Source of the DNA: Halomonas sp.
GTDB taxonomy: Bacteria; Pseudomonadota; Gammaproteobacteria; Pseudomonadales; Halomonadaceae
Assembly: GCF_017983445.1 (NCBI RefSeq)
Contig: NZ_JAGOBJ010000008.1
Location: forward strand, 62,001-126,000
DNA: 64,000 nt
Reading direction: 5' to 3'
The translations under genes and the position numbers were made by a program. The notes under the pieces are model-generated. The model was not told the DNA's origin. It saw only the letters and a list, made by a program, of their open reading frames with translations, and searched no databases. Below, in pieces: positions 1 to 64,000 of this stretch. How positions within the stretch are numbered: the stretch's first letter is position 1; the number at the start of each line of letters is the position of its first letter.

Positions 1-18
1 CGGCTCAGGTTTGATGTG

Positions 19-40
19 AAGCACCGCTTTGGCGGTGCTT
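19..40. terminator. Hairpin terminator of the gene upstream of the window
   Basis: A 9-bp inverted repeat (19-27 with 32-40, loop 28-31) ends in a short T run. It lies just inside the left edge and probably ends transcription of a plus-strand gene lying mostly outside the window; too few bases remain to identify that gene. It also lies beyond the end of the minus-strand dciA. Confidence 0.6.
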
Positions 41-83
41 TTGCATTTCGGGGTTTTTGAATTTATGGATAGCTCAATTAGCG

Positions 84-542
84 TTATTTTTCTGGCGCGT
101 GAGCTGCCAGCCGTTCAAGCGCCTTACGAAGCGCGGGGTTCTGCATGTCGCTTGCGCACTCCGCCAGGGTTTGACCTGCGCTGGCTGAAAGCTTGCGCGT
201 GTTGCGCAGTGGCGCTTCAACCGGATGTACAGGGCGAACTTTAAAAGTAAAGCCGCTTACGGCTTCAAAACCGGGCAGTTGGTGGAGCAGTGTCAATAAA
301 CGTCGCTGCTCAAAGCGGAGCCAGGTCAACCAACTGGCTTGACCGCTGATAAGGGTCAAGCGACCTTCACGGAAGCCGCCCACAAAAATATGCTGACGCA
401 TTTCTTCAGGTAGATGTGCGCGTAAGTGGCTCTGGGCCTGGTCAATAAGACGAGATTGGCGCATTAATTGGCCAATATCGCCAGACTTGTTTAGCAGGCG
501 GGCGATGGGCTGGGCCTGAGAACGCTTAACCTTTATACTCAT
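84..542 (-). CDS. dciA: DciA family (DUF721) replicative helicase loader
   Basis: A 152-residue DUF721 protein. Members of this family (DciA) help load the DnaB replicative helicase in bacteria that lack DnaC/DnaI. The basic N-terminus, the central region containing the WLTWLRFEQRR segment and the overall length fit the gammaproteobacterial form, whose gene often sits just before secA and reads the other way, as here. The assignment is from sequence character and position, not from a catalytic motif, since the family has none. The poorly conserved C-terminal third is normal. It is transcribed away from the secA leader, so the 543-648 gap is a divergent promoter region. Confidence 0.8.
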   Translation of the reverse strand: MSIKVKRSQAQPIARLLNKSGDIGQLMRQSRLIDQAQSHLRAHLPEEMRQHIFVGGFREGRLTLISGQASWLTWLRFEQRRLLTLLHQLPGFEAVSGFTFKVRPVHPVEAPLRNTRKLSASAGQTLAECASDMQNPALRKALERLAAHAPEK

Positions 543-648
543 ACGCTTGAATCCTAGGATAACCCCTCAATATTACCAAGTAGCCATGTAAATTTTTGGC
601 GAGCTACTTATCAGCAGAGCCTAACACGCTCAGGAGCCAACCCACAGC

Positions 649-1011
649 ATGTCCTCAACGCTTAATGCCTTTTATGCTTTGCCGCGACGTTACCGTCGTT
701 ATGGCCTGGCGCGTTGGTGGCTGGCGGGCCTCCTGGTAAGCTGCCTTTTACCCAGTAGTCTAGTTCCTTCTGATGCATTTCGCGGTACTGAACGCAGCGT
801 TAGCGTTTGCCTATGGGTGCCCGCTATTTTACGTGCCCAGTCTCACTGGATCGCCAAAAGGCGACGCGCCTTTAAACGTTGGCAGCGGCGCATCAAGCAG
901 GTGAAGGTGCTGCGCCACTGTTTGCCCGCGTATCGCTTTATAACGCGCCAGGTGGCCGCGCGCGATGTGCTTACCCAACGTGGCCCGCCTGCTGACTTCA
1001 TTGTTTGCTAG
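649..1011 (+). CDS. Putative SecM-like exported arrest peptide upstream of secA
   Basis: A 120-residue ORF with SD-like AGGAG at 632-636. Seen in the sequence: a strongly basic N-terminus (RRYRR), a signal-sequence-like hydrophobic segment at about residues 22-40, a basic middle region, and a C-terminal R111-G112-P113-P114 encoded at 979-990, only six codons before the stop. Known background: SecM of enterobacteria is an exported peptide just upstream of secA that stalls its ribosome at Arg-Ala-Gly-Pro near its C-terminus, and other arrest peptides stall at RAPP or RAPG; stalling is relieved by Sec pulling. Inference: this is an analogous secretion monitor controlling secA, although the sequence is otherwise unlike E. 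coli SecM. It could instead be an ordinary small membrane protein. I do not recognise a named family. Confidence 0.6.
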   Translation: MSSTLNAFYALPRRYRRYGLARWWLAGLLVSCLLPSSLVPSDAFRGTERSVSVCLWVPAILRAQSHWIAKRRRAFKRWQRRIKQVKVLRHCLPAYRFITRQVAARDVLTQRGPPADFIVC

Positions 1012-1041
1012 AACACGCACTCTATTTGCCTTATATGGAAC

Positions 1042-1066
1042 AGGGCGAAACCCATTGGGTCGCTCT
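1042..1066 (+). promoter_or_regulatory. RNA hairpin between the arrest-peptide ORF and secA
   Basis: The RNA can fold as AGGGCG (1042-1047), a 2-nt bulge, ACCC (1050-1053), loop AUU, GGGU (1057-1060) and CGCUCU (1061-1066): ten pairs including one G-U. It ends 18 nt before the secA ATG. The secA ribosome binding site is weak (GGA at 1076-1078). The hairpin does not itself bury that site, so any role in coupling is inference. Confidence 0.4.
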
Positions 1067-1084
1067 TGATGATGTGGATATTTC

Positions 1085-3838
1085 ATGATTAATAATTTGT
1101 TACGTAAAGTAGTCGGTTCTAAGAATGACCGTGAAGTAAAGCGCATGCACAAAAACGTTCACGGTGTGAACGCGCTTGAGGCAGAGTTTGAAAAACTGAG
1201 TGATGAAGAGCTTCAGGGCAAAACGGCAGAACTGCGTCAGCGGCTGAGCAACGGTGAAGCGCTTGATAACCTATTACCCGACGCCTTTGCAATCGTACGT
1301 GAGGCGAGCAAGCGCGTGATGGGAATGCGCCATTTCGATGTACAGATGGTTGGGGGCATGACCCTGCATCGTGGGCGTATCGCCGAAATGAAAACCGGTG
1401 AAGGTAAAACGCTAGTCGCAACGCTTGCGGTTTATTTGAATGCGCTGCCCGCCAAAGGCGTGCACGTTGTAACGGTGAACGATTATCTGGCGCGCCGTGA
1501 TGCCGAGTGGATGCGTCCGCTGTATGAATTCCTCGGGCTCACCATCGGCGTTATCTTTTCGGGTCAGACCGGTGAAGAGAAGCGTCATGCCTACCGGTGT
1601 GATATCACCTACGGCACCAACAACGAGTTTGGTTTTGACTACCTGCGCGACAACATGGCGTTCTCCCTGGAAGACAAGGTGCAGCGTGGCTTGCATTACG
1701 CCATTGTCGATGAGGTCGACTCCATCCTGATTGATGAAGCGCGTACGCCGCTGATCATCTCTGGCGCGGTGGATGAAAATACCAATCTTTATAACGTCGC
1801 GAATCAGCTCTCTTTACAGTTAGAGCAAGGGGAAGTGTCGGAAGACGACGATGTACCTGCGACCGGCGATTTCGTGCTGGATGAAAAACAGAAACAGGTT
1901 GAGCTGACCGAGCAGGGGCATAACAAGGTAGAAGAGCTGATGCAGGCGGAGGGCCTTCTTAAAGAAGGTGAATCGCTCTATGCGGCGCAAAACCTTAACC
2001 TGCTTCAGCATATTCACTCTGCACTACGCGCGCGTTATCTTTATAACCGCGATGTGGACTACATCGTTTCCGAAGATCAGGTGGTCATCGTTGATGAGCA
2101 TACCGGCCGGACGATGCCGGGTCGCCGCTGGTCTGAAGGTTTACACCAGGCTGTTGAGGCCAAAGAAGGTGTAACCGTTCAGCGTGAAAGCCAGACGCTG
2201 GCATCCACGACCTTCCAGAACTATTTCCGCCTGTATGAAAAACTCGCAGGCATGACCGGTACCGCCGATACCGAAGCGTTCGAATTTCGCCAGATTTACG
2301 GCCTTGACGTTATCGTCATTCCGACCAACCGTCCGTTGGCCCGGGAGGATCTCAACGATCTGGTCTACTTGAGCGCTGAAGAAAAATACGAAGCGATTAT
2401 TAAAGACGTCAAGGCTGAAACCGAAGCAGGACGTCCGGTGCTGGTAGGTACCGCTTCAATTGAAACGTCAGAATATCTTGCGCGCCTGATGGATGATGCA
2501 GGTCTCAAGTTCAGCGTTCTGAATGCCAAGCAGCACCAAAGCGAAGCGGAAATTATTGCTCAGGCGGGTCGCCCTGGCGCTATTACGATCGCCACCAATA
2601 TGGCCGGTCGGGGTACCGACATCATGCTGGGCGGTAACTGGGAAGCAGACGCCGCCAAGCTGCAGAACCCAAGCCAAAACCAGATGGATGCGTTGAAAGC
2701 CGAGTGGCAACAGCGCCATGACGGCGTGCTGGCAGCCGGTGGCTTGCACGTTATCGGCTCTGAGCGCCATGAGTCCCGGCGTATTGATAACCAGCTGCGT
2801 GGCCGTGCCGGTCGTCAGGGTGACCCAGGTTCGACCCGCTTCTTCCTGTCGCTGGAAGATAGCCTTATGCGTCTGTTCGGCTCTGATCGCGTTAAGCGCT
2901 TGATGCAGGCGCTGGGTCTTGAACGCGGTGAGGCCATCGAGCACAAGATGGTATCTAACGCGGTAGAGCGGGCGCAGAAAAAAGTTGAAGGACGTAACTT
3001 CGATATCCGTAAGCAGCTGCTTGAGTATGATGATGTTGCCAACGACCAGCGCCGGGTTATTTACGAACAGCGCAACGAAGTCCTGGCCTCCGACGATATT
3101 TCAGAAGCGATCGTGGGTATCCGTGAAGAAGTTATGGAGGACTCCATCAGCGACTTCGTGCCACCTCAGAGCCTTGCCGAACAGTGGGACTTGCCTGCTC
3201 TGGAAGCGCATCTCAAGGCGGAGTTCAATCTGGATGCTCCGGTGGTTCAGTGGGCGGCTGAAGATGAGCGTTTCAGTGAAGAGAAGTTGCGTGAACGTCT
3301 CCAGACCATGCACCGTGAAGCCTATGCAGCCAAGGTGGATTCAGCCGGGGCTACTCTGATTCGTCGCTTTGAAAAGCAGGTAATGCTGCAGGTTCTGGAT
3401 ACGCGTTGGAAAGAGCATTTGCAGTCTATGGATCACCTGCGTCGTGGTATTCACCTGCGTGGCTACGCCCAGAAAAACCCCAAGCAAGAGTACAAGCGCG
3501 AATCTTTTGAGCTGTTCCAACACCTGTTGACCAATATCAAGGCGGACGTTACCCGCATATTGAGTCATGTCCAGGTACGCCAGCCTGAAGAGGTCGATGC
3601 GCTGGAGCAAAAACGTCGTGAGGAGCTTGCCCGTGAAAAAGCGGCCGCCGCTACCCGTCACGATGACGCCTCAGCGAATGAGAATGCAACGGGAGCAGAA
3701 ATGGATGGCGTCGATGACAATGACGCTAACCCGGATGCACGCCCGGTGCGTCGCGAAGGGCCTAAAGTCGGACGTAACGACCCCTGTATTTGCGGCTCGG
3801 GTAAAAAGTACAAGCAGTGCTGTGGCAAATTAAGCTAA
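1085..3838 (+). CDS. secA: Preprotein translocase ATPase SecA
   Basis: A 917-residue motor ATPase that drives unfolded preproteins through SecYEG at the inner membrane. Visible signatures: Walker A TGEGKT (about 104-109), the DEAD-like DEVD box at 209-212 followed by [14 protein letters not shown], the second RecA domain with [13 protein letters not shown] and the [14 protein letters not shown] motif, the long helical scaffold, and a C-terminal zinc site with Cys901, Cys903, Cys912 and Cys913 that in relatives binds SecB and lipid. The length is normal. The ATG at 1085 has only a weak ribosome binding site, which fits translation set by the upstream arrest-like ORF. The next gene, argJ, follows after 34 bp and may be co-transcribed. 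Confidence 0.98.
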
Positions 3839-3872
3839 CGAAGCGGGCTGAATAAAGGTAGAGGAGACGATC

Positions 3873-5102
3873 ATGGCGGTGGGTAAAAGTCCCTTTCTGG
3901 TGATGCCACCCCTGGCGGGGGTGCGCCTAGGAAGTGCAATGGCGGGTATTAAAAAACCGGGTCGCCGTGACATGGTGGTGATCGAACTGCCTGAATCAGC
4001 TGCGGTGTCCGGTGTCTTTACGCGTAATGCGTTTTGTGCGGCACCCGTAACGGTTGCCAAGGCGCATATCGAGCGTTGCCGCGAGAACGGTCAGTCGCCA
4101 CGTTATTGGCTGGTGAATACGGGTAATGCGAATGCGGGCACCGGTAAGCAAGGGCTTCAAGATGCCTATGCCAGCTGCAAAGCGTTGGCAGAACAGGCGG
4201 GCGTTGCAGAGCATCAGGTGCTGCCTTTCTCAACCGGTGTTATCGGTGAGCCGCTCCCCATGGAGCGGCTGCTGGCGGGCCTGGCCCCTGCGCTTGATTC
4301 GAAAGCCGAGAGTAGTCAGGCCTGGCAGCAGGCGGGCGAGGGTATTCTCACCACCGATACCCGAGCTAAAGGTGCAAGCATTACGGTTGATGTGAGTGGC
4401 GGCCCGATCACTATCAACGGGATCACAAAAGGCTCCGGCATGATCAAGCCGAATATGGCGACCATGCTGGGCTTTGTGGTGACCGATGCGGCGGTTGAAC
4501 AATCATTGCTGGATCGTCTGCTGCGCGAAACGGTTGATGCCTCTTTCAACTGCATTACCGTGGACAGCGATACTTCTACCAACGATGCCTGCCTGCTGGC
4601 AGCGACGGGAATGGGCGCGGCTGTTGCTAGCGATGCCGACATTGAGCTGTTTCGCGATGCGCTACAGCAGGTAATGACCACGTTGGCCCAGGCCATCATT
4701 CGTGATGGTGAGGGGGCGACGAAGTTCGTCACGCTGCAGGTTGACGGCGCCAGGAGTCGTCAGGAAGCGCTGGATGTGGCCTTTACGGTTGCTCATTCAC
4801 CGCTGGTTAAAACGGCGCTTTATGCGTCTGACGCTAACTGGGGGCGTATATTAGCCGCAGTGGGTCGGGCGCCCGTGGATAATTTTGACGTGAATCGTGT
4901 GATCATTGACTTGGCTGATGTTCGCCTGGTTGAAGATGGTGGTCGGGCAAGCGGCTACACTGAAGAGGCGGGCAGTGCGGTGATGGCGCAAGAAGAGATC
5001 ACTATTCGCATCAGCCTGGGACGTGGTGACGAGAGCGCTACCGTTTGGACCTCGGATCTTTCCCATGACTATGTGACGATTAACGCGGATTATCGTAGCT
5101 AA
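3873..5102 (+). CDS. argJ: Bifunctional ornithine acetyltransferase / N-acetylglutamate synthase ArgJ
   Basis: A 409-residue enzyme of the cyclic arginine pathway: it moves the acetyl group from N-acetylornithine to glutamate and, in bifunctional forms, also uses acetyl-CoA. The autoprocessing motif KGSGMIKPNMATMLG is present at about residues 186-200, with cleavage expected between Ala196 and Thr197, giving alpha and beta chains in which Thr197 is the nucleophile. The ATG at 3873 follows a strong GAGGAG. Whether it is mono- or bifunctional cannot be read from the sequence alone. Position just after secA suggests shared transcription. Confidence 0.96.
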   Translation: MAVGKSPFLVMPPLAGVRLGSAMAGIKKPGRRDMVVIELPESAAVSGVFTRNAFCAAPVTVAKAHIERCRENGQSPRYWLVNTGNANAGTGKQGLQDAYASCKALAEQAGVAEHQVLPFSTGVIGEPLPMERLLAGLAPALDSKAESSQAWQQAGEGILTTDTRAKGASITVDVSGGPITINGITKGSGMIKPNMATMLGFVVTDAAVEQSLLDRLLRETVDASFNCITVDSDTSTNDACLLAATGMGAAVASDADIELFRDALQQVMTTLAQAIIRDGEGATKFVTLQVDGARSRQEALDVAFTVAHSPLVKTALYASDANWGRILAAVGRAPVDNFDVNRVIIDLADVRLVEDGGRASGYTEEAGSAVMAQEEITIRISLGRGDESATVWTSDLSHDYVTINADYRS

Positions 5103-5169
5103 GGTTATCTAGCCAAGGTCGGTCGAAAGGCTGGATCAACGGTCATAAAAGGGCTCACGCAGCGAGTTG

Positions 5170-5193
5170 GCGCCAGCGTTAACACGCTGGCGC
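5170..5193. other. Perfect inverted repeat upstream of the Nudix/TMP-synthase fusion gene
   Basis: A 9-bp perfect stem (5170-5178 with 5185-5193) closes a 6-nt loop, TTAACA. No T run follows, so it is a poor intrinsic terminator. It lies about 20 bp before the start of the fusion gene and could be an operator, an mRNA structure in its leader, or a processing site after argJ. Confidence 0.45.
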
Positions 5194-5215
5194 GTACACA
5201 GTGGATAAAGACGTA

Positions 5216-6172
5216 ATGAATGTAATGGTAAAACGACGGGTTCATGTCGCGGCAGCTGCCATCGTTAGTGCGGATCAGAAAAAAGTATTGATCGCGCGTC
5301 GGCCCTCGAATGTTGATCAGGGTGGTTTATGGGAGTTTCCTGGTGGCAAACTGGCGCCTTATGAAACGGGCCTTGAAGGGCTCAAGCGCGAGCTGCACGA
5401 AGAGCTAGGCGTCGAGATTATTCGCGCCCAACCTTTGATTCGTATCCACCATGAATATCCTGACAAACATATTTTACTGGATGTTTGGCAGGTTCATGAG
5501 TTTGCCGGTGAGCCGTTTGGGCGCGAGGGGCAGGCGGTACGCTGGGTGCCGATGGAAGAGCTGGTAAAATATCCGTTTCCTGCCGCCAATCTGCCTATCC
5601 TGCGCGCCGTCATGCTGCCCACTGAGTACCTGATTACCAGCGAAGAAGCGGACGAAGCGCGGTTTGATGCTTTCCTGGAACGGGCGTTGAAAGAAGATAA
5701 TATTCGTCTTGTGCAGCTACGTGCCAAAGCGCTTGATGAGGCAGCTTACATTGAGCGTGCTGAACGTGCCTTGCGCATGTGTCGTGAGCATGGTGCCAGC
5801 CTGCTGCTCAACGGTGAGCCTGGCTTGCTTGAAAAAGTGGATGCTGACGGTATTCACTTAACCAGCGAGCGGTTAATGCATCTGGATCGGCGTCCCATTT
5901 CGGAACAAAAGTGGCTTTCGGCATCGACCCATGATCAGGCCCAGCTTTCAAAAGCAGCCGTACTGGGCTGTGACTTTGTTACCTTGTCGCCACTGCGCAC
6001 AACGCCTTCGCATCCAGAAGTGGCTCCCATCGGCTGGCATGATTTCCAGCAGCTTGTTGAGCGTGCCGGTATGCCGGTCTTTGCGCTTGGCGGTATGACC
6101 CGCTTTGATGCAAACCATGCCCGTGCTGTAGGCGCTCAGGGCATTGCCTCGATTCGCGATTTCTGGAAGTAA
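5216..6172 (+). CDS. Nudix hydrolase (MutT-like) fused to a thiamine phosphate synthase-like domain
   Basis: The N-terminal third is a MutT-type Nudix domain with box GGKLAPYETGLEGLKRELHE at roughly residues 44-63, continuing ELGV; the remainder is a TIM-barrel region like ThiE/TenI, with VQLRAKAL, LLLNGEP, GIHLTSE and a terminal GAQGIASIRDFW. MutT sanitises 8-oxo-dGTP. The ThiE-like half has unclear activity; a fusion of this form is known in gammaproteobacteria. Candidate starts are GTG 5201, ATG 5216 and ATG 5225; I chose 5216 because the domain begins soon after, but the ribosome binding site is weak for all. Residue numbers count from 5216. It stands alone after argJ and is followed by a short tandem repeat and a bidirectional hairpin. 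Confidence 0.85.
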   Translation: MNVMVKRRVHVAAAAIVSADQKKVLIARRPSNVDQGGLWEFPGGKLAPYETGLEGLKRELHEELGVEIIRAQPLIRIHHEYPDKHILLDVWQVHEFAGEPFGREGQAVRWVPMEELVKYPFPAANLPILRAVMLPTEYLITSEEADEARFDAFLERALKEDNIRLVQLRAKALDEAAYIERAERALRMCREHGASLLLNGEPGLLEKVDADGIHLTSERLMHLDRRPISEQKWLSASTHDQAQLSKAAVLGCDFVTLSPLRTTPSHPEVAPIGWHDFQQLVERAGMPVFALGGMTRFDANHARAVGAQGIASIRDFWK

Positions 6173-6190
6173 GCTTTTTACGTGCTGATG

Positions 6191-6236
6191 ATAAGTACCT
6201 AAAATAAGTACTTAAGATAAGTATGTAAGATAAGCG
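6191..6236. repeat. Degenerate 13-bp tandem repeat after the Nudix fusion gene
   Basis: Three full units and part of a fourth: ATAAGTACCTAAA (6191-6203), ATAAGTACTTAAG (6204-6216), ATAAGTATGTAAG (6217-6229), then ATAAGCG. It begins 18 bp after the stop codon and ends just before the terminator hairpin, so it is in the 3' untranslated region. Confidence 0.75.
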
Positions 6237-6241
6237 TCAAA

Positions 6242-6273
6242 AAACGCCTGCTAGAGCCATCTGGCAGGCGTTT
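6242..6273. terminator. Bidirectional terminator between convergent genes
   Basis: A 10-bp perfect stem (6242-6251 with 6264-6273), with an A run on the left (6239-6244) and a T-rich right flank. It lies between the plus-strand Nudix fusion gene and the minus-strand aguB and can serve both. Confidence 0.75.
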
Positions 6274-6295
6274 GTATTAGAGGCTTGTTACGACC

Positions 6296-7210
6296 TTAAT
6301 CGCGAAAGCGGCGGGTTAAATCGCTATAGGCATCTATACGGCGATCGCGCAGGTAAGGCCAGATGCGTCGGGTGTTTTCACAGCGTGCCATATCGATAGT
6401 GACAACCAGCTGCTCGGCTTCCTCACCCGCATGGGCAAGCAGCTCGCCCTGAGGCCCACAGATAAAGCTTCCCCCCCAGAACTGAATGCCGTCACCGACG
6501 CCTGAATGGTCGGCCTCGAAGCCAACGCGGTTGGCGACGATCACCGGTAAGCCATTGGCGACACCGTGGGAGCGCTGAATCAGCGTCCAGGCATCTTTCT
6601 GACGTGCCTGCTCGGCGATGTCATCGTTGGGGTCCCAGCCAATGGCCGTGGGGTAAAGCAGCAAGTCGGCACCCGCCAAGGCCATCAGTCGTGCGGCTTC
6701 CGGGTACCATTGATCCCAGCATACCAAAACGCCCAAACGGCCAAGCGACGTATCAATCGGCGTAAACCCCTCTGCGCGGCTCGCGTCATGATCACCCGGT
6801 GTGAAGTAAAACTTTTCATAAAAGCCCGGGTCATCGGGAATATGCATCTTGCGATACTGACCCACGCGCCCTTTGTTACGGTCATATACCACGGCGGTGT
6901 TGTGATAAAGCCCAGGCGCACGTCGTTCAAACAGTGAGCCTACCAGCACGATATCCAGCTCGCGGGCTAACGCTGCCAGACGTTGGCCGGTCGGCCCATC
7001 CAGCGGCTCGGCCAAATCAAACAGCGATGGGTCTTCAAACTGGCAAAAGTAGTGAGTGGCATGCAGCTCCTGAAGCATGACCAGCTGTGCGCCACGCTTT
7101 ACCGCCTCCCTTATGCCCGCTTCGCTGGCGTCAAGGCTCTGCGCTTTATCAGGCCAGGCAGGCTGCTGAACTATTCCAACCGTTAGATCAGTTGTCGACT
7201 TTATGGACAT
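6296..7210 (-). CDS. aguB: N-carbamoylputrescine amidase
   Basis: A 304-residue carbon-nitrogen hydrolase (nitrilase superfamily). The catalytic triad is visible: Glu48 (LQELHATHYF), Lys121 (QYRKMHIPDDPGF) and Cys164 (VCWDQWYPEAAR). These flanks are typical of AguB, which converts N-carbamoylputrescine to putrescine, CO2 and ammonia in the cytoplasm. An AAGGAG ribosome binding site precedes the ATG. The gene follows aguA by 9 bp on the same strand, so the two form the agmatine-to-putrescine pathway. The C-terminal sequence and length are normal. Confidence 0.93.
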   Translation of the reverse strand: MSIKSTTDLTVGIVQQPAWPDKAQSLDASEAGIREAVKRGAQLVMLQELHATHYFCQFEDPSLFDLAEPLDGPTGQRLAALARELDIVLVGSLFERRAPGLYHNTAVVYDRNKGRVGQYRKMHIPDDPGFYEKFYFTPGDHDASRAEGFTPIDTSLGRLGVLVCWDQWYPEAARLMALAGADLLLYPTAIGWDPNDDIAEQARQKDAWTLIQRSHGVANGLPVIVANRVGFEADHSGVGDGIQFWGGSFICGPQGELLAHAGEEAEQLVVTIDMARCENTRRIWPYLRDRRIDAYSDLTRRFRD

Positions 7211-7219
7211 CGTAGCTCC

Positions 7220-8275
7220 TTACTGGTCGGAAGAGGCCGCTGTCAGCGTGCCTTTGGGTAGCTGCATGGTCAAGCAGTGCAGGCTGCCATGCTGACGAAT
7301 AACGCTCGAGCACTCAATGGGGATCAACGCATGGTCTGGAAACGCATCGGCCAGCGCCATAAGCGCCAAAGTATCTGCTGGATCACCATAGGTGGGTACC
7401 AGCACCGCTTTGTTGATAATCAGGAAGTTGGCGTAAGTGGCCGGCAGCCGGTGGCCGTCTTCAGAATCAAAGCATGCCTGTGGCCAAGGCAGTGGCACAA
7501 GCCGGTATGCTTCGCCGTTACGCTGCCGAAACGCTTTTAACTCCTGCTCCATGGCCTGTAGCGCGGCATAATGCGAGTCTTGAGGATCATCGCAGCGAAC
7601 ATAGGCAATCGTCGATGGATTGCAAAAACGCGCCAATGTATCAACGTGGCTATCGGTATCGTCACCTTCGAGGTGACCGTTGGTTAGCCACAGCACCCGA
7701 TCCACGCCAAAGTCGTCAGCCAGCAGCGCTTCAACGTCCTGGCGGGTCAAATGCGGATTGCGGTTAGGGTTGAGCAAGCAAGCTTCAGTAGTTAAAAGCG
7801 TGCCTTCGCCATCGGTTTCAATCGCGCCGCCTTCAAGCACCATATCGCGTGAAGCAATCGGGCACGCCCAAACGCCCGCGTCTGCTAACGCCTGAGTCAG
7901 CCGGTTATCGTTGCTGGCCGGAAATTTGCCACCCCAACCGGTAAAGGTGTAGTCCAGCAATACTGGCTGGCCTTCGTCATCAACCACGCTGATCGGGCCG
8001 TGGTCACGCGCCCAGGTATCATCCGTGGGTGCTACTACCAGCAATAGCTTGTGAGCGGGCACGCCGTAGGCATCGAATGTTGCCCGCACCCGGACGCACG
8101 TTGCCTCATCAGGCATGCTGATAACCACCTGCTGATAACGAACGGTTGCCAGTACAATACGCTCGAGCGTTGCTTCAATGCGCGATAGCAGAGACTCCCA
8201 GTCGCCATCGGGGCGTGGCCAGGTAAGCTGTAAACCGTCTTGTGGATGCCATTCAGGCAGCAGGCGATAAGTCAT
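7220..8275 (-). CDS. aguA: Agmatine deiminase
   Basis: Hydrolyses agmatine to N-carbamoylputrescine, the substrate of AguB encoded just downstream. I start it at the ATG at 8275 (MTYRLLPEWHPQ), giving 351 residues; the open frame runs back to 8386 but that extension is not family-like. Family marks: EWHPQDGLQLTWP at the N-terminus, ARDHGPISV, the GWGGKFP loop, LEGGAIETDGEGTLLTTEACLLN cut here to its key GGxIExDG core, and the catalytic cysteine near Cys334 in SLHCLTMQ. The substrate-binding and catalytic residues appear intact. The ribosome binding site is weak. Arginine decarboxylase is not in this window. Confidence 0.92.
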   Translation of the reverse strand: MTYRLLPEWHPQDGLQLTWPRPDGDWESLLSRIEATLERIVLATVRYQQVVISMPDEATCVRVRATFDAYGVPAHKLLLVVAPTDDTWARDHGPISVVDDEGQPVLLDYTFTGWGGKFPASNDNRLTQALADAGVWACPIASRDMVLEGGAIETDGEGTLLTTEACLLNPNRNPHLTRQDVEALLADDFGVDRVLWLTNGHLEGDDTDSHVDTLARFCNPSTIAYVRCDDPQDSHYAALQAMEQELKAFRQRNGEAYRLVPLPWPQACFDSEDGHRLPATYANFLIINKAVLVPTYGDPADTLALMALADAFPDHALIPIECSSVIRQHGSLHCLTMQLPKGTLTAASSDQ

Positions 8276-8500
8276 GTTAGCCAACGTCGCAGAGCCTCTT
8301 GGTAAGATCTTTTGATAAACACAAACGCGCGCTGATTGCGCCAGCGTAAATGGGCGCAATGTAGGGGGTCGGGGGGTAACTTGCAAGCCTTACGTGGTTT
8401 ACGGGAACGGGCCTGTATTCTGTTGCTCTAATGGCCGTTTGCACATGCAGTATTGTTAAAAAAACCGTACCATGAGCGCTTATTAATAAGGAATGACGCC

Positions 8501-9742
8501 ATGCTTGATCGTTTGCCTTTCCTGGTGGGGCTGCGCTACGTGCGCGCCAAACGCCGGAATCACTTTATTTCATTTATTTCATTAACATCGATGCTGGGGC
8601 TCATGCTGGGGGTGGCGGTGCTCATCCTGGTGTTATCGGTCATGAACGGTTTCGACCATGAGCTGCGCACGCGCATTCTAGGAATGGTGCCGCATACTAA
8701 AATCGAGGCAACTCAAGGAATGGTCGAATGGGAGGCGCTGGCCGACGAGCTGATCCAGCGCGAGCGCGTCATTGGCGCAGCACCTTATGTTGAGCAGCAG
8801 GGCATGTTCTCAGCCGGTGGCCGTAACCAGGGGGCTATGGTCAACGGTATTAACCCGGATTGGGAAGATCAGGTATCCATTATTGGTCAGCATATGCGTC
8901 AAGGTGCGCTTGCCGACCTGGTGCCGGGTGAGTGGAATGTGGTGCTTGGCTCAATGCTGGCACGCCAGTTGGGGGTTGGCGTCGGCGATCGTGTGACGCT
9001 GCTGGTGCCTGAGGCATCGATTACACCGGCGGGTGTTTTTCCGCGTTTAAAGCGCTTTACCGTTAGCGGTATTTTCAGTGTTGGCGCTGATCTGGATGCC
9101 AACCTTGCTTACGCCAATATTGAAGATATGCAAACGCTGGCACGTCTGGGCGATGCGGTAGGTGGCTTACGTCTGGAGCTTAACGATCTGTTTATTGCCG
9201 GCAGTGAAACCCAGGCCATTGTGAATGATTTAGGGCCGGGTTATCGCGGTACTGACTGGACGTCCTCGCATGGCAATCTTTTTCAGGCCATTCAAATGGA
9301 AAAGCGCATGATTGCGCTACTGTTGACCGTCATTGTGGCCGTTGCCGCTTTCAATATCGTGTCTACCCTGGTTATGGTAGTGACCGACAAGCGGGCAGAT
9401 ATTGCGATTTTGCGTACTATTGGCGCCACGCCCCGCTCTATCATGGGTATTTTCATCGTTCAGGGATTAGCCATTGGCCTGATGGGGATTGCCATTGGAG
9501 TGGCCGTGGGCATTTTGCTGGCACTGACGATATCGGATCTGATCGGCTGGTTTGAAGCGACCTTTGGCATTCAGTTCCTGGATGCAGGCGTTTACTTTAT
9601 TAGCGATTTGCCGTCTCGCCTTCAGTGGGACGATGTGCGCGACATCGTATTGGCAGCCTTTGGCCTGACGTTCCTGTCGACGTTATACCCTGCATGGCGC
9701 GCTGCGTGCGTTCAACCAGCGGATGTTCTGCGCTATGAATAA
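8501..9742 (+). CDS. lolC: Lipoprotein-releasing ABC transporter permease (LolC/LolE family)
   Basis: A 413-residue inner-membrane permease of the MacB/FtsX type: one N-terminal membrane segment (about 20-45), a large periplasmic domain, then three C-terminal membrane segments. With LolD it extracts outer-membrane lipoproteins from the inner membrane and passes them to LolA. The start ATG 8501 is set by AAGGAA at 8488-8493; a longer frame from 8453 lacks a good start. The N-terminal FLVGLRYVRAKRRNHFISFIS block is typical, abbreviated here to its RYVRAKRR core. Only one permease is present next to lolD, so it may act as a homodimer (LolF type) or pair with a second permease elsewhere. Confidence 0.92.
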   Translation: MLDRLPFLVGLRYVRAKRRNHFISFISLTSMLGLMLGVAVLILVLSVMNGFDHELRTRILGMVPHTKIEATQGMVEWEALADELIQRERVIGAAPYVEQQGMFSAGGRNQGAMVNGINPDWEDQVSIIGQHMRQGALADLVPGEWNVVLGSMLARQLGVGVGDRVTLLVPEASITPAGVFPRLKRFTVSGIFSVGADLDANLAYANIEDMQTLARLGDAVGGLRLELNDLFIAGSETQAIVNDLGPGYRGTDWTSSHGNLFQAIQMEKRMIALLLTVIVAVAAFNIVSTLVMVVTDKRADIAILRTIGATPRSIMGIFIVQGLAIGLMGIAIGVAVGILLALTISDLIGWFEATFGIQFLDAGVYFISDLPSRLQWDDVRDIVLAAFGLTFLSTLYPAWRAACVQPADVLRYE

Positions 9743-9752
9743 GGATGCCTCT

Positions 9753-10502
9753 ATGTTATCAGCTAAGCCTTCGACGACTTCATCAACAGCTACGTCGCCG
9801 TCATCCGCAGAACCGGCGGTAATGCTCGATTGCCAGGGCCTGACGCGCGTTTATAGTGAAGGGCCACAAGACCTGACCGTGCTGGACAAGCTGGATCTTA
9901 CCGTGCGTGCCGGTGAGCGTGTGGCGATCGTGGGCAGTTCAGGGTCGGGAAAGACCACGCTGCTAAACCTGCTGGGCGGTTTGGATCGGCCAAGCGATGG
10001 CCGCGTAGTGATCGCGGGCGAGCCGCTTTCTGCATTGAACGAGGCGGCCTTAGGTAAGTTTCGTAATCGCTACATTGGCTTTGTTTACCAGTTCCATCAC
10101 TTGCTGGCGGAGTTTACCGCCGTTGAGAATGCGGCTTTACCGCTGATTATCCGCGGGCAGTCGAAAAAAACCGCTGAAAAACGTGCAATGCAGATTCTCG
10201 AGCGAGTCGGGATGAAAGCGCGAGCCGACCATAAACCGGGCGAGCTTTCCGGCGGCGAGCGTCAGCGTGTGGCGATTGCCCGTGCGCTGGTGACCGACCC
10301 AAGCCTTGTACTGATGGATGAACCTACCGGCAACCTGGATCAAACGACCGCCGCGACCATTTTGGCATTGATGGATGAGTTGGCTAAAGAGAGCGCCTGC
10401 GCCTTCGTTATCGTGACCCACGATGTGGGACTGGCAGCGCATCAGGATAGGGTGCTTAAACTGGATGCAGGCAGGCTTATCGAGCAGCCCCGCACGCCTT
10501 AA
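9753..10502 (+). CDS. lolD: Lipoprotein-releasing ABC transporter ATPase LolD
   Basis: A 249-residue ABC ATPase: Walker A GSSGSGKTTL (61-70), Q-loop VYQFHHLL, signature LSGGERQRVAIARAL (165-179), Walker B LVLMDEPTGNLD and an H-loop histidine in VTHD. The FHHLL sequence by the Q-loop is typical of LolD/MacB-class ATPases. Start ATG 9753 is favoured by AAGGA at 9741-9745, overlapping the lolC stop region; ATG 9735 is an alternative. It powers lipoprotein sorting with the upstream permease. The extended Ser/Thr-rich N-terminus (about 20 residues) is longer than in E. coli LolD. Confidence 0.95.
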   Translation: MLSAKPSTTSSTATSPSSAEPAVMLDCQGLTRVYSEGPQDLTVLDKLDLTVRAGERVAIVGSSGSGKTTLLNLLGGLDRPSDGRVVIAGEPLSALNEAALGKFRNRYIGFVYQFHHLLAEFTAVENAALPLIIRGQSKKTAEKRAMQILERVGMKARADHKPGELSGGERQRVAIARALVTDPSLVLMDEPTGNLDQTTAATILALMDELAKESACAFVIVTHDVGLAAHQDRVLKLDAGRLIEQPRTP

Positions 10503-11050
10503 TCGTCGAACTCAGATTCGACACGCGCCCGACGCCGCTGCCTGTTTTGGCGGCGGCGTTTCCAGTTATAGGACACGTGCCAGCGCCAGATAAGGCGAAT
10601 GCCGACATTGGCAACCAGCGCCAGAACAATGGCCGTGACAAGTGACCCGACGACCAAGGCTGGCAAAATATCGTGCATCTGTTCGGCAATCCAGCGCGTT
10701 GAAATGCGCGTTGGAGCCTCGCGTACCGGTGCGCCGAGAATAAAGGTACCCAACCGATAGTTGCAGTAAAAAATAAGCGGCATGGTAAGGGGGTTGGTGA
10801 CCCATACAAGACTTACCGACAGCGCCAGGTTACAGCGGCTCAGTCGTGCACCGACCGCCGCCACCACCATTTGAAAAGGGATGGGCAGCATGGCGCAAAA
10901 CAAGCCAACGCTAAACGCATTGGCAACGCTTCGACGAGTTAAAAGCCACAACCCAGGGTCAGCAATCAGCGGCGCCATAAAGCGCAAAGAACGCTGCTGC
11001 CGTAACATATCGGGTTTAGGCATATAGCGCTGCAGGAAACGGCGCGGCAT
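10499..11050 (-). CDS. DUF2062 membrane protein
   Basis: A 183-residue protein of the DUF2062 family. The marks are RSVANAFSVGLFCAMLPIPFQ, here shortened to the FxVGLFxxxxPIPFQ core, the WVTNPLTM segment, three likely membrane helices (about 43-65, 75-100, 135-158) and a basic C-terminal tail (NWKRRRQNRQRRRAR). Function is unknown. The gene overlaps the lolD stop by 4 bp at its 3' end, in convergent orientation, and is divergent from comEC. DUF2062 genes next to comEC/lolCDE are a common arrangement in this group. Confidence 0.82.
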   Translation of the reverse strand: MPRRFLQRYMPKPDMLRQQRSLRFMAPLIADPGLWLLTRRSVANAFSVGLFCAMLPIPFQMVVAAVGARLSRCNLALSVSLVWVTNPLTMPLIFYCNYRLGTFILGAPVREAPTRISTRWIAEQMHDILPALVVGSLVTAIVLALVANVGIRLIWRWHVSYNWKRRRQNRQRRRARVESEFDD

Positions 11051-11146
11051 GTCAGGTACTCTTGCCTATTAGTGCACCCATTATCCATATAGCGTAGTGC
11101 TTAGGCTATGCCGAGTGTGTGAAGTTCTTATGCCAAGGAGAATCGT

Positions 11147-13414
11147 ATGCCGTTGGGCGTTGCGATACCGGCTGCGTTGGCGGCTCTGTCAGGCGCTATC
11201 ATCGCTGGGTTAAGCGACATGACAGGGCTTATTAATCCCTTTGTAGGCGTTGGTTTGCTGGCTGCGTTGTTGTTAATGGTCTGGCGGCCTCAAGCGGCTA
11301 TAGGGTTATTGATCGGTGGTTGGGTTTTTGTAGGCATTCATCAGGAGTGGGCCAGCCGACTGCCGGCTGGGCTCAATGGTGAAGATGTCGTTGTGGATGC
11401 AGCGTTGCTTAGCGTCACCGCATCCGGTGGCTCCCAGCGGCTGCTGCTAAGCATCAAGACATGCGACGCGCCCAGTGATGCGCCTTCTTGCCATGCGCTG
11501 CAAAAAGTACGTGTCACGGCGTATGGCGATAGCGTTTATCAAGCCGGAGAGCAGTGGCGCATGACGCTGCGCCTGCGGCCCCCCAGCGGTTTTGCTAATC
11601 CTGATGTCTTCGATTTTGAGCAGTGGCTGTGGCGAGAGGGTATTCACGCAACGGGCTACGTGCGTCAGGAACCGGCAGCGGTAAAGCTGGCTGACGCAGG
11701 CTTTTCTGTTCGCCGCATGGCGCTGGATGTATTGGATAGCCAGCCGCTGAGCGAGCGGACGCGGCGTTGGCTGGCCGCCTTGACGCTGGGTGAGGGCGAC
11801 CGGTTGACCCAGGATGACTGGGCGTTGCTCAACGCCACGGGCACTACCCACTTAGTGGTGATTTCAGGTTTACACGTTGGTCTGGTGGCCGGATTTGCGC
11901 TACTCCTGGCGAGAATGGCGTCACGGTTAATTACCCCTACCAACTGGAGGATGCGCGTTTGGCCGTGGTGGGCAGCGGCGATTGTTACCATAGGATATGC
12001 CTCATTGGCAGGCTTGGCACCCCCGGCAATGCGGGCAATGGTGATGGCGCTGGTGGGCCTCTGGGTGCTTAGCGGACGGCACGCGCCGGGCGCTTGGCAG
12101 GCCTGGTGGCTGGCGCTTGGGTTGGTTATTGTGATTGATCCGCTGTCATTATGGCGTCCTGGACTCTGGCTTTCATTTCTGGCGGTTGGCTGGCTGATTA
12201 TTATCTGGCAAGGACGCTCGCGCCCGCGTGGCGTTAAAGGCTGGTGCTGGGCGCTGCTGCGCTCACAGTTGTTGCTGGCCCCACTAATGGCGGCTGCCGT
12301 TCTTATTGCCTTTGAACGTATCGCCCCTGCGTCGCCACTCATCAATTTAATCGCCGTGCCCTGGGTCAGTTCTGTGATGGTGCCTTTGGCGCTGTTGGGT
12401 TGGATATTCTCTCCATTCCCCTTGCTTGGCACCGGCGTCTGGTGGCTTTTTGAGCAGTCGCTGGGCATTTTTTACGCTTTGCTCACCCAGGTGGTGCAGC
12501 TATGGCCACTATGGGAACCTGACCAGGCACTCATCTATCCCTTAAGCGGTGTGCTTTTATGGCTGGCGCTGTGCTGGGGGCTGCCGAGTGTGCCTCCTTG
12601 GTTAAGAGGCGGGGCAGTGCTGCTCACGGTGTTGCTTCCCTGGTGGTTGCCTCAGGAGCCGATGCCCAAAGGCAAGCTGCGTGTGACCGTACACGACGTG
12701 GGCCAGGGCCAGCTAGTTGAAATGCGCAGCCAGCACTACCGCCTGCTTTACGATACCGGCCCGCGTTTCCAGGCAGGCTTTATGCCGTTACAAACGCTTT
12801 GGTCGCCTAACCAGCATTTTGATCAAGTGATCGTAAGCCATGCCGATATCGACCATGCCGGGGGAATTGGAGCACTGCTTGAAGACCACAGCGTGGCGCA
12901 CTGGCAGGCGCCAGTCGGCGAATCATTACCGGTAACGGCCACTGCCTGCGAGCGCGGGCAAGTCTGGCAGCGTGATGGCATAACCTATCGATTTTTATGG
13001 CCACCCGCCGGGCCTAATACTTACTCCGCCAATGACCGCTCATGCGTGCTGGAAGTTAGCGTAGGTGAAAAACGGCTGTTAATCACCGGGGATGTCAGTC
13101 GTGATATCGAACGGCGCTTTCTGCGCGATGTTGATTTACCCGTCAGCGTATTGGTGGCGGGGCATCACGGTAGCCGCACCAGTTCCGGCGTTCAGTTTGT
13201 TCAGCATACTGCGCCCGACCACGCTATTTTTAGTGCTGGACGTAACAATCCTTTCCAGCATCCGGTGGATGATGTGGTACGGCGTTTTCGAAAACAGGGC
13301 AGCTGCCTGTGGAATACGGGGCACGACGGTGCGCTGCGCTTTTGGCTGAAAAAAGACCATCCTGTGATTATCACACCCATGCGCCCGCAACCGGATAGCG
13401 CTAAGCAGTGTTGA
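11147..13414 (+). CDS. comEC: DNA internalisation protein ComEC/Rec2
   Basis: A 755-residue polytopic membrane protein that forms the inner-membrane channel for single-stranded DNA uptake in natural transformation. Order: N-terminal membrane helices, an OB-fold-like soluble part (about 85-170), the competence domain with GTTHLVVISGLHVGLVAG (about 231-247) and a long helix array, and a C-terminal metallo-beta-lactamase-like domain starting near residue 510 (VHDVGQGQ) with the metal motif SHADIDHAGG and later GHHGSRTSS. All key parts are intact, so uptake potential is retained if pilus and ComEA genes exist elsewhere. The start has AAGGAG upstream. msbA follows after 56 bp. Confidence 0.95.
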   Translation: MPLGVAIPAALAALSGAIIAGLSDMTGLINPFVGVGLLAALLLMVWRPQAAIGLLIGGWVFVGIHQEWASRLPAGLNGEDVVVDAALLSVTASGGSQRLLLSIKTCDAPSDAPSCHALQKVRVTAYGDSVYQAGEQWRMTLRLRPPSGFANPDVFDFEQWLWREGIHATGYVRQEPAAVKLADAGFSVRRMALDVLDSQPLSERTRRWLAALTLGEGDRLTQDDWALLNATGTTHLVVISGLHVGLVAGFALLLARMASRLITPTNWRMRVWPWWAAAIVTIGYASLAGLAPPAMRAMVMALVGLWVLSGRHAPGAWQAWWLALGLVIVIDPLSLWRPGLWLSFLAVGWLIIIWQGRSRPRGVKGWCWALLRSQLLLAPLMAAAVLIAFERIAPASPLINLIAVPWVSSVMVPLALLGWIFSPFPLLGTGVWWLFEQSLGIFYALLTQVVQLWPLWEPDQALIYPLSGVLLWLALCWGLPSVPPWLRGGAVLLTVLLPWWLPQEPMPKGKLRVTVHDVGQGQLVEMRSQHYRLLYDTGPRFQAGFMPLQTLWSPNQHFDQVIVSHADIDHAGGIGALLEDHSVAHWQAPVGESLPVTATACERGQVWQRDGITYRFLWPPAGPNTYSANDRSCVLEVSVGEKRLLITGDVSRDIERRFLRDVDLPVSVLVAGHHGSRTSSGVQFVQHTAPDHAIFSAGRNNPFQHPVDDVVRRFRKQGSCLWNTGHDGALRFWLKKDHPVIITPMRPQPDSAKQC

Positions 13415-13470
13415 TGCGCCTCGCCATAAGGTAGAATTCAGCGCATTGCACACTATTGCCAGGAGCGCGT

Positions 13471-15207
13471 GTGACTGATTCAGGTTGGGTTCTCTATAAA
13501 CGGCTGCTTAGCTATGTAAAACCGCATTGGCGAGCATTCGCTTTAGCGGTCGTCGGGTTTGTGATTTACGCCGCATCTAGTACGGCACTGGCGGAAATGA
13601 TGAAACGCCTTATTGACGGTATTCAAAATCCAGATGCGGCGTTTCGGCTATTTTTGCCACTGTTTGTCGTTTTGATGTTTGCCTCGCGCGGGGTGGGTAC
13701 TTTCTTGAGTACCTATTACATGGCGTATGTAGGGCGCTATGTGATTCACACGCTGCGCTGCGACGTATTTGCTCACTTGCTGCATCTGCCAGGGCGTTTT
13801 TTTGATCAACACTCAAGCGGTCATCTTGTTTCAAGGGTGACGTACCATGTCGAGCAAGTGGCGGGCGCGGCAACCAATGCCGTCACCGTTATTCTGCGCG
13901 AAGGTCTATTTGTAGTGGGATTAATTGGCTATCTGTTCTGGACGAACTGGATGCTCACGCTGCTGTTTTTAGGCGTTACGCCGGTCATCGCCGCGGTTGT
14001 AAGCTATGTAAGCAAACGCTTTCGGAGTATCTCCAAGCGAATTCAAAGCTCAATGGGCGACGTCACGCATGTTGCTTCAGAAGGTTTGTCGGGTTATCGG
14101 GTGGTGCGCACCCACGGTGCGGAAGATTACGAGAAGCAGCGGTTTAAAAGCGTAAGCGAAGAAAACCGCAGGCAGAGCATGAAGGAGGCGAAAACGCGTG
14201 CGATAAGCTCGCCGGTCATTCTGATGCTGGTCGCCATCTCCATGGCGCTGCTGGTCTGGTTGGCCATGTCACCAGCATTGATGGCCAATATGACACCGGG
14301 TGAATTTGTAGCATTTATCACGGCTGCCGCCCTGATGATCAAGCCAGTACGTCAGCTCACCGAAATTAATAGCGATATTCAGAAAGGGATTGCCGCAGCC
14401 TCTGAACTGTTTGGGCTGATGGATTTGGCGCCCGAACAGGATACAGGCACACGTATACCTGGGCGTCTGCGCGGTGAATTGGCGCTTGAGAACGTCAGCT
14501 TCCGCTATGCAGATGAGCAGCCAGGCGTGCTCCATGATATCAATTTACACGTTGTGCCAGGCGAGCTGGTAGCGATCGTTGGCCGCTCAGGCAGCGGTAA
14601 ATCGACATTGGTCAGTCTGTTGCCGCGTTTTTATCGTCTCAATGAAGGGCGCATTCTGATTGACGGCGTAAATATTGATGAGTACGCGTTAGGCCCCCTT
14701 CGCCAGCAGATTGGCCTGGTCTCACAGCAGGTAACGCTGTTTAACGCCACCATTGCCGATAATATTGCCTATGGCGTATCAAATCCTGATCGCCAGGCTA
14801 TCGAAGCGGCCGCAAAGGCTGCTTATGCCAGTGAATATATCGAAAAGCTTCCCCAAGGTTATGAAACCGTGGTGGGGGAAAACGGCGTCATGCTGTCTGG
14901 CGGCCAGCGTCAGCGTCTGGCGATTGCCCGAGCAATATTCAAAGATAGCCCGATACTGATTTTGGACGAGGCTACTTCGGCGCTCGATACCGAGTCCGAG
15001 CGGTATATTCAAAAAGCCTTGGAGCATGTGTGTAAAGGGCGTACCACGCTGGTAATCGCCCATCGGCTGTCAACGATTGAGCGCGCCGACCGTATTCTGG
15101 TCATGGATCAAGGGCGGATCATTGAACAGGGTACCCATCAGGCGTTGTTGGACGCGGGTGGCGCCTATTCGGCCCTGCATCAATTGCAGTTTCAGGAAGC
15201 GCCATGA
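13471..15207 (+). CDS. msbA: Lipid A export ABC transporter MsbA
   Basis: A 578-residue half transporter that flips core-lipid A across the inner membrane. Six membrane helices lie in the first 310 residues; the nucleotide-binding domain has Walker A GRSGSGKST (about 371-379), signature LSGGQRQRLAIARA and Walker B ILILDEATSALD. The start is GTG 13471, set by AGGAG at 13461-13465; the open frame extends to TTG 13456 but that lacks support. The stop overlaps the lpxK start by 4 bp, as in E. coli msbA-lpxK, which supports the lipid A role over other ABC exporters. Confidence 0.95.
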   Translation: MTDSGWVLYKRLLSYVKPHWRAFALAVVGFVIYAASSTALAEMMKRLIDGIQNPDAAFRLFLPLFVVLMFASRGVGTFLSTYYMAYVGRYVIHTLRCDVFAHLLHLPGRFFDQHSSGHLVSRVTYHVEQVAGAATNAVTVILREGLFVVGLIGYLFWTNWMLTLLFLGVTPVIAAVVSYVSKRFRSISKRIQSSMGDVTHVASEGLSGYRVVRTHGAEDYEKQRFKSVSEENRRQSMKEAKTRAISSPVILMLVAISMALLVWLAMSPALMANMTPGEFVAFITAAALMIKPVRQLTEINSDIQKGIAAASELFGLMDLAPEQDTGTRIPGRLRGELALENVSFRYADEQPGVLHDINLHVVPGELVAIVGRSGSGKSTLVSLLPRFYRLNEGRILIDGVNIDEYALGPLRQQIGLVSQQVTLFNATIADNIAYGVSNPDRQAIEAAAKAAYASEYIEKLPQGYETVVGENGVMLSGGQRQRLAIARAIFKDSPILILDEATSALDTESERYIQKALEHVCKGRTTLVIAHRLSTIERADRILVMDQGRIIEQGTHQALLDAGGAYSALHQLQFQEAP

Positions 15208-16199
15208 CGCTAGCCCAACGCTGGCTTGAAGGGGGCTATCATAATAGCCCTTGGCTTATTCCGTTACGCCCCTTGGGGGCGCTTTATCGGTACATCATGA
15301 CGCGTCGTGAAGCCGCGTATGCCAGTGGCAAAAAGGCCCGCTGGCGAGCGCCGGTACCGGTGATCGTGGTAGGAAATATCACGCTGGGCGGGACGGGTAA
15401 GTCGCCTTTGGTCGCCTGGTTAGGCCGCTGGTTGGTGGAACAAGGCTGGTCGCCGGGCATCGTGACCCGCGGCTATGGGGGGAGCGCTGAGCACTACCCG
15501 CTTCACGTTACATCAACTACTGACCCGGCCCAAAGCGGTGATGAGCCGGTCATGCTTGCCCAGCAAACTGCGCTGCCTGTCGTTGCAGACCCAAGGCGTG
15601 CCCGCGGCACGCAGGCGCTTGTGGATATCGGCTGCGATATAATTCTAAGCGATGACGGCTTGCAGCATCTGGCGCTTGAGCGCGATATAGAGCTTGTGGT
15701 GATTGATGGCGCACGAGGCCTGGGCAACCAGCGCTGCCTGCCCGCAGGGCCGCTACGTGAATCGCCTCGCCGTTTAGCGCGGGTTGATGGCGTGATTGTA
15801 AATGGTGAAATGCGCCACTCGCTGCCAATTGATGCGACTTCAATGCAGTTGATGCCAGTCGCTTGGCGGCGCCTGAAAGATGGTGAGCGTTTTCCGCTAT
15901 CCCCGTTACCTTTTAGCCTGCCTGTGTATGGCGTTGCCGGCATTGGCAACCCGGAGCGGTTTTTTACCACGCTGCGCGACTTGGGTGTGGACGGCGAGAT
16001 GCTGGCGCTTGCAGATCACCAGCGCTTTAATGAGGCTATATTTTCCCCTGCTAAGCAGCGTCCCGTGATCATGACCGCGAAAGATGCGGTGAAATGTAAA
16101 GATATTGCCCCGGGCAATAGCTGGGTATTAGAAGTGGAAGCTACGCTTCCGCTAGAATTTGAACATTGGCTGACAGCCAAACTGTCGGCTTTATCCTGA
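15204..16199 (+). CDS. lpxK: Tetraacyldisaccharide 4'-kinase LpxK
   Basis: A 331-residue membrane-associated kinase that phosphorylates the 4' position of the lipid A disaccharide. The P-loop is GNITLGGTGKSPLVAWL (about 52-68), followed by RGYGG, the GDEPVMLA motif and SDDGLQHLAL, all family signatures. An N-terminal hydrophobic and basic region mediates membrane association. Translationally coupled to msbA (ATGA overlap) and followed by a Trm112-like gene and kdsB: an LPS assembly operon. Confidence 0.96.
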   Translation: MTLAQRWLEGGYHNSPWLIPLRPLGALYRYIMTRREAAYASGKKARWRAPVPVIVVGNITLGGTGKSPLVAWLGRWLVEQGWSPGIVTRGYGGSAEHYPLHVTSTTDPAQSGDEPVMLAQQTALPVVADPRRARGTQALVDIGCDIILSDDGLQHLALERDIELVVIDGARGLGNQRCLPAGPLRESPRRLARVDGVIVNGEMRHSLPIDATSMQLMPVAWRRLKDGERFPLSPLPFSLPVYGVAGIGNPERFFTTLRDLGVDGEMLALADHQRFNEAIFSPAKQRPVIMTAKDAVKCKDIAPGNSWVLEVEATLPLEFEHWLTAKLSALS

Positions 16200-16212
16200 A
16201 GGGGATACACGC

Positions 16213-16422
16213 ATGGATAAGGAACTGCTGGCGATGCTGGTCTGCCCGTTATGCAACGGCAAACTGAAATACGACCGCGAGTCGCAAGAGCTGCGTTGCC
16301 ATTACGATGGTCTGGCTTACCCGATACAGGAAGGTATTCCCGTGATGCTGCCTGAAGAAGCCCGGGTAATGGATGCAGATGAAAAGCTGCCAGCCTCACC
16401 AGGACGTACGGGAGATATTTAA
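16213..16422 (+). CDS. Trm112 family zinc-ribbon protein (YcaR-like)
   Basis: A 69-residue protein with Cys11-x2-Cys14 ([10 protein letters not shown]) and Cys29, and [18 protein letters not shown], typical of bacterial Trm112-like proteins (UPF0434, E. coli YcaR). In eukaryotes and archaea Trm112 activates methyltransferases; the bacterial role is not established. It sits between lpxK and kdsB, as ycaR does in E. coli, and overlaps the kdsB start by 1 bp (TAATG). Confidence 0.9.
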
Positions 16423-17192
16423 TGGCGTTTCCCTCGTTCACGGCCATTGTGCCAGCGCGCTTTGGATCGACCCGTCTGCCGGGTAAGCCGCTGCTCGACA
16501 TTGCCGGTGAGCCGATGGTTGCTCACGTATGGCGGCGCGCCTGTCAAAGTCAGGCAAGCCGTGTGGTCATTGCCACCGATGATGCCCGCATTCGTGATGC
16601 GATGCTTGCCTACGGAGCGGAAGTCGTCATGACCCGCGCGGATCATGCTTCGGGCACTGACAGGCTGGCTGAAGTTTCCCAACTCCTGGCATTGCATGAC
16701 GATGAGCTAGTGGTGAACGTGCAGGGCGACGAGCCGCTGATCCCCCCTGTATTGATTGACCAGGTAGCGTTACGCTTGGCTGAGGATGCCGAGGCATCTA
16801 TCGCTACGTTGGCTGAACCGATCAACGATGTCGATTCGCTGTTTAATCCCAACGTGGTTAAAGTGGTGCGCTCCCTGCAGGGCCGGGCGCTGTATTTCTC
16901 CCGGGCACCGATCCCCTGGGATCGTGAGCAGTTCAAGCAACCGCCTGCGCTGCTTGAAACGGATGCATGGCTACGCCATATCGGGATTTACGCTTATCGG
17001 GCAGGCTTTTTAGTCGCTTACCGTGACTGGCCAGTATCAGCGCTTGAGCAGTTAGAACAATTAGAGCAATTGCGTGCGCTACACAATGGCCATCTGATCC
17101 AGGTTGCACTGGCTTGCGAGGTCAATCCTGCCGGAGTCGATACTCAGGAAGATCTGGAGCGCGTACGCGCTTTGTTAACGCCTAGTGATTAA
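16422..17192 (+). CDS. kdsB: 3-deoxy-manno-octulosonate cytidylyltransferase KdsB
   Basis: A 256-residue cytidylyltransferase that makes CMP-Kdo for the LPS inner core. The nucleotide-binding start [35 protein letters not shown] and SRAPIPWDR motifs are all visible. The C-terminal [12 protein letters not shown] stretch comes from three near-identical 9-bp codon triplets, matching the helix seen in the family. Coupled to the Trm112-like gene and part of the LPS operon. Confidence 0.97.
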
Positions 17193-17234
17193 GACGCTTT
17201 TTTTAAAGACTCTCAACGTACAAGGAAGCGCTGT

Positions 17235-17705
17235 GTGACGCGGGTACTGTTTGTTTGTTTAGGCAATATTTGCCGTTCGCCCACCGCCGAAGGCGTTTTC
17301 CGACACGCGTTGGAAAACGCGGGTATGGGCGAGCAGGTAGTGATCGACTCTTGCGGGGTAGGCAGCTGGCATGTGGGTAAAGCGCCTGATCAGCGGGCAC
17401 AGGCGGCGGTTAAGCGCCGGGGCATCGATTTGAGCCAGTTATGCGCTCGTCAGTTAACGGCCAGTGATTTTTTAGACTTCGATTATGTGTTGGCGATGGA
17501 TAACGCTAACCTTCAGGCAATACACGCCTTGAAGCCTGCCGAAAGCCAGGCGCATGTGGGGCTTTTCCTGGACTTCTCGGGTGCGTCAGGTTCAGAAGTG
17601 CCAGACCCTTATTACGGTGGTGACCAGGGATTTGAGGACGTGCTGGATATGATTGAAGCCGCATCGCATGGTTTGATTCAACATTTAAAAAGTGACTCTA
17701 GGTGA
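17235..17705 (+). CDS. Low-molecular-weight protein tyrosine phosphatase
   Basis: A 156-residue LMW-PTP. The P-loop C-x5-R is Cys8-LGNIC-Arg14-S, and the general acid is Asp124 in VPDPYYGG. Family members (Wzb, Etp) often control capsule or exopolysaccharide kinases, but no such kinase is near. It starts at GTG with AAGGA upstream and its stop overlaps the murB start by 4 bp, so it belongs to the kdsB-murB operon. This kdsB-LMW-PTP-murB order is common in Pseudomonas relatives. Confidence 0.93.
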   Translation: MTRVLFVCLGNICRSPTAEGVFRHALENAGMGEQVVIDSCGVGSWHVGKAPDQRAQAAVKRRGIDLSQLCARQLTASDFLDFDYVLAMDNANLQAIHALKPAESQAHVGLFLDFSGASGSEVPDPYYGGDQGFEDVLDMIEAASHGLIQHLKSDSR

Positions 17706-18730
17706 TAGTTTCAGCCACACACCGCACTGGTTTTATTAATGAGCGTGTTGATCTCTCCTCTGCCAATACGTTGCGCCTGCCCTGCATTGTTGACTATTAC
17801 GCTGAGCCCGCATCGCTTGATGCCTTGCGCCGTACGCTGGCCCATGCCAAGCGTAAGCAGTGGCCGATAACGCTACTGGGCGGTGGGAGCAACGTATTAT
17901 TGCCGCCCCGTTTGGCCGGGCTTGCGATACGCCCGGCATTAAACCAATGGTGGCTGACCCGCGATGGTAATGATGTGCTGGTGCATGTGGGGGCGGGCGT
18001 TAACTGGCATGTGCTGGTGCTCAATACGGCTGCTCGCGGTCTGTGGGGCATCGAAAACCTGGCACTCATTCCCGGCGACTGTGGTGCGGCGCCGGTGCAG
18101 AATATTGGTGCTTATGGGGTTGAGCTTGCCGATAGCCTTCAGGCCGTGCAGATCATGGAGCTTGCAACGGGAGAAACGCGGTGGCTTAACAACGCTGACT
18201 GTGCGTTTGGCTACCGCGATAGCCTATTTAAAAATGCCTTGAATGGGCGTGCCGTGATTACCCAACTGGTGCTGCGGCTTTCCAGGCAGCCTGCGCCTAA
18301 GCTTCACTATGGCGATCTAGCCTCGCGTTTATCTGATGCGCCGAGCCCGTTGGATGTCGCCAACGCGGTATCGGCTATCCGACAAGAAAAGCTGCCGGAC
18401 CCCAAACAGCTGGCAAATGCCGGCAGCTTTTTTAAAAATCCGATTGTTTCACCTCAGCAGGCGCAGATGTTACTCGCTCGCTACCCAGGCATGCCGCATT
18501 TTCCTTTAAGCAATGGTCAAACCAAGCTGGCCGCAGGCTGGTTGATTGATCAGTGTGGTTTAAAAGGCACGTGTGAGGGAGCTTTTGGCGTGCATGACCG
18601 CCAAGCGTTAGTGCTGGTGCATCTGGGAGGTGGTGATCGAGAAGGTTTGATGCGTTTTGCCAGCACTATCATCGATCAGGTGAATACTCGCTTTAACGTG
18701 CTGCTAGATCCGGAGCCGCGCCTGATTTAA
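17702..18730 (+). CDS. murB: UDP-N-acetylmuramate dehydrogenase MurB
   Basis: A 342-residue FAD enzyme that reduces UDP-GlcNAc-enolpyruvate to UDP-MurNAc for peptidoglycan. The FAD-binding LLGGGSNVLLP, IPGDCGAAPVQNIGAYGVE shortened to its GxxGAAPVQNIGAYG core, the catalytic serine in NAGSFFKNP and the terminal EPRLI glutamate are present. Length and layout match the type I (E. coli) form. The start is GTG 17702, overlapping the phosphatase stop. A strong terminator follows. Confidence 0.96.
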   Translation: MIVSATHRTGFINERVDLSSANTLRLPCIVDYYAEPASLDALRRTLAHAKRKQWPITLLGGGSNVLLPPRLAGLAIRPALNQWWLTRDGNDVLVHVGAGVNWHVLVLNTAARGLWGIENLALIPGDCGAAPVQNIGAYGVELADSLQAVQIMELATGETRWLNNADCAFGYRDSLFKNALNGRAVITQLVLRLSRQPAPKLHYGDLASRLSDAPSPLDVANAVSAIRQEKLPDPKQLANAGSFFKNPIVSPQQAQMLLARYPGMPHFPLSNGQTKLAAGWLIDQCGLKGTCEGAFGVHDRQALVLVHLGGGDREGLMRFASTIIDQVNTRFNVLLDPEPRLI

Positions 18731-18752
18731 AGCGCATTTTGACCCATAAAAA

Positions 18753-18776
18753 AACCCCGCCTTGGCGGGGTTTTTT
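18753..18776. terminator. Bidirectional terminator between murB and rne
   Basis: A GC-rich perfect stem (CCCCGC at 18755-18760 with GCGGGG at 18765-18770, extendable by A-T pairs), flanked by an A run on the left and six Ts on the right. It can stop both murB (plus) and rne (minus). Confidence 0.92.
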
Positions 18777-18790
18777 GCGCAATTAGCAAA

Positions 18791-21700
18791 TTATTCTTTG
18801 CTAGCCTCTTGTGCTTGCTGCCTACGCAGTTCGCGAGGATCGTTATGCGCACGGCTACGACGACGACGCGGTTTAAGCGTCTCTTCAGCCGTTACTTCAT
18901 CAACAGCCGATGCTGTGGCCTGCACTTCTGACAACGGTGCTTTTTCAGACTCGGTTGCATCAGTGCTCACTTCCAGGGCAGGCTTGGTAGTGGGCGCGGT
19001 ATCTGTCTCAGGCTGGCTTTCGTTAGCCTTTTGAACAGGCGTCGAGTCTGCATGGGCACTTACCGGTGCAATCTCTTTTGGCTGATCGGCTACGCCGCTT
19101 TCAGCCAACTCCGTAGGAGAGGGAGCCAGCGTTTTATCGGCTTCGTGGGCTGTCTCGCTATGAGTCTCGGCGATAGGCTGAGAAATAACGCCTGTCTCAC
19201 TGGCTTCAGAAGCACTTGAGGCTGGTTTGTCATCGACCTGTGCCTCAAAAGAAGGCGTTGCGGTATCGCTTGGCTGTGAATTTGCGGCTATCGGCTCGTC
19301 GCCTTTTGCCGCTGTTGCAAGCTCATCACGTTTTTCAACGCTATCAGCCGTTTCAACCTGCGCGACGGCTGATTGAGAAAGCGTGTCCGATTGACGCGTA
19401 TCGCTTGGAAGCTCTTCAAAAGCTGATGCTTCAGCAGCCGGTTTCTCAACTGCGGGCTCTTCAGTCGTCAACGTTTCAGACGCAGACTTCTCTTCAGCCG
19501 GTTTTTCAGGCTTGGCCTCACCAAGCTTGGTTTCTTCAACGTCAGGCTCTTCAGGCTTAGGTTCTTCAAGCTTGGATTCTTCAAGCTTAGTCTCTTCAAG
19601 CTTAGGCTCTTCAAACACAGGCGCTTCAGGCGTAGCCACAGCTGTTGAGGTGTTTTCCTCGGCTGCGCTGGCTTCCTGCGCTTTGGCACTTGGGCTTTCG
19701 TCGGTCTGCTGAGCATCTGATAGCTGTGTCGCTGCAGCGCTGGTAAGCGCTTCCTGCGGCGCATCGGCTTCAGACGCTATTGACTCTGCAGCAGTTGCAT
19801 CGACGTTTGATGCTTCTTCGGCTGCTTGGGTCTGCAGCTGTAGCTGTTCTGCTTCTGACTGCGGGTTAACGGCCTGTTTGCGCGAACGGCTGCGCGGATT
19901 GTTGCGCGTGCGTTTAGGCTTATCATCCTCTTTGGTTAACGGCGACTCTGCCTCGTTGCGTGCCGCTTCTCTGGCAGGTTTGGCGTCGCGCTGGTTATCA
20001 CGTTGGGTGTCGCGACGAGACTCTTGACGTGGCGCTTTGGGGGCGTCACGGCTTTCATCTTTTACCGCAGGCGTCTCTTTCTGGCGGCTGGTCTTGCTGA
20101 CGTTATCCTGCGCTTTGGCATCATCTTGCTGTGAGTTGCGACGACGATTGCGGGTGCGGGCAGGGCCGCTACGCTTATCATTGGCATCGTCGCCAGCATT
20201 GTTGCTGGTGTTGGCATTGGCGCTGGTATTAGCGCTGGTATTAGCATTACGCGACTGATTATTGCGTTGCTCAGTCTTGCTGCTTTCATTGCGCTCGTTG
20301 CGGGCAGGTCTTTGCTTGGTCTCGCTGCCTGGCTGGGCCGCTTTTGAGCTGCTGCGTTCGGCCTGACGACGAGCAGCCGGTTCTTTTGGCTTGTCTGCAG
20401 GTTCTGCGGCACTGCTGTCATCGCTGCCCAAAAGTTTTGCGAAACCACGAATGAAGCGGCCAATAACGCTCGGCTGCTCTTCAGTACTGGCCAAAGGCGC
20501 GGCTGCTTTCGCTTTAGGAGCGGGCTCTTCGGTCTGCAGTGACGCCGGGGCTGCATTATGAGCGACGCTTTTAACGGCGGCTTCAGCACGCTGAGCCGGT
20601 GGCGCAAAGCTTGGATCCGGCTCTTTACCTACTTCGGTATCGGTCGATAGCTCGAAGCTTGACAACGTTTGGGTGTCATCTTCGTCTAAATGGTCATCGC
20701 GTAAACGCTGCACATCGTAGTGAGGCGTATGCATTTCCGGGTTGGGCAGCAGCACAACGCGCACACCCTGGCGCAATTCGATATCGGCCAGTACGCTACG
20801 TTTTTCATTGAGCAGGTAGGTTGCCACCGGCACCGGCAGAATCGCGCGGATCTGCGCGCTACGCTCTTTCATCGCCTCTTCTTCTATCAAGCGCATGATG
20901 GAGAGTGAAAGCGAGCGTACATCGCGGATAGTACCCTGACCGTTACAGCGTGGGCAGACCACGCCGCTGGTTTCACCCAGTGAGGGGCGCAGGCGTTGAC
21001 GGGACATTTCCATCAGGCCAAAGCGTGAAATACGGCCAATCTGTACGCGAGCGCGATCAAGCTTCAGAGCGTCGCGCATGCGATTTTCAACTTCGCGCTG
21101 ATTGCGTGCCGGGCCCATATCGATAAAGTCGATGACCACCAGGCCACCGATATCACGCAGGCGTAGCTGGCGGGCAATTTCATCGGCCGCTTCAGAGTTG
21201 GTCTGAAGAGCGGTTTCTTCGATATCACTGCCCCGGGTTGCCCGCGCTGAGTTGATGTCGATCGAGACCAGCGCTTCAGTGTGGTCGATCACGATCGAGC
21301 CGCCAGAGGGAAGTTTTACCTCACGCTGATAAGCCGTTTCGATCTGTGATTCGATCTGGAAACGTGAGAAAAGCGGCACTTCATCAGCATAAAGTTTAAT
21401 TTTCTGCTGGTATGACGGCATCACCTGGCGGATAAAGCCCAGCGCTTCAGCATGAATCTCGGGACTATCGATCAGCACCTCGCCAATATCCTGGCGCAGG
21501 TAATCACGCATGGCGCGGATAATAACGTTGGATTCACGGTAAATCAGGAACGGCGCAGGCTGCTTGGCAGCTTCGGTGGTGATCGATTCCCATACCTGAG
21601 CCAGGTAGTCCAGATCCCACTGAAGTTCTTCCGGATTACGACCGATGCCCGCCGTGCGTACGATCAGGCCCATCTTGTCAGGTACGGTGAGCTGGCCCAT

Positions 21701-22156
21701 GGCGTCTTTCAACTGGGTGCGCTCTTCCCCTTCAATACGGCGAGAAATACCGCCTGCACGGGGGTTGTTGGGCATCAGCACTAAAAAGCGGCCTGCCAAA
21801 CTGATGAAGGTGGTTAGCGCTGCGCCTTTATTGCCGCGCTCCTCTTTATCTACCTGCACGATAACTTCCTGGCCTTCTCTTAGTACCTCTTTGATACTTG
21901 GGCGACCAGAGACGTCTTTAACGAAGTATTCGCGGGAGATTTCTTTAAGCGGAAGAAAACCGTGGCGTTCTGCACCAAAGTCAACGAAGGCCGCTTCAAG
22001 GGAAGGCTCAACGCGGGTAATTTTACCGCGGTAAATATTGGCTTTTTTCTGCTCTCGTGCGCCTGATTCAATATCCAGATCGTAAAGGCGTTGTCCATCG
22101 ACCAGCGCGACCCGAAGCTCTTCGGGTTGGGTCGCATTGATAAGCATCCGTTTCAT
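18791..22156 (-). CDS. rne: Ribonuclease E
   Basis: About 1121 residues from ATG 22156 ([16 protein letters not shown]); ATG 22168 is an alternative, and the longer open frame to 22411 is not family-like. The endonuclease half has an S1 domain, catalytic aspartates in SIDINSAR (about 297) and VIDFIDM (about 340), and the zinc-link CPRCNGQG (about 401). A membrane-anchoring amphipathic helix, [13 protein letters not shown], lies near residue 565. The rest is a disordered scaffold: an Arg-rich part, Asn/Thr/Ala repeats and a Glu/Lys/Pro acidic part with tandem repeats, ending in [18 protein letters not shown]. It makes the main RNA decay and tRNA/rRNA processing cuts. RhlB, a usual degradosome partner, is encoded at 55276. 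The long divergent leader suggests autoregulation as in E. coli. Confidence 0.95.
19549..19623 (-). repeat. 15-bp tandem repeat within the rne scaffold region
   Basis: Five imperfect units of about 15 bp of the type CTCTTCAAGCTTAGG run from about 19549 to 19623. On the coding strand they encode repeated (E/P)-(K)-L-E-E blocks ([19 protein letters not shown]). The unit length keeps the frame, so copy changes would lengthen or shorten the acidic linker without breaking the gene. Confidence 0.75.
20199..20250 (-). repeat. Short repeats encoding an Asn/Thr/Ser/Ala tract in rne
   Basis: Near-identical 12-bp units such as GCGCTGGTATTA encode [14 protein letters not shown] on the minus strand. This low-complexity stretch lies in the arginine-rich scaffold of RNase E and is a slippage-prone, in-frame repeat. 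Confidence 0.65.
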
Positions 22157-22848
22157 GTTGTCTCGCATAGCGTTGAGTACCGGCGAACCGCCCAAAGGGG
22201 GGACGTAGACGAATCGCAGGTGCTGCGTGCTTGTGCTCGGCGCATGGTTATGCTGACACGGCAAGCCGGGAAGGCATGATCGCCGACCCGGCTGACAGGT
22301 TGAGTACGTGGCGGAGGCAGGACGTGTTTCGGTGGCTGTCACGTCCATCCGGCCCTGCTGACACCGCCTACACCTAGCATTTATCGATTCGCCAACGCTG
22401 GCCACCGGCACAGCGTTGAACTTGTCACCCAGAGTTGCCCCGTGCCTTGTGACGAAAAAGCGAGGCGGCTCTGAATGTGGCGTTTTTATTAAGCAATCGC
22501 TTGCCGTTTTAGGCTAAGCGTTAGCAAATCTGTCGTCCTTATCTGTCATCCTTGGATAGGGGCAGCAGAGTAACTACATTTTTAATACGTTAAGAATCAG
22601 GCAGTGCGTACACTGACGCCGCTTCTTGTGCTCAGGCCTGCGTGTTGGTCGGGCAGGCGCTTTAGCTAAACGCGGCATTAACACTTGTGAAAACAGGAAT
22701 ACTCAACAAGCCTTCCGCGCTTAGCGGGTGAACGATTTGGAATATAACAGTAAAGACAACCACCAGCAATTGACGCAATGCCCTTGGGTCTACGTTAGAA
22801 TGCCGTTTTTAGCCTAGCATCATCGAGACACAGCAGGAGTGCGCGGCA
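22157..22848. promoter_or_regulatory. Divergent rne/rluC intergenic region with long rne leader
   Basis: About 690 bp without a convincing gene. The minus-strand frame reading into rne from 22411 is open but looks like leader sequence. It holds a small stem (22602-22606 with 22611-22615) and a short AAGC/GCTT stem near 22493-22504. In E. coli the 361-nt rne leader senses RNase E through a conserved hairpin; whether an equivalent exists here needs comparison with relatives. I could not place confident promoters for either gene. Confidence 0.45.
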
Positions 22849-23790
22849 ATGGCCGAAGGGCGTGAAGTACAGTGGGTGGACATCGCCCCGGAACAAGCGG
22901 GTCAGAGAATTGACAACTTTTTGATGACTCGCCTGAAAGGTGCTCCTAGAGCGCTGATATATCGCATCGTGCGTAAAGGTGAGGTACGGGTTAATAAAAA
23001 GCGCGTCAAAGTGGATTATCGACTTCAGTCAGGTGATCTGGTGCGTGTGCCACCTTTGCGCCTGGCGCCTCGTGAGGCCGTAAAGGAGGTCAGCGATAAT
23101 CTGCGTGATGTCTTGGTGGGCAGCGTCATTATGGAAGGTCCTGACTGGATGGTGCTCAACAAGCCTTCCGGGCTTGCCGTGCATGGCGGCAGTGGTGTGA
23201 AAATCGGTTTGATCGAAGCGCTGCGTCAGGTGCGCGATGATTTGAGCTTTTTAGAGCTCGTTCACCGGCTTGATCGTGATACGTCGGGCTGTCTACTGTT
23301 AGCCAAATCTCGCGATGCCCTAGTAACGCTCAACGAGTCGTTAAAAAAGCACGGCATGGACAAGCGCTATCTAGCGTTAGTCAATGGCCGTTGGCCTGCG
23401 CGTAAAACCTATGAAAGTGCGCGTCTTGACCGTTTTGATGCGGGTAACGGCGAGCGGCGGGTGCGGGTAGATCCTAACGGCAAAGTGTCGCGCACCCATT
23501 TTGCCGTGGTTGAAACCTTTGAAAAAGCCACGTTGATTGAAGCTGAACCGGTTACTGGACGAACACATCAGATTCGCGTGCATGCAGCTCATGCGGGGCA
23601 TGCGCTGTTGGGCGATGATAAATATTCAACGCGCGAAAGTGCGCAGCTGACAAAACACCTGGGTGTTGGTCGCTTATTTTTGCATGCGCGCTCACTGACA
23701 TTTCCAGAACCTACCAATGGCCGCCCGGTGACGGTTAAAGCGCCGCTGCCGGATGTGCTTGAAGACATACTGACACGTGCGCGTCGATAA
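22849..23790 (+). CDS. rluC: 23S rRNA pseudouridine synthase RluC
   Basis: A 313-residue RluA-family enzyme that makes pseudouridines 955, 2504 and 2580 in E. coli 23S rRNA. An S4 RNA-binding domain (about 18-75: QRIDNFLMTRLKG, RKGEVRVNKKR) precedes the catalytic domain with LVHRLDRDTSGCLLLAK, where Asp142 is the expected nucleophile, then TGRTHQIRVHAAHAGH. Divergence from rne is the same as in E. coli and supports RluC over RluD. AGGAG precedes the ATG. A HAD phosphatase follows after 9 bp. Confidence 0.95.
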   Translation: MAEGREVQWVDIAPEQAGQRIDNFLMTRLKGAPRALIYRIVRKGEVRVNKKRVKVDYRLQSGDLVRVPPLRLAPREAVKEVSDNLRDVLVGSVIMEGPDWMVLNKPSGLAVHGGSGVKIGLIEALRQVRDDLSFLELVHRLDRDTSGCLLLAKSRDALVTLNESLKKHGMDKRYLALVNGRWPARKTYESARLDRFDAGNGERRVRVDPNGKVSRTHFAVVETFEKATLIEAEPVTGRTHQIRVHAAHAGHALLGDDKYSTRESAQLTKHLGVGRLFLHARSLTFPEPTNGRPVTVKAPLPDVLEDILTRARR

Positions 23791-23799
23791 GGAGCGGTC

Positions 23800-24450
23800 A
23801 TGCGCTATGAGCTGATTATTTTTGACTGGGATGGCACCTTGATGGATTCGGTGCCCAAAATTGTTACCTGCATGCAGGCAGCAGCCCAGGAGGCAGAGTG
23901 GGGCGAGCTTGAAACCGCGGCGGTTGAAGATATTATCGGCTTGGGGCTGCCTGAAGCTATTGCCAAGCTGTGCCCGGGGATTCTGCCCGCTCAGGCCGAG
24001 CGCTTGCGCCAGCGTTATTCGCACCACTTTGTACATGGGGATACAACACCCATGCCGTTTTTTAATGGCGTCGAGGCGCAAGTGGCGCGCCTGCGTGAGC
24101 GTGAGCAGCAGCGTCTGGCTGTGGCTACGGGTAAAAGTCGCCGCGGACTTGATCGCGTTTTCACCGAAACGGGAAGCGGTGCCTGGTTTCATGCCAGTCG
24201 TACTGCTGATGAAACGCGCTCAAAGCCGCATCCTCAAATGCTTAACGAGATACTTGTTGAGCTTGCCGTGCCCGTAGAGCGTGCGGTGATGGTGGGCGAT
24301 ACGGAATATGATCTGGAAATGGCGCGGGCCATCGGTATGGATCGTGTGGCGGTAACCTACGGTGTTCATACGCCGGCGCGACTAGCAGCAAGCCAGCCCA
24401 AATGGGTCGCTCATAACGTTGAGGATCTTTTTGGCTGGCTGTATGGATAG
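23800..24450 (+). CDS. HAD-IA family hydrolase (phosphoglycolate phosphatase-like)
   Basis: A 216-residue haloacid-dehalogenase phosphatase. Motif I is IFDWDGTLMDS (Asp9, Asp11), motif II TGKSRRG, motif III lysine in RSKPHPQM, and motif IV GDTEYDLEMA. A small alpha-helical cap lies between motifs I and II. Substrate is unknown; Gph-like or pyrophosphatase-like activity is possible. It is 9 bp after rluC and clearly in the same operon, an arrangement common in Pseudomonas and relatives. Confidence 0.88.
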   Translation: MRYELIIFDWDGTLMDSVPKIVTCMQAAAQEAEWGELETAAVEDIIGLGLPEAIAKLCPGILPAQAERLRQRYSHHFVHGDTTPMPFFNGVEAQVARLREREQQRLAVATGKSRRGLDRVFTETGSGAWFHASRTADETRSKPHPQMLNEILVELAVPVERAVMVGDTEYDLEMARAIGMDRVAVTYGVHTPARLAASQPKWVAHNVEDLFGWLYG

Positions 24451-24511
24451 ATGATGCGACGCTGGGTAGATGGTCGATGACCTTGCGTCCTTAAACTCAA
24501 AAGGATGATAT

Positions 24512-25636
24512 ATGAGTGATGATTGGCGCCGCAGTGATGCTGATGGGTACCAAAGCCCGGCGGATAGGCCCGCGTCTGGTCGGTCAGATCAGGATCGCTG
24601 GACACAGGGTCCTGACGTGGCGGCTTATGCAGATGAGTCAGGTTCGGTGGGTGCCGCAGGCGATGATGCTGAAACGCTGCGTGAGCGGCAGCGACTGGCT
24701 CAGGTAGAAATGATGGATCGCTGGATTGACGGTGTATTGACCGAGCAGCGTCGTTCGCGACGTTGGAAGCTTTTTTTCCGGTTTATAACGCTGTTTCTGA
24801 TATTGGCGCTAGTCGCGACCGTCGTATATAACGCCTTCTGGGCGACAGCAGGCGATACGTCTACCCTGCAGCGTCATCTGGGCATCGTTGAGGTTAATGG
24901 CGTTATTGCCAGTGATGCACCGGCGAATGCCGAGCGGATCATTCAGGGCCTGAATCGCGCCTGGGATTCAGATAATACCGAAGCCGTTGTGCTGCATATC
25001 GATAGCCCTGGTGGAAGCCCGGTGCAGTCACAGCGCATTTACGCAGAAATCATGCGCCTGCGCGAACAGGGCGATAAGCCGATATTAGCGGTTATCGAAG
25101 ATATTGGCGCGAGCGGAGCTTATTATATCGCCTCGGCAGCCGATGAGATTATTGCTTCACCGGCGAGCTTGGTGGGGTCCATCGGGGTCATTTACGCAGG
25201 GTTTGGCTTTCAGGACGCCATTAGTCGTATCGGCGTTGAGCGCCGTGTGATGACGGCGGGCGAGAACAAGGCCTTTCTGGATCCTTTTCAGCCGCTTGAT
25301 GATGATGCTGAGGCGTTCTGGCAGAGCGTGCTAACCCAGACCCATCAACAGTTTATTGATGACGTAAGGGCAGGGCGAGGCGATCGTCTGAGTGATCGGC
25401 CGGACATTTTCTCCGGCTTGATATGGAGCGGCCAACAGGGGCTTGAGCTGGGGCTTGTCGATCAATTGGGTAGTCTTGAGGAAGTCGCCCGCGCCCAGGT
25501 CGGTGAAGCAAGTTGGGAAGACTATACGCCGCGTCTTGATCCGTTTGACCGTTTGACGCGACGCTTTACGCAAGCCGCAGCCAGCGTGCTAGGTCTTGAA
25601 GCGTCTAATTCACCGCTTCGCTATCAGGCCCAGTAG
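24512..25636 (+). CDS. sppA: S49 family signal peptide peptidase SppA (short form)
   Basis: A 374-residue membrane protease. A hydrophilic, disordered N-terminus (1-80) precedes one membrane anchor (about 86-110) and then the S49 domain with HIDSPGGSPVQS, catalytic Ser201 in GASGAYYIAS, VGSIGVI, and Lys253 in GENKAFLDPF. The 52-residue Ser-Lys spacing matches the short bacterial SppA dyad. It degrades cleaved signal peptides in the membrane. The ATG has AAAGGA upstream. Its 3' end lies 5 bp from the convergent maf gene, leaving no room for a terminator. Confidence 0.93.
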   Translation: MSDDWRRSDADGYQSPADRPASGRSDQDRWTQGPDVAAYADESGSVGAAGDDAETLRERQRLAQVEMMDRWIDGVLTEQRRSRRWKLFFRFITLFLILALVATVVYNAFWATAGDTSTLQRHLGIVEVNGVIASDAPANAERIIQGLNRAWDSDNTEAVVLHIDSPGGSPVQSQRIYAEIMRLREQGDKPILAVIEDIGASGAYYIASAADEIIASPASLVGSIGVIYAGFGFQDAISRIGVERRVMTAGENKAFLDPFQPLDDDAEAFWQSVLTQTHQQFIDDVRAGRGDRLSDRPDIFSGLIWSGQQGLELGLVDQLGSLEEVARAQVGEASWEDYTPRLDPFDRLTRRFTQAAASVLGLEASNSPLRYQAQ

Positions 25637-25641
25637 GTTTG

Positions 25642-26244
25642 CTATTCAGCGCCAAGCGGGCTTATGCCCACTTGGCGAAGCATGCTGCAAAGGGCAATCA
25701 GAGGCAGGCCTATCAACGCATTGGGGTCACGGCCTTCCAGGGCCTCAAATAAGGTGATCCCCAAGCCTTCCATGCGAAAGCTGCCTGCGCTGTCCAGCGG
25801 TTGCTCAAGGGCTACGTAGCGCTCGATCTCTCGCGTACTCAATGAGCGGAAGACTACATCGAAAGGTTCGATATGGGTGTAGTGATGCTGTTGGTGCGTA
25901 TCAAGCAGGGCAAGGCCGGTTAAAAAGGTAACCCGCTGACCTGAAAAGCGCGCCAGGTTGGCGCAGGCGCGTTCCTGAGTGTGCGGTTTGCCAAGTATGT
26001 CGCCTTCAAACACCGCCACCTGGTCTGAACCGATAATGTAATGGTCAGGAAATCGGTCGGCCACGGCGTTGGCTTTACTGAGTGCCAGGCGGTGTACAAG
26101 CGCTTTGGGTGACTCATCAGCGTGCGGTGTTTCGTCGATATCCGGTGAATAACATTGATAGGCAAGCTGCAAGCGATCCAGGAGTTCTCGCCGCCAGCGA
26201 GAGCTTGATGCCAATACTAACGACGCGTCTTGGGTAAGCGGCAC
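25642..26244 (-). CDS. yceF: Maf family nucleotide pyrophosphatase (YceF type)
   Basis: A 200-residue Maf protein. LVLASSSRWRRELLDRL, the DIDET motif, the catalytic GSDQV aspartate and the LGKPHTQERACANL block are present. The SSSRWRRELL and ESPKALVHRLALSKANA pattern fits the YceF subgroup, which acts on 7-methyl-GTP in E. coli. It is divergent from yceD, the same order as yceF and yceD-rpmF in E. coli, which supports the subgroup call. Confidence 0.93.
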   Translation of the reverse strand: MPLTQDASLVLASSSRWRRELLDRLQLAYQCYSPDIDETPHADESPKALVHRLALSKANAVADRFPDHYIIGSDQVAVFEGDILGKPHTQERACANLARFSGQRVTFLTGLALLDTHQQHHYTHIEPFDVVFRSLSTREIERYVALEQPLDSAGSFRMEGLGITLFEALEGRDPNALIGLPLIALCSMLRQVGISPLGAE

Positions 26245-26353
26245 GCTCTTTCTCCTAAGCCGTTGGGAATGAAAAGTGAGTGTAGCTAAACACGACAGCC
26301 GCGCCTAATTTGCAGGTTTGTGTGATAAACCATGAAGAATTATGCTGACAGCT

Positions 26354-26382
26354 TTGACACCGGCGGGGGGAGTGCCTATCAT
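26354..26382 (+). promoter_or_regulatory. Near-consensus sigma-70 promoter for yceD-rpmF-plsX
   Basis: A perfect -35 TTGACA (26354-26359), 17-bp spacer and -10 TATCAT (26377-26382). The expected start of transcription, about 26388-26390, is only 2-4 nt before the yceD ATG at 26392, so the message would be leaderless or nearly so. No ribosome binding site could fit in such an RNA. Confidence 0.75.
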
Positions 26383-26391
26383 TGCGCGCCT

Positions 26392-26940
26392 ATGTTGACC
26401 TCACAACTCCCCAGCCGGGTTGAGCCTTATAAGCTTGCAGCCCGCCACGAACGACTAGAAGGCTTAGTGGCACTTGCTAAGCTGCCACGACTTGCCGAAG
26501 AGGCAGGTGACCAAACAGGCGACTGTCATGTTGTCCTAGAATTTGGTGTGGATGCCCAAGGTCGTCGTGAAATTCGTGGCCATTTGCAAGCGACGCTGGC
26601 ATTGCCCTGTCGTCGCTGCCTGGTGCCGCTAAGTCAAGACGTGTCCAGTGACTTCCTGCTTGGAATGATTACTGACGAAGCCTTGGCCGCCGAGCTGCCT
26701 GCCAGCCATGAGCCGGTGCTGGTGGAAAATGAACAGCTGGATCTACTCACGGTCGTTGAGGATGAGCTTATCCTTAGTTTGCCGCAGGTGGTCTATCACG
26801 AGGAGACTGAGTGTCATGTCTCGGCGGAGCAGCTGGTCAGCAAAACAAGCGGCGAGGCGGAAGAAGCGGCGCCCGCCACGAACCCTTTCGCGGTGCTCAA
26901 TGTCTTGAAAAGCAAAGACGCCTTGAAGGGCAAAAAGTAA
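26392..26940 (+). CDS. yceD: DUF177 family protein YceD
   Basis: A 182-residue member of the DUF177/YceD family, encoded ahead of ribosomal protein L32 in most bacteria and linked to 23S rRNA accumulation in bacteria and plants. Visible marks: the CRRC cysteine pair (LPCRRCLVPLSQ), LLTVVEDELILSLP and the terminal NPFAVLNVLKSK. I start it at ATG 26392 (MLTSQLPSRVEPYKL), which lines up with E. coli YceD. The open frame reaches back to 26332 but that region contains the promoter. See the promoter entry for the unusual leaderless arrangement. Confidence 0.92.
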   Translation: MLTSQLPSRVEPYKLAARHERLEGLVALAKLPRLAEEAGDQTGDCHVVLEFGVDAQGRREIRGHLQATLALPCRRCLVPLSQDVSSDFLLGMITDEALAAELPASHEPVLVENEQLDLLTVVEDELILSLPQVVYHEETECHVSAEQLVSKTSGEAEEAAPATNPFAVLNVLKSKDALKGKK

Positions 26941-26976
26941 GCACCACTTACCCTATATACCTTGGAGTAAACACCC

Positions 26977-27147
26977 ATGGCAGTTCAAAAGAACCGTAAA
27001 ACCCGTTCCAAGCGCGGCATGCGTCGTAGCCACGATGCGCTGACCGCTCCGACGCTGTCTCAGGACAAGGAAACCGGTACTAAGCACCTGCGTCACCATG
27101 TAGCTGCCGATGGTTTCTACCGTGGTCGTAAGGTGGTTGAGGTATAA
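26977..27147 (+). CDS. rpmF: Large subunit ribosomal protein bL32
   Basis: A 56-residue protein beginning [20 protein letters not shown] and ending [12 protein letters not shown], the standard bL32 sequence. CTTGGAG supplies a ribosome binding site 10 bp before the ATG. The zinc-binding cysteines found in some bL32 proteins are absent, as in E. coli. Position between yceD and plsX is the conserved order. Confidence 0.97.
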
Positions 27148-27190
27148 GCCTTAACTGTCCGGTAAAGCGGCCAGATGGAGTGGGTGCCAC

Positions 27191-28210
27191 GTGCGCCTAG
27201 CGATTGATGTGATGGGGGGCGACCAAGGCCCTCGTGCCGTTATCGAAGGCTCTGCAAGAGCAGTGATGGAATATCCTGATCTTGAGCTGACTCTGTTTGG
27301 CCCGCGTCAGCAAGTAATTGCTGAGCTTTCACGCTTGCCGCAGCCTCTGGCTGCGGCAACGTCACGTTTAGTGGCAAGCGATGCACCGTTAAGTATTTCC
27401 CAGACATCCAGTGCTGCCTGGGCGCTTCGGCATGGTCAGGCGAGCAGTATGGCGTGTATGCTAAGAAGTCTTAGCCTTGGTGAGGCCGATGCCGGTGTCA
27501 GTGCGGGTAATACCGGAGCATTGGTAGCCCTGGCCCGACGCGAGCTGGGAACGCTTCCTGGAATTTCCCGGCCTGCAATCAGTACTGCGATTCCAGCGCG
27601 CCATGGCCGCCGCTGCTATCTGTTGGATCTGGGGGCTAACGTGGATTCGCCAGCACACCGTCTGGTCGATTTTGCGGTAATGGGTGCTGCGATGGCACAG
27701 TGCGTCGATAACGTAAGTCTACCCCGCGTTGCATTGCTTAATGTGGGCGCAGAAGCTACCAAGGGTAGTGCCAGCGTGCGTGAGGCTGACAGGCTCTTGC
27801 GAGAGTACCCGGACGCCACGGCTTTTGCCTATCAAGGGTATGCCGAGGGTGGGGATCTGTTTGATGGCGAGCTTGATGTGGTTGTCTGCGATGGTTTTGT
27901 AGGCAATGCGGTACTTAAAGCGAGCGAAGGTTTGACCCGTATGCTGGTAGAGCGTGTACAGATGGCGTTTGAGTCACGCCTGAGTGGACGTCTGGCAAGC
28001 CTACTGGCCAAGCCTGTGCTTAGATACCTCAAGCAGGAATTAAATCCTGTGCGATATAACGGGGCGAGTTTGCTCGGCCTGAAGGGCATTGTGGTGAAAA
28101 GCCATGGTGGTACCCAGGCGGATGGTTTCTACTATGCTATCCAGCGTGCGCTAAGTGAAGTGGAGCATAATCTGCCCGCGCGAATCGCCGGCCGCTGGGA
28201 GCATCGCTAA
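27191..28210 (+). CDS. plsX: Phosphate acyltransferase PlsX
   Basis: A 339-residue enzyme that converts acyl-ACP to acyl-phosphate for phospholipid synthesis. The N-terminal [50 protein letters not shown] and [17 protein letters not shown] motifs are all recognisable. The start is GTG 27191 after GGAG. In E. coli fabH follows plsX; here a 192-bp non-coding gap leads to fabD instead. Confidence 0.96.
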
Positions 28211-28402
28211 TGGCACAGGTATGAAGCGTATTAGATCTAGGTGCCCGATAACTGAAGGTAGGCATCAGAGTAGGAAGGAATGTACTCGACGAGAATAAGA
28301 CGTTAGAACGTACTTTGCGGGTTATAGGTGGCAGCAGGATGTGCCCGTAACCGCGCCTATCGCTCAAATGAGCAAATGCCTACAAGAGCAAAGGTGAACG
28401 AC

Positions 28403-29362
28403 ATGTCTCAACCCCTTGCCCTCATTTTCCCCGGGCAGGGCTCTCAGCAGCTTGGAATGCTGCGAGAGCTGGCCGAGCGCTACAGTGTGGTGGGAACAAC
28501 ATTTGAGGAAGCTTCGGACGCACTCGGTTACGACTTGTGGAAAGTCGTCCAGGAGGGCCCCGAGGCAACGCTAAACGCAACGGCCTGTACGCAGCCTGCG
28601 CTGCTTTCTGCTAGTGTTGCGATTTGGCGGGTGTGGCAGGAGCTTGAAGGGCCTCGGCCTACTGTCATGGCCGGGCACAGCCTGGGCGAATATAGTGCCA
28701 TGGTGTGTGCGGGTGTGATGGGTTTTGCTGAAGGTGTACAGCTGGTTCGCCTGCGTGGTGAAGCCATGCAGGACGCTGTCCCTCTCGGTCAAGGCGGTAT
28801 GGCCGCTATTCTAGGCTTGGCAGATGACGCTGTTGAAGCTGCTTGCGCTAGTGCCGCGCAGGGGGACATAGTTTCGGCGGTTAATTATAATTCGCCTGGT
28901 CAGGTCGTTATAGCTGGAAGTGCCGCCGCGGTTGACCGAGCGATTTTGGCGTGCCAAGAAGCTGGCGCCAAGCGCGCGATGGCGCTACCGGTGTCAGTGC
29001 CGTCGCACTGTGAATTGATGCGTCCGGCGGCCGAACGGCTGGCGGAGGCTATGCAAAGCGTTGAGTTTCGTATGCCGCGCTATACTGTCGTGCAAAATGT
29101 CGATGCGAAGGCGCATGCTGATATTGATACACTGCGCACACGATTGATCGAGCAGCTCTATCAGCCGGTTCGCTGGTCATCATGTGTTGAAACCATGGTG
29201 GCTCAGTCTGTTAATGTGTTTATCGAGTGTGGGCCTGGTAAGGTGTTAACCGGGTTAAATAAACGCATCGCCCGCGGAGCCAAAGGCTTGGCGGTAAATG
29301 ACCCGGATAGTTTGGATGTAGCGCTTGAGCTGGCTCGTGAAGCACAGGCCAGCGGTGCTTAA
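28403..29362 (+). CDS. fabD: Malonyl-CoA:ACP transacylase FabD
   Basis: A 319-residue transacylase that charges ACP with malonate for fatty-acid synthesis. FPGQGSQQLGM, nucleophile Ser93 in AGHSLGEYS, and His near 202 in VPSHCELM are visible. I start it at ATG 28403, preceded by AAGGTG; the longer open frame to 28328 is not family-like. It follows plsX without fabH in between and leads the fabD-fabG-acpP-fabF group. Confidence 0.96.
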   Translation: MSQPLALIFPGQGSQQLGMLRELAERYSVVGTTFEEASDALGYDLWKVVQEGPEATLNATACTQPALLSASVAIWRVWQELEGPRPTVMAGHSLGEYSAMVCAGVMGFAEGVQLVRLRGEAMQDAVPLGQGGMAAILGLADDAVEAACASAAQGDIVSAVNYNSPGQVVIAGSAAAVDRAILACQEAGAKRAMALPVSVPSHCELMRPAAERLAEAMQSVEFRMPRYTVVQNVDAKAHADIDTLRTRLIEQLYQPVRWSSCVETMVAQSVNVFIECGPGKVLTGLNKRIARGAKGLAVNDPDSLDVALELAREAQASGA

Positions 29363-29432
29363 TACGCCGCAATTTTTCGCTATCCTTGCTTTTTTGAGTA
29401 GATAAAAAGCAAATAGTTAAAGGCTAAACGTT

Positions 29433-30176
29433 ATGACACAAGAACGCAGGGTTGCGCTTGTTACTGGTGCCAGTCGTGGTATCGGTCGGGCGATCGCTCA
29501 TGAGCTGGGTCGCCAGGGTCGTATAGTGATTGGTACCGCGACCAGTGAGGTCGGCGCCCAAAAAATTGATGCTGATTTAAAGCAAAATGGCATTGAAGGC
29601 GCTGGTGTTTGTCTCAATGTGACAGACCAGGCGAGCATTGATACAGTGCTTAAAGATATTGCCGAGCGTTTTGGAGCGCCGACCATTCTGGTCAACAACG
29701 CTGGGATTACTCGCGATAACTTACTGATGCGCATGAAAGAGGATGAGTGGGATTCGGTAATGGATACCAATCTCAAATCCGTCTATCGTGTAAGCAAGGC
29801 ATGTCTGCGCGGTATGACCAAAGCACGTTTTGGGCGTATTGTGTCGATCAGTTCGGTAGTGGCAACCATGGGTAACCTGGGCCAGACTAACTATGCCGCT
29901 GCGAAAGCAGGCATGGAAGGCTTTAGCCGTGCGTTGGCTCGTGAGGTGGCGTCACGTGCGATTACCGTTAACGCGGTGGCGCCAGGCTTTATTGCTACCG
30001 ATATGACCGAAGCGCTGCCAGAAGCTCAACATGAAATGCTGTTGAAACAGATTCCGCTGGCCCGTTTAGGTGGTCCAGAAGAAATCGCTGCCGCAGTAGG
30101 ATTTCTTACCAGTGATGCTGCAGGATACATTACCGGTGAGACGCTACATGTGAACGGCGGCATGAATATGCGTTGA
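29433..30176 (+). CDS. fabG: 3-oxoacyl-ACP reductase FabG
   Basis: A 247-residue short-chain dehydrogenase that uses NADPH to reduce 3-oxoacyl-ACP. The cofactor loop [10 protein letters not shown] (11-20), the NNAG motif (88-91) and the catalytic Ser141, Tyr154 and Lys158 ([10 protein letters not shown]) are intact. The length and sequence are close to E. coli FabG, and its place between fabD and acpP makes the housekeeping role secure. Confidence 0.97.
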
Positions 30177-30300
30177 TGGCCTTAGGCTTAGCGGTTGCTT
30201 CTGCTTAAGGGCGTCTATAAACTACCCCGCAGCTTTTGGCTTGCGGTTTCCAAATAGCTGGTTATCAAAAACGGCTAATGTGAACGACTGGAGTACGTTA

Positions 30301-30534
30301 ATGAGTACTATTGAAGAGCGCGTTAAGAAAGTTGTAGCAGAGCGCCTGAACGTTAAAGAAGAAGACATCCAGAACAGCTCTTCTTTCACTGAAGACCTGG
30401 GTGCTGACTCGCTTGACACTGTTGAGCTGGTAATGGCTTTGGAAGAGGAATTCGATACTGAAATTCCTGATGAAGAAGCGGAAAAAATTACCACTGTTCA
30501 GGAAGCCATCGACTACGTAAACGCCCACCAGTAA
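30301..30534 (+). CDS. acpP: Acyl carrier protein
   Basis: A 77-residue, very acidic ACP with the phosphopantetheine serine Ser37 in [18 protein letters not shown]. It starts at ATG 30301 ([10 protein letters not shown]); the frame is open back to 30241 but that part is leader. It carries all intermediates of fatty-acid synthesis. A strong terminator follows, so much of its transcription probably ends before fabF. Confidence 0.97.
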
Positions 30535-30581
30535 GGGCAAGTTGATGCATCAAACGAGGGTGTGGTGCTAGCACCCCCCTT

Positions 30582-30612
30582 AAAAGCCGCCCTTTTAAAG
30601 GGCGGCTTTTTT
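30582..30612 (+). terminator. Terminator after acpP
   Basis: A 13-bp stem (30582-30594 with 30598-30610) with a GC-rich core and a run of six Ts. It separates acpP from fabF, which has its own promoter. Confidence 0.92.
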
Positions 30613-30628
30613 GCTTTGTGCTTCATCG

Positions 30629-30657
30629 TGAACATAACGTTCAATCTCCGTTATACT
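30629..30657 (+). promoter_or_regulatory. Probable sigma-70 promoter for fabF
   Basis: -35-like TGAACA (30629-30634), 17-bp spacer, and -10 TATACT (30652-30657), lying just after the acpP terminator and 70 bp before the fabF ATG. The -10 is strong, the -35 is a 4 of 6 match. Confidence 0.5.
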
Positions 30658-30726
30658 AGTCACCTGATTTCTGATGAAAAATGACCCGGATGGGTCGAGT
30701 CACCATGGATGCCTGGAGGAAAGCTA

Positions 30727-31965
30727 ATGGCGCGAAGAAGGGTAGTGGTAACTGGGTTAGGCCTGGTGACCCCCGTGGGCAATAGCGTGGATGAAACCTG
30801 GGCGAATATTACTGCCGGTAAGAGCGGTATCGCGCCCATTGAGCACTTTGATACAAGTAGCTTCAATACACGCTTTGGCGGTTCGGTTAAGAATTTTGAT
30901 ATCAGTCCTTACCTGAACCCCAAAGAAGCCCGCAAGATGGATCTGTTCATTCAGTACGGCATGGCGGCTGGCGCCCAGGCAATACAGGATGCTGGCATTA
31001 CCTGTACAGAGGAGAATGCGGCGCGTATCGGGGTGGCCATGGGGTCGGGTATAGGCGGCCTACCCATGATCGAGCATAATCACAATGCGCTTAATAAGGG
31101 CGGCGCTCGTCGCGTATCCCCTTTTTTCGTGCCTGGCTCCATCATCAACATGATCTCGGGCAATCTGGCGATTCAGCATGGCTTCCAGGGCCCTAATATT
31201 GCCATTACGACTGCGTGTACCAGCGGTACGCACAATATTGGCTATAGCGCGCGTACCATCGCCTATGGCGATGCAGATGTCATGATCTGTGGCGGCGCTG
31301 AAATGGCAACGACACCGCTTGGTCTGGGAGGGTTCTCTGCTGCCCGAGCGCTTTCAACGCGCAACGATGATCCTGAAGCGGCAAGTCGCCCATGGGATAA
31401 AGATCGCGATGGTTTTGTACTTTCTGATGGTGCCGGTGTGCTGGTGCTTGAAGAGTACGAGCATGCCAAGGCGCGAGGCGCGAATATCTATGCTGAACTG
31501 GTTGGTTTTGGCATGAGTGACGATGCCTATCACATGACGGCACCGCCTGAAGATGGCCGCGGGGCTGCGCTGTCCATGAGCAATGCGATTAAAGATGCGC
31601 AAATGGATCCTTCCGAAGTGCATTACATCAATGCTCATGGAACCTCTACGGCAGCGGGTGATCTAGCCGAAAGCCGGGCTGTTGAGCGTGTAATGGGCAG
31701 TGCTGCTCAGGATGTGGCGGTAAGCTCCACCAAATCCATGATTGGACATCTGCTAGGAGCTGCTGGCGCTGTAGAAGCGGTATTTAGCATTCTAGCGATT
31801 CGTGATCAGGTGGCACCGCCCACGATTAACCTGGACAACCCCCAGGAAGGCTGCAATCTGGACTATGTGCCGCATACCGCGCGTAACATGCGTATTGATG
31901 TTGCGCTGTCCAACTCCTTTGGGTTTGGCGGCACCAACGGTTCGCTGTTGTTTAAAAAGGTATAA
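30727..31965 (+). CDS. fabF: 3-oxoacyl-ACP synthase II FabF
   Basis: A 412-residue condensing enzyme that elongates acyl-ACP. The catalytic Cys164 ([12 protein letters not shown]), His304 ([11 protein letters not shown]) and a second His in [11 protein letters not shown] form the Cys-His-His triad, and [10 protein letters not shown] closes the active site. GGAGGAAAG sets the start at ATG 30727. pabC follows after 6 bp, as in E. coli fabF-pabC. Confidence 0.97.
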
Positions 31966-31971
31966 CGCAAG

Positions 31972-32781
31972 GTGACCCTGCCTCAGGTGCCGTTTGATGA
32001 TCGCGGACTGGCGTATGGGGATGGCGTGTTCGAAACGGTGCTACTACGTGACGGTGAGCCGGTACTTTGGCCGTATCACATAGCAAGGCTGGTGCAAGGG
32101 TGTCAGCGTCTGGGTATCCCCGCGCCCTGTCAGGCGGCAATCGAATCCACTTGGCAGGGCAAGGCTACGGCACCGCTTGAGGTATTAAAACTGATCGTCA
32201 CCCGGGGAAGCGGTGGAAGAGGGTATGCGCTACCTGAGGCCCCAATGCCCCGTTTACTAAGCCAGCGTGCTACGTTTACCCCCAATGTTGAGCGCTGGAA
32301 AAATGGGGTAGCGGTGCGTGTATGTCGTTTACGTCTGGGGCATCAGCCTGCTTTAGCCGGTATCAAGCATTTAAATCGGCTCGAAAACGTAATGGCGCGT
32401 CAGGAATGGCGCGACGCCATGATTGCCGAAGGTTTACTTGCTGATCAGCAAGGGCAATTGATTGAAGCGACAAGCATGAATGTGTTCTGGCAACAACGCG
32501 GGCAGGTGTATACGCCGCCGCTGGATAAATGCGGGGTGGCGGGCACGCTGCGTCGCGCGTTAATTGATCAGGGCGCTGTCAGAGAAGCCAGCCTGCCTAT
32601 TGAGTCGCTATTTCGGATGGAGCGCGTCTGGGTGGCTAACTCCGTGCAGGGTGTCTGGCCCGTTCACACGTTACTATCTGAAGACAATGTTTGCCTGCAA
32701 CGCTTTCAGGGCGATAGGCACGACAAGTTTCAAACGCTGGCGCACCGCCTGTTGGGCTATGCGCCAACTCCTATACAGTAA
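31972..32781 (+). CDS. pabC: Aminodeoxychorismate lyase PabC
   Basis: A 269-residue class IV PLP enzyme that splits 4-amino-4-deoxychorismate into p-aminobenzoate and pyruvate for folate. The DDRGLAYGDGVFET start is typical, and Lys132 in AGIKHLNRLENV is the expected PLP lysine. The start is GTG 31972. It is close in sequence to branched-chain and D-amino-acid aminotransferases, but its place between fabF and mltG makes PabC the clear choice. Confidence 0.93.
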   Translation: MTLPQVPFDDRGLAYGDGVFETVLLRDGEPVLWPYHIARLVQGCQRLGIPAPCQAAIESTWQGKATAPLEVLKLIVTRGSGGRGYALPEAPMPRLLSQRATFTPNVERWKNGVAVRVCRLRLGHQPALAGIKHLNRLENVMARQEWRDAMIAEGLLADQQGQLIEATSMNVFWQQRGQVYTPPLDKCGVAGTLRRALIDQGAVREASLPIESLFRMERVWVANSVQGVWPVHTLLSEDNVCLQRFQGDRHDKFQTLAHRLLGYAPTPIQ

Positions 32782-32810
32782 GCCCTAACTTATTTTGTTG
32801 AGGTGAAACG

Positions 32811-33815
32811 TTGAAACGGTTATTGGCCGCTGTTGGAATTATCCTGGTGTTGGGCGTGGCTTGCGCGGCAGGCAGCTATCTGTATTGGCAAAACCGCCTG
32901 GAAGCACCTTTAACGCTCGATGAGCCTGTTCTTTATCAAGTGCCCGCCGGTGCTGGCTTTAATCAGGTGGTGGGGCAGTTAGAGTCTCAAGGCATTATTG
33001 ATGACGCCTGGGCATTTCAATTGCTGGCCCGCGTCCATCCAGAGCGCGTTCCGCGTCTTCGCGTGGGTGAGTATCAGCTGACGCCCGGGATGAGCGGTCT
33101 TGAGATGATCGCACTGTTAGGCAGTAACAATGTAGTTACCTATGCATTGACGCTTCCCGAAGGGCGCACGTTTAATCAGTTGCGTGAGCTGCTCAATAAT
33201 GCGCCAAAGCTTGGCCATCAAACGGCCGATATGAGCGATGAAGAGGTTATGGCGCTGCTGGACCGGGAAGGCACTTTTCCTGAAGGTTGGTTTTTCCCCG
33301 ATACGTACCGCTATCACTTGGGTATGAACGACGTCGATATTCTGCGTCAAGCGCTTGCGCGGATGGAGCGTATTTTAGAGGAAGTGTGGGAATCTCGTGC
33401 AGAAGACCTGACCGTTGAATCGCCTTACGAGGCGCTTATTATGGCATCGCTTATCGAGCGGGAAACCGGGGCACCTGAAGAGCGGCGTGAAATTGCCGGT
33501 GTCTTTAAGCGCCGTATGGAGCAGGGTATGCGCCTGCAAACCGACCCTACCGTGATTTACGGTATGGGTGAGCGTTATGAGGGGCGTATTACTTATGCCG
33601 ACCTGCGCGAAGCCACGGCTTACAATACCTATGTGATTAATGGTATGCCGCCTACGCCGATCGCTATGCCGGGGCGGGCATCGCTTGAAGCGGCCGTTAA
33701 TCCTCTGCCCGGTGATACGCTGTATTTTGTATCGCGCGGCGATGGTACGCACCAGTTCTCACGCACGCTGCGTGAGCACAACAATGCGGTTAATCGTTAT
33801 ATTCGCAACCGTTGA
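32811..33815 (+). CDS. mltG: Endolytic murein transglycosylase MltG
   Basis: A 334-residue inner-membrane enzyme that cuts nascent peptidoglycan and may set glycan strand length. One N-terminal membrane helix (about 5-24), a LysM-like region with YQVPAGAGFNQVVGQL, then the YceG domain with Glu216 in ASLIERETG, LQTDPTVIYGMG and YNTYVINGMPPTPI. It starts at TTG 32811, set by GAGG at 32800-32803. tmk follows after 13 bp, as in E. coli. Confidence 0.95.
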   Translation: MKRLLAAVGIILVLGVACAAGSYLYWQNRLEAPLTLDEPVLYQVPAGAGFNQVVGQLESQGIIDDAWAFQLLARVHPERVPRLRVGEYQLTPGMSGLEMIALLGSNNVVTYALTLPEGRTFNQLRELLNNAPKLGHQTADMSDEEVMALLDREGTFPEGWFFPDTYRYHLGMNDVDILRQALARMERILEEVWESRAEDLTVESPYEALIMASLIERETGAPEERREIAGVFKRRMEQGMRLQTDPTVIYGMGERYEGRITYADLREATAYNTYVINGMPPTPIAMPGRASLEAAVNPLPGDTLYFVSRGDGTHQFSRTLREHNNAVNRYIRNR

Positions 33816-33828
33816 TTAAGGGATCGCA

Positions 33829-34482
33829 ATGACTAAGCGGGGACGCTTTATTACGCTGGAAGGCGGTGAAGGCGTAGGCAAATCCACCAATATGGCCTTT
33901 GTGGTCGCCTCGCTTGAAGCGCAGGGCTTTGAAGTTATAAGTACGCGGGAACCAGGTGGTACACCACGTGCCGAAGCGATTCGTACGCTCCTGCTTGACC
34001 CTGCTCCGCAAGAACCGTTGCATGCCGATGCTGAACTTTTATTGATGTTTGCCGCGCGTGCCCAGCATCTGGCCGAAAAAATAGTCCCGGCGCTGGAGCG
34101 CGGGGCATGGGTTGTGTGCGATCGCTTTACTGACGCAACCTTTGCCTATCAAGGGGGCGGACGAGGCATGTCGGTTGAGCGCATTGCCCAGCTTGAGGCG
34201 TTCGTGCAAAAAGGGCTCGCACCTGATCTGACCCTGCTGTTGGACATGCCGTTAACTGCTGCGCAATCGCGCCTTGAGTCACGTCTAAATAGCCAAAACG
34301 AGCAGCGTGACCGTTTTGAGCAGGAGCATGGCGAATTTTTCCAGGCCGTTCGTGAAGCCTATCTAGCCCGAGCCGACGCCGAGCCTGAGCGCTTTGCGCT
34401 AATTGATGCGCATCAGTCACTTGCCAGTGTGCAAGCTGATATTCAAGACATGCTCACCAAACGGATAGCGCTATGGCGTTAA
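33829..34482 (+). CDS. tmk: Thymidylate kinase
   Basis: A 217-residue kinase converting dTMP to dTDP. P-loop [10 protein letters not shown] (about 10-19), the [11 protein letters not shown] motif, [16 protein letters not shown] and a lid region with [16 protein letters not shown] are all present. The lid sequence without a P-loop arginine pattern resembles the E. coli type. It overlaps holB by 10 bp. Confidence 0.97.
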
Positions 34483-35459
34483 CCGGCATACTGCCGTGGC
34501 AGGAGGCCACTTGGCGACAGCTGGTGCGCCTGGCGGATGAGGGGCGTATGCCGCATGCGATTTTGCTAAGCGGTGCGCATGGCGTAGGTAAGCAGCAGCT
34601 GGCTGAAACGCTTATTGCCCGCACGTTGTGTGCAAACCCCGATGTGTTGGCATGCGGCCAGTGTCATAGCTGTTCCATGCTGGCATCAGGCTATCACCCT
34701 GATCTGCTGCGTGTGTCTCCTGAAGAGGGCAAGCGGCAGATACGCATTGACCCTATCCGCGACGTTAACCGGTTTGTATCGCAGACCGCTCAGCAGGGCG
34801 GCTATCGCGTGATTGCGATTTCTCCAGCCGAGAGCATGAACATCGCCGCTGCCAATGCGTTGCTGAAAAGTCTGGAAGAGCCTGGCGCTAAAACGCTATT
34901 CATCCTGCTATCTGATGTACCGTCGCGCATGTTGGCGACCATACGTTCACGGTGTCAGCAATGGTCGTTGCCGAGCATCGCGTTCGAGGCATCGCGAAGC
35001 TGGCTGATCGAGAAGCTGGGCAGCCAGGATGAGGCGTATTTTTGGTGGCGGGTGTCGGGTGGTTTGCCGCTTTTGGCAGTTGAGCTGGCTTCGCCGGAAG
35101 AGCGAGCATTGCGCCATCAGATACATGACTGCTTTGAACAACTGGTGCGCGGTGCCGAGCCGGTGTCAGAGGCCGCGCGGCTTGATCGTCAGGCGATCGA
35201 TGCCATCCTGTGGTACGGTATTGCCTGGCTTGAAGATCTCATTCGGTTGGGTATTTCCGGCGAAGCGGACGTACTACATAACCCGGATTTAGAGCCTCTT
35301 TATCGTCAGGCGGTTAAAAACGGTCGTGTTCAGGACTGGTTTCGTTTATTGGATTACGCCCGTGAACAGCGGCGCCTGTTGGCGGTGGGAGCCAATCCCA
35401 ATCCGCAGTTGGTGCTGGAAGCCTGGCTAGTGCGTTGGGCCGCGCTACTGCGGTCATAA
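34473..35459 (+). CDS. holB: DNA polymerase III delta' subunit HolB
   Basis: A 328-residue AAA+ clamp-loader subunit. A degenerate P-loop GAHGVGKQQ (34-42) and the zinc module of Cys53, Cys61, Cys64 and Cys67 are seen, then [14 protein letters not shown] and the sensor region with RSRCQQW. Delta' does not itself hydrolyse ATP in the clamp loader. Gene order tmk-holB-pilZ-tatD is the standard gammaproteobacterial one. Confidence 0.95.
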
Positions 35460-35483
35460 TTTTCAATAACGCGCGAGGTTGAT

Positions 35484-35816
35484 ATGAATGTTCACAAAGC
35501 CCTTGCCCTGACCGTGCCCGATATTGCTACGCTATTGTCTGCCTATATGCCGTTTTTAGACCGTGGGGGCATTTTTGTTCCTACCAAAACGCCGTATGCG
35601 TTGGGCGATCAGGTCACCTTACTACTTACTTTGCCGGATGAAAGCGAACGGCTCACCGTCTCGGGCGATGTTGTGTGGGTGACACCCAGCGAAGCAGACA
35701 CCCAGCGAACGCCGGGCATTGGCGTGCATTTTCGCTCACAGGATAATGTCCTGCGCGAGCGTATCGAAACGCTGCTGGAAGAGGCAAGTTCTACGGCTTC
35801 CTCGTTTACGCTTTAA
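35484..35816 (+). CDS. pilZ: PilZ domain protein (type IV pilus PilZ-like)
   Basis: A 110-residue PilZ domain protein. The LDRGGIFVPTK and GDQVTLLLTLPDESERL blocks and the terminal GIGVHF motif match the small PilZ proteins that assist type IV pilus assembly in Pseudomonas. The c-di-GMP-binding RxxxR motif is not evident near the N-terminus, as in true PilZ. It sits between holB and tatD, the usual place for pilZ. Pilus genes are not in the window. Confidence 0.85.
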   Translation: MNVHKALALTVPDIATLLSAYMPFLDRGGIFVPTKTPYALGDQVTLLLTLPDESERLTVSGDVVWVTPSEADTQRTPGIGVHFRSQDNVLRERIETLLEEASSTASSFTL

Positions 35817-35856
35817 TAGCCTGCCTTTATTCTTCTTTATTGTTGCTGAGACGTTC

Positions 35857-36696
35857 ATGTTTGTTGATTCGCACTGTCATTTAGATCGTTTATCTGAACA
35901 TACCCATGAAGGCGATATAGCCGCCACGCTGAACGCGGCGCGGGCGGCCAACGTCAGCCAGTTTTTGGCGGTTGCGGTAACGCTTGACGATATGCCGGGG
36001 CTTGCTGCGATTGCCCGCGAGCATGCTGATGTCGCTATCTCGGCAGGCCTGCATCCGTTGCACACGCCTAAGCAGGAACCCAGCGTCAGCGATATTCAAG
36101 AAGCCGCTGAGCGATATGGCGCGGTAGCCATTGGCGAAACGGGGCTGGATTATCACTACCAGGACAGCGTGCCGACTGATGTTCAGCATGAACGTTTCAA
36201 GCGCCACTTGATGGCCGCGCGGGAGCTTGAGTTACCAGTCATCGTGCATACCCGTGAAGCTAAAGAAGATACGCTCGCCTTATTGCGCGAGCACAGTGAC
36301 CCGCGGGTCGGGGGCGTACTTCACTGCTTTACCGAAGATCTGGACATGGCTCGCGAGGCCGTACGGCTTGGCTTCTATATCTCTTTGTCAGGTATTATTA
36401 CCTTCAACAACGCCGCATCACTGCGTGAGCTAGCTCGCCAACTGCCGCTTGATCGTCTATTGATTGAAACTGACAGCCCTTATCTGGCCCCTGTGCCATA
36501 CCGCAGCAAACCCAATGAGCCTGCTTGGGTGGTCGAGGTGGCGGAGTGTATCGCCAGGGAGCGCGGGGTGAGTGTTGATGAGGTAGCCATGCAGACGACC
36601 GCTAATTTCTATCAGCTTTTTAAAGCGGCAGTGCCCGATGCCCCGGCGCATATCAAAGACGCGCTGACTCAGGCCGGGTTAGTGTCATCACGTTAA
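35857..36696 (+). CDS. TatD family metal-dependent deoxyribonuclease (YcfH)
   Basis: A 279-residue TatD hydrolase. The metal-binding HxH is MFVDSHCHLDRL (His6, His8), followed by AIGETGLDYHY, VIVHTREA, LHCFTE and LLIETDSPYLAP, the family motifs in order. It starts at ATG 35857; the open frame from 35719 overlaps pilZ and is not family-like. Relatives have 3'-5' DNase or D-aminoacyl-tRNA-like roles; the exact substrate is unknown. E. coli ycfH has the same position after holB. Confidence 0.94.
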   Translation: MFVDSHCHLDRLSEHTHEGDIAATLNAARAANVSQFLAVAVTLDDMPGLAAIAREHADVAISAGLHPLHTPKQEPSVSDIQEAAERYGAVAIGETGLDYHYQDSVPTDVQHERFKRHLMAARELELPVIVHTREAKEDTLALLREHSDPRVGGVLHCFTEDLDMAREAVRLGFYISLSGIITFNNAASLRELARQLPLDRLLIETDSPYLAPVPYRSKPNEPAWVVEVAECIARERGVSVDEVAMQTTANFYQLFKAAVPDAPAHIKDALTQAGLVSSR

Positions 36697-36721
36697 ACAG
36701 CGCAAGCGCAAGGTGGGTGCG

Positions 36722-37291
36722 ATGAATATTGACCGACTACTTCAGCAACGTCAAAGCGCGGCCAGTATTCCGCCTTTAGATCAATGGCAGCCGGCGCTGT
36801 CGGGTGATATCAATATTGTAATTCGGGCGGACGGCAACTGGCTGCACGAAGGGCAGCCGTTTGCCCGGCCGAATATTGCGCGCCTGTTATCTACGCTTTT
36901 ACGCCATGATTCAGACGGTGTTTGCCTGGTGACGCCGGTTGAGCGCTGGCGCGTTCAGGTTGAAGATTTGCCTTTTGTGGCGGTCGAGGCTGATTTTCGT
37001 GATGACGCCTGGTGGTTTACCACACAGTTCGATGATGTCGTACGTCTGGATCAAGCGCATCCTTTATCCATTAGCCAGACACCACAAGGGGAGTGGGTAC
37101 CGGAAGTCAGCGTGCGTTATGGGCTGGCGGCCAGGTTGCATCGTCATGTGTTTTATCAGCTGGTTGAGGCTTCAAGCACTCAGGAGCTTGCTGACGGCCA
37201 GTGTGAAGTGGGTATTTGGAGCGCCGGTGACTGGTATCCGCTAGGCCGGGTGGATGCTATGGATGATGGCTCACCAAGTGAGGTTCCGTGA
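36722..37291 (+). CDS. DUF1285 family protein
   Basis: A 189-residue protein of the DUF1285 family. Marks include the IVIRADGNWLHEGQPFARPN stretch and a C-terminal two-barrel pattern. Family function is unknown; structures of relatives suggest a ligand-binding fold. The start is ATG 36722 with AAGG upstream, though GTG 36713 is possible. Its stop overlaps the GTG start of the downstream helicase by 4 bp, so the two are translationally coupled. Confidence 0.82.
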   Translation: MNIDRLLQQRQSAASIPPLDQWQPALSGDINIVIRADGNWLHEGQPFARPNIARLLSTLLRHDSDGVCLVTPVERWRVQVEDLPFVAVEADFRDDAWWFTTQFDDVVRLDQAHPLSISQTPQGEWVPEVSVRYGLAARLHRHVFYQLVEASSTQELADGQCEVGIWSAGDWYPLGRVDAMDDGSPSEVP

Positions 37292-39492
37292 AGTTAACCG
37301 CTGAGCAACATGCCGTAGTTCATCATGGCGTTGGTCATGCGCGGGTAGCGGCTGTGGCGGGAGCCGGCAAAACGACCACCATGGCTGCGCGGGTTTTACA
37401 TTTGCTTGCCAGCGGCGTAGAGCCTAAACGTATGCTGGTACTGATGTTCAACCGCTCGGCGCGCGATGACTTTCACCAGCGCTTGGTCAAAATGGCGCCT
37501 GGCGGCCAGGCATTGCCCGCCGTGCGTACTTTTCACTCCCTGGGCCACCGGCTTACTCTAAGCCTATGCCGCTGGGGAGTGCTTGCTCCACGAAGGTTGC
37601 TCTCGGCTGACTGGCAGCTGGAGCGCTTGCTACGCCAAGCGAGTATCAATGTACTGCGTGACAGCGTTGAGCGCCGCGATGCGGCGATTGAAGGTGACCG
37701 TCTGGAAGCGCTGGCGCATTTTTGTAACTTGGTTAAAGCCGAAATGGCCGCGCCTCAAGCGCTTTATGAGCGGCTTAATTACGAGCCCGATACCGATTAT
37801 TTTCCTGCCGCCTTTGATGAGGCGGAAAAAATGCTCAGTAACGAAGGTCTGATGACCTACGCCGATCTTTTGTATCGGCCGCTACAGGTATTGGAAGCTG
37901 ACAGTACACTACGCCAGCGGGTCGAAGGCTTTCTGGATCACGTTATCATTGATGAGTATCAGGATATTAACGCCGCTCAGCAGCGCCTTTTGGCAGTGCT
38001 GGCGGGCAGTACTGCGTCGGTAATGGCGGTAGGTGATGCTAACCAGTGTATTTATGAGTGGCGCGGCGCGCGGCCAGATACCATGCTGGAAGACTTTACC
38101 GCCACGTTTGGGCAGGCAACCGATTACCCCCTTTCCACGACCTTCCGCCATGGTCACGCGCTGGCGCTTACCGCGAACCATGCGATCGTGGCCAATCAGC
38201 GGCGTCCTGATCAGTTGTGTTTGGCAGCACCGCATAACCCGGATACGCGGGTATCGGTCGGGCAGGGCAATACTGTACTACTGGATACCTTGATCGACTG
38301 GAAAGCGCAGGGGCGGGCTTTTAATCAGGTGAGCCTTTTAGTGCGTAGCTGGGCGCTTTCCGTCCCTTTTCAGTTGGCGCTTCTTCAGGCAGGTATTCCG
38401 TTTCGCCTGCTGCGTGAAGACCGCTTTGTATTTCGCTTGCCGCTGGTGCAGGCATTGGTCGGCTATTTAAAGCTTTCCCGTCGTCCTGAACTTCTCCATC
38501 AGCCTGAACATCTGCTGCTGTTGCTTTCGCAGCCCACGCCTTTCGTGGCACGTGATCGGCTACAGCGCTTGGCGTATCAGTTGGCCACCACGCAAAGCTG
38601 GCCAGAGCGTCATGACCCCGTTCTCACAGAGCTAAAGCCTCTGCAACGGCGTACCCTAAAAAAACGCTGGGCTTTATTGTGTGAGCTTCCCAGGCTAAGC
38701 GCCTGGCCGCCGGCCAAACTGCTCAGCCATATAGTGGAAAGCATCGACGCCGAAAAGACCTTGAAGCGTGCGGCGGCACGGCGTGATAAAGGCGAAGAGG
38801 ATGTGCGTCTTCTGGATGTGCTGATCGAACAGGCGCAAAGCGTTCAAGACCCGGATGCATTTATCGAGCTTTTAGAGCGCCCGGTTGAAAACCAGGCGGG
38901 GGGCGTGTTGATTTCGACCGTACATGGTGCCAAAGGGCTGGAGTGGCCGCTGGTTGTGGTGGCTGGTGTTAATGAAGAGGATTTCCCCCACTATAGCCGT
39001 GAAACGCCGCTAGGTAATGAGCGCTTGGAAGAGGAGCGGCGGCTTTTTTATGTAGCCATTACCCGTGCAAAAGAGCAGCTAATAGTATTGCACGATGGCG
39101 GCGCGCATCGCCCCAGCCGTTTTATCGCTGAAAGCGCGTGGCAGGACAGTATGCGTATTGCTGAATGTCTAGCGCAGAATGCGCCTAGCAGTGCGGCACT
39201 GAGCGTAGCGTCACCCGCTATTGTTGCGCGCTATCTGAAGCGCCTGGGGCGCGATGATATTACCCTCACGGTGGATATCAGGGAGCCCAAGGCCACTTAT
39301 ACGATGGGCGAGCCCTTTTATCCAGGGCAGCGGTTACATCATGCGGTATTTGGCGAAGGGGAGATTGCCTCTGTTGAGGGTAACCCTGCCGATCCGGTAA
39401 TTGACGTGCGTTTTGTCCAGGCAGGGCGGCGACGCTTGATTGCTAGCCGTGCCCCCATTGAGCGGCTGGAACCGCCCCCTCAGCCAGCCTGA
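37288..39492 (+). CDS. UvrD/PcrA-like superfamily 1A DNA helicase
   Basis: A 734-residue SF1A helicase. Walker A AGAGKTT (about 25-31), motif II IIDEYQDIN, motif III GDANQCIYEWRGA, motif IV region STTFRHGH, motif V VHGAKGLEW and motif VI RRLFYVAITRAK are all visible. The C-terminus ends in a small Tudor-like domain (GQRLHHAVFGEGEIASVEG), as in PcrA and UvrD where it binds RNA polymerase. It is more divergent than UvrD or Rep and is probably an accessory repair helicase. Coupled to the DUF1285 gene. The GTG start overlaps the upstream stop. Confidence 0.88.
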   Translation: MKLTAEQHAVVHHGVGHARVAAVAGAGKTTTMAARVLHLLASGVEPKRMLVLMFNRSARDDFHQRLVKMAPGGQALPAVRTFHSLGHRLTLSLCRWGVLAPRRLLSADWQLERLLRQASINVLRDSVERRDAAIEGDRLEALAHFCNLVKAEMAAPQALYERLNYEPDTDYFPAAFDEAEKMLSNEGLMTYADLLYRPLQVLEADSTLRQRVEGFLDHVIIDEYQDINAAQQRLLAVLAGSTASVMAVGDANQCIYEWRGARPDTMLEDFTATFGQATDYPLSTTFRHGHALALTANHAIVANQRRPDQLCLAAPHNPDTRVSVGQGNTVLLDTLIDWKAQGRAFNQVSLLVRSWALSVPFQLALLQAGIPFRLLREDRFVFRLPLVQALVGYLKLSRRPELLHQPEHLLLLLSQPTPFVARDRLQRLAYQLATTQSWPERHDPVLTELKPLQRRTLKKRWALLCELPRLSAWPPAKLLSHIVESIDAEKTLKRAAARRDKGEEDVRLLDVLIEQAQSVQDPDAFIELLERPVENQAGGVLISTVHGAKGLEWPLVVVAGVNEEDFPHYSRETPLGNERLEEERRLFYVAITRAKEQLIVLHDGGAHRPSRFIAESAWQDSMRIAECLAQNAPSSAALSVASPAIVARYLKRLGRDDITLTVDIREPKATYTMGEPFYPGQRLHHAVFGEGEIASVEGNPADPVIDVRFVQAGRRRLIASRAPIERLEPPPQPA

Positions 39493-39515
39493 GCATCAAA
39501 GATATTCAGGCTGGC
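39483..39515. terminator. Hairpin between convergent helicase and etfQO genes
   Basis: A 10-bp perfect stem (39483-39492 with 39506-39515) overlaps the helicase stop codon. No T run follows on the plus strand, so it is a weak or bidirectional terminator. Confidence 0.5.
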
Positions 39516-39545
39516 ATTTCGACGTGCTCTCAGCATGCGCGGGTA

Positions 39546-41210
39546 TTACATATTCGGATAGTTGGGACCGCCGCCGCCTTCCGGTGCTACCCAATTGATG
39601 TTCTGGGCCGGGTCTTTAATATCACAGGTTTTGCAGTGCACGCAGTTTTGGAAGTTGATCTGAAAGCGTGGCTCGCCTGCCGAATCTTCTACTACTTCAT
39701 AAACCCCCGCTGGGCAGTAGCGCTGGGCAGGCTCGGCGTACTTGGGCAGGTTTTCCTGAATAGGAATATTTGGGTCATCAAGGCGTAAGTGACACGGCTG
39801 ATCTTCTTCGTGGTTGGTGTTGGAAAGAAATACCGAAGAGAGCTTGTCGAATGAAAGCTTGCCGTCAGGTTTAGGGTAATTGATTTTTTCGAATTCAGAT
39901 GCAAGCTTTAGCGCGCCGTGATCGGTGGTGGTGTTGCGCACATTGGGTAACTTGCTGCCCAATAGCTGGTTGATAAAGTTATAGGCGCCGCCGCCCACCG
40001 TGCCGTATTTATGAATCGCCGGTCCGAAGCTAGCGCTCTCTTTTAGCTCCTGATAGGCCCAGCTGGCTTCCCATTTCTCAGTGAAGCTAGTCAGTTCCTG
40101 GGCGCCTTCATCACCGCTCTTAATCGCCTCAAAGACGCTTTCTGCCGCGACCAATCCTGATTTCATGGCCGTATGCAGGCCCTTGATCTTGGAGAAGTTC
40201 AGCGTGCCAGCATCGCAGCCAATCAACAAGCCGCCTGCAAAAGTCATCTTGGGCAAGCAGTTAAAACCACCTTTGGTAATTGCCCGGGCGCCGTAGGCCA
40301 CACGTTTGCCGCCTTCCAGATATTGGCTCAGTGCCGGGTGGTGCTTCATACGCTGAAATTCATCAAACGGCGACAGCCAGGGATTCTGGTAAGAAAGATC
40401 CATGATCAGGCCAACCACGACCTGCTGGTTTTCAGCGTGATAGAGGAACCAGCCCCCGTGGGCGTCTTTATCCAGTGGCCAGCCAGAACCATGCACGACT
40501 ACGCCGGGCTCATGCTTGTCGGCGGGCACATCCCACAGCTCTTTCAGGCCAATGCCGTAGTGTTGTGGATCGCGTCCTGAATCGAGAGAGAAGTGCTCGA
40601 TAAGACGCTTGCCTAAATGACCGCGCGCACCCTCGGCAAACAGCGTGTACTTGGCACGCAGCTCCATGCCTGGCATATAGCCATCTTTCGGCGTGCCATC
40701 AGCAGCTACGCCCATATCACCAATGATGATCCCGCGTACGGCATCCTCTTCAATGATCACTTCCTGTGCGGCAAACCCTGGGAATATTTCAACGCCCAAG
40801 CTCTCTGCCTGTTCGGCGAGCCAGCGGCAAAGGTTGCCTGCGCTGATCACATAGCGGGTCATCTCGCCGCCCGTATTGTGCATGCTTTTCGGCACTACGG
40901 CGTTCGGCAGCTTTTGGGCTTTTTGTGCGTCTTTAAGCAGGTAAACGTCGTCACGAATGGCGGGGGTATTCAAGGGAGCGCCGCGCTCCTGCCAGTCCGG
41001 AAACAGCTCCGCCAGAGCCCGTGGTTCAAAAACAGCGCCGGATAAAATGTGTGCACCGACCTCGGAGCCTTTTTCCACGACACAAACGGTCAGCTCCTGT
41101 TCGGCTTCATTGGCTTGCTGCATCAGGCGGCAGGCTGCGGAAAGCCCGGACGGGCCCGCGCCTACAATCACTACATCAAAGTCCATGACATCGCGTTCAA
41201 CATTTTCCAC
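39546..41210 (-). CDS. Electron transfer flavoprotein-ubiquinone oxidoreductase
   Basis: About 554 residues. It passes electrons from the EtfAB flavoprotein to ubiquinone at the inner membrane. The FAD motif VIVGAGPSGLSAACRL lies near the N-terminus, and the C-terminal 4Fe-4S site has cysteines in RYCPAGVYE and NCVHCKTCDIKDP. The frame is open to ATG 41231, but AAGGAG sits 7 bp before GTG 41210, which I take as the start (MENVERDVMDFD). It is divergent from etfBA across about 400 bp, the expected pairing for fatty-acid and amino-acid oxidation. Confidence 0.94.
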   Translation of the reverse strand: MENVERDVMDFDVVIVGAGPSGLSAACRLMQQANEAEQELTVCVVEKGSEVGAHILSGAVFEPRALAELFPDWQERGAPLNTPAIRDDVYLLKDAQKAQKLPNAVVPKSMHNTGGEMTRYVISAGNLCRWLAEQAESLGVEIFPGFAAQEVIIEEDAVRGIIIGDMGVAADGTPKDGYMPGMELRAKYTLFAEGARGHLGKRLIEHFSLDSGRDPQHYGIGLKELWDVPADKHEPGVVVHGSGWPLDKDAHGGWFLYHAENQQVVVGLIMDLSYQNPWLSPFDEFQRMKHHPALSQYLEGGKRVAYGARAITKGGFNCLPKMTFAGGLLIGCDAGTLNFSKIKGLHTAMKSGLVAAESVFEAIKSGDEGAQELTSFTEKWEASWAYQELKESASFGPAIHKYGTVGGGAYNFINQLLGSKLPNVRNTTTDHGALKLASEFEKINYPKPDGKLSFDKLSSVFLSNTNHEEDQPCHLRLDDPNIPIQENLPKYAEPAQRYCPAGVYEVVEDSAGEPRFQINFQNCVHCKTCDIKDPAQNINWVAPEGGGGPNYPNM

Positions 41211-41609
41211 CTGGTTTCTCCTTATTCTCATAAGTGCAGTGCCTTATAAAAACACGGCCTTAATTTAAAACGGTCGTTTGCTTCTGGTTATACTCCATGA
41301 TAGGCATAATACCTGTGTCAGGTCACGCCTACGATGGTAAAACCCGCCTTTCATGCCAAGCGAGCCAAAGGTAGTGCCATTTAGGCCAGTCCTTCGACCA
41401 TTGCGCTGAGAATGGGTATTGTTGCCGCCCAGCAGGCTGTGGCAAATTGATAGGGTTTTTTGTTTGCGTACCTATCAAACGCTTGCATGAATTTATTGAG
41501 CCTTGCCATTACGTCACCACGGCGAGGCTGACTCTTTTTATAAGCGGTGTCCGCTTGGCGGGTGCCGACTTTGGTAAACGGCTTTTGCCACCAGCCAAGC
41601 GAGGAACCT
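41211..41609. promoter_or_regulatory. Divergent regulatory region between etfQO and etfBA
   Basis: About 400 bp without a supported gene. It contains the PsrA-like palindrome at 41267-41280, another short palindrome ACCTG/TGT/CAGGT at 41311-41323, and a wider inverted repeat GTTTG/CAAAC at 41462-41480. A minus-strand -10-like TATAAG (41248-41243) lies just downstream of the first palindrome for etfQO. Confidence 0.5.
41267..41280. promoter_or_regulatory. Candidate PsrA-type operator
   Basis: AAAAC-GGTC-GTTTG contains the perfect 5-2-5 palindrome AAACG-GT-CGTTT (41268-41279). PsrA, a TetR-family fatty-acid-responsive repressor in Pseudomonas, binds (G/C)AAAC-N2-4-GTTTG(G/C) sites and controls etf genes there; this matches apart from the first base. 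It overlaps the likely -35 region of the etfQO promoter. No psrA gene is in the window. Confidence 0.4.
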
Positions 41610-42359
41610 ATGAAAGTACTCGTCGCGGTTAAACGCGTCATCGATTACAACGTCAAGATCCGCGTTAAAGCGGATCACTCCGACGTGGATCTTACCAACG
41701 TCAAAATGGCTATGAACCCCTTCTGCGAAATCGCCGTGGAAGAAGCCGTGCGCCTCAAAGAGAAGGGCGTGGCCACGGAAGTCGTTGCCGTCAGCATTGG
41801 CCCCAAGGCCGCCCAGGAACAGCTGCGTACCGCGCTGGCACTGGGGGCTGACCGTGCCCTGCATATCGAAACCGACGAGCGGGCCGAGTCGCTGGCGGTC
41901 GCCAAGCTGCTGGCCAAAGTGGTCGATGAAGAGCAGCCGGGCCTGGTGATTCTGGGTAAACAGGCGATCGATACCGACAACAACCAGACCGGCCAGATGC
42001 TCGCTGCGCTGACCAACCTGCCCCAGGGCACCTTTGCCTCGGAAGTGGCTGTCGACGGCGACAAGGTCAACGTCACCCGTGAAATCGACGGCGGCCTGCA
42101 GACGCTCGCGCTGACGCTTCCGGCCATCGTAACCACCGATCTGCGCCTGAACGAGCCGCGCTACGCCAAGCTCCCGGACATCATGAAGGCCAAGAAAAAG
42201 CCCATGGACGTCAAGACCCCCGCCGATTACGGCGTCGAGGTGGCGTCCAAGGTCAGCCTGCTCAAGGTGGAATCCCCGGCCGAGCGCAAAGGCGGTATCA
42301 AGGTCGCCTCGGTGGACGAACTGATCGATAAACTTAAAAACGAAGCCAAGGTGCTTTAA
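41610..42359 (+). CDS. etfB: Electron transfer flavoprotein beta subunit
   Basis: A 249-residue Etf[43 protein letters not shown] cut to its core [20 protein letters not shown], [15 protein letters not shown] and the AKKKP segment are typical. The AMP-binding loop is intact. It starts at ATG 41610 after GAGGAA. From about 41760 its base composition rises well above the neighbours (sampled 60-bp blocks 63-68% GC against about 52-55%), with mostly C or G third positions. Confidence 0.96.
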
Positions 42360-42373
42360 GAGGAGTCGAACGC

Positions 42374-43300
42374 ATGAGCATTCTGGTACTTGCCGACCTT
42401 CATGAAGGCCAGTTGGCGGGCGCAACCGCCCACGTTGTCGCGGCCGCCCAAGCGATTGGGGGTGATATTGATGTGCTGATCGCCGGGGAAGGCGTGCAAG
42501 CCGCCGCCGAGGCGGCCGCCAAGCTGGACGGTGTCAGCAAGGTGCGCGTGGCCGATAACGCCGTCTACGCCCATCAGCTTGCCGAGCCCATGGGCGCCTT
42601 GCTGGTCGAACTGGCCGGGGATTACACCCACGTGCTGGCCAGCGCCTCCACCACGGGCAAAAACGTCCTGCCACGCCTGGCGGCGCTCAAAGATGTCAGC
42701 CAGCTGTCTGACGTGATGGGTGTGCAAAGTGCGGATACCTTCCAGCGCTCGATCTACGCGGGCAACGCCATCGCCACGGTAAAAAGCGACGATGCGCTCA
42801 AAGTGATGACCGTACGCACCACCGCGTTTGACGCCGTCAGCGACAGCGGTAGCGCCACGGTGGAAGCGGTGGACATCGTCGTCGAGAACACCCAATCAAG
42901 CTTTGTAAAACAGGAGCTGGCGCAGTCCGACCGCCCCGAACTCAGCGGGGCCAAGGTGGTGATTTCCGGTGGCCGGGGTATGGGCAACGGTGAGAACTTC
43001 AAGCTTCTCAACGGGATTGCCGACAAGCTGGGCGCGGCGGTAGGTGCCTCGCGCGCCGCGGTGGATGCCGGCTTTGTACCCAACGACATGCAGGTCGGTC
43101 AAACCGGCAAGATCGTTGCGCCGGACCTGTACATCGCGGTAGGGATCTCCGGTGCCATTCAGCACCTGGCGGGCATGAAGGACTCCAAGGTCATCGTCGC
43201 GATCAACAAGGACGACGAAGCGCCGATCTTCCAGGTGGCCGACTACGGCCTGGTGGGCGATCTGTTCGAGCTCTTGCCCGAGCTTGAGAGCAAGCTGTAA
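42374..43300 (+). CDS. etfA: Electron transfer flavoprotein alpha subunit
   Basis: A 308-residue EtfA. The C-terminal FAD domain has [35 protein letters not shown] shortened to [22 protein letters not shown] and [15 protein letters not shown], the standard motifs. With EtfB it accepts electrons from acyl-CoA and other dehydrogenases and gives them to EtfQO. GAGG precedes the start. It shares the raised GC of etfB. A terminator follows. Confidence 0.96.
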
Positions 43301-43338
43301 TTCGACTCGCCTGATTGCACGTCAGGCCAGTGATTTCA

Positions 43339-43366
43339 AGCCGGCTCACTTGTGAGTCGGCTTTTT
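43339..43366 (+). terminator. Terminator after etfBA
   Basis: An 11-bp stem with one G-U pair (43339-43349 with 43352-43362) followed by five Ts. Confidence 0.88.
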
Positions 43367-43513
43367 CATCTGCGTATATTAGATAAACACGCCGTTGTTA
43401 GCTAAAGTACGGGCACGACATGAGAAAACGCCGCCAGGGCGGTTGAAAAAGGTGCCGGTTGGCCGCACCTATTAGTAGTGAACGCAACGAAAGCCACTCA
43501 AGGAGATGATAAT

Positions 43514-44125
43514 ATGGCACATACACTTCCCGAACTGCCGTACGCTTATGACGCTCTCGAGCCGAATATTGATGCGATGACCATGGAAATCCACCATTCG
43601 CGTCATCATCAAACGTACGTAAATAACCTCAACGCTGCACTAGAAGGCACGGGTCTTGAGGGCGTTGCGATTGAAGAGCTCGTCTCTAATCTGGATCGCG
43701 TACCTGAAGCTAAGCGTCAGGCGGTTATTAACAATGGCGGTGGTCATGCTAACCACTCCATGTTCTGGCAGATGATGTCGCCCAACGGTGGCGGTCAGCC
43801 CCAAGGCGATGTTGCAAAAGCCATTGATAGCGAACTGGGCGGCCTGGACACTTTCAAAGAAGAGTTCAAAAAAGCGGCTGTAGGCCGTTTTGGTAGCGGT
43901 TGGGCGTGGTTAAGCGTCACGCCCGAGAAAAAGCTGGTGGTTGAAAACACCCTGAACCAGGATAGCCCACTGATGCACGGTAACACGCCGCTGCTCGGTC
44001 TGGACGTCTGGGAGCATGCTTACTACCTGAAGTACCAGAACAAGCGTCCTGATTATATTTCTGCGTTCTTTGACGTAGTTAACTGGGAAGACGTCGAGCG
44101 TCGTTACCAGGCAGCTATCGCTTAA
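43514..44125 (+). CDS. sodA: Superoxide dismutase, Mn type
   Basis: A 203-residue Mn/Fe-family superoxide dismutase. Metal ligands are His27, a His in [11 protein letters not shown], and Asp and His in [13 protein letters not shown]. The glycine in [10 protein letters not shown] and the later glutamine in NQDSPLMHG are the pattern of Mn enzymes; Fe enzymes have glutamine at the first place instead. So manganese, or cambialistic, use is more likely than iron only. AGGAG sets ATG 43514. The product is cytoplasmic, without a signal peptide. A terminator follows. Confidence 0.93.
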
Positions 44126-44171
44126 TTACGCGTTATGTAAGCCAAGATGCCAGCTTTTGGCGTCTAAAGAG

Positions 44172-44198
44172 ACCGCCCCTTTGTGGGGCGGTTTTTTT
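44172..44198 (+). terminator. Terminator after sodA
   Basis: An 8-bp GC-rich stem (44172-44179 with 44185-44192) with a 5-nt loop and a run of seven Ts. Confidence 0.93.
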
Positions 44199-44252
44199 AT
44201 TTTCAAAGGGGATGCTGGGTATGAGCTGTCAATAACCTGTGGATGAAAAAAT

Positions 44253-44297
44253 ACCATATATGCTTGAATTGATTTTGTCATAGTCTATATATAGTAT
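44253..44297 (+). promoter_or_regulatory. nrdHIEF promoter with two NrdR-like boxes
   Basis: Promoter TTGATT (44269-44274), 17-bp spacer, TAGTAT (44292-44297). Box 2 at 44282-44295 (AGTCTATATATAGT) fits the NrdR core C-W-ATAT-M-T-W-GT fully. Box 1 near 44253-44266 (ACCATATATGCTTG) is a weaker match around ATATAT. Their centres are about 30 bp apart, three helical turns, as expected for paired NrdR boxes. Box 2 overlaps the -10, fitting repression when dNTP or ATP levels are high. nrdR is not in the window. Confidence 0.6.
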
Positions 44298-44369
44298 GCG
44301 TACTGTCTTTAGAGAGGGTGAAGCACTAATGCTGCTCTACCCGAAAAATACCGCTATGAAAAGGAAAAA

Positions 44370-44597
44370 ATGACCATGGCAATCCAAATTTATAGCAAGC
44401 CTGCTTGTGTCCAGTGTACCGCCACGTACCGCGCCCTGGATAAGCACGGTTTAGAGTATACCGTTATCGATATTACGGCCGAGTCGGGTGCCCAGCAGGA
44501 AGTAGAAGCTCTTGGCTACCGTCAGCTTCCCGTTGTGGTGGCAGGCGATGACCACTGGTCAGGCTTCCGTCCCGATCGTATTCAAGCTTTGGCGTAA
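44370..44597 (+). CDS. nrdH: NrdH-type glutaredoxin
   Basis: A 75-residue thioredoxin-fold protein with the redox motif CVQC (KPACVQCTATYRAL) and the C-terminal WSGFRPDRIQAL, both typical of NrdH. It reduces the class Ib ribonucleotide reductase NrdE, using thioredoxin reductase. ATG 44370 has AAGGA closely upstream; ATG 44376 is an alternative. First gene of nrdHIEF. Confidence 0.95.
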   Translation: MTMAIQIYSKPACVQCTATYRALDKHGLEYTVIDITAESGAQQEVEALGYRQLPVVVAGDDHWSGFRPDRIQALA

Positions 44598-44603
44598 ATA
44601 TTT

Positions 44604-45041
44604 ATGTTGGTGGACGCCGCCGCTGAATCACCAATGGCTGGCAGCCTGGTCTATTTTTCCACCAAGTCAGGTAACACTCATCGTTTTGTACAAAAACTTG
44701 GTCTGGCTGCTCAACGGCTTCCGCTTGGGCGTGATGAACCGATGCTACATGTCACTACACCTTACATATTGATCACGCCCACCTATGGGGGCGGAGAAGC
44801 AAAAGGCGCAGTGCCAGGGCAAGTTATTCGTTTTCTCAACGATGAACAGAATCGACGCCTTATTTGCGGCGTCATTGCTGCCGGAAACACTAATTTTGGC
44901 GAAGCGTATGGCCTGGCTGGACGCGTTATTGCAGAAAAGTGTCAGGTGCCATTGTTATATCGATTCGAATTATTTGGCACCGACGACGACGTCGCCAAGG
45001 TCCGCAAAGGAGTAGAAGAGTTTTGGAAACGACAAACCTAG
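44604..45041 (+). CDS. nrdI: NrdI flavodoxin-like protein
   Basis: A 145-residue flavodoxin-like protein. [19 protein letters not shown] is the FMN phosphate loop; TPTYGGG and [13 protein letters not shown] follow. NrdI reduces oxygen to the oxidant that makes the dimanganese-tyrosyl cofactor in NrdF. Six bp after nrdH; its 3' end overlaps the chosen nrdE start by 19 bp. Confidence 0.94.
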
Positions 45042-47206
45042 TCACGAAAAACTTGGCTGAACCAAAACGGCCGGCTACGGGAGCCTCCGAGGCGCGTACA
45101 TTGGATTATCACGCGCTTAACGCGATGCTTAATTTGTACGGTGCCAACGGCGAATTACAGCTGGATAAAGACCGTGAAGCTGCACGTCAGTACTTCCTGC
45201 AGCACGTTAATCAGAACACGGTCTTTTTCCACTCGCTGGAAGAAAAGCTCGATTACCTGATGGAAGAGGGCTACTACGAAGCGGAAATGCTGGGCCAATA
45301 CAGCTTTGCCTTCATTAAAGCGCTGTTTGAACAGGCATATGCCTACAAATTCCGTTTCCCAAGTTTTCTAGGTGCCTTTAAGTACTACACCAGCTATACG
45401 CTTAAAACGTTTGACGGCAAGCGTTACCTTGAGCGCTATGAAGACCGCGTCTGCATGGTGGCACTGACTCTGGCTCGCGGTGATGAAGCGCTTGCAAAAT
45501 CCCTGGTCGATGAAGTAATCAGCGGTCGTTTCCAGCCGGCGACGCCAACGTTTCTCAACTGCGGTAAGCAGCAACGCGGTGAATTGGTTTCGTGCTTTTT
45601 GCTGCGTATTGAAGACAACATGGAGTCGATCGGCCGCTCGATTAACTCAGCGCTGCAGCTCTCCAAGCGCGGTGGCGGCGTTGCCTTCCTGCTGACCAAT
45701 ATTCGTGAGGCCGGCGCGCCCATCAAGCGCATCGAGAATCAGTCGTCGGGCATTATCCCGATCATGAAACTGCTCGAAGACGCTTTCTCCTACGCCAACC
45801 AGCTGGGTGCTCGTCAGGGCGCGGGTGCGGTGTATCTCAATGCGCACCACCCAGATATCCTGCGTTTCCTGGATACCAAGCGTGAAAACGCGGATGAGAA
45901 AATTCGTATCAAAACGCTGTCGCTGGGCGTTACCATCCCGGATATTACGTTTGAGCTTGCCAAGCGTAACGACGATATGTACCTGTTCTCGCCCTATGAT
46001 GTCGAACGCGTTTACGGCGTACCGTTTGGCGATATCAGCGTTACCGAGAAGTACCACGAGATGGTAGCGGATGCGCGTATCCGTAAGCAGAAAATCAATG
46101 CGCGCGCGTTCTTCCAGACGCTGGCAGAACTGCAGTTCGAGTCAGGCTATCCGTACATCATGTTTGAAGATACGGTAAACCGTGCAAACCCGATTGCTGG
46201 GCGTATCAACATGAGTAACCTGTGCTCGGAAATTCTGCAGGTGAACACGCCGACGGAATATGACGACGACCTTGGCTATCGCCAAATGGGGCAAGACATT
46301 TCATGCAACCTGGGCTCGATGAACATTGCCAAGGTAATGGATGCCGGCAATATTGGCGAAAGCGTTGAAATTGCGATTCGCGGGTTAACGGCTGTTTCTG
46401 AAATGAGCAACCTGAAGAGCGTGCCTTCCATTGCTGAAGGTAATGCCAAATCCCGCGCGATTGGCCTTGGCCAAATGAACCTGCACGGTTACCTGGCGCG
46501 CGAGCACATTTATTATGGCTCTGAAGAAGGATTGGACTTCACCAATCTCTACTTCTACTGCATTGCGTTTTACGCCATTCGTGCGTCCAATCGTCTGGCA
46601 ATTGAGCATAACGATACCTTTGCAGGCTTTGCAGATTCCAAGTACGCCACAGGCGAATTTTTTGATAAGTACGTTGATCAAGAGTGGCTGCCACGTACCG
46701 AGAAAGTCCGTGGGTTGTTTGAGCGTAGCAATATTACGCTACCTACTCAGCAGGATTGGCAGGAGCTGAAAGCGTCCGTAATGGCGCACGGGCTTTACAA
46801 CCGTAACTTGCAGGCAGTGCCGCCAACGGGTTCGATTTCGTATATCAATCACTCGACCTCTAGTATCCACCCGGTAGCGGCCAGGATTGAAATTCGTAAA
46901 GAGGGCAAGCTGGGACGTGTTTATTACCCGGCGCCGTTCTTGAACGAGGCCAATTTCGATTACTTTCAGGACGCCTACGAAATTGGTCCTGAGAAGATTA
47001 TTGATACCTATGCCGAGGCTTCCAAGCACGTAGATCAGGGGCTTTCGCTGACCCTGTTCTTCCCGGATACCGCCACAACGCGTGATATCAACAAGGCGCA
47101 AATTTACGCCTGGCGTAAAGGCATTAAAACGCTTTATTACATCCGTCTGCGTCAAAGCGCGCTGGAAGGTACGGAAATTGAAGGCTGCGTTTCCTGCACG
47201 CTTTAA
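45023..47206 (+). CDS. nrdE: Class Ib ribonucleotide reductase alpha subunit NrdE
   Basis: A 727-residue catalytic subunit that makes deoxyribonucleotides. Active-site cysteines are in [18 protein letters not shown] shortened to VSCFLL, and [10 protein letters not shown], with the C-terminal redox pair CVSC in GCVSCTL. The short N-terminus lacks an ATP-cone, as expected for class Ib. I start it at TTG 45023, 10 bp after AAGGAG (45007-45012), inside the end of nrdI; no ATG or GTG is better placed. It works with NrdF encoded after an 85-bp gap. Confidence 0.95.
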
Positions 47207-47251
47207 TCCTTGTGCCTGGGGCTCGCGCCAGCATCTGATATCCGTTTTTAC

Positions 47252-48263
<1,012 letters not shown>

Positions 48264-48301
48264 TAGCGTCACCCGGTAAGCGTGAAAAGAGGGAAGGGTC
48301 C

Positions 48302-48712
48302 ATGCCAGATGTAGCGCCAAACACAGCCAGCGTACTGAAAATCGTAGCGGCCGTTGTGAGTGACCCCGATGGTCGCCTGCTGCTGGTGCGTAAACAGGAC
48401 ACGGCTTTCTTCATGCAGCCAGGCGGCAAGATCGACCCGGGTGAAACGGCATTGGCGGCGCTATGCCGTGAGCTTAAAGAAGAACTTGGTTTGTATGTCA
48501 CTGCAGACCGGTTGCTCCCTTTGGGCGTACACATGGCGCCAGCGGCAAATGAGCCCGGCGTGACTATTGAAGCACAGATGTATGGCCTAGTGATTGATGA
48601 GCCGGTAGAGGCTGCGGCTGAAATAGCGGAAGCCAGGTGGGTAAGCCGAGAGCAGGCGTGGGAGCTTCCTCTGGCTCCGCTAACCAAAGACTATGTAATG
48701 TTGAACGTTTAA
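48302..48712 (+). CDS. Nudix hydrolase family protein
   Basis: A 136-residue Nudix enzyme with the box GGKIDPGETALAALCRELKE and continuing ELGL (G-x5-E-x7-RE-x2-EE-x-G). The substrate is unknown; the length and sequence resemble general nucleotide-diphosphate hydrolases. It follows nrdF by 38 bp and may be read from the nrd operon, suggesting nucleotide pool cleaning, but that is only inference from position. A tandem repeat and a terminator follow. Confidence 0.88.
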   Translation: MPDVAPNTASVLKIVAAVVSDPDGRLLLVRKQDTAFFMQPGGKIDPGETALAALCRELKEELGLYVTADRLLPLGVHMAPAANEPGVTIEAQMYGLVIDEPVEAAAEIAEARWVSREQAWELPLAPLTKDYVMLNV

Positions 48713-48809
48713 AAGTGCTGGGTATTAGAAGTACTGGGCATTAAAGGTGCTGGGTAGTAAAAAGGTGCTGAATGTTAAAAAGTACTAAATGTTAAAAAGT
48801 ACTATGCAT
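48713..48809. repeat. Degenerate 16-18-bp tandem repeat after the Nudix gene
   Basis: Five and a half imperfect units from 48713: AAGTGCTGGGTATTAG (48713-48728), AAGTACTGGGCATTAA (48729-48744), AGGTGCTGGGTAGTAAAA (48745-48762), AGGTGCTGAATGTTAAAA (48763-48780), AGTACTAAATGTTAAAA (48781-48797), then AGTACTATGC. It begins immediately after the stop codon and lies before the terminator. Confidence 0.8.
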
Positions 48810-48852
48810 AAAGAAGAACCAAGCATGAAGAATTTATTCAACGTTATAACCA

Positions 48853-48876
48853 GGGCGCCATTAGGCGCCTTTTTTT
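48853..48876 (+). terminator. Terminator after the Nudix gene
   Basis: A GGCGCC stem (48854-48859 with 48864-48869, extended by a G-U pair), loop ATTA, and a run of seven Ts. Confidence 0.9.
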
Positions 48877-48910
48877 ATATCTAAAAGAAAGCGAAAAGCG
48901 CCTTGATGTG

Positions 48911-48938
48911 AATGATAAATATTGTCATTTATTATAAT
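48911..48938 (+). promoter_or_regulatory. Fur-like box and -10 element of the TonB operon
   Basis: TGATAAA-T-ATTGTCA (48913-48927) matches the 7-1-7 Fur consensus TGATAAT-N-ATTATCA at 12 of 14 arm positions, with extra flanking symmetry (AAT / ATT). A perfect -10 TATAAT (48933-48938) follows; no good -35 is seen at 17 bp, where the Fur site itself begins. Iron repression of the downstream operon is predicted. It begins about 110 bp before the first gene. Confidence 0.65.
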
Positions 48939-49046
48939 AGTGGTAGGCTAGGCACGCAGAATTTAAACGCAAATCGTTCTTATACCTAATTAGTTTCTAG
49001 CGCGGCCATTTTTTTAAAGCTCGCTAGGCAGTAACGGAGAGTCGAC

Positions 49047-49856
49047 GTGCTGAACAGGCCTTTCTTTGTCTTGCGTGGGTGCTGCTTAGCCTGCGTGCTA
49101 GTCAGCGGTACGCTAATGGCAAGCGATGAAACAGCGGGCCAGGCGGCCCAAAGTGTAGAAGCCCAGCAAACCCAAGCGGCTCTACAGCAGCAAATTGACG
49201 CAGCCGATGAAGAAACCCGAGAAGCGCTGGAAGAACTGCGCCGTTTGGAGCGAGAAACACGCCAAATGGATGCTGCAAATGCCTCGTTAAGCGCACGTTT
49301 AGTCGAGGAAGCCGAACGCCAGCAGCGTTTAAGCACCGCGCTAGATACGCTCGAAGAGACGCGTGCCGCGCTACCTCTGATTGAGCAGGATATGCAGGAA
49401 CAGCTTACCCGCTGGATTGAGCAAGACCTGCCGTTTTTACGCGATGAGCGTTTGGCACGCGTGACGAATTCTGAAGGGCAGCAGGGCGAAAATACGGTTG
49501 AACGCATCAATAGCTTGCTGGAAGCATGGCGTGTCGAGCTGGACTATGGGCGTGAAATCGATAATTGGCGCGGACGTTTGCAGGGCGATGAAGGCAGCGT
49601 GCGTGAAGTGGACTATTTGCGCGTAGGTCGCATCGGCTTTTATTACCTGACGCCTGATGCGCGTGAAGGGGGTGTCTGGGACGCTGAGAGCAACGAGTGG
49701 CAGCCTTTGGATGAAGGCGCGCGGCGCGAAGTGCGTAACGGACTGCGTATCGCGGCCGACCAGCGCACACCGGATCTGCTGCGGTTACCGCTGTCGATCA
49801 CCGTTTCAGAGCAATCTTTGCAGAATAACAGGGAGGTCAGCCATGAGTCTGAATAG
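49047..49856 (+). CDS. DUF3450 periplasmic coiled-coil protein of a TonB operon
   Basis: A 269-residue DUF3450 protein. It has a signal peptide (about 1-26), a long coiled coil rich in Gln, Glu and Leu (about 35-130), then a compact domain with INSLLEAWRVELDYGREI and the VDYLRVGRIGFYYLTPD block. Function is unknown; members are encoded first in TtpC-ExbBD-TonB2 operons of marine gammaproteobacteria. The GTG/ATG choice is settled by the ATG-like start read here at 49047 (GTG codon) after a GGAG-like site. It overlaps the next gene by 14 bp. Confidence 0.85.
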   Translation: MLNRPFFVLRGCCLACVLVSGTLMASDETAGQAAQSVEAQQTQAALQQQIDAADEETREALEELRRLERETRQMDAANASLSARLVEEAERQQRLSTALDTLEETRAALPLIEQDMQEQLTRWIEQDLPFLRDERLARVTNSEGQQGENTVERINSLLEAWRVELDYGREIDNWRGRLQGDEGSVREVDYLRVGRIGFYYLTPDAREGGVWDAESNEWQPLDEGARREVRNGLRIAADQRTPDLLRLPLSITVSEQSLQNNREVSHESE

Positions 49857-51207
49857 CCTACGTCTTCAGCGTCTGGGTGGCGCCTGCTTATTAATGGGCC
49901 TTCTTGCTGTCAGTGCCGTGGCTACGGCACAAAGCAATAGCGTTACATCACTGCGCGAAGCGCGCCAGGCTGCTGAAACGCGCGACCAGGAGCGCCTGGA
50001 AAACTTTCTGGAAGACCAGCAGGCGCTAAATGCCGCGCTTGAAGATGCTCGGACGGCCCACCAGTCGGCTGAAGAGCAGCGTGAGGCGTTGCAAGTTCAG
50101 CAGGCCGAACAGTCTGAGCAGGCGAGTGAATTAACTGCGCGGCAAAATGAACAGGGTGAAGCGCTTTCCGGTTTGCTGGCGAATCTTGCCCGGCACAGCT
50201 CGGAAGTGCGCAATGCGCTAGGTGAAGATAGCTGGCTAATATTACAAGACGGGGTGTTGCCACCTCGCCTGGAAAACGCCGAAGTGCTTGAGCGGACACA
50301 GCTGGAAGACGTCGTCGATAGTCTGGCCCTGCTGACGGAAAAAACCGGACAGGCTGAGCGTTTGGAGCTGTCGGTAGCTGATACCAGCGGCACCATCGCG
50401 GCGCGTGATGTGGTGCGCTTGGGCGATTTTGCCGCGTTTACCGAAACCGCGCTGCTGCGCCAGGACGGCGATAGCGATCACCTGGCTGAAGTGCCGCGTA
50501 CGCCTGCCGAAGTTCAGGGCGTGCTTGCCGCCTATCATCAGGGTGAAAGCCGAGAGTTCATGATTGACCCCACCCAAGGGCCTGTTCTACAAGCACTTTC
50601 CCAGCGCCCCAGCCTCTGGGAGCGTTTCCAGCAGGGCGGATATGTGGGTTATGTCATTGTCGTGCTGGGAGTGCTGGGTCTGCTGGTAGCGCTGGTCCAA
50701 TATGTCTATTTAGTGCTGCAGAGCATCCGCGTACGCCGCCAGCGCCAATCGCTTGATCAGCTGCAGACGCATAATCCGCTAGGTCGCGTATTGCTGCGTT
50801 TCAAGGAAATGGATAAGCACCAGACCCCTGAGGCACTGGAAGCGCGTCTGGATGAAGCGGTACTGGCAGAGTTACCGCGCATCGAGCGAGGCCAGCCGAT
50901 CGTGAAGCTGCTGGCCGCCATTGCACCGCTGCTGGGGCTGCTGGGCACGGTAACCGGCATGATCGTAACGTTTCAGGCCATCACCGTATTTGGTACCGGC
51001 GACCCGCAGCTAATGGCGGGAGGGATTAGTCAGGCGTTGGTCACCACGGTGTTGGGTTTGATTACGGCAGTGCCTTTGCTGTTTGCACAAACGGCACTGG
51101 CGAGCCGCAGCCGTCATCTGAGCCAAGTGATCGAAGGCGAAGCGAGCGCGACCCTGGCGGATCATTTGGAAGCTCAATCTACTGCTCATGCCACTGCGGT
51201 GAATTGA
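49843..51207 (+). CDS. TtpC-like large MotA/TolQ/ExbB proton channel protein
   Basis: A 454-residue protein. A signal peptide (about 12-30) and periplasmic coiled coil (about 40-120) precede a domain ending near 265; membrane helices lie at about 271-295, 370-390 and 405-430 with the conserved ExbB-like LLGLLGTVTGMIVTFQA segment. This fits TtpC, the extra component that Vibrio-type TonB2 systems need. The start ATG 49843 follows GGGAGG at 49831-49836; the frame from 49657 overlaps the upstream gene and is not used. Confidence 0.88.
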   Translation: MSLNSLRLQRLGGACLLMGLLAVSAVATAQSNSVTSLREARQAAETRDQERLENFLEDQQALNAALEDARTAHQSAEEQREALQVQQAEQSEQASELTARQNEQGEALSGLLANLARHSSEVRNALGEDSWLILQDGVLPPRLENAEVLERTQLEDVVDSLALLTEKTGQAERLELSVADTSGTIAARDVVRLGDFAAFTETALLRQDGDSDHLAEVPRTPAEVQGVLAAYHQGESREFMIDPTQGPVLQALSQRPSLWERFQQGGYVGYVIVVLGVLGLLVALVQYVYLVLQSIRVRRQRQSLDQLQTHNPLGRVLLRFKEMDKHQTPEALEARLDEAVLAELPRIERGQPIVKLLAAIAPLLGLLGTVTGMIVTFQAITVFGTGDPQLMAGGISQALVTTVLGLITAVPLLFAQTALASRSRHLSQVIEGEASATLADHLEAQSTAHATAVN

Positions 51208-51208
51208 T

Positions 51209-51751
51209 ATGCCCACGCTACCTCTCTGGCTTGAACCGGTAGAGCGGCTGGTCGATGCCGGTGGTGCGGTTCTGGTCGTGCTGGCGTTGGTCGCCGTGCT
51301 GGTGTTCGGCATGGCAATAGAGCGCTGGTGGTACTACCGCATTACCTGGCGCTCCGCCCGTCGGCAGTTGATTCGCCGCTGGGCGGCGCGTAGCGACCAC
51401 CGTAGCTGGAGTGCGCGTACGTTGCGCCACGTATGGACAGAGGCACTGGTTGCCAGGCTTCGTCGTCCACTGCCCTGGTTAAAATTACTGGTGGCGCTCT
51501 GCCCGTTATTGGGTCTGCTGGGCACCGTTACCGGCATGATTACCGTCTTTGATAGCCTCTCCATGAGTGACACGCATCAGGCGCGTGCCATGGCCGACGG
51601 TGTGGCGCGTGCAACGCTGCCCACGCTAACCGGCATGGCGATTGCAGTGGTGGGGCTATTGTTTATTAGTCGTTTAGAGCACGTGATTCGTCGCGAAGAC
51701 CAGCGGTTACACGACCGCTTGGCACGTGCCTTGGAGGAGAATGATGCGTAG
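51209..51751 (+). CDS. exbB: ExbB2-like MotA/TolQ/ExbB proton channel protein
   Basis: A 180-residue ExbB-type inner-membrane protein with helices at about 17-37, 92-115 and 130-150 and the family segment LLGLLGTVTGMITVFDSL. With ExbD it forms the proton-driven stator that energises TonB. It starts 1 bp after the TtpC stop, so these genes are coupled. It is the short second proton-channel protein of the operon. Confidence 0.93.
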   Translation: MPTLPLWLEPVERLVDAGGAVLVVLALVAVLVFGMAIERWWYYRITWRSARRQLIRRWAARSDHRSWSARTLRHVWTEALVARLRRPLPWLKLLVALCPLLGLLGTVTGMITVFDSLSMSDTHQARAMADGVARATLPTLTGMAIAVVGLLFISRLEHVIRREDQRLHDRLARALEENDA

Positions 51752-52151
51752 ACGCCGTTCAATGGACGCAAACGCAGAAAGCAATGAGGTCAATCTGACC
51801 CCCATGCTGGACGTGGTGTTCATTATGCTGATCTTCTTTATCGTAACGACCAGTTTCATTAAAGAAAGCGGTATCGAGATTGAACGCCCGGAATCGAGTG
51901 CAGCAAGCCCGCGCCCGGAAGCCCAGGTGCTGGTTGCAATTACTCCTGAAGGTGCCGTTTGGGTAGACGGCAAGCCTGTGGATGTCCATCAGGTCGGGCG
52001 CGAAGTGGCCGGAATGTTGACCGAGCAGGGGTCTGCCGTTATCCAGGCGGATCGTGAGTCGACCACGGGGCTGTTGATTGAAGTCATGGACCGCTTGAAA
52101 GAGGCTGGCGTTGATCAGGTGGCCGTGGCGGCGAGTCGGAGCGCGCCATGA
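51741..52151 (+). CDS. exbD: ExbD-like biopolymer transport protein
   Basis: A 136-residue protein with one membrane helix. The NLTPMLDVVFIMLIFFIVTT segment carries the proton-relay aspartate of ExbD, Asp in PMLDVVF. The periplasmic part has QADRESTTGLLIEVMDRLK, typical of ExbD/TolR. GGAGGAG (51733-51739) sets ATG 51741. It overlaps exbB at its start and tonB by 4 bp at its end. Confidence 0.94.
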   Translation: MMRRRRSMDANAESNEVNLTPMLDVVFIMLIFFIVTTSFIKESGIEIERPESSAASPRPEAQVLVAITPEGAVWVDGKPVDVHQVGREVAGMLTEQGSAVIQADRESTTGLLIEVMDRLKEAGVDQVAVAASRSAP

Positions 52152-52936
52152 TACGTCATACGGTGTCGTTTCTGGTGGGGATTACGCTGGCAGTGGGGCT
52201 ATTCTGGCTGCTGGCGCTATTGGTAACGCCGCCCGAAAATGAGCCTGAAAAGCCGCTAATGACCATGACGATGAACATGGTTGAAGCACCCGAGGTCGCG
52301 CCTGAGCAAGAAGCGCCCGCGCCGCAGCCTACTGAGGCCGCACCGCAACAGGCGCCGCCACCCATGCCAACACCGGAGCCACCACCGGTCACCGATAGCG
52401 CCATTACGCTGCCTGAGGTCGAGCTGCCCGATGTACCCCTCGAGCCGGTTGAAATGGATAATGAGCTGCCGGAACTCACGGAAATTACCCCCGAGCCTCA
52501 ACCAACGCCCGAGCCTCAACCAACGCCCGAGCCAACACCGCGGCCAGACCCTACACCGGAGCCATCGCCTGAGCCACCAGCTGAGCCTGTGCCTGCCGCG
52601 ACGCCCACCGAAGCGCCCGCGCCGCGTGAAGCAGCGCCCATCGCTGAAGCACCGCCATCCAATGAGCCGGTGAGTGTAGGCCAGGTAGCACCTACCAACC
52701 GCGTCAATCCGACGTACCCCACACGCGCACAGCGTCGCGGTATGGAAGGGTTTGTTGAGGTGGAGTTTATTATTCGGCGTGACGGCAGTGTTGATCGGTC
52801 CTCCATGCGGGTAATCAACGCTCAGCCGCGGCGTGTTTTTGAAGATGCCGCGCAGGATGCAATTGCGCAATGGCAGTTTGCGGGCAGCCAGCAGATACGG
52901 CGCGCCACACAACGCATAGAGTTTCAGTTGAGGTAG
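52148..52936 (+). CDS. tonB: Energy transducer TonB
   Basis: A 262-residue TonB. One N-terminal membrane anchor (about 5-26), a long Pro/Glu/Gln/Thr-rich periplasmic span (about 45-175) and the C-terminal domain with VNPTYPTRAQRRGMEGFVEV, including the YP motif that contacts receptors. It transmits the ExbBD force to outer-membrane receptors for iron carriers and other ligands. The proline-rich span contains a 15-bp direct repeat near 52494-52530 (PEPQPT twice). No receptor gene is in the window. Confidence 0.94.
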   Translation: MIRHTVSFLVGITLAVGLFWLLALLVTPPENEPEKPLMTMTMNMVEAPEVAPEQEAPAPQPTEAAPQQAPPPMPTPEPPPVTDSAITLPEVELPDVPLEPVEMDNELPELTEITPEPQPTPEPQPTPEPTPRPDPTPEPSPEPPAEPVPAATPTEAPAPREAAPIAEAPPSNEPVSVGQVAPTNRVNPTYPTRAQRRGMEGFVEVEFIIRRDGSVDRSSMRVINAQPRRVFEDAAQDAIAQWQFAGSQQIRRATQRIEFQLR

Positions 52937-52940
52937 CGGT

Positions 52941-54005
52941 ATGCAGCGTTTAACGTGGATTCTAATGTTCAGCGTGTGGGCCTCTGTCGCCCAGGCCAAT
53001 GCACCGCTGCCTGGTGATATCATTCGTGATCTGAAAGCCCTGCAGGAGCAGTTGGAGGAGGGCGCGGTTGAGGCGGTGGCCGAGCGCGCCGCCGCCCAGG
53101 CCCAGCGCTTAAGCGGCGGTAATGCATCGGATCGCTGGGCGAGTGCGCTTTATCATCAGCTGGCCGCGGGTGCCTTGGCTCGTCAGGAAGAGCCCGCGCA
53201 GGCGGCCGACCACTTAGCCGCGGCACGCCAAACCAGTGGCGTTGGCGCAGAGCAGGTGGCACGCTGGCTGCGTGAAGAAGCCTCTCTGCGCCGCGCGGCG
53301 GGTCAAAATGAACAAGCAATTGGCTTATTAAGCGAGTGGCTGGATAGCCAGCAGGACATTCAGACGTTATGGCGATTGATTGGCTTGATGGCGCAAGAAC
53401 AGCAATGGGGTGCCGCCGCTGAGCGATTGGAGCAAGCCATTGCACAAACGCCAGAGCTCAACGAAAGCCAGCAAGCGCTGGCGCTTGCCATAATGCGCCA
53501 CGCAGGGCAGAACGAGCAGGCGTTGAGCTGGCTGGTGGATGGTTTGAGCCCCGATAGTGGTTTAGAAGCCTGGCGCCAGGCAGCAGGGCTTGCCCAGCAA
53601 GCAGGTCAGGCCGGTGTAGCAGCGGGTCTTTGGGAAATGGCCTGGCAGTTAGGTAAGCTTGAATCGCCAGAAGATCAGTGGCTGCTTATTCAGCTACATA
53701 TGGCCGGAGGGACGCCTGCGCGTGCCGCCGAGCATTTAGCCCAAGCCCTGGAAAACGGCGATATTGAACGAGACGAGAAGGCGTTAAGGCTGCTGGCGAC
53801 GGCCTGGCAGCAGGCCAGGCACATCGACAATGCGCTAAGCGCGCGGCAGGCCTTGGCTGAGCAAACCCAGTCAGCCAAGGATTGGCGTCAGTATGGTCAG
53901 CTCGCCTACGCCTGGGGGGATGAAGTCCATGCCGAGCAGGCGTTAGAGCAGGCGGCTAGCATGGGAGATGAAGAAGCAAACCAGTGGCTGAGCAGTTTTG
54001 ACTAA
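52941..54005 (+). CDS. TPR-repeat periplasmic protein of the TonB operon
   Basis: A 354-residue protein with a signal peptide (about 1-20) and repeated Ala/Gln/Leu-rich helix pairs of TPR type through the rest. No enzyme motif is seen. Tetratricopeptide proteins close this operon in Vibrio and Shewanella relatives. It begins 4 bp after tonB. Its role in the system is not established; scaffold use is inference. Confidence 0.85.
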   Translation: MQRLTWILMFSVWASVAQANAPLPGDIIRDLKALQEQLEEGAVEAVAERAAAQAQRLSGGNASDRWASALYHQLAAGALARQEEPAQAADHLAAARQTSGVGAEQVARWLREEASLRRAAGQNEQAIGLLSEWLDSQQDIQTLWRLIGLMAQEQQWGAAAERLEQAIAQTPELNESQQALALAIMRHAGQNEQALSWLVDGLSPDSGLEAWRQAAGLAQQAGQAGVAAGLWEMAWQLGKLESPEDQWLLIQLHMAGGTPARAAEHLAQALENGDIERDEKALRLLATAWQQARHIDNALSARQALAEQTQSAKDWRQYGQLAYAWGDEVHAEQALEQAASMGDEEANQWLSSFD

Positions 54006-54015
54006 GTCAGTAGGT

Positions 54016-54040
54016 TGCCTGCACGCTATAACGGCAGGCA
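54016..54040. terminator. Hairpin between convergent TPR gene and xthA
   Basis: A 7-bp perfect stem (54016-54022 with 54034-54040) lies between the two convergent stops; no T run follows on either side, so strength is uncertain. Confidence 0.45.
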
Positions 54041-54048
54041 CTAACTAA

Positions 54049-54882
54049 CTAGGCGGACGCTTTTAGCGTGATCGCAAAATCGCTCCAGGTTGGCGCATGG
54101 TCAGACGGGCGCTCCATGCCACGCATTGCGTAATCGATCCCGGCGGCCTGAACGCAGTCGGCTAGCGGTTGCGTCACGAGAATGTAGTCAATGCGCAGGC
54201 CACGTTTCGGCTCGCGGTCAAAGCCCTTGGAGCGGTAGTCAAACCAGCTGAACCACTCGTTGTTTTCTGGGTGACAGAGGCGGTAGCTGTCGGTGAGGCC
54301 CCAGGCTTTAATGCCTTCAAGCCATTCACGCTCAACTGGCTGAAAACTAGCTTTACCTTCGCGCAGCCAGCGCTTGCGGCTATCTTCGCCAATACCAATA
54401 TCCTGATCTTCAGGAGAAATATTAAAATCACCCATGATGGCTACGCGCTCATCAGCACGGTGCTGGTCGTTGAGCAGCTGATTTAATTGGCGATAAAACT
54501 TGGCTTTATGGGGAAATTTGGTTGGGTGGGCAACGTTTTCACCCTGCGGGAAGTAGCCGTTCCACACGGTCACCGGTTCGCCGTCATCGGCAATGAGGCG
54601 CACGCCAATCATGCGTCGCTGGGCGTCCTCAGCATCATCGGGGAAACCGTAAAAGACGTCCTGGGGTTTCTGGCGGCACATCAACGCCACGCCGTAGTGG
54701 CCTTTTTGCCCATGGTAAAATACGTGGTAGCCCATGGCTTCCACGTCGGTCATGGGGAACTCGCTGTCCTGTACCTTGGTTTCCTGCAGGCCAATAACGT
54801 CAGGTTGTTGAGTATCGATTAAGGCCTGTAGCTGATGAAGTCGAGCACGAATGCCGTTGATATTGAAAGAAACCAAACGCAT
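54049..54882 (-). CDS. xthA: Exodeoxyribonuclease III
   Basis: A 277-residue AP endonuclease/3'-5' exonuclease for base excision repair. FNINGIRARLHQL, the metal-binding glutamate in GLQETKVQD, GDFNISPEDQD, and the terminal SDHAPTW histidine are the family catalytic motifs. The start ATG at 54882 overlaps the stop of the upstream minus-strand gene by 1 bp (TAATG), so the two are translationally coupled. Confidence 0.95.
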   Translation of the reverse strand: MRLVSFNINGIRARLHQLQALIDTQQPDVIGLQETKVQDSEFPMTDVEAMGYHVFYHGQKGHYGVALMCRQKPQDVFYGFPDDAEDAQRRMIGVRLIADDGEPVTVWNGYFPQGENVAHPTKFPHKAKFYRQLNQLLNDQHRADERVAIMGDFNISPEDQDIGIGEDSRKRWLREGKASFQPVEREWLEGIKAWGLTDSYRLCHPENNEWFSWFDYRSKGFDREPKRGLRIDYILVTQPLADCVQAAGIDYAMRGMERPSDHAPTWSDFAITLKASA

Positions 54883-55130
54883 TACGATTTATCCTCTGGT
54901 TTTTGCTCAGCCCCTTTGTCTGGATGAATCGCAATGTTTTGACCACTTTGCTGGCGGGCCAGCTTTTTAACCGCCTGTAATTTACGCTGCTGTTGTTTTT
55001 TTGCTACAAAGCGGCGTGACGGCGCCACCTGATCGGGGTTATCGTGGCGCCACTTTTTGTAATCCTTGCGTCGCCCCGTGCGGATCGTCACCTTGTCAGC
55101 CAGCGAACGTGTCTTTTTCTTACGCGTCAT
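54882..55130 (-). CDS. Small basic protein of unknown function coupled to xthA
   Basis: An 82-residue protein I do not recognise. It is strongly basic (MTRKKKTRSLADKV, RTGRRKDYKKWRHD) and its C-terminus is hydrophilic and partly acidic, suggesting nucleic-acid or ribosome binding. It has no signal peptide or membrane helix. GGAG precedes the ATG at 55130. The overlap with xthA argues that it is a real, translated gene. A DNA repair role is possible only from position. Confidence 0.65.
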   Translation of the reverse strand: MTRKKKTRSLADKVTIRTGRRKDYKKWRHDNPDQVAPSRRFVAKKQQQRKLQAVKKLARQQSGQNIAIHPDKGAEQKPEDKS

Positions 55131-55275
55131 GTCGCGCTCCTTACGTCGATTTAAGCCACATTCTAACAGGCTCTGGCCTACCTTCGACAGCAGGACGCGC
55201 TCTTAACGCCAACCCCTGATACAATGCGCACTTCGTGATGCCTAATATCCACAGCAATGGACAGATACATAGCCT

Positions 55276-56550
55276 ATGAGCGAGTCGGAACAGACCATAG
55301 CATCGGCCCAGAACCGTAAGCCAAAACGCCGCCGTCGGAAACCGCGTCGTCGTCAGTCTAGCTGGGATCTTCGTCAGTTTCAGGTGCCTGCCGTGGCCGG
55401 CAAATGGCGCTTCCATGACTTTGATCTGCCGCTACCGCTAATGCGCGCTATCCATGCCCAAGGGTTTGAATACTGCACGCCGATCCAGGCCGAGGCGTTA
55501 CGCCAAACGTTGCTGGGTGGCGATATTGTCGGTAAGGCGCAAACCGGTACCGGCAAGACCGCAGCGTTCTTAATCTCGGTGCTGGCTTACTTTCTGGAAG
55601 AGCCGACGCCTGATGGTCAAAAAACTGGAGCGCCGCGCGCGCTGATTATTGCGCCTACCCGTGAACTGGCGTTGCAGATAGAAAAAGATGCCAAAGCGCT
55701 AGCCCGCTTCACGCAGTTGAATGTGGCAAGCGTTGTCGGTGGCATGGACTATCAAAAGCAGCGTGAAAGCCTGGGTAAAAAGATCGATATCCTGGTTGCC
55801 ACCCCGGGCCGCCTGTTGGATTTCCATCAAAAGCGCGATATCGACCTTTCTGAAGTAGAAGTACTGGTGCTGGATGAAGCCGACCGCATGTTGTCGATGG
55901 GCTTTATTCCTGATGTGAAGCGTATTATCCGCTACACGCCGAAGACGGAAGAGCGCCAGACGTTTTTGTTCTCGGCAACCTTTACCGACGATATCCTGAA
56001 CCTGGCCAGTCAGTGGACGCTCAACCCGGCCCACGTTGAAATTGAAGTTACGGTTGAAAACCAGGCCGATATCGACCAGCGCGTTTACCTTGTCTCCGAT
56101 GACGACAAGCAGCGTCTGCTAGTGAATCTGCTTGAGCAGGAAAGCTTCGAGCGCGTCATGGTATTTGGTAATCGCCGTGATTTGGTTCGCAAGCTGGATG
56201 ACCTGCTCAAGAAAGCCGGCGTCAGCGTTGCCATGCTATCCGGTGACGTGCCGCAGGGTCAGCGGATCACCACGCTTGAGCGTTTTCGTGAAGGGGAAAT
56301 TCAGGTGCTGGTAGCCACCGATGTGGCCGGGCGCGGTATCCATATTGAGGACGTAAGCCACGTCATCAACTATACGCTGCCTGAAGATCCAGAAGATTAC
56401 GTTCACCGTATTGGCCGTACCGGTCGTGCGGGCGCCAAAGGCGTTTCGATCAGCTTTGTGGGTGAAGAAGATGCCTTCTCGCTGCCGGAAATCGAGCGTT
56501 ATATCAACGACAAGCTTCCCTGCGAACATCCGCCGGAAGGTATGCTGTAA
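55276..56550 (+). CDS. rhlB: DEAD-box RNA helicase RhlB
   Basis: A 424-residue DEAD-box helicase. After a basic N-terminal tail ([10 protein letters not shown]) come the Q motif with [10 protein letters not shown], Walker [11 protein letters not shown] (89-97), [13 protein letters not shown] in [10 protein letters not shown] (about 198-201), SAT, and [10 protein letters not shown]. The [16 protein letters not shown] lead-in resembles RhlB, the helicase that unwinds mRNA in the RNase E degradosome. RNase E is encoded at 18791-22156. dinG follows after 5 bp. Confidence 0.93.
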
Positions 56551-56555
56551 AGCGA

Positions 56556-58682
56556 ATGCTCGATAATGCCCTAAAAAGCGATATTCAAGACGCCTACCGT
56601 CGCGTGGTGGAAAAGCTCGAGCTTACCCCACGCTACGGTCAGCGCCTGATGATTGCCGAAATTGCCCGCACGCTGGGGGATATCGAAAGCGATAGCGAAG
56701 GTAAGCGCGTAAGCGACAGCCACGTATGTGTGCTGGAAGCGGGTACCGGCACGGGGAAAACGCTGGCGTACCTGATCGCCGCCTTACCGATTGCGAAAGC
56801 CCGCGGCAAGCGGCTGGTCATTTCGACAGCGACGGTCGCCCTGCAGGAGCAGGTGCTTAACCAGGATCTACCTGCGCTGGCAAGCCATAGCGGTATTGCC
56901 TTTCGTTACGCGCTGGCCAAGGGTCGTGGCCGCTATGTGTGCGTCGCAAAACTTGATGAGGTGCTGGAGGGCTCTGAACCTAACCCCACGCTTTCGCTGT
57001 TCGAGCAGTCCCTGCAAACCCAAAGCAGCGATTTTACCGTGTTGGCCACCGATATGGCGGAAGCCTATGGTCAAGGCGAGTGGGAAGGTGATCGGGATAA
57101 CTGGCCAGTCGCCATTGAGGATACGCACTGGCGACGGCTGACCGTTGATCATCGTCAATGCACGGGAAGGCGCTGCGGTCACTTTGGCGCCTGCGCCTTT
57201 TTTCGCTCGCGGCGTGAGCTTGAAAATGCCGACGTCATTGTGGCCAACCATGATCTGGTGCTGGCCGATTTGGCTCTGGGGGGCGGGGCCATTCTGCCAG
57301 ACCCTGCAGACTGTATTTTTGTCTTTGATGAAGGCCATCATCTGCCCGATAAAGCGCTTTCGCATTTTGCCCATCGATTTGCGGTACACGGCTGCTTGCG
57401 CTGGTTGAAAACGCTGAAAAGCAGTTTGACGGACCTGCACCAGGCGCTGGCAATACAGCCAACCATCGCGCGCTTGCTGGCGGGTCTGCCAGAGGTGCTT
57501 CAGAGCCTTGAGCCGGTGCTTGGTGATGTGTTCAGCGTCGGACATCAGATTGCCGGCCGGCCCAACGGGCTGTCAGATGATGAAAGCACCCTGCAGTCGC
57601 GCTTTGAAAAGGGCCAGGTGCCCGATGCGCTGCGCGAACAGGCACAGCAACTGCTGGTCATGTTCGCCACGCTTTCGCGGTGTCTGGAGAGTATCAGCGA
57701 TATTCTGCGTGAGAGCCTTGACCCTGATAAACAGACCGGTCTTGATCGCGAGCAGGCCGAAAGCTGGCTACCGCTAGTGGCCTTGCTGCATGGCCGGGCG
57801 CTTGAAGCCCATGCGCTATGGCAGGCATTTAGCGAGCAGGACCCGCCCAACGCGCCGCCCAGCGCCAGGTGGGTAACGCTTAGCCGCGTTGCGGGTGAAC
57901 CTGAAATTGAGTTTTCGGCAAGCCCGGTATCTGCCGCCCATACGCTGGCCAAGCATTTATGGGGGCGTTGCCATGGGGCAGTGGTAACCTCGGCGACATT
58001 AACTGCGCTAGGCCGGTTTGAACGACTGCAGGAGCGGGCGGGGCTGGCAAATCGCTACCGTTATCAGGCGCTGCCGAGTCCGTTCAATTATGCTAACGCG
58101 GTACTACGTGTGCCCAAAGAGGCCACCGACCCCAGTGACCGGGAAGCGCATGAAAGCGCTATTGTGCAATTTGTAACGCAGTTGGCCGATAAAGAGGCTG
58201 CCCTGGTGCTGTTTTCGTCACGGGCGCAGCTGCGCGCCGTGGAAAAGGTCCTGCCGGCGGCTATCAAGGAGCGTGTGCTTGCCCAGGATGCGCTGCCCAA
58301 GCGGGAACTCATCACTCAGCACCGCGCGGCGGTTGATAAAGGCAGAGGCAGCATTATTTTCGGACTGGCAAGCTTTGCTGAAGGCATCGACTTGCCTGGA
58401 GATTATCTGACGCACGTGGTAATTACCCGGTTGCCGTTTGCGGTGCCTGATGACCCTGTGGGCGCAACGCTTGCCGAGTGGATTGAAAGTCAGGGGGGGA
58501 ACTCTTTTATGCGGATCAGCGTGCCAGATGCTTCCATTAAACTGGTGCAGGCCTGCGGGCGACTCATTCGTAAAGAGAGTGACCACGGGACGATTACGCT
58601 GCTTGATAAGCGCGTGATAACTCGCCGATATGGTCAGGCGCTGTTAGATGCGCTGCCGCCATTTCGAAGAGAAATTCATTAG
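56556..58682 (+). CDS. dinG: ATP-dependent DNA helicase DinG
   Basis: A 708-residue XPD-like Fe-S helicase. Walker A EAGTGTGKTLAY (61-72), the four Fe-S cysteines Cys129, Cys202, Cys207 and Cys213, motif II DEGH in FVFDEGHHLPD, and VQACGRLIRKESDHG near the end are visible. DinG resolves R-loops and G4 DNA at replication-transcription conflicts. It lies 5 bp after rhlB and probably shares its transcript. Confidence 0.95.
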   Translation: MLDNALKSDIQDAYRRVVEKLELTPRYGQRLMIAEIARTLGDIESDSEGKRVSDSHVCVLEAGTGTGKTLAYLIAALPIAKARGKRLVISTATVALQEQVLNQDLPALASHSGIAFRYALAKGRGRYVCVAKLDEVLEGSEPNPTLSLFEQSLQTQSSDFTVLATDMAEAYGQGEWEGDRDNWPVAIEDTHWRRLTVDHRQCTGRRCGHFGACAFFRSRRELENADVIVANHDLVLADLALGGGAILPDPADCIFVFDEGHHLPDKALSHFAHRFAVHGCLRWLKTLKSSLTDLHQALAIQPTIARLLAGLPEVLQSLEPVLGDVFSVGHQIAGRPNGLSDDESTLQSRFEKGQVPDALREQAQQLLVMFATLSRCLESISDILRESLDPDKQTGLDREQAESWLPLVALLHGRALEAHALWQAFSEQDPPNAPPSARWVTLSRVAGEPEIEFSASPVSAAHTLAKHLWGRCHGAVVTSATLTALGRFERLQERAGLANRYRYQALPSPFNYANAVLRVPKEATDPSDREAHESAIVQFVTQLADKEAALVLFSSRAQLRAVEKVLPAAIKERVLAQDALPKRELITQHRAAVDKGRGSIIFGLASFAEGIDLPGDYLTHVVITRLPFAVPDDPVGATLAEWIESQGGNSFMRISVPDASIKLVQACGRLIRKESDHGTITLLDKRVITRRYGQALLDALPPFRREIH

Positions 58683-58688
58683 CCCATA

Positions 58689-58728
58689 CCCCACTGTAGT
58701 GACGGCTTTAATGATGGCTACAGTGGGG
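58689..58728. terminator. Hairpin between convergent dinG and DAHP synthase genes
   Basis: An 11-bp perfect stem (58689-58699 with 58718-58728) with an 18-nt loop between the convergent stops. No clear T run, so terminator strength is uncertain. Confidence 0.55.
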
Positions 58729-58743
58729 CGTGATGAAGTATCG

Positions 58744-59820
58744 TTACGCAGAAATACGCTTGGCTAGTACCGACGCCAGCTTATCGTTCATGCGCGTAAA
58801 GGCATCAACGGTGGTATCCCAGTCGATGCACGCATCGGTAATCGACACGCCATACTCTAGCTGGCTGAGATCGGCAGGTACTTTCTGACTTCCCCAGCCA
58901 ATGTTGGACTCAATCATCAGGCCGATGATGGATGTGTTACCTTCCAGAATCTGGTTGGTAACATTTTCCAATACCAGCGGCTGCAAAGCAGGGTCTTTGT
59001 TTGAGTTGGCGTGGGAGCAGTCGATCATGATGTTGGGTGAAATGTTGGCTTTTTTCAGCTCTTTTTCCGCCAGGGCGACGCTTACGCTATCGTAGTTGGG
59101 TTTGCCGTTGCCGCCACGCAGCACAACGTGGCCGTAGGCATTACCCCGGGTGCGGATAACCGACACTTGTCCTGCCTGGTTAATACCCAGGAAGTTGTGC
59201 GGATTGGCAACGGACTGCAGCGCGTTGATGGCAACATCCAGGCTGCCGTCGGTGCCGTTTTTAAAACCAACTGGCGAGGAAAGGCCGGAAGCCATTTCGC
59301 GGTGAGTTTGTGATTCTGTGGTGCGTGCACCTACTGCAGACCAGCTGATACAGTCTTGAATGTACTGCGGCGAAATGGGGTCAAGTGCCTCAGTGGCGAG
59401 CGGTAAACCAAGCTCAGCCAGGTCGACGAGCAGCTTGCGCGCGATGTGCAGCCCTTCATCGATCTCAAACGAATCGTTAAGATGCGGGTCGTTGATCAGG
59501 CCTTTCCAACCGACGGTGGTACGCGGTTTTTCAAAGTAAACGCGCATCACGATGTACAGGCTATCGCTTACCTGGTCGGCCAGCGTGCGAAGGCGGCGGG
59601 CATAATCTAAGGCCGCCTCGACATCATGGATGGAGCAGGGGCCGACCACGACCAACAGGCGAGGGTCTTTGCCATCCAGAATATTTTGAATGGTCTGGCG
59701 CCCTTCGATAACCGTACGTTCAGCAGCGTCGGTAAGAGGAACGGCTTGTTTGAGCGCGTCTGGCGTCGTGAGAACATCCTGAGCGAGGACGTTGAGATTG
59801 TGGACCTGCTGTTCTGACAT
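58744..59820 (-). CDS. 3-deoxy-7-phosphoheptulonate synthase, class I (AroF/AroG/AroH type)
   Basis: A 358-residue DAHP synthase, first step of aromatic amino acid synthesis from phosphoenolpyruvate and erythrose 4-phosphate. The metal and substrate motifs VVGPCSIHDVEAALDYA shortened to GPCSIHD, FEKPRTTVGWKG, GARTTESQTHREMASG, NGTDGSLDVAINA and DCSHANSNKDP are present. It is a class I-alpha enzyme; which amino acid regulates it cannot be read from the sequence, so I give no AroF/G/H letter. It faces away from algU. Confidence 0.95.
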   Translation of the reverse strand: MSEQQVHNLNVLAQDVLTTPDALKQAVPLTDAAERTVIEGRQTIQNILDGKDPRLLVVVGPCSIHDVEAALDYARRLRTLADQVSDSLYIVMRVYFEKPRTTVGWKGLINDPHLNDSFEIDEGLHIARKLLVDLAELGLPLATEALDPISPQYIQDCISWSAVGARTTESQTHREMASGLSSPVGFKNGTDGSLDVAINALQSVANPHNFLGINQAGQVSVIRTRGNAYGHVVLRGGNGKPNYDSVSVALAEKELKKANISPNIMIDCSHANSNKDPALQPLVLENVTNQILEGNTSIIGLMIESNIGWGSQKVPADLSQLEYGVSITDACIDWDTTVDAFTRMNDKLASVLAKRISA

Positions 59821-59899
59821 CTAGCTACCTATTGCTTGCGCGATGAGCGGAAAATGGCACCTACTATGGCGTGTCACGGTGGTAAAAATCAATTATTGA

Positions 59900-59928
59900 G
59901 GAACTTGGCAGCGTTGAACAGTGTCAGC
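59900..59928 (+). promoter_or_regulatory. Candidate sigma-E (AlgU) promoter for algU
   Basis: GGAACTT (59900-59906), 16-bp spacer, GTCAGC (59923-59928). The -35 is a perfect match to the sigma-E consensus GGAACTT; the -10 keeps the GTC of GTC(T/A)AA. It lies about 220 bp before algU, so autoregulation as for rpoE in E. coli is expected. Confidence 0.6.
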
Positions 59929-59961
59929 TCCTGGATTTTGCAAGTAGGGGGTAAGCGCTTG

Positions 59962-60051
59962 ATGCGTCGCACAGAACGCGTAACACTTAGCGCTATGAAT
60001 CATTTATGGGGCATTGTGTTTTTAGCCTCTGTCATCACTATCATTAATTAA
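59962..60051 (+). CDS. Possible small leader peptide ahead of algU
   Basis: A 29-residue ORF: ATG 59962, preceded by AGGGGG (59946-59951), ending at 60051. It has a basic start (MRRTER) and a hydrophobic C-terminal half (WGIVFLASVITII), like a small single-pass membrane peptide. It sits in the leader between the candidate sigma-E promoter and algU. E. coli rpoE has a leader peptide gene, rseD; no sequence likeness is claimed. It may be chance. Confidence 0.3.
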   Translation: MRRTERVTLSAMNHLWGIVFLASVITIIN

Positions 60052-60150
60052 TCCCCAAGGGACACTATGCTGCTTGCTGTGAAGGCCCGCGCAAAGGGGC
60101 TAATAGGAATAAGGCTCGACGCATGGCGTACGAGCTGGAGGAGCGTGTGA

Positions 60151-60750
60151 ATGGGCACTCGGGAAACGGACCAACAGCTTGTCGAACGTGCCCAAAAAGG
60201 CGATACGCGCGCTTTTGATCTGCTGGTAAAAAAGTACCAGCATAAAATTATCGGGTTGATCGGACGCTACGTACATGATCACTCGGAAGTTCAGGACGTG
60301 GCGCAAGAGGCCTTTATCAAAGCGTACCGTGCGCTGGGTAAATTTCGTGCCGAGAGCGCTTTTTATACCTGGATGTACCGTATCGCCATCAACACGGCCA
60401 AAAATCATCTGGTATCTCGTGGTCGTCGCCCACCCGGCAGTGATCTGGATATTGTTGATGCCGAGATTGTTGATCAGAGTGGTCGGCTGGCCGATGCCGA
60501 GTCACCGGAAGCCGCCATTGCCCGTGATCAGCTTGAGGCAGCAGTTTATGAGGCGATTGAAAATCTGCCGGACGATCTGCGCACCGCCATTACGCTACGC
60601 GAGCTTGACGGTCTGGCGTATGAGGATATTGCCCAGATAATGCAGTGCCCGGTGGGCACCGTGCGCTCGCGTATTTTCCGAGCCCGTGAAGCGGTGGATG
60701 AACATATCCGGCCTTTGGTAACTACTGCACGGAACAGTCGCGACGATTAA
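60151..60750 (+). CDS. algU: RNA polymerase sigma-E factor AlgU/RpoE
   Basis: A 199-residue ECF sigma factor. Region 2 has FDLLVKKYQHKI and the FIKAYRALGKFRAESAFYTW block shortened to AYRALxxFR; region 4 has ITLRELDGLAYEDIAQIM and GTVRSRIFRAREAVDE. It directs the envelope-stress response and alginate-type genes and is held by the anti-sigma factor MucA/RseA encoded downstream. GGAGGAG (60137-60143) precedes the ATG. An unusually wide 341-bp gap separates it from mucA. Confidence 0.96.
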   Translation: MGTRETDQQLVERAQKGDTRAFDLLVKKYQHKIIGLIGRYVHDHSEVQDVAQEAFIKAYRALGKFRAESAFYTWMYRIAINTAKNHLVSRGRRPPGSDLDIVDAEIVDQSGRLADAESPEAAIARDQLEAAVYEAIENLPDDLRTAITLRELDGLAYEDIAQIMQCPVGTVRSRIFRAREAVDEHIRPLVTTARNSRDD

Positions 60751-61091
60751 TGGTCAATAATACCAGCGCCCAACAGCGCACGTTGCATGGTAGGCCTTGT
60801 TGAGCATCTAACGGATTGGTCACAAATAATTACGTTTTTACTTTTTTTGTGAACTGTCTGGAAAGTGGGGCGTCATACAAGCTGACCGCTTTTAGTAAGC
60901 GGAAGACGATCAGTAGCCGTGACGCTATTTACAGCGGAGCCTTGAGCAACAAGCACCAAAGCAGGAATAACGTCAGTGCTTGATGCAAGGTGAGTTGTCC
61001 AGGTTTTAGCCTATGAAGTTATTACAGCGGTCACTGCTTATTTGCCGTACTGCGGTAGGACTTCATTTAACACAGTGTGAGGGTGTGAAGT
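60751..61091 (+). promoter_or_regulatory. Wide algU-mucA intergenic region
   Basis: 341 bp without a supported gene. It holds an AT-rich inverted repeat TCACAAA/TTTGTGA (60820-60826 with 60846-60852) containing a T run, then a sigma-E-like GAACTG (60851-60856), 15-bp spacer and GTCATA (60872-60877), then a CCGCTT/AAGCGG hairpin (60886-60891 with 60897-60902). Together these could give mucA its own sigma-E promoter, or encode a small RNA. Confidence 0.45.
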
Positions 61092-61832
61092 ATGAGTCAA
61101 AACACACGGGAATCACTTTCAGCATTAATGGATAGCGAAAGTGATGAGCTCGAACTACGCCGAGTGTTGAAGGCACTACCAAATGACGCTGACGCGGCAG
61201 ATACGTGGCGACGCTACCACTTGGCTCGCAGCATGATGCAACGTGAACAAGGCGTTGATATCAGCATTGATCTATCGGCTGGCATTATGGCGCGTTTGCA
61301 GGACGAGCCTGCACCGTTGCTGGATGGTGTTCAAGAACATGCCCCAATGCGTTCTAACGGTATTTCTTTTGCACGGGGCGCAGGTGTAGCTGCTGCCGTA
61401 TCCCTGATGGTAATCACCGGTGTTCAGTTCTTTGGTAATGGTAATAGCGCCGGTGTTAGCACAGGTGGCGATATGACGGTAACTGCGTCAAACGGTGGTT
61501 CAATGTCCGGGCAGGTACAGCCGGTAAGCCTGGGCGCTTCTCAGCCTGCCTCCGTGATGTCTGCCAACATGCCCATGTTTGAACCGACACCGTTCAGGCT
61601 TACAGGTCAGTCGCAAAGCGGCTTCATGAATGTGAGTGATGCGGGGTTTGATTCAGTAGCCGTGCCGCAAACTGCTACCATGCAGCAAAGTACCGCTATT
61701 GATGTTGATCAAATAAGGCTTTTACAGTCGTATTTGGAGCAGCACTCTCAGGGTGCCGCTTACGGTAATGGCGACAGTTGGATGCCGTTGATGCGTTCCT
61801 CTTCCGTCACTGAGCCGCTGGGTCAGCGTTAA
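61092..61832 (+). CDS. mucA: Anti-sigma factor MucA/RseA
   Basis: A 246-residue anti-sigma factor. The N-terminal domain (RESLSALMDSESDELELRRV, shortened to LSALMDSESDELELRRVL, and DTWRRYHLARSMM) is the sigma-binding part. One membrane helix (about 96-114) precedes a periplasmic domain with low-complexity Ser/Gly/Gln and a C-terminus that RseB/MucB would protect. On stress, DegS-type proteolysis would release AlgU. A GAGGGTG sequence lies upstream of the ATG. Confidence 0.93.
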   Translation: MSQNTRESLSALMDSESDELELRRVLKALPNDADAADTWRRYHLARSMMQREQGVDISIDLSAGIMARLQDEPAPLLDGVQEHAPMRSNGISFARGAGVAAAVSLMVITGVQFFGNGNSAGVSTGGDMTVTASNGGSMSGQVQPVSLGASQPASVMSANMPMFEPTPFRLTGQSQSGFMNVSDAGFDSVAVPQTATMQQSTAIDVDQIRLLQSYLEQHSQGAAYGNGDSWMPLMRSSSVTEPLGQR

Positions 61833-61873
61833 TTACGCTGGCTTGATCAAGGGCGACGAACGTTGGTGAAGGA

Positions 61874-62836
61874 ATGACCCGCATGATGGTAACTTGGCGA
61901 AGCAGGCTGGTGGCTCTTGGTGCGTTAGTGAGTGTCAGCCTGTTGCCTTTACAAGCGTATGCACAAAGCGATACTCAAAATCTTTGTATTAATACGTCTA
62001 CTGATGAAACGCCTGTAAGCATTGAGCAGTGGCTCGAACGAAGCTTGCAAGCCAGCCACTGCTATACCTTCCAAGCCCGGGCGGTGGCAATCAATTCTAT
62101 TGATGTGCGTACGTTAGCGCTTTCCCACCGAATTCAGGATGGCATTCGCCAGCAGGTCGTGCAACAGCTTGATGGACCCTCCATCAGCGTTGAGCGCCGC
62201 TCGCGGGTAGGCCAGCTAGCCTGGAGAGCTGATGGGCAAAGCAGTGAGTTTCCTTCGCTAAAAGGCTGGACGGAGCATACGTCACAGGTTTACGACATTA
62301 GCTTGGAAGAGGGTGCGCGTGTTGCAGGGCGGGACGCGGTGAAGCTGCGTTTTGAGCCCCATGATAATCAGCGTTATACCCATGAATGGTGGCTGGATAA
62401 CACCACGGGGCTGTTGCTCAAGCATGTGCTGAGCGATCCTACCGGTCGAATTCTCGAAACCTTTCAGGTAACCCAACTGCACGAGCCTGAGCGCTACGAG
62501 GGACAGATTGTAGTGGACGCTACGCAGCCCGCTTCTGAGCCATCCTGGCATGCGGATTGGCTGCCGGAAGGTTTTGTCGCGCAGCCTGTTTCAGCGCAAG
62601 GTCAAGGTGAAGAAGCCAATCAGCGCTTATATAGCGATGGCTTGGCAACGATAAGCATTTTTGCCGAACCTCAGGCGGCTACACAAAATCTCAAGAGCGG
62701 CGTTAGCCAAATTGGTGTCTCCTCGATTGCGGTTGAAGCGCATACCCAAGGTGACTTGCAATGGCAGCTGGTTGGCATTGGCGAAGTTCCCCCGTCCATG
62801 CTTCAGCGTATTGTTCATTCGGTCGAGTTTGATTAA
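61874..62836 (+). CDS. mucB: Periplasmic sensor RseB/MucB
   Basis: A 320-residue periplasmic protein with a signal peptide (about 1-31, cleaved after AYAQ-like sequence). The lipoprotein-like LolA/B-type fold is suggested by its two-domain layout; the C-terminal domain starts near residue 215 with WHADWLPEGF. It binds MucA and shields it from proteolysis until lipid or LPS signals displace it. GAAGGA sets the start. Confidence 0.92.
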   Translation: MTRMMVTWRSRLVALGALVSVSLLPLQAYAQSDTQNLCINTSTDETPVSIEQWLERSLQASHCYTFQARAVAINSIDVRTLALSHRIQDGIRQQVVQQLDGPSISVERRSRVGQLAWRADGQSSEFPSLKGWTEHTSQVYDISLEEGARVAGRDAVKLRFEPHDNQRYTHEWWLDNTTGLLLKHVLSDPTGRILETFQVTQLHEPERYEGQIVVDATQPASEPSWHADWLPEGFVAQPVSAQGQGEEANQRLYSDGLATISIFAEPQAATQNLKSGVSQIGVSSIAVEAHTQGDLQWQLVGIGEVPPSMLQRIVHSVEFD

Positions 62837-62893
62837 ACGTGATTAACGGTTAATGCCCTTTACTATGAATAAATTACGTCAGAGTAATGTGCA

Positions 62894-63343
62894 GTGATTA
62901 GGCCCTCATGTGATGCTTTAACGCGTTACGGAAGCGTCATTGGCTATACCCGGCATGGGTTATTGGTTGATGTATCGGTTAAAGAGGCATGTCAGCAGTG
63001 TGCTCAAGGCCGAGGTTGTGGCATGGGCATACTGGCGCGGCAGCAACGCCAGCGCATCGAAGTAATCTCTCCCCATCCTGCCCCCTTACTTAGCGAGCGC
63101 TATCCGCTGGGTAGCCAAGTAATGCTTTCCCTTGAACGCTCAGATATAACGCTATTGGCGTTACTCATCTATGCATTGCCGCTTGTAGTGGCGCTGCTAC
63201 TAGCTGGATGCTTGGCCGCGGTAAACGTGGCGGAGTGGGCTGTTCCTGCCAGCTTTTTTGTAACCCTGTCAATCGGGTTGGTAGGTTTGAGGTATTTGCT
63301 TAGCGGGCGAACGGAACGCTTTCGCCCCCAGTTGGTCAGTTAA
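62894..63343 (+). CDS. rseC: RseC/MucC-type positive regulator of sigma-E
   Basis: A 149-residue inner-membrane protein. The N-terminal cysteine motif is Cys33-x2-Cys36-x5-Cys42 in CQQCAQGRGCG; two membrane helices lie at about 86-107 and 112-134. RseC modulates sigma-E in E. coli and related Rsx/SoxR work. The GTG start at 62894 is a best guess; the SD is weak. It lies between mucB and mucD, the standard order. Confidence 0.9.
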   Translation: MIRPSCDALTRYGSVIGYTRHGLLVDVSVKEACQQCAQGRGCGMGILARQQRQRIEVISPHPAPLLSERYPLGSQVMLSLERSDITLLALLIYALPLVVALLLAGCLAAVNVAEWAVPASFFVTLSIGLVGLRYLLSGRTERFRPQLVS

Positions 63344-63408
63344 TTGTCCTGCACCTCGCATGAGTTGCATTTCCTTCGTTTGATGTCTGCTTTAGTAGGA
63401 GCTCTTGC

Positions 63409-64000
63409 ATGAAGCGCTTGGTTCTCCCCTCGGCACTATGGCTATGCCTGATGGCACTTCTGACGATAGGTCAAAGTGCTTACGCTTATGATTTACCTGA
63501 TTTCACTGAGCTGGTTGAAGATGCCGCCCCCGGGGTGGTCAATATCTCAACAAGTCGCACCGTTCAACGCAGTAGCGCTCCTTCCATGGGTGGATTCGGC
63601 GGTCAGGAAATTCCGGAAATCTTTCGGCATTTTTTTGGCGACAGTTTTGGTGACAGTTTCCCCACGCCTCCAGGGAGTGGCCAGGGGCGTAGCGAAGAGC
63701 GCCAATCACTGGGTTCCGGATTTGTGATTAGCGAAGACGGCTATATCATGACGAATGCCCACGTGGTGCAGGATGCCGATGAAATTCTGGTGCGTTTAAA
63801 TGACCGCCGTGAGCTTCCTGCAGAACTCATTGGTAGCGATGCGCAAACGGACGTGGCCCTGTTGAAAATTGATGCAACGGGGTTGCCCGTTCTAAACCTG
63901 GGTAATTCTGATGATTTGAAAGTGGGTGAATGGGTTGCTGCTATCGGTTCTCCCTTCGGTTTTGATCACTCGGTCACGGCCGGCATTGTGAGTGCCATCA
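63409..64000 (+). CDS. mucD: DegP/MucD family periplasmic serine protease, truncated by the window end
   Basis: The first 197 codons are in the window. A signal peptide (about 1-26, cut after AYA) leads to the trypsin-like domain with catalytic His118 (TNAHVV) and Asp148 (TDVALLKI); the catalytic serine and PDZ domains would lie beyond the right edge. The LoopLA region with GGFGGQEIPEIFRHFFGD is of Deg type. AGGAG precedes the ATG. MucD degrades misfolded envelope proteins and tempers sigma-E signalling in Pseudomonas. Confidence 0.93.
   Translation, partial: MKRLVLPSALWLCLMALLTIGQSAYAYDLPDFTELVEDAAPGVVNISTSRTVQRSSAPSMGGFGGQEIPEIFRHFFGDSFGDSFPTPPGSGQGRSEERQSLGSGFVISEDGYIMTNAHVVQDADEILVRLNDRRELPAELIGSDAQTDVALLKIDATGLPVLNLGNSDDLKVGEWVAAIGSPFGFDHSVTAGIVSAI

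Follow-up and report, generated by a model that had tools for sequence, protein, structure and literature searches.

The small open reading frame directly 5′ of secA in Halomonas sp. very probably encodes a ribosome arrest peptide of the RAPP class that works like SecM. The window, that is, the whole 64,000-nucleotide stretch of DNA that was analysed, carries this ORF at positions 649 to 1011 of the forward strand (120 codons, ATG start, TAG stop included). The original prediction had read it as an arrest peptide, and that reading is strongly supported by conservation and by the published stalling of a Pseudomonadales RGPP upstream ORF (uORF) of secA. In the mechanism we propose, the signal sequence would target the growing peptide to the Sec apparatus, RGPP would stall the ribosome with codon 113 in the P site, a pull on the chain by SecA/SecYEG would free the arrest, and a longer stall would mean more secA translation. 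Stalling of the window protein itself would be expected by analogy with the published peptides, and release by pulling and secA induction by analogy with SecM. Coupling of secA translation to Sec activity is plausible, on the basis of the position of the ORF, its signal, its spacing and a predicted hairpin 5′ of the secA ATG.

The ORF is a real gene, because all 37 same-genus genomes searched with its protein carry it at E 3e-12 or better. AGGAG at 632 to 636 on the forward strand is probably its ribosome binding site. The divergent neighbor dciA (84-542, reverse strand; Pfam DciA, E 6.1e-8) lies on one side, and secA, the presumed regulated gene (1085 to 3838, forward strand), lies on the other, with a weak Shine-Dalgarno-like GGA at 1076-1078 and its ATG 73 nt beyond the stop of the ORF. 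In the window, as in family loci, the frame directly 5′ of secA on the same strand is a small ORF without annotated function, and at every family locus read the ORF with a signal-like core is the uORF of secA. The N-terminus has a basic stretch followed by the hydrophobic core WWLAGLLVSCLLPSSL, the middle part is arginine-rich, and the protein ends in VAARDVLTQRGPP and six further residues. R111 is encoded at 979-981, G112 at 982-984, P113 at 985-987 and P114 at 988-990, followed by ADFIVC and the stop. All checkable details of the original prediction were thus correct: an ORF between dciA and secA whose N-terminus resembles a signal and in which six residues separate R111-G112-P113-P114 from the stop. 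The hydrophobic core after the basic stretch has a median Kyte-Doolittle mean of 1.93 and a minimum of 1.55 over 153 frames. Rfam gave no family in 500-1200 at E 1, a pattern scan of 540-1090 gave no sigma-70-like promoter and no intrinsic terminator pattern, and no solved structure matched the ORF protein at E 1.

The motif carries most of the argument. To avoid circularity, proteins for the motif census were picked by the signal core alone, with the motif unused. The 204 loci came from the same-genus search, the named-species scan, the family and order searches and two picked sets; several loci per genome were possible, and the loci cover part of the 135 genomes that bear the ORF. One picked set held 40 places, mostly weaker matches and other genera, and the second took a single genome from each of 19 other genera with the ORF and one additional genome of one genus. 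An earlier count of 154 distinct frames included copies cut by locus ends, and a recount from nine residues before the signal Cys to the stop gave 142 distinct proteins, with L068 (frame interrupted) and L146-L180 (outside the family) left out. R-(G/A)-P-P is present in 142/142 of them (RGPP in 133, RAPP in 9), with R, P and P invariant, which is far beyond chance. It occurs in all 40 loci of the weaker matches and other genera; the family members with the two poorest scores (E 1.5e-7 and 2.4e-7) end in SRRGPP. L033, which was excluded from the 91-protein alignment and from the codon and masking analyses, also carries RGPP. Conservation of RGPP among relatives was a point on which the original prediction could have fallen, and the claim survives. 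RAPP replaces RGPP naturally at L186-L191, L203, L205 and L097. In Halomonas olivaria TYRC17 (L068:2001-2476) an interruption breaks the frame, with the RGPP stretch found in a different one; this is either a decayed copy or a sequencing error.

The surroundings of the motif behave differently. The conserved C-terminal stretch covers codons 102-114 (952 to 990, forward strand) in the alignment, the codon analysis and the 142-protein census, and there is a tendency toward A-x-D-V-L-(T/S)-x on the 5′ side of the motif, with Asp in 129 and Val in 123 of the 142 proteins. The tail on the 3′ side runs to 1-13 residues, or 44 in one protein (L201), and is patternless, with a length sd of 4.09. Across the 91 aligned proteins, variability is highest in the columns of the linker and the tail, and positions 36 to 10 N-terminal to the motif Arg share 14% identity from protein to protein, with 10% for shuffled sequences. 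Among 90 distinct sequences the motif uses each of the four Gly codons, each of the four Pro codons and five of the Arg codons. Because the codons are free while the residues are fixed, selection is acting on the peptide rather than the RNA. An invariant motif with free codons, tail and linker is the pattern by which arrest peptides evolve.

RAPP-like arrest peptides are known to occur 5′ of sec genes, as reported in a scan of 30,175 genomes for uORF arrest peptides (Fujiwara et al. 2024, PMC10987492). One of these, uA_RQH_Pseudomonadales of the RQH family, carries R109GPP 5′ of secA in a subset of GTDB (release 202) Pseudomonadales; ribosomes of both E. coli and B. subtilis stall on it, with an arrested fraction above 0.9 (PMC10987492). 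The third motif residue was in the P site for all RQH peptides tested (PMC10987492), and from this register the predicted stall at RGPP of the window ORF (979 to 990, forward strand) places P113 (985-987) in the P site, with P114 (988-990) occupying the A site. Of the RAPP-like sequences tested from ordinary proteins of E. coli and B. subtilis, most failed to cause efficient stalling (PMC10987492), so that the motif by itself does not prove arrest. RGPP supports arrest in the ApdP, ApcA and SecM contexts, where it is reported to be less tunnel-dependent (PMC12992588).

The window ORF shares with uA_RQH_Pseudomonadales its position as a uORF of secA and a C-terminal RGPP, and its signal-like N-terminus may correspond to the N-terminal signal of that group. 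The motif Arg is at 109 in the tested protein and at 111 in the window protein; among 154 family frames, which include copies truncated at locus ends, 10 have it at 109. Halomonadaceae belongs to Pseudomonadales in GTDB; NCBI places the family in Oceanospirillales. Among 23 genomes of other families, one of them uninformative, no RAPP-like ORF end was found just 5′ of secA, bar one chance RDPP. Since the motif is lacking at secA in those genomes and GTDB places Halomonadaceae as above, the window ORF family is probably the same group as uA_RQH_Pseudomonadales. The main text of PMC10987492 does not contain "Halomon" and names no species for this group. A literature search for Halomonas with arrest peptide or SecM at secA, or with translation arrest, returned nothing on the subject. 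An arrest peptide 5′ of secA here is not categorically new, as the kind, and probably the group itself, has been published, a point missing from the original prediction.

Comparison with established systems places the ORF near SecM in arrangement and apart from it in sequence. Like E. coli SecM, it precedes secA, begins with a signal-like sequence and carries near its C-terminus an arrest core resembling R-A-G-P, and the distance from the P-site codon (first base) to the secA ATG is 100 nt in the window and 82 nt in E. coli secM. However, hhalign gave a probability of only 0.2% (E 0.29) between SecM and the window ORF, Pfam and NCBIfam gave no SecM match for the ORF, and the E. coli sequence FxxxxWIxxxxGIRAGP is absent from the window protein, whose C-terminus reads VAARDVLTQRGPP. 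The three comparisons bear out the earlier remark that no SecM family likeness is evident. With ApdA and ApdP the ORF shares a RAPP or RGPP core and, presumably, the same block of the peptidyl transferase; those peptides precede secDF in Actinobacteria and Alphaproteobacteria, whereas the window ORF precedes secA.

The presence of the ORF was followed across the family and the order. Searches of 21 genomes from other families of the order with the same protein query gave nothing better than E 0.018, and a scan of named-species genomes gave 79 loci, with titles from Halomonas, Vreelandella and one Halovibrio. A 39-row profile found the ORF in 135/151 family genomes and 20/24 genera. Across 293 order genomes there were 17 matches at E 0.01, of which 12 were from the family itself; the other 5 scored E 0.003-0.009 with alignments that stop short of the motif. 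The 16 family genomes without the ORF fall into four genera (8, 6, 1 and 1). Six of these genomes, representing all four genera, were read, and each has an M23 peptidase-like gene 5′ of secA, as do 19/23 genomes of other families. In total this gene stands at 25 of 29 ORF-less loci (L151-L156, L158-L164, L166-L170, L172, L173 and L175-L179); of the remaining four, three have dciA near secA, and the contig of L174 is too short to show the upstream gene. Six of the 25 M23 proteins (four within the family, two outside) were compared with Pfam, and every one hit Peptidase_M23, with E values of at most 1.1e-32. A query made of the N-terminal 110 residues of a single M23 protein matched 4/4 ORF-less genomes at E 0.001 and, searched genome-wide at the same threshold, 0/10 genomes that bear the ORF.

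In a SecA tree of 38 rows, drawn with a midpoint root and with 471 residues in the window row against about 700 in the others, the 21 ORF-bearing rows form one side of a branch with support of 100/100. A single gain in the clade's ancestor, with the M23 gene lost alongside, explains this most simply. Sequence comparison lends no support to the idea that the ORF arose from a decayed M23 gene: BLASTP of 91 ORF proteins against 25 M23 proteins gave a best E of 0.014 among many pairs. A literature search found no paper joining peptidase M23, secA and an arrest peptide.

The protein itself falls into parts under distinct constraints. The signal core covers codons 21-38 (709 to 762, forward strand; A R W W L A G L L V S C L L P x x L), with Cys32 at 742-744. 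A21-A26, L28-V30 and C32-P35 are invariant in 91/91 aligned proteins, and the Cys is present in 142/142 proteins by construction of the search pattern. The residues leading to this Cys are LVSC in 63 proteins, LVGC in 59, LIGC in 7, LFGC and LLSC in 5 each, LVTC in 2 and LISC in 1. We take the LV(S/G)C of the core to resemble a lipobox. The middle block, codons 45-76 (781 to 876, forward strand), is conserved, with a mean pairwise identity of 0.41 over residues 13-41 after the Cys, and at the stall it would lie outside the ribosome tunnel. In SecM, the chain outside the ribosome is reported to stabilize arrest (PMC4373844). The linker, codons 77-101 (877 to 951, forward strand), is by its column entropies not conserved in sequence; its length is nearly fixed. 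The spacer at 763-978 is strongly basic, with a median net charge of +12 and a range of 2 to 17 over 153 frames. This is odd for a Sec substrate and perhaps serves as a means of slowing export.

The distance from the Cys to the predicted P-site Pro is 77-84 aa (mean 80.9, sd 1.65, 142 proteins). Measured roughly as in Fujiwara et al., signal and arrest site are separated by 71-78 residues in 153 frames, above the cut-off of >30 for the RQH family. Spacer length is reported to be mostly variable in Sec-linked arrest peptides; SecM shows two peaks (medians 131.5 and 71), and the distribution for MifM is narrow (median 54) (PMC10987492). The near-fixed spacing suggests a length constraint, and kinship of the sequences also favors constancy.

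The secA leader may contribute to the response. A predicted mRNA hairpin at 1043 to 1065 of the forward strand (1043-1048 with 1060-1065, inner stem 1051-1053 with 1057-1059) ends 19 nt 5′ of the secA ATG and thereby precedes the weak Shine-Dalgarno-like site; in the SecM system, an mRNA stem covers the Shine-Dalgarno sequence of secA and is opened by the stall. In 36 Vreelandella-type leaders it is paired in 84.3% of cells, versus 35-52% when slid, and 3/6 of its pairs show changes on both sides. Shuffles reached the observed paired percentage in 20/500 cases, the covariation score in 14/500, the number of double-changed pairs in 94/500 and the pair types in 462/500; these alignments lend the hairpin moderate support in Vreelandella-type leaders. 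The case from covariation appears weaker in 23 Halomonas-type leaders, where 82.3% of cells are paired and shuffles reached the observed double-changed pairs in 325/500 and the covariation in 56/500. On these leaders RNAalifold chose a different short hairpin, which shares an invariant GGC. Halomonas-type leaders (alignment A3 columns 14-45; e.g. L092:2306-2383) can be drawn with two hairpins over the same GGC, which makes them mutually exclusive, and the pair is a possible switch. The folding energy of the leader as a whole is ordinary relative to shuffled sequences (z 0.11 and 1.10). When the mRNA covered by a stalled ribosome was masked, the predicted access of the secA start changed little: it rose in 50/91 leaders (mean from 0.480 to 0.505), and effects above 0.1 were rises in 17 and falls in 5 of the 91. 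The same masking on the E. coli secM-secA control, where the mechanism is established, gave no change (0.49 to 0.50), so the masking result is uninformative. A second frame at 1035-1088 (17 residues, overlapping the secA start by ATGA) had looked like the product of a frameshift or of a second gene and was rejected: on visual inspection relatives do not maintain it (e.g. L017, L005), and its letters coincide with the hairpin.

The held spacing raises the question of what the peptide senses. It is rather unlikely that the arrest responds to a step narrower than general Sec activity, such as a membrane-insertion or lipoprotein-type step, by way of the invariant LV(S/G)C core with its near-fixed distance to the stall as a ruler. 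The 77-84 aa between Cys and P-site Pro are held across a linker of 14% identity, and the residues before the Cys recall a lipobox. YidC-type sensors are also reported to have narrow spacer lengths where Sec-type ones vary, but short SecM variants cluster as well, at a median of 71 (PMC10987492). A PROSITE-like lipobox pattern fits only 18/154 frames (some of them cut copies), the hydrophobic residues run on beyond the Cys, and the downstream gene is secA. A more specific form is unlikely: a ruler-type sensor whose Cys core, possibly lipidated, would have to lie at a distance of 77-84 residues from the stall, with release then reporting one defined export step instead of any pull. That form includes a single origin in place of the M23 gene and retention in every searched genome of the clade, with the same low probability.

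Two further explanations do without arrest. The ORF could encode a secreted or membrane small protein with a function of its own, R-(G/A)-P-P being a functional end and no stall signal. The conserved middle block and nearly invariant signal core would suit such a protein, but the linker and post-motif residues are unconserved, the tails differ in length, and the motif is the published stalling motif at the published place; we regard this as quite improbable. It is most improbable that RNA or plain translational coupling acts alone, with translation of the ORF opening the secA leader and stalling irrelevant. The hairpin near the secA ATG, with pairing kept as described, agrees with coupling, but RGPP is unnecessary for it, the motif codons vary freely with their residues fixed, and the gap between ORF and secA ranges widely, from 39 to 138 nt among loci.

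The reading we prefer remains a RAPP-class arrest peptide that works like SecM. What is new here is an ORF present throughout one SecA clade, its apparent replacement of another gene, its held spacing and its Cys-containing core. Its uniformity across the family contrasts with the patchy pattern reported for such peptides. The ORF would offer a clean case of the origin and upkeep of an arrest peptide, with one bearer clade and the apparent replacement of an existing gene. With an unchanging R-(G/A)-P-P core and a free linker of held length, its 20 genera provide natural variants for comparison. Halomonas and its relatives serve as production hosts. If our reading is true, these bacteria control their secretion motor by a SecM-like feedback that evolved apart from SecM.
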